Assembly (NCBI GenBank): GCA_016195095.1
Contig: JACQAE010000231.1
Coordinates: 1-44,065, forward strand
From: Pseudomonadota bacterium
Lineage (GTDB): Bacteria > Pseudomonadota > Alphaproteobacteria > Rhizobiales > Xanthobacteraceae
Length of the DNA stretch: 44,065 nucleotides
Reading direction: 5' to 3'
The notes beneath the pieces were generated by a model. It saw nothing but the letters and a program-made list of their open reading frames with translations. It searched no databases and had not been told where the DNA came from. Positions 1 through 44,065 of this stretch are shown piece after piece. Within the stretch, counting starts at the first letter, position 1; the number at the start of each line of letters is the position of its first letter. Made by a program: the position numbers and the translations under genes.

Positions 1-814
1 CGCGATTGCAGGATTCGCAAAAATTATGGGTGAGGGGGGTTATGAACCCCAGCCGGCCCCCGGTCTGCGCGACCCGCGCATAACGCGCCGGTCCGCCGGT
101 GCGGTAAGGAATGTCCTCGAGCGAAAAGCGCTCGGCCAGGCGCGCGCGCAGCAGCGAGAGCGGAAGGTATTGATCGAGCCGTGCCTCCCCGACGTCGCCC
201 AGCGGCATGACCTCGATAACGGTAAAATCCATGCCCTGGCCATGCGCCCACTCAATCATGGCAGGGAACTCATGCTCATTGACGTCCTTGAGCGCCACCG
301 CGTTGATCTTGACCGCGAGACCGGCCGCGCGGGCGGCGGCGATCCCTTCGAGCACCTTGCCAAGGTCACCCCAACGGGTAACGGCACGGAACTTATCGGC
401 ATCGAGCGTATCGAGCGACACATTGATCCTGCGCACGCCATGCTCGGCCAATTCGGCGGCGTAGCGGGCGAGCTGGGATCCGTTGGAGGTAATCGTGAGT
501 TCGTCGAGCGCGCCCGCGTGCAAATGCCGCGACAGCGCCGCGACCAGGGTCATGATGCCGCGTCGCACCAGCGGTTCGCCGCCGGTGAGCCGCAGCTTGC
601 GGACGCCCTTGGCCACGAACGCCGAGCACAACCGGTCAAGCTCCTCAAGCGTCAGCAAGTCCGCTTTCGGCAGGAACGACATGTTTTCCGACATGCAGTA
701 GACGCAGCGAAAGTCGCAGCGGTCCGTCACCGACACGCGCAGGTAGCTGATCGCCCGCCCGAACGGGTCGACAAGCGGCTGGGGAGCCGCGGCAACGACG
801 CCATCGAAATCCAT
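1..814 (-). CDS. moaA: GTP 3',8-cyclase MoaA (3' end outside window)
   Basis: Radical-SAM enzyme of molybdenum cofactor synthesis; it converts GTP to 3',8-cyclo-7,8-dihydro-GTP, which MoaC then turns into cPMP. Reading from the ATG at 814, the protein has the radical-SAM cluster motif as C33, C37 and C40 ([10 protein letters not shown]), followed by the SAM-binding LTGGEP stretch and a TSNG segment. The last readable residues, [10 protein letters not shown], are the first two cysteines of the C-terminal second [4Fe-4S] cluster. About 271 codons are visible; the family is usually about 330-345 residues, so the C-terminus lies beyond base 1. A GGAG Shine-Dalgarno sits about 9 bases upstream of the start. 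It diverges from the DUF971 gene. Identification is very secure; only the end is missing. Confidence 0.96.
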
Positions 815-945
815 GCAATTCCACTCCTCAATACAATTATTCGAATATATAGGTATTCCTCGACGCGCGCACGTCCTCTCGGCCGGACCCGCCGGGGGCC
901 TGGCAAGGAACCGTGGCGGTCGCGAATGGCGCAGGGAGTCAAAGG
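815..945. promoter_or_regulatory. Divergent moaA / DUF971 promoter region with AT-rich symmetric core
   Basis: This 131-base gap must hold the promoters of moaA (minus) and the DUF971 gene (plus). The only AT-rich stretch in it is about 830-860. It contains a 10-bp perfect palindrome TATTCGAATA at 838-847 and an overlapping inverted repeat GAATA (843-847) / TATTC (854-858) with a 6-base spacer. That fits overlapping divergent -10 elements or a small operator. No specific regulator can be named from sequence. Confidence 0.4.
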
Positions 946-1338
946 ATGAGCGCAAGCGAGCAGGGCAATGCCAGCCCGTGGCCGGTTGAACTGCGTATTC
1001 GCAAGGGCGGCGCGGCGCTCGTCGTTGCGTTTGACAACGACGAGGCATTTGAGCTGACCGCTGAGCATCTGCGTGTGCGCAGTCCGAGCGCCGAGGTCCA
1101 GGGCCATTCTCCCGACGAGCGAAAGACCGTGCCGGGGAAGCGCAATGTGACTATCCTGGAGGCCCAGCCGGTCGGCAATTACGCCGTGCGCCTCGTTTTC
1201 GACGACCGTCACTCGACCGGTATCTTCAGCTGGGATTACCTGCTTGAGCTCGGCCGCGGCCGGGACGCCAATTGGCAGGATTACCTTGACGAACTTGCCG
1301 CCAAGCGCCTCACACGCGACCCGGCAGCGCACCACTGA
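946..1338 (+). CDS. DUF971 (gamma-butyrobetaine hydroxylase N-terminal-like) protein
   Basis: A 130-residue stand-alone DUF971 domain, the fold found at the N-terminus of gamma-butyrobetaine and trimethyllysine dioxygenases and also fused to Mrp/ApbC iron-sulfur carriers. The recognisable pieces are the opening [18 protein letters not shown] strand pair, the [13 protein letters not shown] segment, [21 protein letters not shown], and the diagnostic [15 protein letters not shown]. There is no dioxygenase catalytic domain, so it is probably a binding or accessory protein; its biochemical role is not established. An in-frame GTG lies at 913, but ATG 946 has GGGAG about 10 bases upstream, so I prefer 946. 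The neighbour moaA encodes an Fe-S enzyme, which fits loosely with the Mrp fusions. The family call is firm, the function unknown. Confidence 0.88.
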
Positions 1339-1529
1339 CGGCCACTTGGCGCGATTCGGCGGTTGGCACGCGCGCGGCGATGCAGGCATGTTTGCTTGAA
1401 ATCGCGCGGACGTGACTGAAATGGTCGCAATTCGTCGGAAATGTCCGTATCCGAAATAAATGCGATCGCGGCGCGAACCGTTTGGATCCGCGCTGACCAG
1501 CGCATGGAGCTTTGACTGTCCGCGTCGGG

Positions 1530-1766
1530 CTATTTGCGCTCGTCGTCATAGTCCGGCGCGCGCGCGGCCTCATACTGGAGAATGTCGCCGGGCTGGCAAT
1601 CCAACACAAGGCAGATTTTCTCGAGCGTCTCAAAGCGCACGCCTCTGACCTTGCCTGACTTCAACAACGAGACGTTTTGTTCAGTAATTCCAATGCGTTC
1701 TGCGAGTTCCTTGGAGCGCATTTTTCGCCGCGCGAGCATGACATCGAGGCTGACCACGATTGGCAT
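1530..1766 (-). CDS. XRE-family small HTH regulator (YozG type)
   Basis: A 78-residue protein that is essentially one Cro/CI-type helix-turn-helix. Residues about 12-60 carry the five-helix fold: LARRKMRSKELAERIGITEQ (first helices), NVSLLKSGKVRGVRFETLEKI (recognition helix and following turn), CLVLDCQPGDILQY (last helix). The acidic tail PDYDDERK is not part of the fold. Such tiny regulators are regularly paired with DUF2975 membrane proteins, and here the DUF2975 gene lies directly upstream on the same strand. The gap between them is filled by a RIME-like repeat. The best operator candidate is the inverted repeat at 2468-2489 upstream of the pair, which would give autoregulation; this is inference. 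The ATG at 1766 is the only sensible start. Confidence 0.9.
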   Translation of the reverse strand: MPIVVSLDVMLARRKMRSKELAERIGITEQNVSLLKSGKVRGVRFETLEKICLVLDCQPGDILQYEAARAPDYDDERK

Positions 1767-1775
1767 GACGCGCGC

Positions 1776-1880
1776 CTAGAGCATTTTCCGGTGAAGGGGG
1801 AACCGGTTTGCCGCGGAAAACGCGACAAACCAAAGGAAATAGGGCGCCTTGCGATTCACATGAACCGCAACGCGCTCTAG
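1776..1880. repeat. RIME-like intergenic palindromic repeat between two operon genes
   Basis: A 105-base element bounded by the inverted ends CTAGAGC (1776-1782) and GCTCTAG (1874-1880). It begins with the block AGAGCATTTTCCGGTGAAG, continues through GGGGAACCGGTTTGCCGCGG, and ends in a partly self-complementary segment (GCCTTGCGATTCA ... TGAACCGCAACGCG). This layout matches the short mosaic repeats dispersed through rhizobial genomes (RIME type, recalled from general knowledge rather than compared here). It sits precisely between the DUF2975 and XRE genes, and its right terminal CTAG supplies the TAG stop of the DUF2975 gene (1877-1879). Related heads occur at 3119-3156 and 34793-34862. Confidence 0.75.
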
Positions 1881-2425
1881 ACAAAACTCTCGTTTTCGTT
1901 TGCCAGGCGCGCCGCCTCGCGCATGATTGTGGCGGCCGCGAACAAGACGCCGCCGACGACCAAGGCGAAATAGTCAGTGGACGATAATGCGATTGCGAGC
2001 ATTCGCTCGCCTGGCGGTTGATTGAAAGTCATTCCAAGCGAAAGCGCCATGGTCGTGAGCGGTCCAAGCGGCGCCTGCGCCAGCACGCATGCGCCGAACA
2101 CCTGAAGATGTCGCGCCGCGCGTTCGCAAAACACCCGTCCCTGCGCGAACTCGCGAAACATCGCGCGGCTGGCCCACAGCCCATAAAGCATGATGCAGAC
2201 CGGAATGGCGATAATTGCGGCGGCGACAAGGCGAGCCGACGCCGTGATCGGTAGCTGCGACCCGGTCTGCCCAAACTTTGCCAGCAGCATGTCGCGGGTC
2301 CAGTCGGGATTGGCGAGGCCAAGGACCGTCAGCGCCGCGATCAGCACCATGCCGATCGTCGCGACGAATTCCATACCGCGAGAAAGCCGCGCGAGGCGGC
2401 CAAAGGGGACAGTGAAACGGGGCAT
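1877..2425 (-). CDS. DUF2975 family four-helix membrane protein
   Basis: A small integral membrane protein with about four transmembrane helices: FVATIGMVLIAALTVLGLA, LVAAAIIAIPVCIMLYGLW, FGACVLAQAPLGPLTTMAL and YFALVVGGVLFAAATIM. The FREFAQGRVFCERAARHLQVFG segment between helices 2 and 3 is characteristic of DUF2975. Its function is unknown; in several phyla it is encoded with a YozG-type XRE regulator, exactly as here (XRE gene 1530-1766 downstream). ATG 2425 is chosen because a GGAATGGAA purine stretch precedes it; a TTG at 2443 would add six residues. The stop codon falls inside the terminal inverted repeat of the RIME-like element, so the C-terminal residues may have been set by that insertion. 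It diverges from the lipoprotein gene at 2505. Confidence 0.85.
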   Translation of the reverse strand: MPRFTVPFGRLARLSRGMEFVATIGMVLIAALTVLGLANPDWTRDMLLAKFGQTGSQLPITASARLVAAAIIAIPVCIMLYGLWASRAMFREFAQGRVFCERAARHLQVFGACVLAQAPLGPLTTMALSLGMTFNQPPGERMLAIALSSTDYFALVVGGVLFAAATIMREAARLANENESFV

Positions 2426-2467
2426 GGCGAATTTCCATTCCAATTGACGAACGAGAAAATTATTGTA

Positions 2468-2489
2468 TTACAGTAATTAATAACTGTAA
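2468..2489. promoter_or_regulatory. Inverted repeat, candidate operator of the XRE regulator
   Basis: Perfect 7-base arms TTACAGT (2468-2474) and ACTGTAA (2483-2489), separated by the 8-base AATTAATA. It lies in the 79-base AT-rich gap between the divergent DUF2975-XRE operon and the lipoprotein gene. The size and symmetry suit a homodimeric Cro/CI-type repressor, and the adjacent XRE protein is the obvious candidate. No binding evidence is available from sequence. Confidence 0.5.
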
Positions 2490-2504
2490 ATAGGTAATTC
2501 ATAC

Positions 2505-3101
2505 ATGTCGATTTCCCTTTTTTCCGCGTCGGCGCTGCGTGCCGGCATAGTCGCGTCGCTGGTCGCGCTGACGGGATGTGGCCATATGCCGGTGACCTCG
2601 ATGGTGCGGCTCGCGCGGGTCGACTTCGCAACGACCGACCCGGCCGCGCTGCGCGCGGCAGTCAAAGTTCCGGTGGCATTGAGGCTGCACCGCGATGGCG
2701 TCCATCTGCGCATTAAGGTCAAGGTGGATGGTGAAAAAGAAAGCGCCAGCGATTTCCAGTTGCGCGAAGAGACCGACTCGGCGGCCGCTGAGTCGCTGAA
2801 AAATGAGCGTGGGCCGAAGGTCCGCATCATGACATTTCGCTTCGAGCCCTCCGAGCTTGCACGGCTGGCGGCGTTTCGCGCCGACATTCTCCAGCGCAAA
2901 CGCAAGGGCGGCGGCTCGCTGCAAATCTCAATTGAGCCGCGCATGTGCCGAATCGACGAACTACCTGCGGGTCCGGTACGGTTCACGACTTTCCTGCGCA
3001 CCGCCGAGACCGGAGAATTTATCGCCCTCGCCCGCGATGTCGATTTGCGCGCGCTCGATCCGAAACGCGATATCGCCGCCGCTATTCCGGCGTGCGAGTA
3101 G
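2505..3101 (+). CDS. Putative lipoprotein of unknown function
   Basis: A 198-residue protein with an N-terminal signal ending in a lipobox: SALRAGIVASLVALTGC, cleavage expected before Cys25, so it is probably anchored to a membrane facing the periplasm. The mature part is rich in beta-strand-like segments (VALRLHRDGVHLRIKVKVDG, VRIMTFRFEPSELARLAAF, LQISIEPRMCRI, RFTTFLRTAETGEFIALARDVDL). I do not recognise a named domain. The phrase about ALRAAVKVPVALRL suggests a polypeptide that compares or scales quantities, but no function can be given. It is transcribed away from the DUF2975-XRE operon across a shared inverted repeat, so it may be controlled by the same regulator. The ATG at 2505 has only a weak AGG upstream. 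Confidence 0.7.
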   Translation: MSISLFSASALRAGIVASLVALTGCGHMPVTSMVRLARVDFATTDPAALRAAVKVPVALRLHRDGVHLRIKVKVDGEKESASDFQLREETDSAAAESLKNERGPKVRIMTFRFEPSELARLAAFRADILQRKRKGGGSLQISIEPRMCRIDELPAGPVRFTTFLRTAETGEFIALARDVDLRALDPKRDIAAAIPACE

Positions 3102-3118
3102 ATGCGCGACCAGCTCGC

Positions 3119-3156
3119 CAGGTGGAACCGGTTCCACCTCGCCAGAAAATGCTTTA
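3119..3156. repeat. RIME-like repeat head with 20-bp perfect palindrome
   Basis: The segment holds a perfect 20-base palindrome, AGGTGGAACCGGTTCCACCT, at 3120-3139. Read on the minus strand, the stop codon of the L,D-transpeptidase begins a block CTAAAGCATTTTCTGGCGAGG, which matches the opening of the RIME-like element at 1776. It lies between the convergent lipoprotein and transpeptidase genes, where the palindrome could also form a hairpin in either transcript. There is no T-run, so a classical terminator is not supported. Confidence 0.6.
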
Positions 3157-3756
3157 GCGCGTGACGATCACGCGCGCGCCGATCTGCACGCGGCCGTAAA
3201 GATCGATGACATCCTCATTGGTCAGACGAAAACAGCCTGAAGAGACGGCTTGGCCAATCGTTTCAGGCTCGTTTGACCCGTGGATGCGATAAAGCGAGGA
3301 GCCAAGATAAAGAGCGCGCGCGCCGAGTGGGTTTTCCGGCCCGCCCTTCATGAACCGTGGCAGATCAGGCCGCCGCTTGAGCATCTGCGACGGCGGCGTC
3401 CAGTCCGGCCATTCCTTTTTGGCCGAAATCGCCGACGTGCCAGCCCAGGTAAAGCCGATACGCCCGACGCCGATGCCGTAGCGCAGCGCCCTTCCGTCGG
3501 CGAGCACCAGGTAAAGGCGACGCTCGGTGGTATTGATGACAATTGTTCCTGGCGGCTGCTTGGCGTCGTAATTGACCGTCGTGCGCGGGATAGGTGAATT
3601 ATATGAACTGCCGAACAGGCGATATCCGCGCCCCTTTGGCGACCCGCCCGTAAGGATTTCCGCGTCGCGTGCTTCGACCTGTGCCAGAGCGGGCGCGCAT
3701 GCCATAAACGACAAGGCGACGGCCATTGCCGATCGCGCAACGATGCTCATTCTCAT
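3154..3756 (-). CDS. L,D-transpeptidase (YkuD / ErfK-YbiS family), periplasmic
   Basis: A peptidoglycan cross-linking or outer-membrane-protein-attaching enzyme that acts in the periplasm. The signal peptide MRMSIVARSAMAVALSFMACAPALAQ is followed by a YkuD domain starting at GTIVINTTERRLYLVLADG. The catalytic region reads IHGSNEPETIGQAVSSGCFRLTNEDVIDLY, with the conserved His and the nucleophile in SSGCFR; the usual SHGC is SSGC, a common variant in this group. The WPDWTPPSQMLKRRPDLPRFMKGGPENPLGARALYLG stretch is typical of alphaproteobacterial members. ATG 3756 is chosen because GAGGG lies 6 bases upstream; ATG 3774 would add six residues but lacks a ribosome site. Which cross-link it makes cannot be told from sequence. 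It converges with the lipoprotein gene. Confidence 0.93.
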   Translation of the reverse strand: MRMSIVARSAMAVALSFMACAPALAQVEARDAEILTGGSPKGRGYRLFGSSYNSPIPRTTVNYDAKQPPGTIVINTTERRLYLVLADGRALRYGIGVGRIGFTWAGTSAISAKKEWPDWTPPSQMLKRRPDLPRFMKGGPENPLGARALYLGSSLYRIHGSNEPETIGQAVSSGCFRLTNEDVIDLYGRVQIGARVIVTR

Positions 3757-3843
3757 TTTCGACCCTCGTAGCATTGCATTTCACTTTGAATTGAAGCGTT
3801 CAAACCGTCGATCGGCATGAATCATGCCGTTCGGCGGCGAAGG

Positions 3844-3918
3844 TGGTGGGCGCTATAGGGATCGAACCTATGACCTCTCCCGTGTGAAGGGAACGCTCTC
3901 CCGCTGAGCTAAGCGCCC
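3844..3918 (-). tRNA. tRNA-Val (anticodon CAC)
   Basis: Read on the minus strand the sequence folds into a full cloverleaf. The acceptor stem is GGGCGCT (3912-3918) with AGCGCCC (3848-3854), the D-arm GCTCAGCGGGAGAGC, and the anticodon stem TTCCC/GGGAG around loop TTCACAC. The T-arm contains GGTTCGATCC. The anticodon CAC reads GUG valine codons. The discriminator base is A and a genomic CCA is encoded at 3844-3846. There is no intron. Confidence 0.96.
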
Positions 3919-3927
3919 GAATTCAAA

Positions 3928-3968
3928 CGTGATCCGGAAAAGTGACCAGGTCACATTTCCGGATCATG
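3928..3968. repeat. Long hairpin repeat (GATCCGGAAA type)
   Basis: A near-perfect inverted repeat: GATCCGGAAAAGTGACC (3931-3947) and GGTCACATTTCCGGATC (3949-3965) pair with one mismatch around a single-base centre, and flanking bases extend it slightly. The block GATCCGGAAAAGTG recurs in rhizobial intergenic repeats, so I read it as a dispersed palindromic unit. On the minus strand it lies just upstream of the tRNA-Val 5' end, so it cannot be that gene's terminator. Confidence 0.6.
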
Positions 3969-4175
3969 CCGCGACGCGTCACGATATTTGCCCGACATCC
4001 GGTTGCGGCGCAATCCTTTAGCGCATGATCGCGACGGGTTGCAAACCTCTCGGAAACGCTCGTGCAAAGCGTCCGCCGGCGCCGTCGTCGCGGCGCGCCG
4101 TTCGAATTTAAGTTGCCGAGGGTATCTGTCGCCGGATGCAATATGCCGGTCGCCCGGCAACCCGCAGACGACGCG
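3969..4175. other. Intergenic stretch, nothing recognised
   Basis: Together with the neighbouring pseudogene and the 191 bases before gph, this makes an 890-base region without an intact gene between tRNA-Val and gph. Here I see no RNA gene, no coding pattern and no clear promoter. It could contain further decayed sequence downstream of the PEGA-like relic. Confidence 0.4.
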
Positions 4176-4617
4176 TCAGCGAAGCGGTGCAGGCGAACGC
4201 GGTGGATCGGCGGCCGGCTGGCGGCGGCGCGATCGCGCCGGCGGGGGTGGCGGTGGGGCGCGCTCCAGGACGGCAAAAATAGGATTTGGCGTGACCACCG
4301 CCGTGGGTGATTGCGAACTCAATTCGGCATCCCCGCGCGGATCGTCAGGGAGGATCAGCCGCGCGCTTACGGCCTGCGGCAGAAAGCCGGGCATCGAAAA
4401 ATTGACCGTGAAATCCCCGCGTGAACCGATCGCGAGTGTGCTATGGTTATTGGCAAAGCGCCTGTGCGCGGCGTTTCCATCGTGGCACGGCGCGGCCATG
4501 ACATTGTGATCGGCGGTCATTTTGGCGTTGCAGCATGGGAAAAGCTGGATTGCTGACCGTGGATAGCGCGAACGCGCCGGCAACCGCAAAGTCGGCGGGC
4601 AATTTTTTGTGATGACG
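4176..4617 (-). pseudogene. Decayed PEGA-like lipoprotein gene
   Basis: Two halves of one protein appear in different frames. The C-terminal half (frame ending in the stop at 4176) reads STLAIGSRGDFTVNFSMPGF, then LPQAVSARLILPDDPRGDAE and TPNPIFAVLERAPPPPPPAR. This resembles the end of a Rhizobiales family in which a PEGA-like domain (TPC-TLAI-GDFTVNF-PGF) leads into a proline/arginine tail. The N-terminal half (4617 downwards) reads LPADFAVAGAFALSTVSNP, a signal-like segment, then runs to an in-frame TAA at 4447-4449 just before the frames would have to join. There is no start codon upstream in that frame (TGA at 4618-4620), and the expected lipobox cysteine is absent. The family match is from memory, so the product name is tentative; the broken reading frame is directly visible. 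Confidence 0.5.
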
Positions 4618-4808
4618 TCAGTTTTGCGTTCAATTCCCTTTGGTGACGCAACGCATTTGGCTTCGGCGCGCGGTGGCGTCCATCGCGATTGCATCCGCCG
4701 CCTCGAAATTTCGCTCCGCGACGCGGCAAGTCTGCTTACACCGGATCGCTTCGCGGCCCGCGCCGCCCCGTCAAAGGCGCAGAGCCGCCCGGCGCTCGAA
4801 GGTGGCGC

Positions 4809-5483
4809 TTACGTTTCCAACAGTGAGTCCACGGCACCTCCCAGTTCGCGAAAATGACTGATGACGCGATCCGGCCCCAGGCTGGCGACCGGGCGGTCGG
4901 TATATCCGAAATCGACCGCGATGACCGGAATTCCGGCTGCACGGGCCGTCGCGATGTCGGTGATGGAATCTCCGACCATTACCGCGCGCGCCACCGCTCC
5001 GCCACCTGCGGCAATGGTCTTGCGCAGCATTTGCGGGTCGGGCTTGGGTGAGCCAAACGTGTCCTGGCCGCAGACGGCGGCGAAGCGCGAACGCAGCCCG
5101 AGCGCGTCGAGCAACCGGACCGAAAGCCATTCCAGCTTGTTCGTACACACTACAAGCCGATGCCCGGCGCGGCCGAGCGCGTCGAGCGCGGGCTCCAATC
5201 CCGGAAATGGCAGCGAAAGGTCGGCAATATGCTCCGCGTAATGCGCGACAAAGTCCGCGTATAGGCGGTCGATCGCCGGTGCTTGCGGCGTTCGCCCTTG
5301 GGCGGCGAAACCGCGCTCAATAAGCATGCGGGCGCCGCCGCCGATCATCGGCCGGGCTTTATCATAGGCGACCGGCGCGAGGCCCTCGCGCAAAAGCACG
5401 GCATTAAGCGCGGCAACGAGGTCGGGCGCGGTGTCGACGAGCGTGCCGTCGAGGTCGAATGCTATTGTCGCGGGAGCAATCAT
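4809..5483 (-). CDS. gph: Phosphoglycolate phosphatase (HAD superfamily)
   Basis: Hydrolyses 2-phosphoglycolate, made by oxygenase side reactions or DNA end repair, to glycolate in the cytoplasm. The four HAD motifs are present: motif I DLDGTLVDT near residue 10 (first Asp nucleophile), motif II VVCTNK, the motif III lysine in GSPKPDPQML, and motif IV MVGDSITDI, which binds Mg2+. The alpha-helical cap sits between motifs I and II. The 224-residue length matches Gph. It diverges from rpiA, leaving a 168-base shared upstream region. The HAD family is broad, so another small phosphorylated sugar or acid could be the real substrate, but sequence and length fit Gph best. No strong Shine-Dalgarno precedes the ATG at 5483. 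Confidence 0.9.
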   Translation of the reverse strand: MIAPATIAFDLDGTLVDTAPDLVAALNAVLLREGLAPVAYDKARPMIGGGARMLIERGFAAQGRTPQAPAIDRLYADFVAHYAEHIADLSLPFPGLEPALDALGRAGHRLVVCTNKLEWLSVRLLDALGLRSRFAAVCGQDTFGSPKPDPQMLRKTIAAGGGAVARAVMVGDSITDIATARAAGIPVIAVDFGYTDRPVASLGPDRVISHFRELGGAVDSLLET

Positions 5484-5651
5484 GGATGTCGTCCACTCGC
5501 GTATGGATGAGGCAATGCGCGCTCGCTCGCGGTGACACGCGCGGCGCGGGTTGGCAGGCCAAAGGGGCAGCCGGCTTTTCCCTACACTCGCGCGCGGAAC
5601 GGCGATAGATAAGGCTGGCCGAGAGGCTGTCTTCGGGGCGGGACAAAGGGT

Positions 5652-6350
5652 ATGAATGCACAGACGTATAAGATCCGGGCCGCCCGTCGCGCGCTCGATT
5701 TCGTGCGCCCGGGCATGCGGCTCGGGCTCGGAACCGGATCGACCGCGCGCAGCTTTGTCGATTTGCTCGCCGAGCGTGTTGCCGCCGGGTTCGAGGTCTT
5801 ATGCGTGCCAACGTCGCAAGCCACGCGAAGCCAAGCACAACAGCTGCATATTCCGCTGACGACCCTCGACGAGACGCCCGCCCTCGATCTCACGATCGAC
5901 GGCGCTGACGAGATCGCGCCGGACCTCAGCCTCGTCAAGGGTGGTGGCGGGGCGCTCCTGTGTGAGAAGATTGTCGCGGCGGCATCCGCGCGTATGATCG
6001 TGATTGCCGAAGAATCGAAGCTTGTCGCCACGCTCGGCCGGTTTCCGCTACCCATCGAGGTGGTTGCGTTCGGACTTGCGGCGACGCGGCGCGCGATCGA
6101 GGCTGCCGCGCTCGGCGCCGGTTGTCGTGGCCACGTCCAATTGCGGCAATCTGAAGGCGGTCAAGCTTTTGTCACCGATTGCGGTCATCTTATTCTCGAC
6201 GCCGCGTTCGATCGCATCGAACAGCCGGCCGTGCTGGCGGCGGCGCTCGCCGCCGTCCCTGGGGTCGTCGAGCATGGCCTGTTCGTCGGCTTGGCGCGCG
6301 TCGCCGTGCTCGCCGGTCCAGCGGGTGTTCGGATTGTCGAGCGATCCTGA
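5652..6350 (+). CDS. rpiA: Ribose-5-phosphate isomerase A
   Basis: Interconverts ribose-5-phosphate and ribulose-5-phosphate in the pentose phosphate pathway. The signature elements are all present: the phosphate loop GLGTGSTAR near residue 25, TIDGADEI with the catalytic acidic residues, the [11 protein letters not shown] segment with the catalytic lysine, VIAEESK, and the C-terminal [12 protein letters not shown]. The length of 232 residues is normal. AAAGGG lies very close to the ATG (one base), an unusually short spacing, but no other start fits the conserved N-terminus [14 protein letters not shown]. It is followed 25 bases later by the DUF2059 gene, and then gor, giving a probable rpiA-DUF2059-gor operon. 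Confidence 0.97.
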
Positions 6351-6375
6351 TAACATCCCACCAAAGGAGCAAACC

Positions 6376-6879
6376 ATGATGGGTAAGTTCACCACGCGCA
6401 CCGCGCTGGTTTTGACGTTTTTCTCCGCCGCGTTTGCGACCCCGGTCTACGCGCAGCAACCGAGTGCCCGAGCCGTCGCCTATGCACAAGAACTCATCCA
6501 GCTCAAGGAAGGGCTCGCCATGTTCGCGCCGCTCATTCCGGGCGTGATCGAAAATTCAAAACTGGTGTTCCTGCAACAGAATCCAGCACTGACCAAGGAC
6601 CTTGATGCCGTCGCCGAGAAGCTGCGCAAGGACTTCGACCCGCGCCGCAACGATCTTGCGGCCACCATCGCGCGTGCCTATGCCTCCAACTTCACCGAGG
6701 CGGAGCTCAAGGACCTGGTGGCCTTCTACAAGACACCGCTTGGAAAGAAATTGCTCGTGGGCGAGCCCAAGGCTTTGGAACAGGCGCTGCAGGCCGCGCA
6801 AACCTTTGGCGACGACCTATCGACCGAGGTGATGGAAAAGATGCGCGCCGAGATGAAAAAGAAGGGCCACTCTCTGTGA
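6376..6879 (+). CDS. DUF2059 periplasmic protein
   Basis: A 167-residue protein with a signal peptide (TRTALVLTFFSAAFATPVYAQ) and a DUF2059 domain, seen in ATIARAYASNFTEAELKDLVAFYKTPLGKKLL. DUF2059 is a helical domain found in exported proteins and its function is unknown. The start at ATG 6376 is fixed by AAAGGAGC six bases upstream; reading further upstream in the same frame runs into the rpiA gene and is not coding. The final codons overlap the GTG start of gor by four bases, indicating translational coupling. The position between rpiA and gor is a conserved order in Bradyrhizobium-like genomes, from general knowledge. The C-terminus is lysine-rich (EMKKKGHSL). Confidence 0.9.
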   Translation: MMGKFTTRTALVLTFFSAAFATPVYAQQPSARAVAYAQELIQLKEGLAMFAPLIPGVIENSKLVFLQQNPALTKDLDAVAEKLRKDFDPRRNDLAATIARAYASNFTEAELKDLVAFYKTPLGKKLLVGEPKALEQALQAAQTFGDDLSTEVMEKMRAEMKKKGHSL

Positions 6880-8273
6880 GTAGCGCGGCGAATTCCGCCG
6901 ACGTCGACCTGTTCGTCATCGGCGCCGGATCCGGCGGGGTGCGCGCCGCGCGTATCGCCGCCGGTCATGGCGCGCGCGTGATGATCGCCGAAGAATACCG
7001 CGTCGGTGGGACCTGCGTCATTCGCGGCTGCGTTCCCAAGAAGCTCCTCGTCTATGCCGCGCGGTTCGCGCACGAATTCGAGGACGCCGCGGGATTTGGC
7101 TGGAAATTGTCGGCGCCGAAGTTCGATTGGCGGGCCCTTATTGCCAACAAGGACCGCGAAATTGCACGGCTCGAGGCAGCCTATACCACTGGCTTGGAAA
7201 AGGCCGGCGTCACCATCGTGCGCGGCCGCGCGGTGGTCGAGGACGCACACACCGTGCGGCTTGACGGCGACGGCCGGCGAATCGCCGCGCGCCATATTCT
7301 GGTGGCCACCGGTGGCGCGGTTTCGCACGGGCCGGAAATTCCCGGCATTGAGCATGTTATTTCTTCGAATGAGGCATTTCACCTGACCGAATTGCCGCGT
7401 GGCATTCTGATTCAGGGCGGCTCGTACATTGCCGTTGAGTTCGCCGGTATTTTTTCCGGCATGGGGTCGGACGTGGCCCTCGTTTACCGGGGCGACAACA
7501 TACTGCGCGGATTTGACGACGACGTGCGCGCGCGCTTGCGCGTGGAAATGCAGGCGTGCGGTATCCGCGTCGTCACCGGCCAGACCGTTGTCGCGGTCGC
7601 GCGCGCCGGCGAGCGATATACCGCCCGCCTGTCCAGCGGCGATGAACTTGCGGTCGATCGCGTCATGTTCGCAATCGGACGGCGTCCCAATGTCGCGGGC
7701 CTTGGCCTTGAGGCGGCTGGCGTCGCGCTGGCGCGCGACGGCGCGGTTGCCGTCGACGAATATTCACGCACGTCAGTGCCGAGCATTTACGCCATTGGCG
7801 ACGTGACGAACCGCGTCAACCTGACCCCGGTCGCGATCCGCGAGGGCCACGCATTCGCCGACACGGTATTCGGTGGACGCGCGACTCGGGTCGATCATGC
7901 CGATGTTCCCACCGCGGTATTCTCGGAGCCGGAAATCGGTGTCGTCGGTTTGACCGAGGGCGCGGCGCGGGCGCGCTTTGAATGCGTCGATATTTACAAG
8001 GCGGAATTTCGCCCGATGAAGGCGACGCTGTCGGGCCGTGACACGCGCATGCTCATGAAGCTCGTCGTCGACGGCGTTTCCGGTCGAGTGCTCGGTTGCC
8101 ACATCGTGGGCGAGGGCGCGGGCGAGATGATCCAGCTCGTCGGGATCGCGGTGAAGATGAAGGCGACCAAGGCGGATTTCGACGCAACCATGGCGCTGCA
8201 TCCGACGGCGGCGGAGGAGCTGGTGACCATGCGCCAGCCGAGCGCGCGTCACCTTCGGCAGGCGGCGCAATAG
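6876..8273 (+). CDS. gor: Glutathione-disulfide reductase
   Basis: NADPH-dependent flavoenzyme that reduces GSSG to GSH in the cytoplasm. The FAD dinucleotide fold is VIGAGSGGVRAAR (residues 14-26). The redox-active disulfide is C47/C52 in GGTCVIRGCVPKK. The NAD(P) fold appears as ILIQGGSYIAVEFAG, where the family has GxGYIAVE; the second glycine is replaced by serine (GGSYIA). The second FAD segment is SIYAIGDVTNR, and the C-terminal interface ends in ALHPTAAEELVTM with the catalytic His-Glu pair. The length of 465 is normal. It starts with GTG at 6876, overlapping the DUF2059 stop, after a GAAGGG ribosome site. It belongs to the rpiA-DUF2059-gor operon. Confidence 0.96.
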   Translation: MSSAANSADVDLFVIGAGSGGVRAARIAAGHGARVMIAEEYRVGGTCVIRGCVPKKLLVYAARFAHEFEDAAGFGWKLSAPKFDWRALIANKDREIARLEAAYTTGLEKAGVTIVRGRAVVEDAHTVRLDGDGRRIAARHILVATGGAVSHGPEIPGIEHVISSNEAFHLTELPRGILIQGGSYIAVEFAGIFSGMGSDVALVYRGDNILRGFDDDVRARLRVEMQACGIRVVTGQTVVAVARAGERYTARLSSGDELAVDRVMFAIGRRPNVAGLGLEAAGVALARDGAVAVDEYSRTSVPSIYAIGDVTNRVNLTPVAIREGHAFADTVFGGRATRVDHADVPTAVFSEPEIGVVGLTEGAARARFECVDIYKAEFRPMKATLSGRDTRMLMKLVVDGVSGRVLGCHIVGEGAGEMIQLVGIAVKMKATKADFDATMALHPTAAEELVTMRQPSARHLRQAAQ

Positions 8274-8484
8274 AATCCTTGTGTCGCGATCGTGGGCGTT
8301 GCGGCCGGCGTCGCGACCGCTCGCGTTGCGAACGCATTTTGTCTGCGATGCGCCGACATGGCTGGGAGGTCGCTCGGCTCGGAGCAGGGCCGTGAAAGGA
8401 CACCGTGCCCATATTGTTGGTTTTCGCATTGCCGCCGGTCGTGTATAAACCGCCAATTGGCGTATCGAGTTGACGGAGGCAACG

Positions 8485-9873
8485 ATGCCCGAACGTTGGA
8501 CGCCGGACCGCTGGCGCGGCAGGCCGATCGCGCAGGCGCCCGATTACCCCGACATGGGTGCCCTGGCCGACACCGAGCGGCAGCTGGCGAGCTTTCCTCC
8601 ATTGGTCTTTGCCGGCGAGGCGCGCCGGCTCAAGAAAATGCTGGCGCGCGTCGTCGCCGGCGAGGCTTTCCTGCTGCAGGGCGGGGATTGCGCCGAGAGC
8701 TTCGCAGAGCATGGCGCGAACAATATCCGCGACTTCTTCCGCGTCATTTTGCAAATGGCAGTCGTCTTGACCTATGCGGCGGCGATGCCGGTCGTCAAGG
8801 TCGGCCGCATTGCCGGGCAATTTGCCAAACCGCGCTCGTCGTCAATGGAAAAGCGCGATGGCGTGGAATTGCCGAGCTATCGCGGCGATATCGTCAACGG
8901 CATCGATTTCACCGCCAGGGCGCGGCTGCCCGATCCGCGCCGTCAGATCGAGGCCTATCGCCAGTCGGCGGCGACGCTCAACCTGCTGCGTGCGTTCGCG
9001 CAAGGCGGCTATGCCAATCTTGCCAGCGTGCAGCAATGGATGCTTGGTTTTGTGAAGGATTCCCCGCAATCGCGTCGGTACATGGAGTTGGCCGAGCACA
9101 TTTCCGAAGCGCTGGGATTCATGCAGGCCTGCGGGCTCGATCTCGAAAGCCATCCTGAGCTGAGCACGACGGACCTCTATACGAGTCACGAAGCGCTGCT
9201 GCTCGGCTACGAGCAGGCGATGACGCGTGTCGATTCGACGTCCGGCGACTGGTACTGCACCTCCGGCCACATGCTGTGGATCGGTGATCGCACCAGGCAA
9301 CTCGACCATGCACATATCGAATTCTGCCGCGGCATCAAGAATCCGCTTGGGCTCAAATGCGGTCCCACGCTTAAGCCCGATGAACTGCTGCGGCTCATCG
9401 AGGTGCTCAATCCCGACAATGAGCCGGGCCGATTGACTTTGATCGGACGGTTCGGGGCGGACAAGGTCGGCGACCTGTTGCCGCCGCTCGTGCGCGCGGT
9501 GCAACGCGAGGCGAGGGCGGTGGTGTGGTCCTGCGACCCGATGCATGGCAACACCATTACCTCCGCCAATGGCTACAAGACCCGGCCGTTCGAGCGTATC
9601 CTGCAGGAGGTGAAGACGTTTTTTTCGGTACACGCGGCCGAGGGCAGCTATGCCGGGGGCGTGCATCTGGAAATGACCGGCAATAACGTGACCGAGTGCA
9701 CCGGCGGGGCTCGTGCCTTGACCGACGAGGATCTCAACGATCGCTATCACACGTTTTGCGATCCACGGCTCAATGCGGAACAATCGGTCGATTTGGCGTT
9801 TCTGTTGGCGGAATTGCTCAAGACCAAGCGGATCGCACGCGCGCAGCCGCTTCCGGCGGCGGCACGTCAATAG
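8485..9873 (+). CDS. Class-II 3-deoxy-7-phosphoheptulonate (DAHP) synthase
   Basis: First enzyme of the shikimate pathway: condenses phosphoenolpyruvate with erythrose-4-phosphate. It is the plant/actinobacterial class-II type, recognised by [11 protein letters not shown] at the start, [10 protein letters not shown] with the metal-binding cysteine, [33 protein letters not shown], and the C-terminal [18 protein letters not shown] and [13 protein letters not shown]. At 462 residues it is full length. ATG 8485 is preceded by GGAGG with a six-base gap; a TTG at 8470 is possible but less good. It follows gor after 211 bases with no recognisable terminator and may have its own promoter (TATAAA-like box near 8443). 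Confidence 0.95.
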
Positions 9874-10135
9874 CCGTCGTCGTCGTTCCTCGGGTGGCTT
9901 CGCGTCGGCCGCGGCCGAGTGCAAGTTCCAATGGACAGACGAAATTGCGCCTGTCGGAGGCTCAACGCGTCGCTCGCCAGGTCCCGAATCCGTTGGTCGC
10001 AATACGATTTTGGCCTACCTTGCGCTGGGCGGCGGACTTTCCCGCCCACCAATGCTACCGTTACGCGCCTGCCGCATGAGCGGCCCAGTCTCGGGTTGGT
10101 CGCGGTCGGCATTTGGGTAAGGGAGGGGATGGCCC

Positions 10136-11296
10136 ATGTATCGTCAAGCGCTGCGTGCGGCGATGCTTGCCGTTGGTGCGTTGCTGCTGCTTGCGCCGTC
10201 GGCGCGCGCGCAGATCGCGGTTTCGGCAAATGACAACAAGGTCGCCAATATCGATGGCACCAATCGCGTCCTTGAAAATCCGCCGCCTGATACGGTGACG
10301 ATCATTGATATCGGCGTCATGCCACCGCGCGTCATCGCCGAACTCAATGCACCGGCCGCCGTGGTGGGGGTGCCGCAGAGTGTGGCGATTTCTCCGGACG
10401 AATCGATCGCGCTGGTGACGGCGGCGACCAAGATCGATCCGGCCGACGCAAAAAAGACCACCGACGACGATAAGCTGTCAGTCATCGATCTCAAGGCGCA
10501 ACCACCCGCCGTCATTGCAACGATCAATGTCGGCAAGGGGCCATCCGGCGTTTCATTCAATCCCGCCGGCGACCTGGTTCTGGTGGCCAACCGCGGCGAG
10601 GGGACGGTTTCCGTCCTTACGGTATCGGGGAAAACACTGACGCCGGTTGGCAAGGTCGCGCTCGGCGACGCGAAGTCGGGTCCAAGCCATGTGGCTTTTT
10701 TGCCGGACGGCAAACGCGCGCTCGTCACCCGCGACGGTGATCACCGCGTTTCGCTGCTCGCGATAGAGGGCAGTAAGGTCGAGGACACCAAGCGGTTCAT
10801 GGTTGGCGGCATCCGCCCCTATAGCCTGGAAATCAGCCCCAAGGGCGATGTTGCCGTATTCGGCAATCAGGGCGGCGGCCAGGGTGACGTCGACGTCATC
10901 AATGTCATCGACTTGAAAGCCAATCCACCGCGCATCGTCGATTCGATCGCCGTCGGACAAACGCCCGAGGGCGTTGGAATGTCACGCGACGGCAGTCATG
11001 TCGCGATTACCGTGATGAACGGCTCGCAACGGCCAAAGTCGCATCAGGCATTCAATGATCACGGCCTCGTCAAGGTCTACCGCATCGACGGCACCAAGTT
11101 GACGCCGGTGGCGCAGGCCAAGGTCGGGCGCTGGTGCCAGGGGGCCGTATGGAGCCGGGACACGAAGACGCTCGTCGTCCAATGCATGGTTGAAAAAGAA
11201 CTGCAAATCCTTCGGTTTGACGGCAAGGAACTCACGTCGGCCGGGGCGATCAAGGTCAATGGCGGGCCGGCGGGAATTCGCACCGCGCAATGGTGA
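10136..11296 (+). CDS. Exported YVTN-type beta-propeller protein
   Basis: A 386-residue secreted or periplasmic protein: signal peptide YRQALRAAMLAVGALLLLAPSARAQ followed by seven-bladed-propeller-like repeats. Each blade repeats a pattern of the type VSVIDL-x-ATINVGKGPSGVSFNPAGDLVLVANRG, seen about six times (for example near residues 50-80, 110-150, 160-210, 230-270 and 280-330). Such YncE/YVTN proteins bind ligands or partners; no catalytic motif is visible, so the role stays unknown. A GGGAGGGG ribosome site lies about 7 bases before ATG 10136. It has a 262-base gap upstream and 101 bases before nadE, and neither neighbour explains it. The family call is firm, the function unknown. Confidence 0.85.
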   Translation: MYRQALRAAMLAVGALLLLAPSARAQIAVSANDNKVANIDGTNRVLENPPPDTVTIIDIGVMPPRVIAELNAPAAVVGVPQSVAISPDESIALVTAATKIDPADAKKTTDDDKLSVIDLKAQPPAVIATINVGKGPSGVSFNPAGDLVLVANRGEGTVSVLTVSGKTLTPVGKVALGDAKSGPSHVAFLPDGKRALVTRDGDHRVSLLAIEGSKVEDTKRFMVGGIRPYSLEISPKGDVAVFGNQGGGQGDVDVINVIDLKANPPRIVDSIAVGQTPEGVGMSRDGSHVAITVMNGSQRPKSHQAFNDHGLVKVYRIDGTKLTPVAQAKVGRWCQGAVWSRDTKTLVVQCMVEKELQILRFDGKELTSAGAIKVNGGPAGIRTAQW

Positions 11297-11397
11297 GCGG
11301 CCTCCTTGCCGGTTGACCTTGGCCGTCGTTCGCGGTCAATCATGCCCAAAGGGCGTGGCGCGCGCGTCCTGGAATATTTCGTTGCCAAGAACCCACC

Positions 11398-13159
11398 ATG
11401 AGCGAGCGACCGTCCGACCATTTGGCCATTGCCATCGCGCAGCTCAATCCCGTGGTTGGCGATGTCACCGGCAACGCGGCGATGGCGCGCCGCGCGCGCG
11501 CAGGCCGCCGCCGACGCGGCCGACCTTGTCGTCTTTACCGAACTCTTCATTGCCGGCTATCCGCCCGAGGATCTTGTCCTCAAGCCGGCGTTCCAGGCCG
11601 CGTGTCGATCGGCCATTGAGGAATTGGCGCGCGAAAGCGCCGATGGCGGTCCCGCGATGCTGGTTGGCACGCCATGGGCGGCCGACGGCAAGCTCTACAA
11701 TGCCTATTGTCTTCTCCAGGACGGCCGCGTCGCGGCGGTGCGCTACAAGGTCAACCTGCCGAATTATGGCGTCTTCGACGAGCGCCGGGTGTTTGCCGTG
11801 GGCCCGCCGCCGGGGCCGGTCAGCTTTCGCGGCGTGCGGATTGGCGTACCCATTTGCGAGGATATCTGGACCGACGCGGGCGAATACGAAAACGTCGTGG
11901 AATGCTTATGTGAAACCGGCGCCGAATTGCTGATCGTGCCAAACGGCTCGCCTTATTGGCGCGACAAGGATGACGTGCGGCTCAACGTCGCCGTCGCGCG
12001 CGTCACGGAAAGCGGGCTGCCGCTGATCTATGCCAACCAAGTCGGCGGGCAGGACGAACTCGTATTCGACGGCGCTTCATTTGCGCTGCAAGCCGACTGC
12101 TCGCTAGCGATGCAACTCCCCGGATTTGCCGAGACCGTGGTGACGACGCGCTGGCGCCGCGACGGCGGCGGCTGGCGCTGTGATGGCGCGCCGTTGAGCG
12201 CCGCGGTGGAGGGCGAGCAAGCGGATTATAGCGCCTGTGTGCTGGGGCTGCGTGATTACGTCGGCAAGAACGGGTTCAAAGGCGTTGTACTGGGACTTTC
12301 CGGCGGCATCGACTCTGCGCTATGCGCGGCGATGGCGGTTGACGCGCTCGGCGCCGAGCGTGTGCGTTGCGTGATGATGCCCTACCGCTATACGGCGCAG
12401 GAATCGCTAGCGGACGCCGCGTTCGTCGCGGCCGCTCTCGGCGTGCGCTATGACGTCCTTGCGATCGCTCATGCCGTCGAAGGCTTCGAGAAGACACTGG
12501 CGCCAATATTCACCGGCGTGGCCCGCGACGTCACCGAGGAAAATCTGCAGGCGCGCGTCCGCGGCACGTTGCTGATGGCCTATTCCAATAAATTTGGACT
12601 GATGGTGGTGACCACCGGCAACAAGTCGGAAATGTCGGTCGGATACGCGACGCTCTATGGCGACATGAATGGCGGATTCAATCCGGTGAAGGACCTTTAT
12701 AAGACCGAGGTCTATCGCCTTGCGCGCCTGCGCAATCGTTGGAAACCGCATGACGCGCGCGGTCCGGCGGGCGTCGTCATCGCGGAAAATATCCTCAGCC
12801 GTGCGCCCACCGCCGAATTGCGCGAGAACCAGACGGACCAGGATTCGCTGCCGCCCTATCCCGTGCTCGATGCCATCCTCGAGCGACTGGTGGAGCGCGA
12901 GGATTGCGTGGCCGCGATCGTCGAGGCCGGATTTGATCCCAACACGGTATTGCGGGTCGAGCGCATGTTGAACCTTGCCGAATACAAGCGCCGTCAGGCG
13001 GCGCCGGGCGTGAAGGTTACGCTAAGGAATTTCGGTCGCGACCGCCGTTACCCGATCACCAACAAATTCCGCGATCCGGGGACGCCGCCGCCGCGTCCCG
13101 ACCTGACGCTTGTCTCGCCGCTCGTCGCCGGCGGCCCCAGCGGCGCTTTCGATACCTGA
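11398..13159 (+). CDS. nadE: Glutamine-dependent NAD+ synthase, apparent frameshift near 11490
   Basis: Makes NAD+ from deamido-NAD+, ATP and glutamine. The N-terminal nitrilase-like glutaminase starts SDHLAIAIAQLNPVVGDV in the frame of ATG 11398, but after about residue 30 the homology continues in the +1 frame as AQAAADAADLVVFTELFIAG. The triad is recognisable as Glu in FTEL, Lys in YKVNLPNYGVFDE and Cys in VPICEDIWTD. The C-terminal synthetase domain has the ATP loop LGLSGGIDSAL and GNKSEMSVGY. The two frames join in the GC-alternating run GCGCGCCGCGCGCGCGCAGG (about 11484-11503), and one fewer base would restore a single frame of about 587 codons. nadE is generally essential, so a sequencing or assembly error is a serious possibility. 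If real, the gene is broken. Confidence 0.9.
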
Positions 13160-13190
13160 CGCGACCGCCGTTGACGGCAAGCGTCTGCGT

Positions 13191-14261
13191 TCAGCGCACC
13201 GGCACGAAGGTTGGTCCCACCGACCGTATCTGGCGTTTGGCGCCATTACCGCCCGGTGCCGGCTGGGCGGCCGTGGGCGCCTCCGGCTTGGGTTCCGCGG
13301 TCGCAGGAATTGCCGGTGGTGGCGTCGCCGGCTTCACCTTGTCACCGCCAACAATGATGTCGCCGCGTTCGATCGTCGTATCGCGCAAGGGGCGCAGGGC
13401 ATCGGACCAGGATTTGCCCGCTGGCTTGCAGCTACATGCCGCATTGAATTCCTGCCTGTAGCGGAATGCCTGCGGCAATTCCGTATAGGGGCGTCCGCTC
13501 AGCGATACCGCCTGGTTGATATCCTCGCCCGGGTTGCGATGCGTATAGAGCGTGACGTCGGCTCCGGGGCAGGTGCGCTGACACGCCAGCTCGTCCTCCT
13601 GGAACCGCGACGACGACGTCTGAAAAGATACCGGATAATAAAACCCGTCGCAGGTGCGCACACACAGCGTGCGGTAGCCCGACCCTTGCACCTCACCCTC
13701 GCCACCGGGAGCGGTCGCGCTCGGGCCCGAGCGGAACAACGAATCGAACAGGCCGCCGCCCTGTTGCGTCACGGCGGCGCGATATTGCGGGCCGCAATTG
13801 TTCTGCGCCAGCGCAACGACAATCGATTGCCGCTGGCCATCGCGGTCGCCGTTGCGTCCCGCCAGCCGCTCGATATCCGCCAGCATGCGACCGAGGTTGG
13901 CGCGCATCTGTTGGATGCGCGTCGTCAACGGCCCGCATTGTGGAGCCTGTCCGGTGAACAGCGAAAAGAACCCGCCGCCTTCACAACCAAGCCGGCGCGA
14001 TTGCGACACCATCTGGTCAAGTTCCGCCTGCTGACGGCTGGCCGCGTCTTCGTAGCGACGTAATTGTTCCGCGCGCGCGGGATCGGCGTTGCCGCGGTCG
14101 ACGCTGGCGAGCTGGCCTTCCAAACGCGTGCATACCGGATTGGTGCCGCCGGCCGCCGGAGGAAGCGCTTGCTGGGCGCCGACCGAGAAGGCGCCGGCGA
14201 CCAGCGTAGCGCTGCCAAAGGCGACAATACGGCCAAGCCTGTTAGTCATCATGCCCTTCAT
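13191..14261 (-). CDS. DUF2865 exported protein
   Basis: A periplasmic protein of a family largely confined to alphaproteobacteria. Signal peptide: RLGRIVAFGSATLVAGAFSVGAQ. An N-terminal cysteine pair and a coiled-coil-like segment (about residues 70-130, rich in Glu, Gln and Arg) precede the conserved core, recognised by GYRTLCVRTCDGFYYPVSF, ACQRTCPGADVTLYTH, and EFNAACSCKP. Many cysteines (TLC, RTC, QRTC, CSC) suggest disulfides. The C-terminus is a low-complexity Pro/Ala segment followed by basic residues. Function unknown. ATG 14261 is used; ATG 14252 and 14249 are alternatives and the latter has AAGGG at a plausible distance, while the TTG at 14315 is unlikely. It converges with nadE. 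Confidence 0.85.
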   Translation of the reverse strand: MKGMMTNRLGRIVAFGSATLVAGAFSVGAQQALPPAAGGTNPVCTRLEGQLASVDRGNADPARAEQLRRYEDAASRQQAELDQMVSQSRRLGCEGGGFFSLFTGQAPQCGPLTTRIQQMRANLGRMLADIERLAGRNGDRDGQRQSIVVALAQNNCGPQYRAAVTQQGGGLFDSLFRSGPSATAPGGEGEVQGSGYRTLCVRTCDGFYYPVSFQTSSSRFQEDELACQRTCPGADVTLYTHRNPGEDINQAVSLSGRPYTELPQAFRYRQEFNAACSCKPAGKSWSDALRPLRDTTIERGDIIVGGDKVKPATPPPAIPATAEPKPEAPTAAQPAPGGNGAKRQIRSVGPTFVPVR

Positions 14262-14415
14262 GCCGCTGCGATTGATTGCCCGCTCCGCGGCAACAATAAG
14301 GCGATTGCCCCACAATTGACAGTGCCCTCACAAGTGTGATGGCGACCGCTCCGCGCGCGGCGAAATCCCGATTCACGCCAATCAAATCGATTGCCGCCGG
14401 AAGCGCATCGAAGCT

Positions 14416-14898
14416 TCATTCGGCGCCGCCGCCGCGCATGGCGTCGAGCGACCATGGTCCGCCGCCGCGCGCCAAGAAATGCATGGCAAGAAGAAAGAGT
14501 ATGAGCGGATATTCGTTGCCACGATTGATCCAGTTGAATCCGAACTGCCAATGGTAGATGACCGCCGTCGCCAGGAAGATCGCGATCGGGACGCAGACGG
14601 CGCGGGTGAAAAGTCCGGCGGCGAGACAAGCGCCACCCAGGGTCTCGGTCGTGCCGACGACGATGGCCCAAAACAGGCCCGGCTTGAAACCGGCCTGGGC
14701 GAAAAATTCGGCGTTGCGCTGCGTGCCGCCAAAGAGCTTGGGATAGCCGTGCATCACGAGCGCCAGCCCGCAAGCGAGCCGCACCAGCGCCTCGGTCGCG
14801 GGCGCCAGCAACCTTCCGGTCCGGTCGATGCCCGCGAGATTCGTCCGTAGCCGATTCCGCCAGGACTGCGTCGCCGGCGGCTTACGATTCGCTGGCAT
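14416..14898 (-). CDS. DoxX family membrane protein
   Basis: A 160-residue membrane protein with the DoxX arrangement of four helices: ALVRLACGLALVMHGYPKLFGG, LFWAIVVGTTETLGGACLAAGLF, AVCVPIAIFLATAVIYHWQFG and YPLILFLLAMHFLARGGG. DoxX proteins are variously subunits of quinone-oxidising or thiosulfate-oxidising systems or redox partners of exported oxidoreductases; the role here is not clear. ATG 14898 is chosen because GGAG lies about 10 bases before it and the next possible start is in the fumarylacetoacetase-family reading frame. The first 17 bases overlap the end of that gene. So it is translationally coupled to the homogentisate-degradation genes hmgA and FAH, and is probably cotranscribed with them. 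Confidence 0.87.
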   Translation of the reverse strand: MPANRKPPATQSWRNRLRTNLAGIDRTGRLLAPATEALVRLACGLALVMHGYPKLFGGTQRNAEFFAQAGFKPGLFWAIVVGTTETLGGACLAAGLFTRAVCVPIAIFLATAVIYHWQFGFNWINRGNEYPLILFLLAMHFLARGGGPWSLDAMRGGGAE

Positions 14899-15901
14899 AG
14901 CGCACGATCTCCTGGTCGATGGCGCCAAATATCGAGCGCCCCGAGGCGTCGTTCATTTCGATGCGCACGCGGTCCCCGAAGCGCAAGAACGGTGTCACCG
15001 GCCTGCCCGTGCGAATGGTTTCCACGGAGCGGATTTCGGCGATGCACGAATAACCGACGCCGCCTTCGGCTAGCGGTCGCCCCGGACCGCCGTCCGCGTC
15101 CCTATTGGATACCGTTCCAGAACCGACGATGGTTCCGGCGCCAAGCGGGCGGGTTTTCGCCGCGTGCCCGACCAGCGCCGGAAAATCGAACGTCATATCG
15201 ACGCCGGCGTTCGGCCGGCCGAATGGTGTCGCGTTGACACTGCTGCGGAGCGCCAGCGAGACCTTGGCGCCATCCCATGAATCGCCCAATTCGTCGGGCG
15301 TCACCGCCAGGGGTGAAAAGGAAGTCCACGCCTTGCCATGGAAAAATCCAAACCCCTTGGCGATTTCCGGCGCGATGAGATTGCGCAAGCTCACGTCGTT
15401 GACCAGTGTCAGCAACGCGATGCCCGCCGCGGCCTGTGCGCGCGATGCGGCCATGGGCACGTCGCGCAGGATCACAGCGACTTCGGCTTCGAAATCGATG
15501 CCCCATGCTTCCTCGGCCAACGCGATCGGCTCGGTAGGCCCGATGAAACTGTCGGATCCGCCCTGGTACATCAGGGGGTCCGACCAAAACGATTCCGGCA
15601 GCTCGGCTCCGCGTGCCCGGCGCACGAGTGCGACGTGATTGACATAGGCGGAACCGTCCGCCCATTGGTAGGCGCGCGGCAGCGGCGCGGCGCACCGCGC
15701 CGGGTCGAACGGCAAATGCGCGATGTGTTCGGCCTCGAGCGCATCGGCGATCTCGACGAGGCGCGATTGCGCCTGCGTCCAGGTGTCAAGCGCCGCCTGC
15801 ATTGTTGGCGCGACCATGCGAGCGTCGGCGCAGCGCGTCAGGTCGCGCGAGACGACGACAAGCTGCCCATCGCGGCCATGTTTGATCGACGCGAGTTTCA
15901 T
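14882..15901 (-). CDS. Fumarylacetoacetate hydrolase family protein
   Basis: Most likely the fumarylacetoacetase that cleaves fumarylacetoacetate to fumarate and acetoacetate, the last step of tyrosine degradation; it lies just after hmgA and near maiA. The FAH fold carries the Mg2+ site in GIDFEAEVAVIL and TLVNDVSLRNLIAPE, plus KGFGFFHGKAWTSFSPLAVT and GAGTIVGSGTVSN. With 339 residues it belongs to the long bacterial variant related to MhpD/HpcE-type enzymes rather than to the 420-residue animal form. ATG 15901 follows the hmgA stop by three bases. Substrate assignment is from context. Confidence 0.88.
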   Translation of the reverse strand: MKLASIKHGRDGQLVVVSRDLTRCADARMVAPTMQAALDTWTQAQSRLVEIADALEAEHIAHLPFDPARCAAPLPRAYQWADGSAYVNHVALVRRARGAELPESFWSDPLMYQGGSDSFIGPTEPIALAEEAWGIDFEAEVAVILRDVPMAASRAQAAAGIALLTLVNDVSLRNLIAPEIAKGFGFFHGKAWTSFSPLAVTPDELGDSWDGAKVSLALRSSVNATPFGRPNAGVDMTFDFPALVGHAAKTRPLGAGTIVGSGTVSNRDADGGPGRPLAEGGVGYSCIAEIRSVETIRTGRPVTPFLRFGDRVRIEMNDASGRSIFGAIDQEIVRYASES

Positions 15902-15904
15902 GCG

Positions 15905-17215
15905 CTAGCGCGGATCGCGGCGGTTTGGGTCGAAATGCTTCTTGAGGCCCGACCAGCAGTCGACATAATCGGCCTGCAGCGTATTGAGCGTCGCGGCGTA
16001 GCGGGTCACGCGTTGCCGGAACCGCGTTTCGAACATGAACGCCAGCGTATCGGTCAGTTTCACCGGTTGCAGCTCGGAATTGCTGGCGGCCTCGAATGCC
16101 TGCTCGTCGGGGCCGTGCGGCAGCATCGTATTGTGCAAACTCATGCCACCGGGAACAAAGCCTTCGGGCTTGGCGTCGTAGGTACCATAAACGAGGCCCA
16201 TGAATTCCGACATAATGTTGCGATGATACCAGGGCGGGCGAAACGTATTCTCTCCAACCAGCCATCGTTCGGGAAAAATGACGAAATCGATGTTGGCCGC
16301 TCCGGGTGCCTCCGACGGCGACGTCATGACAGTGAAGATCGACGGATCGGGGTGGTCGAAGGCTATCGCGCCGACAGGAGAAAACCGGCGTAGGTCGTAT
16401 TTATACGGCGCGTAATTGCCGTGCCACGCCACGACATCGAGTGGAGAATGGGGCACGCGGGTGCGAAAAATCTCGCCGCCCCACTTCACAATGAGCGCGC
16501 ACGGCACCTCGCGATCCTCGTAGGCGGCGATGGGGGTGAGGAAGTCGCGCGGATTGGCCAAGCAATTGGCGCCAATCGGACCGCGATCGGGGAGCGCAAA
16601 AGCGCCGCCATAATTCTCGCAGACATAGGCGCGTGCCGGGCCGTCCGGCAGTTCGACCCGGAATATCACGCCGCGCGGGATAATACATATCTCGCCGGGC
16701 ACAATTTCAATGACGCCGAATTCGGTGCAGAACCGCAATCCGCCCGATTGCGCGACGACGAGAAGTTCGCCGTCGGCGTCGAACATATGTTCATTGGTCA
16801 TTGACGCGGTCACCAGCGCGAGGTGACTTGCCATGCCGCAAAGGGCCTCGGCGTCGCCGGCGACGGTGACGGTGCGCAGGCCGCTCAAAAATGTCAGTGA
16901 TTCGCGTGGGATCGCCACCGGGCCCCAGCGCAGCTGCCCCAGGGGCAATTCGCTGTCCTCACGTTCCGGCGCCGTGCGGATATAATGGCGATCCACCTTC
17001 TCGAACCTTGCGGTGTGGCGCACGCTGGGTCTGATCCGGTATAACCAAGAGCGTTTGTTGACCGATTGCGGAGCCGTGAACGGCGTGCCGCTGAGCTGCT
17101 CGGCATAGAGGCCGTAATTCACCTTCTGCGGAGAATTGCGGCCGACCGGAAGGGCGTCTTGCAGGGCCTCCGTCTCGAAGCTGTTACCGAAGCCGGAGAG
17201 ATATCGAGGGTTCAT
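15905..17215 (-). CDS. hmgA: Homogentisate 1,2-dioxygenase
   Basis: Iron(II) dioxygenase opening the ring of homogentisate to maleylacetoacetate in tyrosine and phenylalanine catabolism. The family pattern is clear: [19 protein letters not shown] at the start, [56 protein letters not shown]. The iron-ligand region is [31 protein letters not shown], followed by [15 protein letters not shown], with the metal His and Glu residues. The length of 436 matches. I prefer ATG 17215, which has AGGGAA upstream, over the ATG five codons earlier. The gene diverges from marR across a MarR-type palindrome and leads the minus-strand operon hmgA-FAH-doxX. Confidence 0.97.
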
Positions 17216-17284
17216 GTGCCATTCCCTCATGTGTCACGACGCAATAGCGGCCGGCATGGATGCGGGATATTGTCTGGACACACA

Positions 17285-17304
17285 TTAGTTGCACGTGTAA
17301 CTAA
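17285..17304. promoter_or_regulatory. MarR-type palindromic operator
   Basis: TTAGTTGCACGTGTAACTAA is a 20-base near-perfect palindrome: arms TTAGTT / AACTAA with a CACGTG core and a single mismatched pair. It lies between the divergent hmgA and marR genes. It overlaps the AAGG ribosome site (17303-17306) of the marR GTG start at 17312, so binding by the encoded MarR-family protein could control both directions and itself. The palindrome is direct; the regulator is inferred. Confidence 0.65.
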
Positions 17305-17311
17305 GGTCAAC

Positions 17312-17851
17312 GTGACGACAGACATGGCGAACGAACGCGTGGCCCTCGAAAACACCGAGGAATTGGCCAAAAAGGCTGCCGCGACCGTATTGCGGCTCGA
17401 AGCCTTTCTGCCCTATCGGCTGTATCTTCTCGCCAACCTGTCGGCGCTGGCGCTTTCGCGAGTCTATAACGATCAATACGGCATTGGCATACCAGAATGG
17501 CGCGTGCTCGTGACGCTCGGCCAGTTCGGCGTGATGACGGGAAAGGCAATCGGCGCGCATACGCATATGCACAAGACGAAAGTGTCGCGCGCGGTCGCCG
17601 AGCTTGAAAAACGAGGGCTGTTGGCGCGCCGCACCAATCGCGAAGATATGCGCGAATCGCTGCTCTCTTTGACGCCGGAGGGACGCGCCACCTACGAAGA
17701 ACTCGCTCCGCGCGCATTGGATTTCGCGCGCCGGCTCGCTGAAGCGATCGATCCCACCGACCGCGCCGCATTCGAACGCGCGCTCGATCAACTGACCAAA
17801 CGCGCGGGCGCGCTGGCGGACGAAGCGGCGGCGGCGCGAAAACGCCAGTGA
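17312..17851 (+). CDS. MarR family transcriptional regulator of the homogentisate genes
   Basis: A winged-helix dimer regulator of 179 residues. The DNA-binding domain spans about residues 50-120: GIGIPEWRVLVTLGQFGVMTGKAIG, the recognition helix HMHKTKVSRAVAELEKRGLLAR and the wing RRTNREDMRESLLSLTPEGR. Two flanking helices form the dimer interface. The GTG at 17312 is preceded by AAGG with a five-base gap; ATG 17324 is a plausible alternative without a good ribosome site. It lies between hmgA (divergent) and maiA, so it most likely senses homogentisate or a related aromatic acid, by analogy with known MarR regulators of this pathway. A palindrome at 17285-17304 is the probable operator. Confidence 0.9.
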   Translation: MTTDMANERVALENTEELAKKAAATVLRLEAFLPYRLYLLANLSALALSRVYNDQYGIGIPEWRVLVTLGQFGVMTGKAIGAHTHMHKTKVSRAVAELEKRGLLARRTNREDMRESLLSLTPEGRATYEELAPRALDFARRLAEAIDPTDRAAFERALDQLTKRAGALADEAAAARKRQ

Positions 17852-17897
17852 TGATTCGATAGCGTACGCGGCCGCGCGCGGCCGCCAGGGAGGACGC

Positions 17898-18533
17898 GTG
17901 AAACTCTATACGTTTTTCCGTTCGTCGGCGGCCTATCGCGTGCGCATCGCCCTCAACGTCAAGGGCCTGTCATACGAGAAAGCGTCGATCCACCTGAGCC
18001 GCGGCGGCGGCCAGCAGCACGCGGATTCATTTCGCGCCGTCAACGCGCAGATGCGCGTTCCCGTCCTGGCATTGCCGGGAGGCGAAATCCTGACCCAGTC
18101 GCTTGCCATCATCGAATATCTCGAAGAAACCCAGCCACAGCCGCCGTTGCTGCCGCGCGACGCGATTGCCCGCGCGCGGGTGCGGGCGGCGGCGCAGCTG
18201 ATCGCGTGTGACATTCATCCGCTCAACAATACCTCGCCATTGCGTTACATCAAGAACGCGCTCGGCGCTGACCAGGCGGCGATCGACGCCTGGTATCGTC
18301 ATTGGGTGATCGCTGGCTTTGAGGCGCTCGAAACCATGCTGCGGCCTGGGCCTTATGCCTTTGGACCAGAGGTCACGCTTGCCGACATTTGCATTGTCCC
18401 GCAGGTTGCCAACGCGCGCAGATTCGGCGTACCAATCGATCGCTTCTCGAACATTGTTGCTATCGATGCCGCCTGCGCGAAACTGTCAAGCTTCGTCGAT
18501 GCCCGCCCGGACAATCAGCCAGACGCCGAGTGA
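17898..18533 (+). CDS. maiA: Maleylacetoacetate isomerase (zeta-class GST)
   Basis: Glutathione-dependent isomerase converting maleylacetoacetate to fumarylacetoacetate, between the hmgA and FAH steps. It opens with the thioredoxin-fold motif YTFFRSSAAYRVRIALNVKG, which contains the zeta-class SSxxxRVRIAL active-site pattern, then ILTQSLAIIEYLEE (glutathione-binding turn), IACDIHPLNNTSPLRYI and VTLADICIVPQVANARRF. The 211-residue length is normal. It starts with GTG 17898 after AGGGAGGA, and lies 46 bases after marR. The glutathione it uses is kept reduced by gor, also in this window. Confidence 0.96.
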   Translation: MKLYTFFRSSAAYRVRIALNVKGLSYEKASIHLSRGGGQQHADSFRAVNAQMRVPVLALPGGEILTQSLAIIEYLEETQPQPPLLPRDAIARARVRAAAQLIACDIHPLNNTSPLRYIKNALGADQAAIDAWYRHWVIAGFEALETMLRPGPYAFGPEVTLADICIVPQVANARRFGVPIDRFSNIVAIDAACAKLSSFVDARPDNQPDAE

Positions 18534-18548
18534 CCGCGGGCCGCTCCG

Positions 18549-19505
18549 GTGTCGAACGATGTCGGCGCCGACGGCGGCCGGTGGGAACCGCGATGCACAG
18601 AGGAACAGCCCGCCTTGCATGGGACCGATCTTGGCCGCGTCATCGTTTGGATGACCGGCGCGCTGCTTTCCTTCTCTGCCATGGCGGTCGCTTTTCGCTC
18701 GCTCGGGACGCTGCTGAGCATCTTCGAGCTTCTTTCCATCCGTAACGCGCTCGGCCTGGTGATTGTCGTGGCGATCGCGGCAGCGCGCGGCGCCATCGGC
18801 ACCATGATCGTACCGCAGCGATTCGGCCTACACGTCGTGCGCAATGGCGTGCATTTCGGCGCGCAATATCTTTGGGCGTGGAGCCTCATGCTGCTGCCGC
18901 TCGCTACCGTATTCGCGCTCGAATTCACGGCGCCGATTTGGACGGCGCTGCTCGCCGTTCCGCTCCTTGGGGAGCGCATAACGCGCAGCCGGGCCGGCGC
19001 AATTTTGCTGGGCTTTGTCGGCGTGCTGATCATCCTGCGTCCAGGGTTCGAAAGCTTCCGGCCCGCGTCTCTCATCGTACTAGTTGCCGCGATTGGATTT
19101 ACCGTCACGTCAATCACCACCAAGATGCTGGTTTCACGCGTATCGACCTACGCAATCATATTCTGGATGAATGCATTGCAGCTTCCCATCGCGCTCTCCG
19201 GCAGCGACCCGACCTTTCCCAGTCGATTGGGCCTGGAGCATATTCCCGCCGTGGTCGCCATCGGCGTCGCTGGTCTGACGGCGCATTATTGTCTGGCCAA
19301 CGCTTTCCGCTCCGGCGATGCGAGCATCGTCGTGAGCATTGATTTCCTGCGCATTCCGCTGATTGCCGTGGTCGGGTGGTGGGTCTATCAGGAGGGTCTC
19401 GACCTGCCGGTGTTCGTTGGCGCGGCAATCATTCTCGCGAGCGTCGTGTGGTGCCTGCGCGGAGAAACGCTGCGACTGGCGCCGCCGAAAACATTTGTGC
19501 GATAG
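18549..19505 (+). CDS. DMT (EamA) family transporter
   Basis: An integral membrane protein of 318 residues with about ten helices and two EamA repeats; the second includes AGAILLGFVGVLIILRPG and FVGAAIILASVVWCLRGE. DMT members export amino acids, metabolites or nucleotide sugars; sequence alone does not give the substrate. The GTG at 18549 lies 15 bases after maiA, so it may be the last gene of marR-maiA-eamA, perhaps exporting an aromatic compound, but that is speculation. The first 30 residues are hydrophilic and not conserved-looking. An alternative start could be the ATG at 18654 (WMTGALLS), which would remove this tail. Confidence 0.82.
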   Translation: MSNDVGADGGRWEPRCTEEQPALHGTDLGRVIVWMTGALLSFSAMAVAFRSLGTLLSIFELLSIRNALGLVIVVAIAAARGAIGTMIVPQRFGLHVVRNGVHFGAQYLWAWSLMLLPLATVFALEFTAPIWTALLAVPLLGERITRSRAGAILLGFVGVLIILRPGFESFRPASLIVLVAAIGFTVTSITTKMLVSRVSTYAIIFWMNALQLPIALSGSDPTFPSRLGLEHIPAVVAIGVAGLTAHYCLANAFRSGDASIVVSIDFLRIPLIAVVGWWVYQEGLDLPVFVGAAIILASVVWCLRGETLRLAPPKTFVR

Positions 19506-19607
19506 GGAACCATCCGTTGCATTGGCGTTGCGACGCATTTGGCGAATTTTCCTCGTCGCATATTGCGCGATCAACCGGCTTGCCACGGGCGAGATTATTT
19601 GCGCTGT

Positions 19608-19630
19608 GCCGCCGGCTTCAGGCCGGCGGC
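19608..19630. terminator. GC-rich hairpin at the convergent eamA / cupin ends
   Basis: Perfect nine-base arms GCCGCCGGC (19608-19616) and GCCGGCGGC (19622-19630) around a five-base loop. The hairpin overlaps the last codons and stop of the cupin gene (19618). There is no T-run on either side, so it may be a factor-dependent or bidirectional terminator rather than a classical intrinsic one. Confidence 0.4.
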
Positions 19631-20097
19631 AGCGTCGCTTCAAGGAAGGCAGCGACACGCGCGTCCGCGCGTAGCCGCGCGATATCGGCCACGGTCGGCA
19701 ATTGCGGCCGGTCGCGTTGCGCATCGACCATGCACAGGAATCCCAGCGGCTCATCGCCTTCGGCGCAAAACTGGTGCCAGGTCATGGACGGAACGGTGAT
19801 GAGATCGAGATACTTGATAGCTTTCACCATGTCGCCGACCAGGCAGCTGCCGCGTCCGTGCAGCACCATGACCGCATGCATATGGTCGTGGCGCTCAAGC
19901 GTCGTAAATCCGCCGGCCGCGACAGCGAAATAGCGCAGCTCGCCAGCCATGCGTGGGTGCGAGAACAGGACCTGGCGCGTCACGGCGCGAAAAAGCGCGC
20001 GGTCGTCGTCCTTGTAGGGTCGCGGCTCGACGCCATCCCAGCCGAAGGCATCGCGGTCACCCTCCTTTTTGCAAAATGTGCGAAACGCCTCCGTCAT
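19618..20097 (-). CDS. Cupin domain protein paired with the RuBisCO-like protein
   Basis: A small single-domain cupin of 159 residues. Motif 1 is GGFTTLERHDHMHAVMVLHG, giving His70 and His72 as metal ligands, and motif 2 is ITVPSMTWHQF with His108. The normal Glu between the motifs is replaced by other residues (MHAVMV). It lies four bases after the RLP stop, so the two are translationally coupled. In Rhodospirillum rubrum an RLP-linked cupin (CupA) is the 1-methylthio-D-xylulose-5-phosphate methylsulfurylase of the MTA-isoprenoid shunt and gives 1-deoxyxylulose-5-phosphate. I recall that pairing from the literature; I cannot compare sequences here. The cupin fold is certain; the reaction is inference. 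Confidence 0.8.
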   Translation of the reverse strand: MTEAFRTFCKKEGDRDAFGWDGVEPRPYKDDDRALFRAVTRQVLFSHPRMAGELRYFAVAAGGFTTLERHDHMHAVMVLHGRGSCLVGDMVKAIKYLDLITVPSMTWHQFCAEGDEPLGFLCMVDAQRDRPQLPTVADIARLRADARVAAFLEATLPPA

Positions 20098-20101
20098 ATT
20101 T

Positions 20102-21205
20102 TCAGCTCGGTGTAAAGTTTTTGACTTCAGCGGCGAAATCGCTCGCGACCTGCGTCAGTCGTGCACCCGATTCCAGCAGGCCGCCACCAATGAGCACCAT
20201 GATATCGATACCATAGAATTCAAGCATCTCGCCGACGCGGTCCCGCGTCATTCCGCCGGCGGGGACCGGCGCCGTCGCTCGCAATCCGTGCCACTCCTGC
20301 CGTGCGGCGGTCGCAAGCTCGCGACACACGTCGCCAGAATAACCGAAGCGGCCGCCATGATTGGGAAATATTGTTGCGTCGGCGCCGAAAAGCCGGAAAA
20401 GCTTTCCCAGCAAAAGCGCGGGCGCAATGCGCGTCGCTCCCGCGAGCGCGGGATGGGCCAGAAACGCGAAGCCCGGATATGCGCGCGCGAGTGCCTGCAA
20501 ATTGGCCGGACCCGCGATCATCGGGGCGATCATCGCCGCGTCGATCCCATGATCGGTGGCAATCGCGATTTGTCGGCGCATATCGTCGAGACTACCGGAC
20601 AGGTTGGGCACATAACGCGAAACATGGCCTTCGGTCCTGGCAACCGCGTGCAACGCGCCGGCGATCGCCGCCACGCGCGCGGCAAAGGAAGCGGCGGCCT
20701 GCTCGGCAAGGCCATGGTCGTCCTTGATGTAGTCGATGCCGCCGCGCGCCAGCCGCGCGGCGAGGTCCGCGAGCCCCCCCGGCGTGAGACCCTGCGGTTT
20801 GAGCGCGGAGCACGTGAGCGCGCGCCCAGCGGCCCCGATGCGCGCGCGCAGGCCGGCGAGCCCATGCCGCGGCCCTCCAAACAAGGCCGCGTATTCGCTC
20901 GGAATGCGCACGTCCCGCAGGACGATGTCCGCCTGCAGCGACGAATTGCCGAACAGCATGTTGAGGAATTGTCCGGCGTCGCTCGTCGCGGACGAGGTGG
21001 CCAGATCGATGACGACCTCGTAGCTTTGTATCGCAATTTCTTCGATGGCCGCGACGCGGCCCACGACATTGACAAGGACATTCGCGTCGGCAATCGCGGA
21101 GACCGGCATCTCGACGCTTTGCTCGATAGCAAGGGCCATGGCGCGACGTTCAATTGCGCCGGCATCGCTACGGATGCGATAGACCGCCTGAAATCGTTGT
21201 TCCAA
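20102..21205 (-). CDS. RuBisCO-like protein (form IV)
   Basis: A 367-residue homologue of the RuBisCO large subunit that cannot fix CO2. Retained: Lys136 in SALKPQGL (RuBisCO K175), Lys161 in GGIDYIKDDHGL (K201) and the glycines IGGG 339-342 (phosphate). Lost: K177 is Gln138, E204 is His164, R295 is Pro252 in LAHPALAG, loop 6 is PNHGGRFGYS instead of GTxxGKxEG with its lysine, S379 is Ala316 in PVPAGGM. This substitution pattern is that of RLPs such as the YkrW and DeepYkr clades. The R. rubrum member isomerises 5-methylthioribulose-1-phosphate. The start is TTG 21205, since no ATG or GTG precedes it in frame and the next ATG (21139) would remove conserved strands. A small membrane protein gene lies 29 bases upstream and the cupin four bases downstream. 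Confidence 0.9.
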   Translation of the reverse strand: MEQRFQAVYRIRSDAGAIERRAMALAIEQSVEMPVSAIADANVLVNVVGRVAAIEEIAIQSYEVVIDLATSSATSDAGQFLNMLFGNSSLQADIVLRDVRIPSEYAALFGGPRHGLAGLRARIGAAGRALTCSALKPQGLTPGGLADLAARLARGGIDYIKDDHGLAEQAAASFAARVAAIAGALHAVARTEGHVSRYVPNLSGSLDDMRRQIAIATDHGIDAAMIAPMIAGPANLQALARAYPGFAFLAHPALAGATRIAPALLLGKLFRLFGADATIFPNHGGRFGYSGDVCRELATAARQEWHGLRATAPVPAGGMTRDRVGEMLEFYGIDIMVLIGGGLLESGARLTQVASDFAAEVKNFTPS

Positions 21206-21234
21206 GAATGACCCGATATGCGCGAACGCGGAAA

Positions 21235-21567
21235 TTATCCGGCTGGTGAATGATCCAGCGTATCGCGCATCGCCGCTTCTGCCGCGCGCGCGTTGATGCG
21301 TTCGGATATCAGGTCAATTGCCGTGAGCGTCGCCATGATGGCGCACCAGACCAGGAAGGCGCTGAGCAGCATCAGGGGTACGACCGCCGTGAGCCCAGCG
21401 GTCGCCAACGTCAGCAATATGAACCCAAAGGTTCCCAGCCGGTCGAAGCACATTCTGCCACGCTTGCCGGCAGCGATGAATACCGTTCGCCCAGCGCCGG
21501 GACGTGTCACGCGCACTGGGAAGGCGATAACGCGCGGCTCTTCTTGGGAAGTAGGAAATTGCGTCAT
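21235..21567 (-). CDS. Small membrane protein of unknown function upstream of the RLP
   Basis: A 110-residue protein with a hydrophilic N-terminus, then two hydrophobic helices: GTFGFILLTLATAGLTAVVPL and MLLSAFLVWCAIMATLTAIDLI. The C-terminal tail (SERINARAAEAAMRDTLDHS) is amphipathic. I do not recognise a family. AGGTGG precedes ATG 21567. It is on the same strand 29 bases before the RLP and ends just upstream, so it may belong to the same transcript, but a role in the same pathway is unproven. Confidence 0.65.
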   Translation of the reverse strand: MTQFPTSQEEPRVIAFPVRVTRPGAGRTVFIAAGKRGRMCFDRLGTFGFILLTLATAGLTAVVPLMLLSAFLVWCAIMATLTAIDLISERINARAAEAAMRDTLDHSPAG

Positions 21568-22117
21568 GTTCGTACCACCTGCTGCGATACTCCACCCGGT
21601 TCGTGTCAAAGATATGGAATCGCGGTCAGACGCAACATCAGCGATATCTAGCACGGACAAGAATTCCGGTCGACGCCAACGGTCCCGGTGAGCGAGCCGC
21701 CTCCTGGCCCTCGCCCTTTGCAAGAATGGCGCTGATTGCAAGAATAGCGCTGATTCGGTCATCGATTGCGATTTTCAGCCGGTTGAGATTCAATTTCCGG
21801 CGCTTTGTGGTGCGACGCCGCAAATTAGATTAAACACTGCAAAATCAATGCATTGACAGAAGATGCGCCGGCACCGGCCAAGGCCGGCATGGACGGCCGC
21901 ACGCTCGCCGGCGCGCGCCCGGTCGCGACGCCGACACATTTGGCCACGACCTCGACACCTTTAGCCCTTGAGATGGCATATCGCCGCTAGAGCCTATTCC
22001 ACGCAGGCGCACGTTGGTTGGCGGCGAAAAACTGCGTTGAAGCAAAATTGCCGACGTGCTTCGCGATTGCAAACCGACGCGACGCGCTCCGGTTTCCCGC
22101 CCGGGAGGAATTCATCC
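21568..22117. other. 550-base divergent gap between the RLP operon and the A2M operon
   Basis: Promoters for the minus-strand small-membrane-protein-RLP-cupin run and for the plus-strand macroglobulin operon must lie here. I see an AT-rich stretch around 21800-21855 (TTAGATTAAACACTGCAAA), which is the best -10-like region, and a short tandem repeat at 21720-21755. No gene, RNA or known riboswitch is recognisable. Confidence 0.45.
21720..21755. repeat. Two-copy 18-base tandem repeat
   Basis: GCAAGAATGGCGCTGATT at 21720-21737 is repeated at 21738-21755 with one change (GCAAGAATAGCGCTGATT). It lies in the divergent gap between the RLP and A2M operons. No function is evident; a recent slippage duplication is the simplest reading. 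Confidence 0.7.
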
Positions 22118-25100
22118 ATGCTCGCTTTGTTGCGCACCGGCATTGCCGCCGGGCTCCTTGCAATGCTTTTTGTGCCCGCCACCATCGCGCAGCCCACCAG
22201 CAAGCCGTTCGCGCGCGCCGATCTCGCCGACGCCGCCATTCGCCTTGAGGCGCAGATCAAGGCCGACGCCGGCGCGGTTGCAAAATCGGCGGCCACGTTG
22301 CGCCGCGAAGCGGATGTGGCATTCGCCAAGAATGATCCGCTCACGGGCATGAAATTGCTGTCACAGGCCGTCGCGGCCGAGCCGGGCGATGCGGCAATCT
22401 GGAAAATTCTGGCGCGCACGATCCTGCAAATCAGGGCGGCGAACGATAGCGAACGCGGAGCACTGCTCGCGCGCGCGTCGACGGCGGCCTATATCGCCTA
22501 TCAACGCGCGACCTCGGCTGGCGAGGAAAGCGAAGGCCTTGCCGTTCTCGGGCGCGCATTGGCCTTGCGCCGGCTGTGGCGTCCTGCGCTCGATGCCATG
22601 CGGTTATCACTCGATCTGCGCGAGGTCGCGGACGTGCGCGGCGAATATGAGAAGATGCGCGATGACCACGGATTTCGGCTGCTGGACTACACGGTGGATT
22701 CCGACGCGGCCTCGCCGCGCGCTTGCTTTCAATTTTCGGAGGCGCTGGCCGGCAAGCGTGCCGACTATTCGCCGTTCATCGCGGTTGCCGGTATCGAGCG
22801 GCCGGCGCTATCGAGTGACGACAAGCAGATTTGCGTCGAGGGACTGCGGCACGGCGAACGCTATACCATGACGGTGCGCGCCGGCCTGGCGTCGGTCGTG
22901 CGCGAGACGCTCGCGCGCTCGGCGCAGTTCACGATCTATGTTCGCGACCGCAAGCCGTTCGCGCGCTTCGCCGGAAAGGCCTATGTGCTGGCGCGTACCG
23001 GCCAAAAGGGCATTCCGGTCGTGAGCGTGAATACCAATGCGGTCAGTCTGGAAGTATACCGGGTTGGCGATCGCAACCTGACCGATACGGTGCTCGGCCG
23101 CGATTTTCAGCGCAACCTGGATCGTTACGAAGTCGAGCGCATTGCCAACAGAAACGGCACGCTTGTGTGGAAGGGTGTGCTTAAGGTCGAATCGTCGCTC
23201 AATGTCGAGGCGACAACCGCGTTTGCGGTCGACGAGGTGCTGGGATCGCCGGCGCCCGGCGTCTACGCCGTCGTCGCAGAAGCGGCTGGTGCAGCGCGTG
23301 GTGAGAGCTACGAGGCCCTGTCGACACAATGGTTCATCGTTTCCGACCTTGGCCTCACCGCCTTCTCCGGAAACGATGGCATTCATGTGTTTGTCAATTC
23401 GCTGGCGACGGCGGAACCGCGCGGCGAGGTCGACGTTCGCCTTCTGGCACGCAACAACGAAGTGCTCGCGACCAGGCGAACCGACCGCAGCGGCCACGCC
23501 GTTTTCGCGCCGGGTCTGGCGCGCGGGGGAGGAGGGCAGGCGCCGGCGATGCTGGTCGGCGCCGACCCGCGCGGCGATTATTCGTTTCTGAGCCTGCGCA
23601 CGCCGGCGTTTGAGTTGTCCGATCGCGGGGTCACCGGTCGCCCGGCGCCCGTGGGGCTTGATGCGTTCGTCTATCCCGAGCGCGGTGTCTACCGGCGCGG
23701 CGAGAGCGTGCATCTGACGGCGTTGCTGCGCGATGGGCAGGGGCGCGCGGTCCTCGGCGCGCCCTTGACGATGGTGATCGAGCGCCCCGATGGGGTCGAG
23801 TACCGGCGCGCGGTTTTGCCCGACGCCGGCATCGGCGGCCGCGCCATGTCGGCGCCCATCACCGCGACGGCGCCCGGCGGGACGTGGCGCGCCAAGGCGT
23901 TCGCCGACCCAAAAGGCGCGCCCATCGGCGAAGCGACGTTCCTGGTCGAGGATTATGTCCCCGACCGCCTTGAGTTCGACCTGAAGAGCCCCGCGGCGGC
24001 GATCGCCAGCGGCAAGCCGATCGATGTCATTGTCGATGGCCGCTACCTCTATGGCGCCCCCGCCGCCAATCTCGATCTCGAAGGCGAGATCGTTGTCGGC
24101 GTGGCAAAGGAAAGACCCGGCTATCGCGGCTATCATTTTGGCAGCGTGGGTGAGGACGAAGATCTGGCGAGTGAAAGAGCGCCCATTGAGGAACTTCCGC
24201 AAACGGATGCCGCCGGGCGCGCCGCGTTTGCGGTAAGGCTTGGCAAGCTGCCGGCGACGACCCGCCCGCTCGAAGCGCGGGTCGTCATCCGTATGGCGGA
24301 ATCAGGTGGCCGGGCAGTCGAACGTGCGGTGTCGATACCCGTCGTACCGAGCGCGAACATGATTGGCGTCAAGCCGCTTTTCAAGGGCCGCTCGCTGCGG
24401 CAAGACGACATGGCGACGTTTGACATTGCCCTGGTGGCGCCGGATGGCAAGGCGGTTGGTGCCGACGCGCTGCGTTACGAGATGCTCAAGATCGAAACTA
24501 AATACCAGTGGTATCGGCGCGGCAGTTCGTGGAACTGGGAGGCGATCAAGAGCACGCGGCGTGTCGCGGACGGTGTGGTCGCTGCGCCGGCCGAAAAGCC
24601 GGGCCGCATTTCCGTCGCGGTTTCCTGGGGCCGCTACCGGCTCGACGTGTCGAGCGGCGATCCGAACGCGCCGCTGACCTCGATTGCGTTCGACGCGGGC
24701 TTTTACGCCGAGGCCAGCGCCGATACGCCCGACCTCCTGGAAATCGCCCTCGACAAATCCGAGTACGGCGCCGGCGATACGATGAACGTCGCCATCACCG
24801 CGCCGAGCGCCGGCAAGCTGGACGTCAATATTGTCGGCGAAAGCTTGCTGGCGACCGTGACGCGCGATATTCCGGCGGGGCAAAGCAGCGTTCCCGTCAC
24901 GCTTGGGCGCGATTGGAGCGGCGGCGCCTATGTCGTCGCGACCTTGCGCCGCCCGCTCGACGCGGGCGCCAGCAGGATGCCTGGCCGCGCGATCGGCGTG
25001 CAGTGGTTTTCCATCGATCGCCGCGCGCGCACGCTGAGCGTCGATTTGAAGTCGCCGGCGCTGGCACGGCCGGGCGCGACGCTGCAGGTTCCAATGCGGA

Positions 25101-27337
25101 TTGCCGGGCTTGCGGCGGGAGAGGAGGCGCGCGTCGTCGTCGCTGCGGTCGATGTTGGCATTCTCAATCTCACCAATTACAAGCCGCCGCAACCGGAAGA
25201 GCATTATCTCGGTCAGCGCGCGCTCTCCGCCGCCATTCGCGACATCTATGGTCAGCTGATCGATGGAATGCAAGGCGCGCGCGGGCAGTTGCGCTCCGGC
25301 GGCGACGCCGCTGCCGCATTGCAGGCGAGCCCGCCGACGCAAGCGCCGCTGGCCCTTTATTCCGGCATCGTGACCGTCCGCGCCGACGGAGCCGCCACCG
25401 TGAGTTTCGAAATGCCGCAATTCGCCGGCACGGTCCGCGTCATGGCGGTCGCCTGGAGCGGCGACAAGGTGGGCCATGGCGTGAGTGACGTCGTGGTGCG
25501 CGATCCGGTCGTGTTGACCGCGACGCTGCCGCGCTTTCTATTGTCGGGCGATCAGAGCAATGCGCGTCTTGAGCTCGACAATGTCGAGGGCGCAGCGGGC
25601 GAATACCGCGTGGCCGTTGCCGGCACCGGTCCACTAAAATATGGCGCGGACGCGTCTCACACGTTGCGCCTGGGGGCAAAAGAGCGCGGCGCGGTCGCGT
25701 TGCCATTGACGGCTCTTGGCGCCGGAATTGCCGACATCACAGTGCGCGTGTCGGGACCGGGCGAGTTTCGCGCCGAGCGCAGCTATCGTTTGGCGGTGAG
25801 GCCGCCGACGCAGATCGTGGGGCGACGCACGGTCAAGACGCTGGCGCGGGGCGAGAGCCTGACATTGTCGCGCGACCTCTTTGCCGAGCTTGTGGAGGGC
25901 ACCGGAAGTATCGGGGTCTCCATCGGACCCTCGAGCGCACTCGACGCGGCGACGCTCCTCAATGCGCTTGATCGCTATCCGTTCGGCTGTTCCGAGCAAA
26001 TCGCCAGTCGGGCGCTGCCGCTTCTCTACGTCAACGACCTGGCGAGCGAAGCCCACATCGCCCTCGACGAAGCCGTCGACCAGCGCGTTCGCGATGCCAT
26101 CGATCGGCTGCTGGCGCGCCAGGATTCCAGCGGGTCCTTCGGCCTGTGGTCCGCCGGCGGCGGCGACGTCTGGCTCGATGCCTATATCACAGACTTTCTG
26201 ACGCGCGCACGCGAGAGGGGCTTCGCGGTTCCCGATATCGCCTTGCGGCTGGCGCTCGACCGATTGCGCAATTTTGCGGCGATTGCGGCGGAGCCGCGCA
26301 AGGACGTCGGGCGCGATCTTGCTTATGCGCTCTATGTGCTGGCGCGCAGCGGCGCGGCGCCTGTCGGTGATCTGCGCTACGTCGCCGACACGCAAATCGA
26401 TGCGATCGATACGCCGCTGGCAAAGGCGCAGATCGCCGCGGCGCTGTCGCTCCTTGGCGACCGCGTGCGGGCCGAACGCGTGTTTGCCGCCGCGGTCGCC
26501 GCGGTCATGCCGCCGGAGGCTTTCGAGTTCGGCCGGGTTGACTACGGCTCAACCTTGCGCGATGCGGCGGCGGTCGTGGCATTGGCGATCGAGGGCGGCG
26601 CGCCACGGCCGGCGATCCTCAACGCAGTCGCGCGCGTGGAGGCGGCGCGGTCGGGCGCGACCTTTACCTCGACCCAGGAAAACGCCTGGATGGTGCTCGC
26701 GGCGCGGGCGCTGGCGCGGGATTTTCGTATTTCGCTCGATGTCGACGGCGAGGCGCGCAAGGAACCGCTCTATCGCACCTTCAAGCCGGCAGAATTGACC
26801 GACCCGGTACGCATCACCAATACCGGCGACGCGCCATTGCAGGCGGTCGTATCGGTCAACGGCGCACCGATCACGGCGGAGCCGCCGGCGGAAAAGGGCT
26901 TCAAGATCGAACGCCTTTACCACACGCTGTCAGGCGAGCCTGCCGACCCGGCGAACACGCGCCAGAACACGCGCTTTGCCGTGGTGCTGAAGATCACCGA
27001 GCCACGCCCGCAATATGGCCGTATCATCGTGGCCGATTACCTGCCCGCCGGGTTCGAGATCGATAATCCCCGCCTCGTTTCTTCCGGCGAAGCGGGGAGC
27101 CTGCCGTGGATCGAGGATGCTGCGGAGCCGGTGCATGCCGAATTTCGCGACGACCGTTTCACCGCGGCGTTTGATCGCAAGGCCAGCGATCCGGCGACAT
27201 TCACCGTCGCCTATATCGTGCGCGCGGTGTCGCCAGGTCGATATGTTCTGCCGCAGGCGTTCGTCGAAGACATGTATCGGCCGGACCGCTTTGGCCGCAC
27301 GACGAGTGGACAGATCGAGGTGACGGCCGCGCGATGA
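22118..27337 (+). CDS. Alpha-2-macroglobulin family protein (large, thioester-bearing)
   Basis: A 1739-residue periplasmic protein of the bacterial A2M family, thought to trap proteases that reach the periplasm. Signal peptide LLRTGIAAGLLAMLFVPATIA; no lipobox Cys, unlike E. coli ECAM. Residues about 30-215 are a helical repeat (AFAKNDPLTGMKLLSQAV, EPGDAAIWKILARTIL), probably TPR-like. Macroglobulin domains follow, with YPERGVYRRGESVHLTALLR. The thioester motif is YPFGCSEQIASRALPLLY, with Cys1291 and Gln1294, preceded by the MG7/CUB-like region. It ends in a domain rich in strands (EDMYRPDRFGRTT). ATG 22118 follows GGGAGGA at 8 bases. The last four bases overlap pbpC, giving the conserved A2M-PBP1C operon. 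Confidence 0.95.
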   Translation: MLALLRTGIAAGLLAMLFVPATIAQPTSKPFARADLADAAIRLEAQIKADAGAVAKSAATLRREADVAFAKNDPLTGMKLLSQAVAAEPGDAAIWKILARTILQIRAANDSERGALLARASTAAYIAYQRATSAGEESEGLAVLGRALALRRLWRPALDAMRLSLDLREVADVRGEYEKMRDDHGFRLLDYTVDSDAASPRACFQFSEALAGKRADYSPFIAVAGIERPALSSDDKQICVEGLRHGERYTMTVRAGLASVVRETLARSAQFTIYVRDRKPFARFAGKAYVLARTGQKGIPVVSVNTNAVSLEVYRVGDRNLTDTVLGRDFQRNLDRYEVERIANRNGTLVWKGVLKVESSLNVEATTAFAVDEVLGSPAPGVYAVVAEAAGAARGESYEALSTQWFIVSDLGLTAFSGNDGIHVFVNSLATAEPRGEVDVRLLARNNEVLATRRTDRSGHAVFAPGLARGGGGQAPAMLVGADPRGDYSFLSLRTPAFELSDRGVTGRPAPVGLDAFVYPERGVYRRGESVHLTALLRDGQGRAVLGAPLTMVIERPDGVEYRRAVLPDAGIGGRAMSAPITATAPGGTWRAKAFADPKGAPIGEATFLVEDYVPDRLEFDLKSPAAAIASGKPIDVIVDGRYLYGAPAANLDLEGEIVVGVAKERPGYRGYHFGSVGEDEDLASERAPIEELPQTDAAGRAAFAVRLGKLPATTRPLEARVVIRMAESGGRAVERAVSIPVVPSANMIGVKPLFKGRSLRQDDMATFDIALVAPDGKAVGADALRYEMLKIETKYQWYRRGSSWNWEAIKSTRRVADGVVAAPAEKPGRISVAVSWGRYRLDVSSGDPNAPLTSIAFDAGFYAEASADTPDLLEIALDKSEYGAGDTMNVAITAPSAGKLDVNIVGESLLATVTRDIPAGQSSVPVTLGRDWSGGAYVVATLRRPLDAGASRMPGRAIGVQWFSIDRRARTLSVDLKSPALARPGATLQVPMRIAGLAAGEEARVVVAAVDVGILNLTNYKPPQPEEHYLGQRALSAAIRDIYGQLIDGMQGARGQLRSGGDAAAALQASPPTQAPLALYSGIVTVRADGAATVSFEMPQFAGTVRVMAVAWSGDKVGHGVSDVVVRDPVVLTATLPRFLLSGDQSNARLELDNVEGAAGEYRVAVAGTGPLKYGADASHTLRLGAKERGAVALPLTALGAGIADITVRVSGPGEFRAERSYRLAVRPPTQIVGRRTVKTLARGESLTLSRDLFAELVEGTGSIGVSIGPSSALDAATLLNALDRYPFGCSEQIASRALPLLYVNDLASEAHIALDEAVDQRVRDAIDRLLARQDSSGSFGLWSAGGGDVWLDAYITDFLTRARERGFAVPDIALRLALDRLRNFAAIAAEPRKDVGRDLAYALYVLARSGAAPVGDLRYVADTQIDAIDTPLAKAQIAAALSLLGDRVRAERVFAAAVAAVMPPEAFEFGRVDYGSTLRDAAAVVALAIEGGAPRPAILNAVARVEAARSGATFTSTQENAWMVLAARALARDFRISLDVDGEARKEPLYRTFKPAELTDPVRITNTGDAPLQAVVSVNGAPITAEPPAEKGFKIERLYHTLSGEPADPANTRQNTRFAVVLKITEPRPQYGRIIVADYLPAGFEIDNPRLVSSGEAGSLPWIEDAAEPVHAEFRDDRFTAAFDRKASDPATFTVAYIVRAVSPGRYVLPQAFVEDMYRPDRFGRTTSGQIEVTAAR

Positions 27338-29403
27338 GGAGGACGAACTATTGGATTTTGGGCATTGCCGCGGTCTTAGCCGCCGGCGGCTTGCTGCTCG
27401 GTGGACTCCTCTATCGCCTCGACGCGCCAACGCGTGCCGCGGACATTGATTTTTCCACGGTCGTCGTCGATCGTAACGGCCTCATGTTACGATCCTATGC
27501 GACAGAGGAGGGGCGCTGGCGTTTGCCTGTCGCGATCGAGGATGTCGATCCACGATTCGTCGACTTGTTGCTGACCTACGAGGACAAGCGGTTTCGCACC
27601 CACCATGGAGTTGATCCACTGGCGTTGGGCAGGGCCGCGTGGCAATTGATCACCAACGGACGCATCGTCTCGGGCGGCTCGACGCTGACCATGCAGGTCG
27701 CGCGCCTCCTCGCACCGCGTCGCGAACGCTCGCTTGGCGCCAAGCTTCGCCAGATCGTCCGCGCGATTGCGTTGGAAAGACGGATTGGCAAGGGCGGTGT
27801 GCTGGCGCTCTATCTCAATCTCGCGCCCTATGGCGGCAATATCGAGGGCGTACGAGCCGCGTCCTATGCCTATTTCGGCAAGGAGCCGCGATGGCTGACC
27901 CAGGGAGAGGCGGCGCTGCTTGTGGCATTGCCGCAATCACCCGAGGCGCGCCGCCCGGACCGCTCGGCGCTGGCCGCGCGTGCAGCGCGTGACCGCGTTC
28001 TTGATCGGCTCGCGGCCGGCGGCCGCATTGCTCAAGCGCAAGTCGCGCGCGCGAAGGTCGAGCGTTTTTCCGGCAGGCGCATGCCCATGCCGATGCTCGC
28101 GCCGCATGCCGCCAACCAGGCGGTCGCGGCGGCGCCTGGCCGCCGCCTGCACCGCCTGAGCATCGACGCGCGGCTGCAAAAAAGTCTGGAGGATCTCGCA
28201 CGCGATCGCGCGCATGCTCTCGGGCGCGACGTTTCGCTCGCCATCCTTGCCGTCGACAACGCGTCCGGTGAGGTCATCGCGCGCGTTGCGTCCGCCGATT
28301 ATTTCGACGATCGTCGCGCTGGACAGGTGGACATGACTCAGGCGTCGCGATCGCCTGGGTCGGCGCTCAAGCCATTCATTTATGGATTGGGATTTGAGGA
28401 CGGGCTGATCCACCCGGAGACGCTGATCGACGACCGGCCGGCGCGTTATGGCGACTATGCGCCGGCGAATTTTGATTTACATTACCAAGGCACCGTGACG
28501 GTTCGGCGCGCGTTGCAGATGTCGCTCAATGTCCCGGCGGTGGCGGTCCTTGACCGGGTCGGGGCGAGCCGCTTTGCCGCGCGGCTGAGCGATGCCGGCG
28601 CGGTGCTGGCGCTGCCGAAAGGCGAGGCGCCCGGCCTTGCGGTGGCGCTGGGCGGCGCCGGGATCAAGCTGACCGACCTTGTCACGCTCTATGCTGGAAT
28701 TGCGCGCCAGGGCATGGCGATGCCCCTGCGCGAGCGGCTCGATGCGCAGGCGCCGACGCGCGCCCCGCGCCGGCTCATGGACGCCGCCGCAGCGTGGTAC
28801 GTCGCTCATATTCTGCGTGGAACGCCGCCACCGGACAATGCCGTTGGTGAGCGCATCGCCTTCAAGACCGGCACTTCGTATGGATATAGGGATGCCTGGT
28901 CCGTTGGCTTCGATGGCAGGCGCACGATCGGCGTATGGGTCGGCCGCGCCGATGGCGCCCCAGTTGCCGGCCTGAGCGGACGAACGGCGGCGGCACCCAT
29001 TCTCTTTGACGCGTTCGCACGCGGCGGACCGCCGGTGCAACCGCGCACGCCGGCGCCGAAAGGCGTCTTGTTGACCACCACGGCACGATTGCCGGTTCCG
29101 CTGCGCCGCTACCGGCCGGGATCGATGGGCCCCGAGCAGACCGAACCGCCATTGCGCATCGTATTCCCGCCCAACGGCGCGCGCCTTGATCTGGTGGATG
29201 CGCCAGACGCGGGTCGCGAGCCGGTTGCGCTCAAGATCGCCGGCGGGTTCGGGCCGATCACCGTCATTGTCAACGGGCGCCCATTGCCGGCGTTTAACGA
29301 CCGGCGCGGACTGTTTTTCCGTCCCGACGGCCCTGGTTTCGTGCGCGTGACGGTCATGGATGGACGGGGCAAGGCCGACAGCGTACAGCTCCGGCTGGAA
29401 TGA
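27334..29403 (+). CDS. pbpC: Penicillin-binding protein 1C
   Basis: A bifunctional class-A PBP that polymerises and cross-links peptidoglycan at the outer face of the inner membrane. An uncleaved signal anchor (WILGIAAVLAAGGLLLGGLL) precedes the glycosyltransferase domain, with catalytic Glu83 in YEDKRFRTHHGVD and GGSTLTMQVARL. The transpeptidase domain has Ser343-Ala-Leu-Lys346 in SPGSALKP, SLN at residues 397-399, and KTGTS from Lys511. A C-terminal PBP1C-type domain (about residues 590-689) follows, ending in VTVMDGRGKADSVQLRLE. The length of 689 is a little short of E. coli PbpC (about 770). It overlaps the A2M gene by ATGA. The A2M partner suggests they act as a unit at damaged wall. Confidence 0.96.
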   Translation: MRRTNYWILGIAAVLAAGGLLLGGLLYRLDAPTRAADIDFSTVVVDRNGLMLRSYATEEGRWRLPVAIEDVDPRFVDLLLTYEDKRFRTHHGVDPLALGRAAWQLITNGRIVSGGSTLTMQVARLLAPRRERSLGAKLRQIVRAIALERRIGKGGVLALYLNLAPYGGNIEGVRAASYAYFGKEPRWLTQGEAALLVALPQSPEARRPDRSALAARAARDRVLDRLAAGGRIAQAQVARAKVERFSGRRMPMPMLAPHAANQAVAAAPGRRLHRLSIDARLQKSLEDLARDRAHALGRDVSLAILAVDNASGEVIARVASADYFDDRRAGQVDMTQASRSPGSALKPFIYGLGFEDGLIHPETLIDDRPARYGDYAPANFDLHYQGTVTVRRALQMSLNVPAVAVLDRVGASRFAARLSDAGAVLALPKGEAPGLAVALGGAGIKLTDLVTLYAGIARQGMAMPLRERLDAQAPTRAPRRLMDAAAAWYVAHILRGTPPPDNAVGERIAFKTGTSYGYRDAWSVGFDGRRTIGVWVGRADGAPVAGLSGRTAAAPILFDAFARGGPPVQPRTPAPKGVLLTTTARLPVPLRRYRPGSMGPEQTEPPLRIVFPPNGARLDLVDAPDAGREPVALKIAGGFGPITVIVNGRPLPAFNDRRGLFFRPDGPGFVRVTVMDGRGKADSVQLRLE

Positions 29404-29490
29404 CCGAATTGCCCTCCCGCTGGCAACGCGCCTTCCACGAGCGGTCGCCATTTCGTATCGTACACGCGGCATTCGGGTGAATCTGGCGGC

Positions 29491-31212
29491 ATGACTGCGA
29501 CCATTGGCGATCAGGTTCCGCCCGCGCGGCAATTGCGCGGCGTTTTCGCGCTTCTCGATGTCGCCGTCGGGTCGCATGCGCGCGCAATGGCGCTGCTGGC
29601 GGCGATCGCATTGCTTGCGTTCGTGCCGGGCTTTTTCCAGCTTCCACCGGTTGACCGCGACGAGGCACGCTTTGCCCAGGCCAGCAAGCAGATGCTGGAA
29701 AGCGGCGATTTCATCGACATCCGCTTTCAAGGCGAAACTCGTTACAAGAAACCGGTAGGGATCTATTGGCTACAGGCCGCCGTCGTGGGCGCCGCCGAAA
29801 CGGTCGGCCTGCCGCAGGCGCGGACCACGATCTGGCTTTACCGTATTCCCTCGCTCCTGGGAGCCATCGGCGCCGTGGTGCTGACCTATTGGACCGCGCT
29901 GGCATTCGTTCCCCGTCGCGCGGCGGTGCTGGCGGCGTTGATGCTGGCCGCCTCGCTGCTGCTTGGGGTGGAGGCGCGCCTGGCAAAGACGGATGCCATG
30001 CTGTTGGCAAGCGTCGTCGCGGTCATGGGTGCGCTGGCGCGTGTCTATCTCGGCGCGCATGGCGCCTATGGAAGTCGGTTTCATGGCTGGCGCCTGGCGG
30101 CGATTTTCTGGGTCGCGCTCGCCTGCGGCATCCTCCTCAAGGGCCCGCTGATCCTGCTCATGGCGGGCCTGACGATCGCGGCGCTTGCCATTGTCGACCG
30201 TTCGCTCGCATGGATAAGGATACTGAGGCCACTGAGCGGCCTTTGCCTGGTGCTGGTGATAACGCTGCCTTGGTTCGCCGCCATCCTGTGGCGGAGTGGG
30301 CCGGCCTTCTTGACCGACTCGCTTGGCCGCGACTTGCTCGCCAAGGTGGTCAGCGGCCAGGAAGCCCATGGCGCACCGCCCGGAACCTACCTGCTGCTGT
30401 TCTGGATTACATTCTGGCCGGCCGCGCCGCTCGCGGCGCTGGCTGCGCCAGCCGTGTGGAGAGCTCGGCGCGAGATCGGCGCGCGGTTTTTACTCGCTTG
30501 GCTCGTTCCAAGTTGGATCGTGTTTGAACTGGTCGTGACCAAGTTGCCGCATTACGTATTGCCGCTTTATCCCGCCGTGGCGATCTTGATTGCGGCAGTC
30601 ATGCATCAGAATGCGCTCGCGTCTTCGCGCTGGATGATGTCGCTAACATCGAGCTGGTTTATCGTCAGTTCCACGATCGCCCTCGTCTTGATTATTGCCC
30701 CGATCGCCATTGGCCGGCACCTTGAGCTTCTGGCTTGGCCCTTTGCCGGTGCGGCCGCGGTGTTTGGCCTGCTGGCCTGGTGGCTGTTCGCGGCCGACGG
30801 CGCCGTGCGGTCACTTCTGCGCGCAACCGCTGCCGCGCTCCTCTTGTGGACCGCCGCCTATGGCATCGCGTTTCCAGCATTGCCGACGCTGTTTCCAAGT
30901 GTCCTCATTGCCGAGCGCGTCAAGCAGACCGAGTGTCCAGGCGCCCAATTGGCCAGTGCCGGTTACGGCGAGCCTAGCCTCGTGTTCCTTTCCGGGACGA
31001 AAACGCTACTTACCGATGGGCCGGGGGCGGCAGATTTTCTGCGTCAAGGCGGCTGTCGCTTCGCCGTCATCAGCGCGCGGCAATTATCCGCGTTCGCACA
31101 ACGGGCGGAAGCAACGGGCGTGCGCTATTCGCTGGTGCAACGTTTCGATGGCGTCAACTTCTCGGCCGGCCGGGCCGTTTCGCTGTCGCTTTACCGCGGT
31201 GAACCGCGATGA
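29491..31212 (+). CDS. GT39 / ArnT-like membrane glycosyltransferase
   Basis: A polyprenyl-phosphate-sugar-dependent glycosyltransferase of the PMT/ArnT fold, 573 residues with about 12 helices. The acidic catalytic motif is seen in FFQLPPVDRDEARFAQASKQMLESGDFIDIRF, followed by a conserved KPVGIYWLQAA. ArnT-like enzymes transfer sugars such as aminoarabinose, galacturonate or mannose to lipid A or core on the periplasmic side. Its neighbours PAP2, GT2 and LAB_N form a single run that fits remodelling of lipid A, the GT2 making the polyprenyl-sugar donor, and the PAP2 removing a phosphate. The specific sugar is not readable from sequence. Start ATG 29491 has only a weak ribosome site (GGGTGA at some distance). 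Confidence 0.9.
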   Translation: MTATIGDQVPPARQLRGVFALLDVAVGSHARAMALLAAIALLAFVPGFFQLPPVDRDEARFAQASKQMLESGDFIDIRFQGETRYKKPVGIYWLQAAVVGAAETVGLPQARTTIWLYRIPSLLGAIGAVVLTYWTALAFVPRRAAVLAALMLAASLLLGVEARLAKTDAMLLASVVAVMGALARVYLGAHGAYGSRFHGWRLAAIFWVALACGILLKGPLILLMAGLTIAALAIVDRSLAWIRILRPLSGLCLVLVITLPWFAAILWRSGPAFLTDSLGRDLLAKVVSGQEAHGAPPGTYLLLFWITFWPAAPLAALAAPAVWRARREIGARFLLAWLVPSWIVFELVVTKLPHYVLPLYPAVAILIAAVMHQNALASSRWMMSLTSSWFIVSSTIALVLIIAPIAIGRHLELLAWPFAGAAAVFGLLAWWLFAADGAVRSLLRATAAALLLWTAAYGIAFPALPTLFPSVLIAERVKQTECPGAQLASAGYGEPSLVFLSGTKTLLTDGPGAADFLRQGGCRFAVISARQLSAFAQRAEATGVRYSLVQRFDGVNFSAGRAVSLSLYRGEPR

Positions 31213-32063
31213 GCGGGGAAGCACGATTGCCGGCCGTACCGTTGCCGCCGGATCGCGGTCCGGCCGCGCGTGTCGCGGTCGCGCTTGTGGCGTGGTTGCG
31301 CGTATTGTTGAGGTCGTCTTATCGCCGCGACACGGGCGCGGCGAGCCGTATGCGCTATGCGCAGGTCGCCGGCGGCGCGTTCGCAATATTTGCCGTGATT
31401 GTTGTGATCATGATTTACGTCGACGCCGCGGTTATGGCCTGGCAGCGGCAATTGCCGCGCGACGTGATTGTTTTTTTCGCGCAGGTCACGGAATTTGGTC
31501 GCGCGGCCTGGCTGCTCATTCCGCTCGCGCTGATGATGTTGTTGATTGCGAGTATGAGTTCGCCGCTGCTTGGACGCATGTCCAACCTGGTATTCGCGGC
31601 GCTGGTCGCGCGTATTGGATATTTATTCGTGGCGATCGGCCTGCCGAGCCTTGTCGTGACCATCACCAAGCGGCTAATCGGACGCGTGCGTCCCTCCGAG
31701 CTTGGTCCACTGGCATTTGAACCAATGTCCTGGCGCGCGGCCTATGCTAGCCTGCCCTCTGGCCACGCCACGACGGCGTTTGCGGCGCTCGTGGCTATCG
31801 GCTACCTGTGGCCGCGAATGCGCCCCGTCCTTTGGGTCTACGCGCTGCTCATTGCCGCCAGCCGCGTCGTGTTGCGCGCGCATTTTCCAAGCGATGTCAT
31901 TGCCGGTGCCGCTTGCGGGGCAATTGGCGCATGGCTGGTGCGCGAATGGTTCGCGGCGAGGCGGTTGGGATTTGTTCGCTCACCCGATGGCGGTATCGTG
32001 GCGTTCCCGGGGCCGTCGCTGCAACGCCTGAAAAGGGTTGCCGGCCGCGCCTTCGGTCATTAG
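31209..32063 (+). CDS. PAP2-family lipid phosphatase
   Basis: A membrane phosphatase of 284 residues with about six helices. The three PAP2 signature parts are present: KRLIGRVRPSE (KxxxxxxRP), ASLPSGHATTAF (PSGH) and SRVVLRAHFPSDVIAGA (SRxxxxxHxxxD). The catalytic His residues are in PSGH and in AHFPSDV. In this gene setting it resembles LpxE/LpxF-type lipid A 1- or 4'-phosphatases, which would expose a position for the GT39 enzyme; undecaprenyl-pyrophosphate phosphatase is the alternative. ATG 31209 overlaps the GT39 stop by ATGA, so the genes are coupled. The N-terminal 70 residues are hydrophilic or charged. Confidence 0.9.
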   Translation: MSGEARLPAVPLPPDRGPAARVAVALVAWLRVLLRSSYRRDTGAASRMRYAQVAGGAFAIFAVIVVIMIYVDAAVMAWQRQLPRDVIVFFAQVTEFGRAAWLLIPLALMMLLIASMSSPLLGRMSNLVFAALVARIGYLFVAIGLPSLVVTITKRLIGRVRPSELGPLAFEPMSWRAAYASLPSGHATTAFAALVAIGYLWPRMRPVLWVYALLIAASRVVLRAHFPSDVIAGAACGAIGAWLVREWFAARRLGFVRSPDGGIVAFPGPSLQRLKRVAGRAFGH

Positions 32064-32118
32064 AACGCATCGACGGATGGCGCCGACGCAGTCGACGCCG
32101 CGCGGACAGGAACGACCG

Positions 32119-32877
32119 ATGAGCGATTCGAATGTGCGCACGGCTGCTGCGGCGGAGCCGGCGGTTTCGGTCGTTGTTCCGGTTCGCAACGAGGCTGGCA
32201 ACGTCGCGCCGCTGGTTGGCGAAATTATCGCCGCGCTGGCCGGTCGCTGGGGTTTTGAGATTGTCTATGTCGATGACGGTTCGCGCGATACGACGGGCGA
32301 GGAGCTGCGAACGCTGATGCTCGTGACCCCGCAATTGCGCTGTGTGCGCCATGCGGTTTCCGCGGGCCAGTCGGCTGCGGTTCGCGGCGGCGTCGCGGCG
32401 GCGCGCGCGCCATTTATCGCGACCCTTGACGGCGATGGGCAGAATGACCCCGCTTTCATACCCGCCATGGTCGAGGCGCTGATTAAGGGAGGGCCGCGAA
32501 CCGGCCTCGTCGCCGGCCAGCGCGTTGGGCGCAAGGCGTCGGCTTTCAAACGCTTGCAGTCGCGTATAGCCAATTCCGTACGCGCCGTCGTTCTTGCCGA
32601 TGGGACGCGTGATACCGGATGTGGTCTCAAGGCGTTTCGCCGCGATGTTTTCCTCATGCTTCCGTATTTCGACGGCTTGCATCGTTTCCTGCCGGCGCTG
32701 GTGCGTCGCGAGGGGTTCGATATTGCTTACGTCGATGTCGTCGACCGCGAGCGCCGGCATGGACATTCGAACTATGGGCTGTGGGATCGCCTGTGGGTCG
32801 GAATGCTCGATCTGTGTGGAGTCTGGTGGTTGATCCGCCGGCGCAAGAAGGTTTCGGTGGTAACGGAGAATCATTGA
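32119..32877 (+). CDS. Family 2 glycosyltransferase (polyprenyl-phosphate sugar synthase, DPM1-like)
   Basis: A GT-A enzyme of 252 residues that makes a polyprenyl-phosphate-linked sugar from a nucleotide sugar. The N-terminal block is SVVVPVRNEAGNVAPLVGEI and IVYVDDGSRDTTGEEL; the DxD-like region is IATLDGDGQNDPAFIP. Then AGQRVGRKASAFKRLQSRIANSVRA, DTGCGLKAFRRDVFLMLPYFDGLHRFLPALV and the ERRHGHSNYGLWDRLW tail, typical of DPM1/PglC-like sugar transferases that lack a membrane domain. ATG 32119 follows CAGGA. It probably supplies the donor to the GT39 enzyme, as with ArnC-ArnT or Rgt enzymes. The stop overlaps the next start. Confidence 0.92.
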   Translation: MSDSNVRTAAAAEPAVSVVVPVRNEAGNVAPLVGEIIAALAGRWGFEIVYVDDGSRDTTGEELRTLMLVTPQLRCVRHAVSAGQSAAVRGGVAAARAPFIATLDGDGQNDPAFIPAMVEALIKGGPRTGLVAGQRVGRKASAFKRLQSRIANSVRAVVLADGTRDTGCGLKAFRRDVFLMLPYFDGLHRFLPALVRREGFDIAYVDVVDRERRHGHSNYGLWDRLWVGMLDLCGVWWLIRRRKKVSVVTENH

Positions 32878-33215
32878 TGTTGATCAATATCGGCACCCAG
32901 CTAGGCGCCTTTTTTCACGAAGTTTTTGTCGCGAAGTTCGATTTCTGGCTGGTGTTTGGCATGGTCGCGCAGTTTCTTTTCGCCGGGCGCTTCCTTGTGC
33001 AGTGGATTTCGAGCGAACGGGCCGGCAAGAGCATCATCCCGGTCGCGTTCTGGTTTTTCTCCATGGGCGGCGGCCTGATGACGCTCGTCTACGGCGTCGT
33101 CAAGCGCGAGCCGGTCATCATCGTCGGCCAGACGTTTGGCATTCTCGTCTACCTGCGAAATCTCTATTTCATCAATCGCGATCGCCGCCTACCCGCGTCG
33201 CAACGGGCGCAGTGA
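32877..33215 (+). CDS. LAB_N (lipid A biosynthesis N-terminal domain) small membrane protein
   Basis: A 112-residue protein with three helices matching the domain that precedes LpxB in many bacteria and occurs alone in polyprenyl-sugar clusters. Marks: FWLVFGMVAQFLFAGRFLVQWISSERAGKSIIPVAFWFFSMGGG and PVIIVGQTFGILVYLRNLYFI. The ATG at 32877 overlaps the GT2 stop (TGATG), showing translational coupling. Upstream in-frame sequence is not needed. Its job is not known; by context it helps transport or present the lipid-linked sugar. A strong supporter of the lipid-modification reading of this four-gene run. Confidence 0.93.
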   Translation: MLINIGTQLGAFFHEVFVAKFDFWLVFGMVAQFLFAGRFLVQWISSERAGKSIIPVAFWFFSMGGGLMTLVYGVVKREPVIIVGQTFGILVYLRNLYFINRDRRLPASQRAQ

Positions 33216-33352
33216 ACGGATGGGAGATGGCGCGCCGCCGCGGTTGTCACGTCGGAAATCAGGGAGCTGGAACGTTACGGCGATTCCAATCGCTCCCTTC
33301 CGCGCCGCCTTCGGTCGAGCGAATCCTAAAGCGCTTGTGCGCATTCTCAAAT

Positions 33353-34552
33353 TCATGACACGGCCGCGAGCGCGGCAAATCCACATTCAAGATCGGCGAT
33401 CAGGTCGGCCACATCCTCAAGCCCGACGTGGATGCGAATGGTGGGCCCGCCTGGCGCCCACCGCGTCGCGGTGCGAAAGGCGCCGCAATCGAATGGAATG
33501 GCGAGGCTCTCGTATCCTCCCCAGGACGCGCCGATCCCAAAAAGTGTGAGCGTATTGAGGAAGGCATGTGCTGCCGCCACCGGAACCGGCCGCAACACGA
33601 CGCTGAAAAGCCCGCTCGCGCCGGTGAAGTCACGCCGGAACAGCTCATGGCCCGGATGCGTCTCGAGCCCTGGATGCATGACGTGCAAGACTTCCGCGCG
33701 CGCCGCCAGCCAGCGGGCAATATACAGGCCGGATTCCTGATGGCGGGCAAGGCGCACGCTCATCGTGCGTAGGCCACGCAGCCCGAGATACAGATCATCG
33801 GGGCCGGCGCATAGGCCAAGCGCGCCGACGGTTTCCTTGACCCGCGGCCACACCCCGGAGTTTGCGCTCAGCGTTCCCAGCATTAAATCGGAATGGCCGC
33901 CGATATATTTGGTCGCCGCCTGGATCGACAGATCGACCCCTTTCGCCAATGCGTCGAAATAGAGCGGCGTCGCCCAGGTGTTGTCCATGATCACCACCGC
34001 GTCGCGCGCATGCGCGGCACGGGAAATGGCGGGGATGTCCTGTATTTCGAAGGAGAGCGAACCTGGCGATTCGACAAATACCGCACGCGTGTTCGGTCGC
34101 ATGAGACCGGCTACCGCGCCGCCGACGAGCGGGTCGTAATAGGTCGTGGATATGCCAAATCGTGGCAATACGCCGTCGCAAAATTTGCGCGTCGGCAGGT
34201 AGACGCTGTCAGTGACCAGGACATGGTCGCCGGCGTTCAACGTGGACAGAAGCGCGACCGTGACGGCAGCAAGCCCGGAGGGCACAAGCGCGACCCCCGC
34301 GCACAGCTTGCCTTCAATGGCGCGCAATGCCTCTTCGAACGCCTCCGATGTCGGCGTGCCGCGGCGCCCGTAAACATATCGCGCGCGGTGCGCGAGGAAG
34401 TCCTCGGCGGTCGGGTAAAGCACCGTTGAGGCGTGCACCACCGGTGGATTGACAAAGCCATGGAAAGACTGCGGATCGCGACCGCCGGTGACCAGCCGTG
34501 TATCCGGCCGCGTCGCGCCGATATCAGGCTCTTCGCCTCTGTTCTTGTTCAT
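33353..34552 (-). CDS. metC: Cystathionine beta-lyase
   Basis: PLP enzyme cleaving cystathionine to homocysteine, pyruvate and ammonia in methionine synthesis. The Cys/Met-metabolism fold is clear: YGRRGTPTSEAFEEALRAIEG, VPSGLAAVTVALLSTLNAGDHVL, SVYLPTRKFCDGVLPRFGI, MDNTWATPLYFDALAKGVDL. The PLP lysine is in QAATKYIGGHSDLMLGT. C-terminal part IRIHVGLEDVADLIADL is typical. 399 residues. It lies divergent from aapJ with a 466-base shared upstream region. A related sulfhydrylase or gamma-lyase activity cannot be excluded, but the residue pattern is closest to MetC. Confidence 0.94.
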   Translation of the reverse strand: MNKNRGEEPDIGATRPDTRLVTGGRDPQSFHGFVNPPVVHASTVLYPTAEDFLAHRARYVYGRRGTPTSEAFEEALRAIEGKLCAGVALVPSGLAAVTVALLSTLNAGDHVLVTDSVYLPTRKFCDGVLPRFGISTTYYDPLVGGAVAGLMRPNTRAVFVESPGSLSFEIQDIPAISRAAHARDAVVIMDNTWATPLYFDALAKGVDLSIQAATKYIGGHSDLMLGTLSANSGVWPRVKETVGALGLCAGPDDLYLGLRGLRTMSVRLARHQESGLYIARWLAARAEVLHVMHPGLETHPGHELFRRDFTGASGLFSVVLRPVPVAAAHAFLNTLTLFGIGASWGGYESLAIPFDCGAFRTATRWAPGGPTIRIHVGLEDVADLIADLECGFAALAAVS

Positions 34553-34622
34553 TGCCCCGGGTCTCGTGCCGCGCGGTCCTGCGCCGCATGGGATTAGCCG
34601 CTCGTCACATCGCGCTCAAGAG

Positions 34623-34653
34623 CATTTACCGCGCCATGGGAGGCGCGCGTCAA
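34623..34653 (-). promoter_or_regulatory. Candidate sigma-70 promoter for metC
   Basis: On the minus strand a -35-like TTGACG (34648-34653) is followed after 19 bases by a -10-like TAAATG (34623-34628), about 70 bases before metC. The spacing is longer than ideal, so this is a weak call. Confidence 0.3.
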
Positions 34654-34792
34654 CCCCTTGACCGTGAAGGGTGATCGTTCTGAAATGATGGCGTGCGGCA
34701 GGGCGGTGAAAATCCGAGCGTCTGGTTTCGTGCCAAGCGGCGATGGCCGCGAACACATTCAAAATTCGTCAAATCCGATGTTGCGGCCGAAT

Positions 34793-34862
34793 GCGCTCTA
34801 AACTAATAAGAACAGGGCATTTTTTTCGGCCGCACCGGTTCCGCCTCGCCTGGAAATGCGCC
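34793..34862. repeat. Diverged RIME-like repeat upstream of aapJ
   Basis: Read on the minus strand, GCGCATTTCCAGGCGAGGCGGAACCGGTGCGGCCGAAAAAAATGC ends with AGAGCGCATTCG; this repeats, with changes, the order GCATTTTC - GAAG - GGAACCGGTT - AAAA of the element at 1776. Arms are less regular here, so it is a relic. Confidence 0.5.
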
Positions 34863-35018
34863 AGAAATCGTGAACCTCCGGACTCCGACCCAGAATGCAG
34901 GACACAGCCGACCTTGCCATCAGCGACCTTTAAGCCGCCTGCCATTCGTGGAATCCGTCGTTCCCGGATGTGCCAACCGATCGCCGTTTCGCGAACGCCA
35001 GCCATAGGGTGCAGTCTC

Positions 35019-36035
35019 ATGAACCGCGTATTGACCTTGCTCGGGATCGCAGGAGCCGCCATTCTTATTACATCCGCGTCCATCGCGCAGACGCTCAACA
35101 CCGTGAAAACGCGCGGCTCCCTGAGCTGCGGCGCCAACGGGCAATTGCCCGGTTTCGGCCTGCCGGACGCGCAGGGAAATTGGAAGGGCTTCGACGTCGA
35201 TTATTGCCGCGCGCTTGCCGCCGCGGTCTTTGACGATCCCAACAAGGTCAAATTTGTCGCGCTAACCGCGAAGGATCGCTTTACGGCATTGCAGTCGGGT
35301 GATGTCGACGTGCTGGTACGCAACACGACCTGGACCAGTTCCCGCGACACGCAGCTTGGATTGAACGCGACCGGCGTCAATTATTTCGATGGCCAGGGAT
35401 TCATGGTGCGAAAGGCGTTGAAGGTCAATTCGGCGCTCGAGCTCAATGATGCGGCCATCTGCGTTCAGCAGGGCACGACGACCGAACTCAATCTCGGAGA
35501 TTATTTTCGTGCTAACCGGATGCGGTTCAAGACGGTGACGTTCGCCAGTGTCGACGAGGCTCTGGCCGCCTACGACAGCGGCCGCTGCGACGCGTACACG
35601 ACCGACGCATCCGGCCTCTATGGCGTTCGTCTAAAGCTCGCAAAGCCTGACGATCACATCGTTCTTCCCGAGATCATTTCCAAGGAGCCGCTCAGCCCGT
35701 TTGTTCGCCACGGCGACGACCAGTGGTTCGATATTGTTAAGTGGGCTCATTTTGCGCTCGTCAACGCGGAAGAGCTTGCGATCTCCAAGGCCAATGTGGA
35801 CGAGCAGATCAAATCCATTAATCCGGAAATCAAACGCCTGCTTGGCGCCGAAGGAAATTTTGGCGAGCAGCTTGGCCTGACCAAGGACTGGGTCTATCGG
35901 ATGGTCAAGCATTTGGGCAATTACGGCGAAATATTCGAACGAAACATCGGTCAAGGCTCACCGCTGAAGATTACGCGCGGCCTCAATTCTCTGTGGACCA
36001 AGGGTGGGCTCCAATACGGCATGCCGTTGCGCTGA
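35019..36035 (+). CDS. aapJ: General L-amino acid ABC transporter, substrate-binding protein AapJ
   Basis: Periplasmic binding protein of the rhizobial broad-range amino-acid uptake system. Signal peptide RVLTLLGIAGAAILITSASIAQ. Mature protein starts NTVKTRGSLSCGANGQLPGF, continues WKGFDVDYCRALAAAVFDDPNKVKFV, DVLVRNTTWTSSRDTQLGLN, FDGQGFMVRK, QQGTTTELNLGDYFR and ISKEPLSPFVRHGDDQWFDIVKW. The 338 residues match AapJ. ATG 35019 follows AGGGTG at about 8 bases; the in-frame sequence further upstream is the intergenic region. It is the first gene of aapJQMP, nine bases before aapQ. Confidence 0.96.
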   Translation: MNRVLTLLGIAGAAILITSASIAQTLNTVKTRGSLSCGANGQLPGFGLPDAQGNWKGFDVDYCRALAAAVFDDPNKVKFVALTAKDRFTALQSGDVDVLVRNTTWTSSRDTQLGLNATGVNYFDGQGFMVRKALKVNSALELNDAAICVQQGTTTELNLGDYFRANRMRFKTVTFASVDEALAAYDSGRCDAYTTDASGLYGVRLKLAKPDDHIVLPEIISKEPLSPFVRHGDDQWFDIVKWAHFALVNAEELAISKANVDEQIKSINPEIKRLLGAEGNFGEQLGLTKDWVYRMVKHLGNYGEIFERNIGQGSPLKITRGLNSLWTKGGLQYGMPLR

Positions 36036-36044
36036 GCCGGCGCG

Positions 36045-37232
36045 ATGAGCCGCGTTTCCGGCCGCGACCGGCCGCAGATTTCGCTGCTCTTCGACCCGAA
36101 GGTTCGCAGCGTCATATACCAGGCGGTCCTCCTCGGCTTGGTCGGATTGGTGGTCTACGCGGCGGCGTCAAACGCCATCGATAATCTTGCGCGCGCGAAG
36201 ATCGCGTCGGGTTTTGCCTTCTGGAACCACACGGCCGGATTTGAAATCAGCCAGACGTTGATTGCGTACTCGTCGCAGTCCTCCACTTATGGGCGCGCGT
36301 TTTGGGTCGGGCTGCTGAATACGTTGCTGGTCGCGGGCCTTGGGATTGCGTTTGCGACGATCATTGGGTTCATTGTCGGCATTGCGCGATTATCGAGCAA
36401 TTGGCTCGTGGCCCGGCTGGCGGGATTCTACGTCGAAAGCGTCCGCATTCTGCCGCTGCTGCTGCAACTTCTGTTTTGGTACAATGCCGTCTTGAAAGCG
36501 CTGCCCGAATTGCGCGACAGCGTCGTGCTGCCGTTCGGCGGCTATCTCAACAATCGCGGCCTGTTCCTGCCTCGACTGGACGTGGCGCCGGGCTTTGACC
36601 TGGTGCTGGCGGCGCTGGTGATCGCCGGCATCGGCGCGGTTGCCTTACGTTTGTTTTCGCGCGTCCATCAGCGTCGTACCGGCCGGCGGCTGCCGGTGGT
36701 GACGGTAACGCTCGTGCTCATTCTCACAATTCCGGCGCTCGTGTTTCTGGCGGCGGGGGCGCCGGTGACCGTTCGCTATCCGCAGGTGGGCCGCTTCAAC
36801 ATCAGCGGTGGCATCGAGATCCTCCCGGAATTCGTAGCCCTGCTGGTCGGCCTTTCAATTTACACCGCCGCGTTCATCGCGGAGGTGGTTCGTGCCGGCA
36901 TCGTCGCGGTATCGCGCGGCCAGATGGAGGCGGCGCAGGCGCTCGGACTGCGGCGCGGATTGGCCCTGCGCCTTGTCGTCATTCCGCAGGCGATGCGCGT
37001 GATCATACCGCCGCTGACCAATCAATACCTCAACCTGACCAAAAACTCGTCGCTTGCGGTTGCCATAGGCTACCCCGATTTCGTGCAGATTTTCACCGGA
37101 ACGGTTCTCAACCAAACGGGGCAGGCCATCGAGGTCGTGGCGCTGACGATGGCCGTCTATCTGACGATCAGCCTCGGCACGTCGTTTCTGCTCAACCTTT
37201 ACAATGCGCGCGTGGCGCTGGTGGAAAGATGA
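36045..37232 (+). CDS. aapQ: General L-amino acid ABC transporter permease AapQ
   Basis: One of the two inner-membrane subunits of the Aap system, 395 residues with about eight helices. The N-terminal transmembrane part includes SQSSTYGRAFWVGLLNTLLVAGLGIAFATIIGFIVGIARLS, and a large insert (about residues 150-260) typical of AapQ separates it from the C-terminal permease module. The EAA loop contacting AapP reads EAAQALGLRRGLALRLVVIPQAMRVIIPPLTNQYL. It starts nine bases after aapJ and overlaps aapM by ATGA. Confidence 0.95.
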   Translation: MSRVSGRDRPQISLLFDPKVRSVIYQAVLLGLVGLVVYAAASNAIDNLARAKIASGFAFWNHTAGFEISQTLIAYSSQSSTYGRAFWVGLLNTLLVAGLGIAFATIIGFIVGIARLSSNWLVARLAGFYVESVRILPLLLQLLFWYNAVLKALPELRDSVVLPFGGYLNNRGLFLPRLDVAPGFDLVLAALVIAGIGAVALRLFSRVHQRRTGRRLPVVTVTLVLILTIPALVFLAAGAPVTVRYPQVGRFNISGGIEILPEFVALLVGLSIYTAAFIAEVVRAGIVAVSRGQMEAAQALGLRRGLALRLVVIPQAMRVIIPPLTNQYLNLTKNSSLAVAIGYPDFVQIFTGTVLNQTGQAIEVVALTMAVYLTISLGTSFLLNLYNARVALVER

Positions 37233-38404
37233 GCCACTCCACCGTTTCAGGCGGCGCGCGGGGCGGCGGTATTGGGGCCTTTGTCCGTGACGAGCGCGCG
37301 CCCGCGCTGCCGGCGCCCGCGGCCACGATCGGCGGCTTCGGATGGCTACGCGCCAACTTGTTTTCGACGCCGTTCAACGCACTGCTAACTCTGGCGACCG
37401 TGGCGTTGGCGCTGCTGATAATCCCGCCGCTGGTGCGGTTTTTGATTATCGATGCGGTTTGGGAAGGCGCCGATCGCGACGCCTGCCTGGTGAGCGAGGC
37501 GCGGCCGGTTGTCGGCGCGTGCTGGGCATTTGCACGCGATCGCCTGGCATATTTCGTCTATGGGTCGTTTCCGATCCCCGAGCGGTGGCGGGTCGATGTG
37601 TTCTTCGTGTTTTTGGCGCTGTCCATCATCTGGATCTTGCGGATCGACGCGCCAAGACGCGATCTTGCGGCATGGAATTTTTTTGTCGTTTTGCCGAGCG
37701 TTTCGATCGTCTTGCTGAGCGGCGCCAAGCTCATCGGTCTTGCCCCCGTCGATACCACATTGTGGGGTGGCGTCCTGGTGACCATCGTCGTCGCATCGGT
37801 GGGGATCGTGGTATCGCTGCCGCTTGGCGTCCTCTTGGCGCTCGGGCGGCGCTCCACCATGCCGGCGGTGCGTCTTGTCTGCACGCTGTTCATCGAAATC
37901 GTGCGCGGCGTGCCGCTGATTACGGTCCTGTTCATGGCGAGCGTCATGTTACCTTTGTTCGTGCCGCCAGTGTGGACCCCCGACAAGCTTATCCGCGCGC
38001 TTGTCGGCATCGCATTATTCGCCTCCGCCTATATGGCGGAAGTCGTGCGCGCCGGCCTGCAAGCAGTCGCGCGCGGGCAATACGAGGCGGCGGCGGCGGT
38101 GGGCCTGGGCTACTGGCAATTAATGCGCTTTATCGTGCTGCCACAGGCGCTGCGCGTCACCATTCCCAACATCGTCAACAGCTACATCGCCCTGTTCAAG
38201 GACACGACGCTTGTGTTCATCGTGGGCATCTTCGACCTTCTCAAGACGATCGAGGTGGCCCGCGCCGACCCACAATGGGCGACGCCGGTCACCAGCACGA
38301 CCGGTTATGCCATCGCGGCCATATTCTACCTGACATTCTGCTACATGATGACCCGCTACGCGATGCGCGTCGAGCGTCGGCTCGGTGTCGGTCTGGGGCG
38401 CTGA
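37229..38404 (+). CDS. aapM: General L-amino acid ABC transporter permease AapM
   Basis: The second permease of the Aap system, 391 residues. Features are a glycine-rich N-terminus, helices around LFSTPFNALLTLATVALALLIIPPLVRF and VSLPLGVLLALGRRS, and the C-terminal EAA loop YEAAAAVGLGYWQLMRFIVLPQALRVTIPNIVNSYIALFKDT. The ATG at 37229 overlaps the aapQ stop and the stop is 13 bases before aapP. Pairing with AapQ as a heterodimer is family knowledge. Confidence 0.95.
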   Translation: MSHSTVSGGARGGGIGAFVRDERAPALPAPAATIGGFGWLRANLFSTPFNALLTLATVALALLIIPPLVRFLIIDAVWEGADRDACLVSEARPVVGACWAFARDRLAYFVYGSFPIPERWRVDVFFVFLALSIIWILRIDAPRRDLAAWNFFVVLPSVSIVLLSGAKLIGLAPVDTTLWGGVLVTIVVASVGIVVSLPLGVLLALGRRSTMPAVRLVCTLFIEIVRGVPLITVLFMASVMLPLFVPPVWTPDKLIRALVGIALFASAYMAEVVRAGLQAVARGQYEAAAAVGLGYWQLMRFIVLPQALRVTIPNIVNSYIALFKDTTLVFIVGIFDLLKTIEVARADPQWATPVTSTTGYAIAAIFYLTFCYMMTRYAMRVERRLGVGLGR

Positions 38405-38417
38405 ACGGGATTAGGGA

Positions 38418-39203
38418 ATGATCAAGGACGTATCAAACGCACCCGCTTTGCGCGAGGAGTCGGAGCAGCGCCCGGTCGCGGTCGAGCTGATCGGCGTGAA
38501 CAAGTGGTTCGGGAAGTTTCACGTGCTTCGCGACGTTAACTTGTGTGTGACGAGCGGCGAGCGCATTGTTATTTGTGGCCCATCGGGTTCCGGCAAATCG
38601 ACATTGATTCGCTGCATTAACGCGCTGGAGGAACATGAGCAGGGCCGCGTTATCGTCGCGGGAGTGGAACTGTCACAGGATCTCAAGCGCATCGACGAAG
38701 TGCGCCGCGAGACCGGCATGGTCTTCCAGCAATTCAACCTGTTCCCGCATCTGACAATTCTTGAAAACTGCACCCTGGCACCGATCTGGGTTCGCCGCCG
38801 TCCGGCGCGCGAAGCCGAGGACTTGGCGCGGCAAATCCTGGCCAAGGTGAAAATACCCGAGCAGGCCGACAAGTATCCCGGTCAGCTGTCAGGCGGCCAG
38901 CAGCAACGCGTGGCCATCGCCCGCGCGCTGTGTATGCAGCCCAAGATCATGCTGTTCGACGAGCCGACATCGGCGCTCGACCCGGAGATGGTGAAGGAGG
39001 TTCTCGACACGATGGTGGAATTGGCGATGGAGGGCATGACCATGCTGGTTGTTACCCATGAAATGGGATTTGCCCGCCAGGTTGCCGACCGCGTTGTCTT
39101 TATGGACGAGGGCCAGATTGTCGAAATGGCGGCGCCAGACCGCTTTTTTGATAATCCCCAGCACGAGCGCACGAAGCAATTTCTTGGCCAGATTCTGCGT
39201 TGA
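38418..39203 (+). CDS. aapP: General L-amino acid ABC transporter ATPase AapP
   Basis: The ATP-hydrolysing subunit, 261 residues. Walker [11 protein letters not shown]-loop [18 protein letters not shown], signature [15 protein letters not shown], Walker [17 protein letters not shown] and the H-loop [16 protein letters not shown] are all intact. It closes the aapJQMP operon; no clear terminator is seen in the 120 bases after it. Confidence 0.97.
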
Positions 39204-39323
39204 TTTCTTAGGTGCGGCACCCTGACGAACGATCGCGCGAACGCGCCTGATACGGGTCACAAGCAGCGCAGCGGATCCGCCACCTGCCCGATGCCTCGAG
39301 CCACGTGGGTGGTCGCTTGCACC

Positions 39324-40193
39324 CTATCGCGGTCCGGTGACAACTGGCAGGTCGCTGCGCGCACCCCATTCCGACCAGGAGCCGTCGTAAACCGCTGCCC
39401 GCGGATGCGCGAGCGCGTCGAGCGCAAAAGTCAAGATCGCGGCGGTCACGCCCGATCCGCAGGTCGTTATGACGGGGATGTCAAGGTTCACACCAGCGGT
39501 GCGAAAGGCTGCCGCGATCTCATCGGCGGGAGCCAACCGACCGTTCTCGAGGACGGATTGGAACGGCACGTTAAGCGCGCCCGGCATGTGGCCACTGCGC
39601 AGGCCGGGGCGTGCCTCCGGCGCCTCGCCGCGGAAACGATCCGCTGCGCGCGCGTCGACGACCTGTGCCGTGCCTGAGGCGAGAGCCTTTTGGACATCGG
39701 AGGAGGATGCAACGAGCGCGTGGTTCATTCGCGCGGTGAAATGCCGCGGTCGACGCGAAACACTGCCGGCCTCCAATGGCCGGCCTTGCGCCGTCCATAG
39801 CGGCAGGCCACCGTCCAGTACATAAACCTGCACGGCTCCGAACACGCGAAACATCCACCACACGCGCGCCGCGCCATAAAGGCCCATCCCGTCATAGACG
39901 ACGATGGTCTGGCCGTCCCCAATACCAAGCTTGCGCATATCGGAGGCAAATTGTTCGGGGGTGGGGACCATGTGCGGCAGCGGGTTGGTATGGTCCTTGA
40001 TCGCATCGATATCAAAAAAAACGGCGCCCGGAATGTGTCCGGCAAGATATTCGGCCTGGGCGTCGCGTTTGGTGGCGGCGAGATAATAGGAGCCGTCGAC
40101 AACGACCAGGTCGGGGGCGTCAAGCCGGGCGGCGAGCCATTCGGTGGAGACAAGCCAGCGGCTGGCGGGAACAAGCGGAATTTTGTGGGTCAT
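39324..40193 (-). CDS. sseA: 3-mercaptopyruvate sulfurtransferase (two-rhodanese-domain)
   Basis: Moves sulfur from 3-mercaptopyruvate or thiosulfate to a thiol acceptor or cyanide. Two rhodanese domains: the inactive N-terminal one is APDLVVVDGSYYLAATKRDAQAEYLAGHIPGAVFFDID, and the active one ends with the persulfide Cys in VITTCGSGVTAAI, with the CGSGVT loop that marks mercaptopyruvate rather than thiosulfate enzymes. The 289 residues fit the family. It is the third gene of a minus-strand run with cysK and alaX, 134 bases after alaX. Confidence 0.94.
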   Translation of the reverse strand: MTHKIPLVPASRWLVSTEWLAARLDAPDLVVVDGSYYLAATKRDAQAEYLAGHIPGAVFFDIDAIKDHTNPLPHMVPTPEQFASDMRKLGIGDGQTIVVYDGMGLYGAARVWWMFRVFGAVQVYVLDGGLPLWTAQGRPLEAGSVSRRPRHFTARMNHALVASSSDVQKALASGTAQVVDARAADRFRGEAPEARPGLRSGHMPGALNVPFQSVLENGRLAPADEIAAAFRTAGVNLDIPVITTCGSGVTAAILTFALDALAHPRAAVYDGSWSEWGARSDLPVVTGPR

Positions 40194-40327
40194 TGGCGGC
40201 GCTCGCTACGATTGGTTCGGGGTAATGGCGCAATCCGTCGAGGCGTTGGCGGCCGGCGCGAATTGTACATTTGGACGACGCCGTCAACCAAGATCATTGC
40301 AAAACCGCCTCGCCCACGCGCCGGGCA

Positions 40328-41047
40328 TCAGGCAAAGGCGACGCGGACGCGGCGGTTGATCTTGCCCTTCTTTTCCACTTGTGTCGCGCGGACGGTTCCG
40401 ATCTCGCGTGTCGTGCGCACATGGGTGCCGCCACAGGGCTGCAAATCGATACCGAGAATTTCGACCAGCCGAACGCGGCCGGTCCCCATTGGCGGCTTGA
40501 CCGACATCGTCTTGATGAGACCTGGGTTGGCCACGAGCTCGGCATCCGTGATCCAGCGCGCGCATACCGGTGAATCGCTCGCGATCATGCGCTTAATGCG
40601 TTCGCTGATTTCGTCCTTGTCGAGGCCGGCCTCGGGAATATCGAAATCAAGCCGGCCCTCGTTGGCGCCGACCGACCCGCCGGTGACCGGGTAGGGGAGA
40701 ACTGCCGACAATAAGTGCAGTGCCGTGTGCATGCGCATGTACCGGTAGCGCTGTTCCCAGTCGATGAGCGCATGAACTGGATCACCGACGGTAAGCCTTG
40801 TCGAACCGGCGTCCGCGGCGATATGGGCAATCTCGCTCTTATCGGCATCGCAATAGGCGGCCGTCGAAATCAGGACGGCGTCGCCGGAGCGTGTGGTGAG
40901 GACGCCGCTATCGCCGGGCTGGCCCCCCGACGTCGCGTAGAAGACGGTGCGGTCAAGAACGATGCCGCCGGTATCGGTGATGGCGGTCACCGTCGCGCTA
41001 CACTCCTTTAGGTAGGCGTCTTCGCGAAACAGCAGGTCACTGGCCAT
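40328..41047 (-). CDS. Alanyl-tRNA editing protein (AlaX)
   Basis: Stand-alone editing domain that clears mischarged Ser- or Gly-tRNA(Ala). It has the four zinc-ligand signatures: HTALHLLSAVL (HxxxH) and, near the C-terminus, CGGTHVRTTREIG (CxxxH). The GGxxxxDxG-type block is FYATSGGQPGDSGVL. At 239 residues it is of the AlaX-M size. ATG 41047 follows the cysK stop by 13 bases, so it is probably in one transcript with cysK and sseA. Reading further upstream in frame enters cysK and is unneeded. The pairing with cysteine and serine metabolism suggests a link to amino-acid mischarging, which is inference. Confidence 0.92.
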   Translation of the reverse strand: MASDLLFREDAYLKECSATVTAITDTGGIVLDRTVFYATSGGQPGDSGVLTTRSGDAVLISTAAYCDADKSEIAHIAADAGSTRLTVGDPVHALIDWEQRYRYMRMHTALHLLSAVLPYPVTGGSVGANEGRLDFDIPEAGLDKDEISERIKRMIASDSPVCARWITDAELVANPGLIKTMSVKPPMGTGRVRLVEILGIDLQPCGGTHVRTTREIGTVRATQVEKKGKINRRVRVAFA

Positions 41048-41060
41048 GGCATGCGCAATG

Positions 41061-42113
41061 TTAGTTTTTTTCACGCGCCTTCTCGAAAGGCACGTCGATC
41101 TGTGAATTGCGGACCAACCATGCGGGAACAGGCAGTCCTTTTTCGCGCAGGAAGGCCGGGTTGAATAGTTTTGTCTGGTAGCGGGTACCATAGTCGCACA
41201 AGACAGTCACGATCGTGTGACCCGCGCCAAGCTCGCGCGCCAGCCGAATGGCACCGGCGACGTTGATGCCCGACGATCCGCCGAGACAGAGGCCTTCGTG
41301 CTCAAGCAAGTCGAAGATAACCGGGATCGCCTCATCGTCAGGAACAATGTAGGGCCTGTCGACCTTGATATCCGCGATAATCGGCGTCACGCGGCCGAGC
41401 CCGATTCCTTCCGTCACGGAACCACCTGGCGATGGCTTGGCCTCGCCATTGGCAAAAAGATTGTACATCGCCGCGCCCTTTGGGTCGGCGAGGCCAACGA
41501 CAATGTCCTTTTTCTTCTCGCGCAGGAAACTCGAAACGCCGGCGATCGTGCCACCGGTTCCGACCGCGCAAATGAACGCGTCAATACGCCCCTGCGTCTG
41601 ATCCCAGATTTCCGGGCCGGTCGAGACGTAATGCGCCTTGCGGTTGTCGAGATTGTTCCATTGGTCGGCAAACAGCACGCCGTTCTTTTCGCGCCCACGG
41701 AGATTCTCCGCCAATCGTCGCGCGATATGTTGATAGTTATTTGGATTGCCAAAGGGCGCCGCAGGTACCTCAACCAGTTCGGCGCCGCACAGGCGCAACA
41801 TGTCCTTTTTTTCCTGGCTTTGCGTGTCGGGAATAACGATGATGGTCCGATAGCCGCGCACGTTGGCGATCAAGGCAAGCCCGATCCCGGTGTTGCCCGC
41901 CGTGCCTTCGACGATCAACCCACCCGGCTTGATTTCGCCGCGCGTCTCGGCCTCCAGGATAATCTGCCGCGCCGCGCGGTCCTTTACCGATTGGCCGGGA
42001 TTCATGAACTCGGCCTTGCCGAGTATCGTGCATCCGGTGGCCGCCGACGCGCGCTCGAGCTTGATGAGCGGGGTGCGGCCGATCGCCTCGATTATTCCGT
42101 TGCAAATCCGCAT
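41061..42113 (-). CDS. cysK: Cysteine synthase (O-acetylserine sulfhydrylase)
   Basis: PLP enzyme making cysteine from O-acetylserine and sulfide. The PLP lysine is Lys44 in NPGQSVKDRAARQ, followed by EGTAGNTGIGLALIANVRGY (asparagine loop), GTGGTIAGVSSFLREKK (phosphate cradle) and LGGSSGINVAGAIRLARELG. The 350-residue form with the VSTGPEIWDQTQGRIDAF region and extra C-terminal residues (VPAWLVRNSQIDVPFEKAREKN) is a longer CysK type common in alphaproteobacteria. ATG 42113 opens the conserved RICNGIIEAIGRTPLIKL; the frame upstream runs into non-conserved sequence and the start region of the cfa gene. It leads the cysK-alaX-sseA run. Confidence 0.93.
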   Translation of the reverse strand: MRICNGIIEAIGRTPLIKLERASAATGCTILGKAEFMNPGQSVKDRAARQIILEAETRGEIKPGGLIVEGTAGNTGIGLALIANVRGYRTIIVIPDTQSQEKKDMLRLCGAELVEVPAAPFGNPNNYQHIARRLAENLRGREKNGVLFADQWNNLDNRKAHYVSTGPEIWDQTQGRIDAFICAVGTGGTIAGVSSFLREKKKDIVVGLADPKGAAMYNLFANGEAKPSPGGSVTEGIGLGRVTPIIADIKVDRPYIVPDDEAIPVIFDLLEHEGLCLGGSSGINVAGAIRLARELGAGHTIVTVLCDYGTRYQTKLFNPAFLREKGLPVPAWLVRNSQIDVPFEKAREKN

Positions 42114-42252
42114 GGGCCGGTCCGATTGCGCGTTGCCGGTTGAAGGAGGCGCGAAACTAGCGGGGATATTGCGGCGCGGCAAGCACGTGGCCGCCGATGC
42201 GTGCCGGATACACGCGGAAACTCCGGCACACGGGCGGACCAAGCTTGGCGGT

Positions 42253-43482
42253 TCAGTCGATGCGTGCAAATACCATCTGGCGGACGTCGATATTGCGCGC
42301 CAAGAACCCGGCCTCGCAATAGGCAAGGTAATATTCCCACAACCTGCGGAAACGCTCGTCAAAGCCCATGGGCACCAGATTTGGCCATGCCGCGCGGAAT
42401 CGGGCGCGCCATGCGGCCAATGTGCGCGCGTAGTCGTCGCCAAAAACGGTTTCAGCGACCAGCGGCAGACTGAATTGCTGGCCAAGCATTTTGAGCCTGG
42501 AAGGGGAGGGCAGCATCCCGCCCGGAAATACATAGCGTCGAATGAAATCGAGTTCGCGGCGATAGCCGGCGAAGTATTTGTCCTGGATGGTGATGGCTTG
42601 AATGCCGGCAATGCCGCCGCTAACCAGGCGGTCGTGCAATTGGCGAAAATAGGTTGGCCAATAGTCTTCACCCACCGCCTCGATCATCTCGATTGAGACG
42701 ATACGCTCATAGCTGCCACGCTCATCGCGATAGTCCTTGAGGCGGATGTCGACCATGTCGGCCAACCCGGCCGCGGCAATTCGCGTGCTTGCGTATTCGT
42801 GCTGCTCGCGGCTGATGGTCAACCCCACGACCTGCACGCCATGCGCGCGCGCGGCGTATTCGGCAAACCCGCCCCAGCCGCATCCGATTTCGAGAACGCG
42901 TTGGCCCGGCGCGAGCCCCAGACGTTCCGCCATCACCTTGTACTTATGCTGTTGCGCTGCCGTTAGATCGTTGGCGCCGCGATCGAACAGGGCCGAGGAG
43001 TAGGTCATCGTATCGTCGAGCCACGCGGCATAGAATCGGTTGCCGAGATCGTAATGCGCCTCGATGTTGCGGCGCGCGCGCCGGCGCGTGTTGCGGTTGA
43101 GCCAGTGTCGCATCAGCTGAACAAGCCGGATGATTGGCTTGCCGCCGAGCAGGGACGCGATGAGGTCGTGATTGACGCTGAACAGGTAGAGAAACTGGGT
43201 CAGGTCGGGCGTATCCCATTCGCCACGCAAATAGGTTTCCGCGAGGCCGATATCGCCCTCGCCGATGAAGCGGCGGGCGAAAGCGGGATCCTTGACGATC
43301 AGCGTGGCGGTCGGCCCGGCCTCCGGGCCAGTGAATCGATATTGGCGCCCATCCGGCATGACAGCGTCAAGCGTGCCGCGCCGAATGCGAGCGGCAAAGC
43401 GGAACGCCATGCGCAGGCTGCGCGGCAGGCCGATGCACACGCCAGCCACATTGGCTGGAGAAACGCGTATCAATTCTTGCAT
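42253..43482 (-). CDS. cfa: Cyclopropane-fatty-acyl-phospholipid synthase family methyltransferase
   Basis: SAM-dependent enzyme that adds a methylene bridge to unsaturated acyl chains of membrane lipids; 409 residues. Features: EAHYDLGNRFYAAWLDDTMTYSSALF, SAM loop VLEIGCGWGGFAEYAA, TISREQHEYASTRIAA, SIEMIEAVGEDYWPTYF, the FIRRYVFPGGMLPSPSRL region and C-terminal RLWEYYLAYCEAGFLARNIDVRQ. GGAGG lies 8 bases before ATG 43482. DUF1365 lies 26 bases upstream on the same strand, the usual partner. In some alphaproteobacteria this type of operon is under stress sigma control, and homologues such as UfaM make methylated furan fatty acids, so the product may not be a simple cyclopropane. Confidence 0.93.
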   Translation of the reverse strand: MQELIRVSPANVAGVCIGLPRSLRMAFRFAARIRRGTLDAVMPDGRQYRFTGPEAGPTATLIVKDPAFARRFIGEGDIGLAETYLRGEWDTPDLTQFLYLFSVNHDLIASLLGGKPIIRLVQLMRHWLNRNTRRRARRNIEAHYDLGNRFYAAWLDDTMTYSSALFDRGANDLTAAQQHKYKVMAERLGLAPGQRVLEIGCGWGGFAEYAARAHGVQVVGLTISREQHEYASTRIAAAGLADMVDIRLKDYRDERGSYERIVSIEMIEAVGEDYWPTYFRQLHDRLVSGGIAGIQAITIQDKYFAGYRRELDFIRRYVFPGGMLPSPSRLKMLGQQFSLPLVAETVFGDDYARTLAAWRARFRAAWPNLVPMGFDERFRRLWEYYLAYCEAGFLARNIDVRQMVFARID

Positions 43483-43508
43483 GGACGCCGCCTCCGTCCG
43501 CAGTTCGG

Positions 43509-44065
43509 TCAGGCCGGGGGCACTGGCGCCGCGCGACCGCCTTGCCCCGGCAGCTGTGGCGATTGCCGGGCGCGAGGATGCTGATAGGCCCGCGCCCCCT
43601 TGAGCCACAGGCGGACCGCCTCGAAATGGATCGCTGCGGTCACTTTCAAGGCGAGCAACGGCAACCGCGATAATGCATCAACAAGGGCACCGGTCGTCAA
43701 GTCGTGTCGTTGGCCTTGGAAACCGGCGAGGAGAAGCGGCCCGTCGATATCCGACGCCCTAATTCCAATGCGAATCTCCTCACTCGGCGGCAACAGATGG
43801 AAATGGTAGCGCGTTGACAACGCAATAAAGGGCGACACGTGGAAAATCTTCTCCTGCTCCTGGCGAATGCCCGACGGCAATGCGTCGCCGGGCCGCACCG
43901 GGCACATAGGCGTGCATTTCGCCAAACGTATCGCGCACCTCGTAAATGAGCGCGGCAATTTGTCCGGAGCGGTCGTAGCAGTAATAGACGGACAGCGGAT
44001 TGAACACGCAGCCGAATAGGCGCGGATAGCGCAAAAGTAGAACACGCGCGCCGGCAAGATCGACG
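43509..44065 (-). CDS. DUF1365 family protein, frameshifted and truncated by window end
   Basis: A partner of cfa in many proteobacteria, of unknown reaction. The visible N-terminal part reads VDLAGARVLLLRYPRLFGCVFNP and LSVYYCYDRSGQIAALIYEV in the frame that runs to about 43900 (DTFGEMHAYVP). The homology then continues in another frame as PVRPGDALPSGIRQ, EKIFHVSPFIALSTRYHFHL, GFQGQRHDLTTGAL and ends LWLKGARAYQHPRARQ before the stop at 43509. The junction is GCCTATGTGCCCGGTGCGG (about 43896-43914); one C fewer in the CCC run would join the two frames. Either a real frameshift or a sequencing error. The start lies beyond base 44065. Confidence 0.85.
   Translation of the reverse strand, partial: SILPARVFYFCAIRAYSAACSIRCPSITATTAPDKLPRSFTRCAIRLAKCTPMCPVRPGDALPSGIRQEQEKIFHVSPFIALSTRYHFHLLPPSEEIRIGIRASDIDGPLLLAGFQGQRHDLTTGALVDALSRLPLLALKVTAAIHFEAVRLWLKGARAYQHPRARQSPQLPGQGGRAAPVPPA

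Follow-up and report, generated by a model that had tools for sequence, protein, structure and literature searches.

What does a RuBisCO-like protein (RLP) encoded directly ahead of a cupin do in this uncultured alphaproteobacterium, and does the small gene in front of the two belong with them? The window, by which we mean the whole stretch of 44,065 nucleotides that was analysed, carries these three genes on its minus strand, and their positions and spacing are as given in the preliminary description, where the RLP and the cupin were taken as a possible MTA-isoprenoid shunt. In the order of reading they are a 110-aa two-helix protein without a named family (21235-21567, minus strand, ATG at 21567), the RLP (20102-21205, minus strand, 367 aa, TTG start) and the cupin (19618-20097, minus strand, 159 aa, ATG start). 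The end of the two-helix ORF lies 29 bases from the RLP start and only four bases (20098-20101) separate the RLP from the cupin. The TTG start of the RLP is plausible because its alignment with the PDB entry 3qfw opens at residue 2, and the ATG at 21567 is consistent with the starts of the relatives of the two-helix protein. Spacing and strand alone make a single transcript likely. A consensus scan gave no promoter-like site where 1.1 were expected and three terminator-like sites, all on the plus strand, where 3.7 were expected, which is no excess over chance. A riboswitch ahead of the operon was also considered and was rejected, for Rfam at gathering scores returned one tRNA only in the whole window.

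The upstream neighbor of the three genes is a divergent alpha-2-macroglobulin-like gene, and past the cupin there is a convergent gene for an EamA-type transporter. Further along lies a homogentisate set (14882-18533), whose minus-strand genes encode HgmA and a fumarylacetoacetase-family protein and whose plus-strand genes encode a MarR regulator and maleylacetoacetate isomerase. At 33353-34552 on the minus strand there is a 399-aa ORF, overlapped by two matches to O-acetylhomoserine sulfhydrylase that are below the cut-off; its product is probably a different kind of PLP enzyme of Cys/Met metabolism.

Identity of the RLP and the cupin

The best PDB sequence match of the RLP is 3qfw (395.7 bits, residues 2-364), followed by a YkrW enolase at 106.7 bits. 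The structure model of the RLP (mean pLDDT 95.3) agrees with this because it superposes on 3qfw with a Z score of 50.3 and an rmsd of 1.3 over 350 residues at 55% identity, the next structure being 2oem, a YkrW, with a Z score of 44.5 and 27% identity. The title of 3qfw names it as a RuBisCO-like protein of Rhodopseudomonas palustris. We take it to be RPA2169, the R. palustris RLP1, because the other RLP of that organism, rlp2, is 2qyg, to which the window RLP is 23% identical.

Elsewhere in the genome there is a RuBisCO match far stronger than the RLP, and this RuBisCO served as the reference for an alignment of the active site, in which residue numbers follow what we take to be the spinach numbering. 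Three residues are retained in the RLP, namely, K175 as K136, K201 as K161, and H294 as H251, while K177 is replaced by Q138, E204 by H164, R295 by P252, and S379 by A316, and in loop 6 K334 is replaced by R286. All the residue claims of the preliminary description, that Lys136 and Lys161 are kept and five other positions are replaced, are thus seen in this alignment. The window RLP is the same as 3qfw at 15 of the 16 RuBisCO positions compared, the exception being the H327 position, which is Ile in the window and Val in 3qfw.

A tree of 59 rows was built from the window RLP, 40 of the 78 RLP loci described below, 3qfw, three YkrW proteins, and 14 others, and was rooted at its midpoint. The window RLP and 3qfw share a set of 31 rows (support 96/89) that is nested in one of 41 rows (93/98). 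The set of the window RLP includes none of the YkrW (three), OiaX-like (four), or RuBisCO (two) rows, and the reading of the RLP as a true RuBisCO was rejected on this placement. The closest kin of the window RLP is weakly placed (with L031, 87/48), and L103, L089, and a Vibrio row have long branches. The RLP is of the DeepYkr type, and we predict that it is a 5-methylthioribulose-1-phosphate 1,3-isomerase.

The cupin matches 3jzv, listed as the uncharacterized protein Rru_A2000, best among PDB sequences (173.6 bits), and after it 3kgz and 3ibm. Rru_A2000 has been reported to be the methylsulfurylase of Rhodospirillum rubrum (PMC4958253). By structure the cupin model (mean pLDDT 89.8) fits 3kgz (Z score 21.9, 50% identity) and 3jzv (Z score 21.3, 55% identity) equally well. 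H70, H72, H74, H108, and C122 are invariant in all 25 aligned cupins and likewise present in Rru_A2000, and we infer that the histidines are metal ligands and that C122 is the active-site cysteine. The cupin is accordingly a predicted 1-methylthioxylulose-5-phosphate methylsulfurylase of the Rru_A2000 kind. The bit scores of the two best matches, 395.7 for the RLP and 173.6 for the cupin, argue that they are not due to chance.

Partner genes and alternative routes

If the two enzymes act here as they do in their relatives, MtnP would phosphorolyse MTA and MtnA would isomerise the product to 5-methylthioribulose-1-phosphate. The RLP would then shift the carbonyl in a 1,3-isomerisation that yields 1-methylthioxylulose-5-phosphate, from which the cupin would transfer the methylthio group onto glutathione, so that 1-deoxyxylulose-5-phosphate remains and can enter the MEP route to isoprenoids. 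The methanethiol released could serve O-acetylhomoserine sulfhydrylase as a substrate from which methionine is formed again.

The assembly (3.81 Mb in 307 contigs, 96.19% complete) has the genes that this scheme needs. Both mtnP (524.3, cut-off 437) and mtnA (399.3, cut-off 279) are present, on separate contigs neither of which is the RLP contig, and O-acetylhomoserine sulfhydrylase has two matches (614.7 and 606.7, cut-off 495.1). The dxs gene was found with its neighbors (752.8, cut-off 465.95), and therefore the shunt would feed the MEP route alongside Dxs and not in place of it. There was no match to acireductone dioxygenase (ARD, mtnD) in this assembly, and none of the seven aldolase-II proteins of the genome reached the mtnB cut-off, six having no match at E 1e-15 and the seventh scoring 26 of the 137.05 bits. 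ARD and the mtnB product, methylthioribulose-1-phosphate dehydratase, both belong to canonical methionine salvage. The lack of ARD by itself says little because ARD is rare in the whole group, being over the cut-off in 2 of 61 genomes and giving any match in 11. Thus, the clade of the RLP, the match of the cupin to the R. rubrum protein, the presence of mtnP and mtnA, and the results with mtnB and mtnD, all of which the preliminary description had named as checks, bear out its reading, and it is very likely that the RLP and the cupin together carry out the committed steps of the MTA-isoprenoid shunt.

The alternative that survives best is compatible with the shunt. The pair may work and MTA may yet be used mainly through an Ald2-type aldolase, in a DHAP-methanethiol or DHAP-ethylene shunt such as R. 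palustris also has with its Ald2, RPA4655, and the seven aldolase-II proteins of the genome are candidates for such an enzyme. R. palustris without the RLP or the cupin is reported still to grow on MTA, and growth becomes very poor only when the RLP and Ald2 are both gone (PMC5893883). However, the same source has most of the methanethiol coming from the RLP-cupin branch, because 4-to-5-fold less is formed without rlp1 or the cupin whereas about 75% remains without ald2. We consider a predominance of the aldolase route here unlikely, although it deserves to be kept in mind.

It is very improbable that the RLP acts on another sugar phosphate, as an apionate-type OiaX or a similar enzyme, with the cupin as a sugar-phosphate isomerase or dioxygenase. 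RLP chemistry may serve further sugars too, as the settings of L108 and L109 suggest, where RLPs outside the RLP-cupin set adjoin transketolases, a kinase, and oxidoreductases and where no mtn genes are annotated. The window RLP, however, scores only 62 of the 700 bits needed for OiaX, and the four OiaX-like relatives, one of which reaches the OiaX cut-off, branch with RuBisCO and away from it. On the side of the cupin, the next PDB match past 3jzv, 3kgz, and 3ibm is at only E 0.0061. That the RLP is the 2,3-diketo-5-methylthiopentyl-1-phosphate enolase (YkrW/MtnW) of canonical methionine salvage is hardly credible, for although the YkrW models are its best NCBIfam matches it scores 149.4 bits where 409 are needed, the YkrW rows are outside its clade, it has His and not Glu at the E204 position, and the genome lacks a detectable ARD and any aldolase-II protein at the mtnB cut-off.

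Distribution of the RLP-cupin pair

One scan of contigs gave 78 RLP loci, 74 of which have at least 250 bp left past the RLP. A cupin gene is directly downstream and on the same strand in 70 of these 74, the exceptions being L089, L096, L099, and L048, which with 281 bp left is no real test. It is also downstream in all eight loci of the relatives, at least two of these contigs being also among the 78. The record titles of the 78 loci include Alpha-, Beta-, and Gammaproteobacteria, Meiothermus, an actinobacterium, and Rhodohalobacter. In bacterium RI_361 (L095:4887-6581) the RLP and the cupin are in one open frame of 564 aa, a natural fusion, and on a plasmid of Terrarubrum flagellatum (L105:5998-8545) the RLP and cupin are found with cysE. 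Among 61 genomes, this one and 60 relatives, nine have an RLP that scores 390 bits or above and all nine have mtnA over the cut-off, compared to 26 of the remaining 52 (p ~0.004, worked by hand and uncorrected for kinship).

When the ORFs of the 78 loci were clustered at E 1e-8 and 60 bits, a threshold that would miss short and fast-changing proteins such as the two-helix protein, no third gene common to most of the loci was found. The RLP, the cupin, and frames over these make up most of the two largest clusters. The third (36 loci) is a chain of shadow frames joined to genes that by eye are enoyl-CoA hydratase-like, and the fourth (21 loci) is ABC-transporter ATPase-like by eye and distant from the pair. 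Genes named by eye as enoyl-CoA hydratase-like are near the pair, on either side, in 14 loci, and in L090:6611-7414 and L093:6714-7514 such a gene is directly 3' of the cupin. The gene that overlaps or abuts the RLP start varies with the lineage, being by eye CoA-ligase-like in Acetobacteraceae and ABC-permease-like in Betaproteobacteria. No EamA gene accompanies the pair in any of the 78 loci at E < 1e-3, but on the Terrarubrum plasmid two DMT-transporter CDS lie on the opposite strand some 1.5 kb past the cupin.

The pathway cannot be told from the RLP alone because the related loci L089, L096, and L099 have no cupin in the stretch examined. In Oryzibacter oryziterrae (L089:2327-7229) mtnK, a glycerol-1-phosphate-dehydrogenase-like gene, the RLP, and a PfkB kinase gene are together, with no cupin in that stretch. 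An RLP of a neighboring clade occurs with mtnA and a split transketolase and without a cupin in L106:1695-7119 from a Rhizobium plasmid, L107:1-5119, and L096:1984-6874, two of which also have mtnK; in L096, from Anaerolineae, mtnA, the transketolase pair, the RLP, and a phosphorylase were found, and no cupin in the 7 kb examined. Plasmid records with an RLP match number 24, and in 23 of them the RLP is 29-39% identical to that of the window. In all four of these 23 that were opened a split transketolase is directly upstream of the RLP, and two of the four clusters start with mtnK and mtnA. We infer that 1-methylthioxylulose-5-phosphate could be a substrate of a TPP enzyme, which would cleave it to glyceraldehyde-3-phosphate and a C2 fragment from which methanethiol is then lost, and the clusters of the neighboring clade may thus represent a thiamine-diphosphate-dependent branch of MTA salvage. 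Our search of the literature, which was largely of papers open without subscription, found no paper title on transketolase with RLP or methylthio. A promiscuous transketolase is described in 5-deoxyadenosine salvage, RuBisCO being unnamed in the available part of that source (PMC8102628), and the main text of a paper on a rhizobial RLP has neither transketolase nor methylthio (PMC8914248).

The two-helix protein and comparison with known systems

The 110-aa protein has a hydrophobic stretch at residues 44-89 that we read as a two-helix hairpin. It has no match near any cut-off in Pfam or NCBIfam, and tblastn gave none better than E 0.72 in the 78 loci. A profile search found relatives ahead of the RLP in L027, L035, and L041 (gaps of 21 to 51 bp), which are all of one genus, g9, with weaker matches in L029 and L118. 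G008, G075, G101, and G035 are the genomes that contain L027, L035, L041, and L028, respectively. There is a match in 65 of the 248 genomes of the family. Among the 30 loci returned, 16 have mtnA in their 1.5-kb flanks (14 from genus g29 and 2 from g6, the flank in L162 including only the far end of mtnA), three including the window have RLP and cupin, and 11 have neither, though in two of these 11 a distant RLP, 29-30% identical, is nearby on the other strand. In G005 the order is mtnP, mtnA, two-helix protein. A search of 44 loci showed ispG, whole or in part, next to the second copy in this genome and next to copies in G008, G075, G101, and G061. The neighbors at 16 further loci are by eye mostly without evident relation. 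RLP-linked, mtnA-linked, and unlinked members all went into the profile, whose ranking is therefore not unbiased, and close relatives cannot be counted as independent. Most RLP-linked copies stand apart from the main family in a tree, with weak basal support.

For the suggestion in the preliminary description that the two-helix protein might be part of the unit there are thus hints and no more. Its relatives lie before the RLP in g9, behind mtnA in two genera, and behind ispG in five genomes, which is suggestive, but others adjoin unrelated genes and the protein is not in the conserved unit. A functional link to MTA and isoprenoid genes is possible. Since the relatives adjoin RLP-cupin, mtnA/mtnP, and ispG, three steps of one route, the protein could have a genuine membrane role in the MTA and isoprenoid metabolism of the family, but we hold this to be improbable; if it were true, the protein might tether these soluble enzymes at the membrane or handle the volatile thiol. 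Next to the second copy in this genome (L178:4800-6539) ispG is open in two overlapping frames, perhaps from an assembly error, and in G008 (L144:5389-8378) a full ispG is followed by a second C-terminal piece of ispG and then by the two-helix protein.

The shunt, both of its enzymes, and their pairing have been published already (PMC5893883, PMC4958253, PMC6302742, PMC4334135), and a survey counts both enzymes by KOfam profiles (PMC10663253). The gene pair in the window is an ordinary further copy of this known system, which was demonstrated in purple bacteria. The uncultured alphaproteobacterium that carries it is one more that probably converts MTA to methanethiol and an isoprenoid precursor, and the RLP and cupin genes remain adjacent across many bacteria. 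Two small questions are raised, namely, the role of the two-helix protein and that of the transketolase beside related RLPs where the cupin is missing. The RuBisCO fold is common to the window RLP and the YkrW/MtnW enolase, as the match to 2oem shows, but at 27% identity the enolase is outside the clade and has Glu where the window RLP has His at the E204 position. Compared to the R. rubrum shunt (Rru_A1998 and Rru_A2000), the likeness lies in the cupin, 55% identical to Rru_A2000, the RLP having been measured against that of R. palustris and not of R. rubrum. The mtnA and mtnP genes of R. rubrum are Rru_A0360 and Rru_A0361 (PMC4958253), whereas here the two genes are on separate contigs. R. 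palustris, which is reported to have the shunt plus a putative mtnD (PMC5893883), differs from the window in that a two-helix gene precedes the RLP only in the latter. In both, however, the two shunt genes are paired, as RLP1 (RPA2169) and cupin (RPA2170) in R. palustris, and the RLP is like 3qfw in 55% of its residues and nearly all of the active-site positions compared while the cupin is 50% identical to 3kgz of R. palustris.
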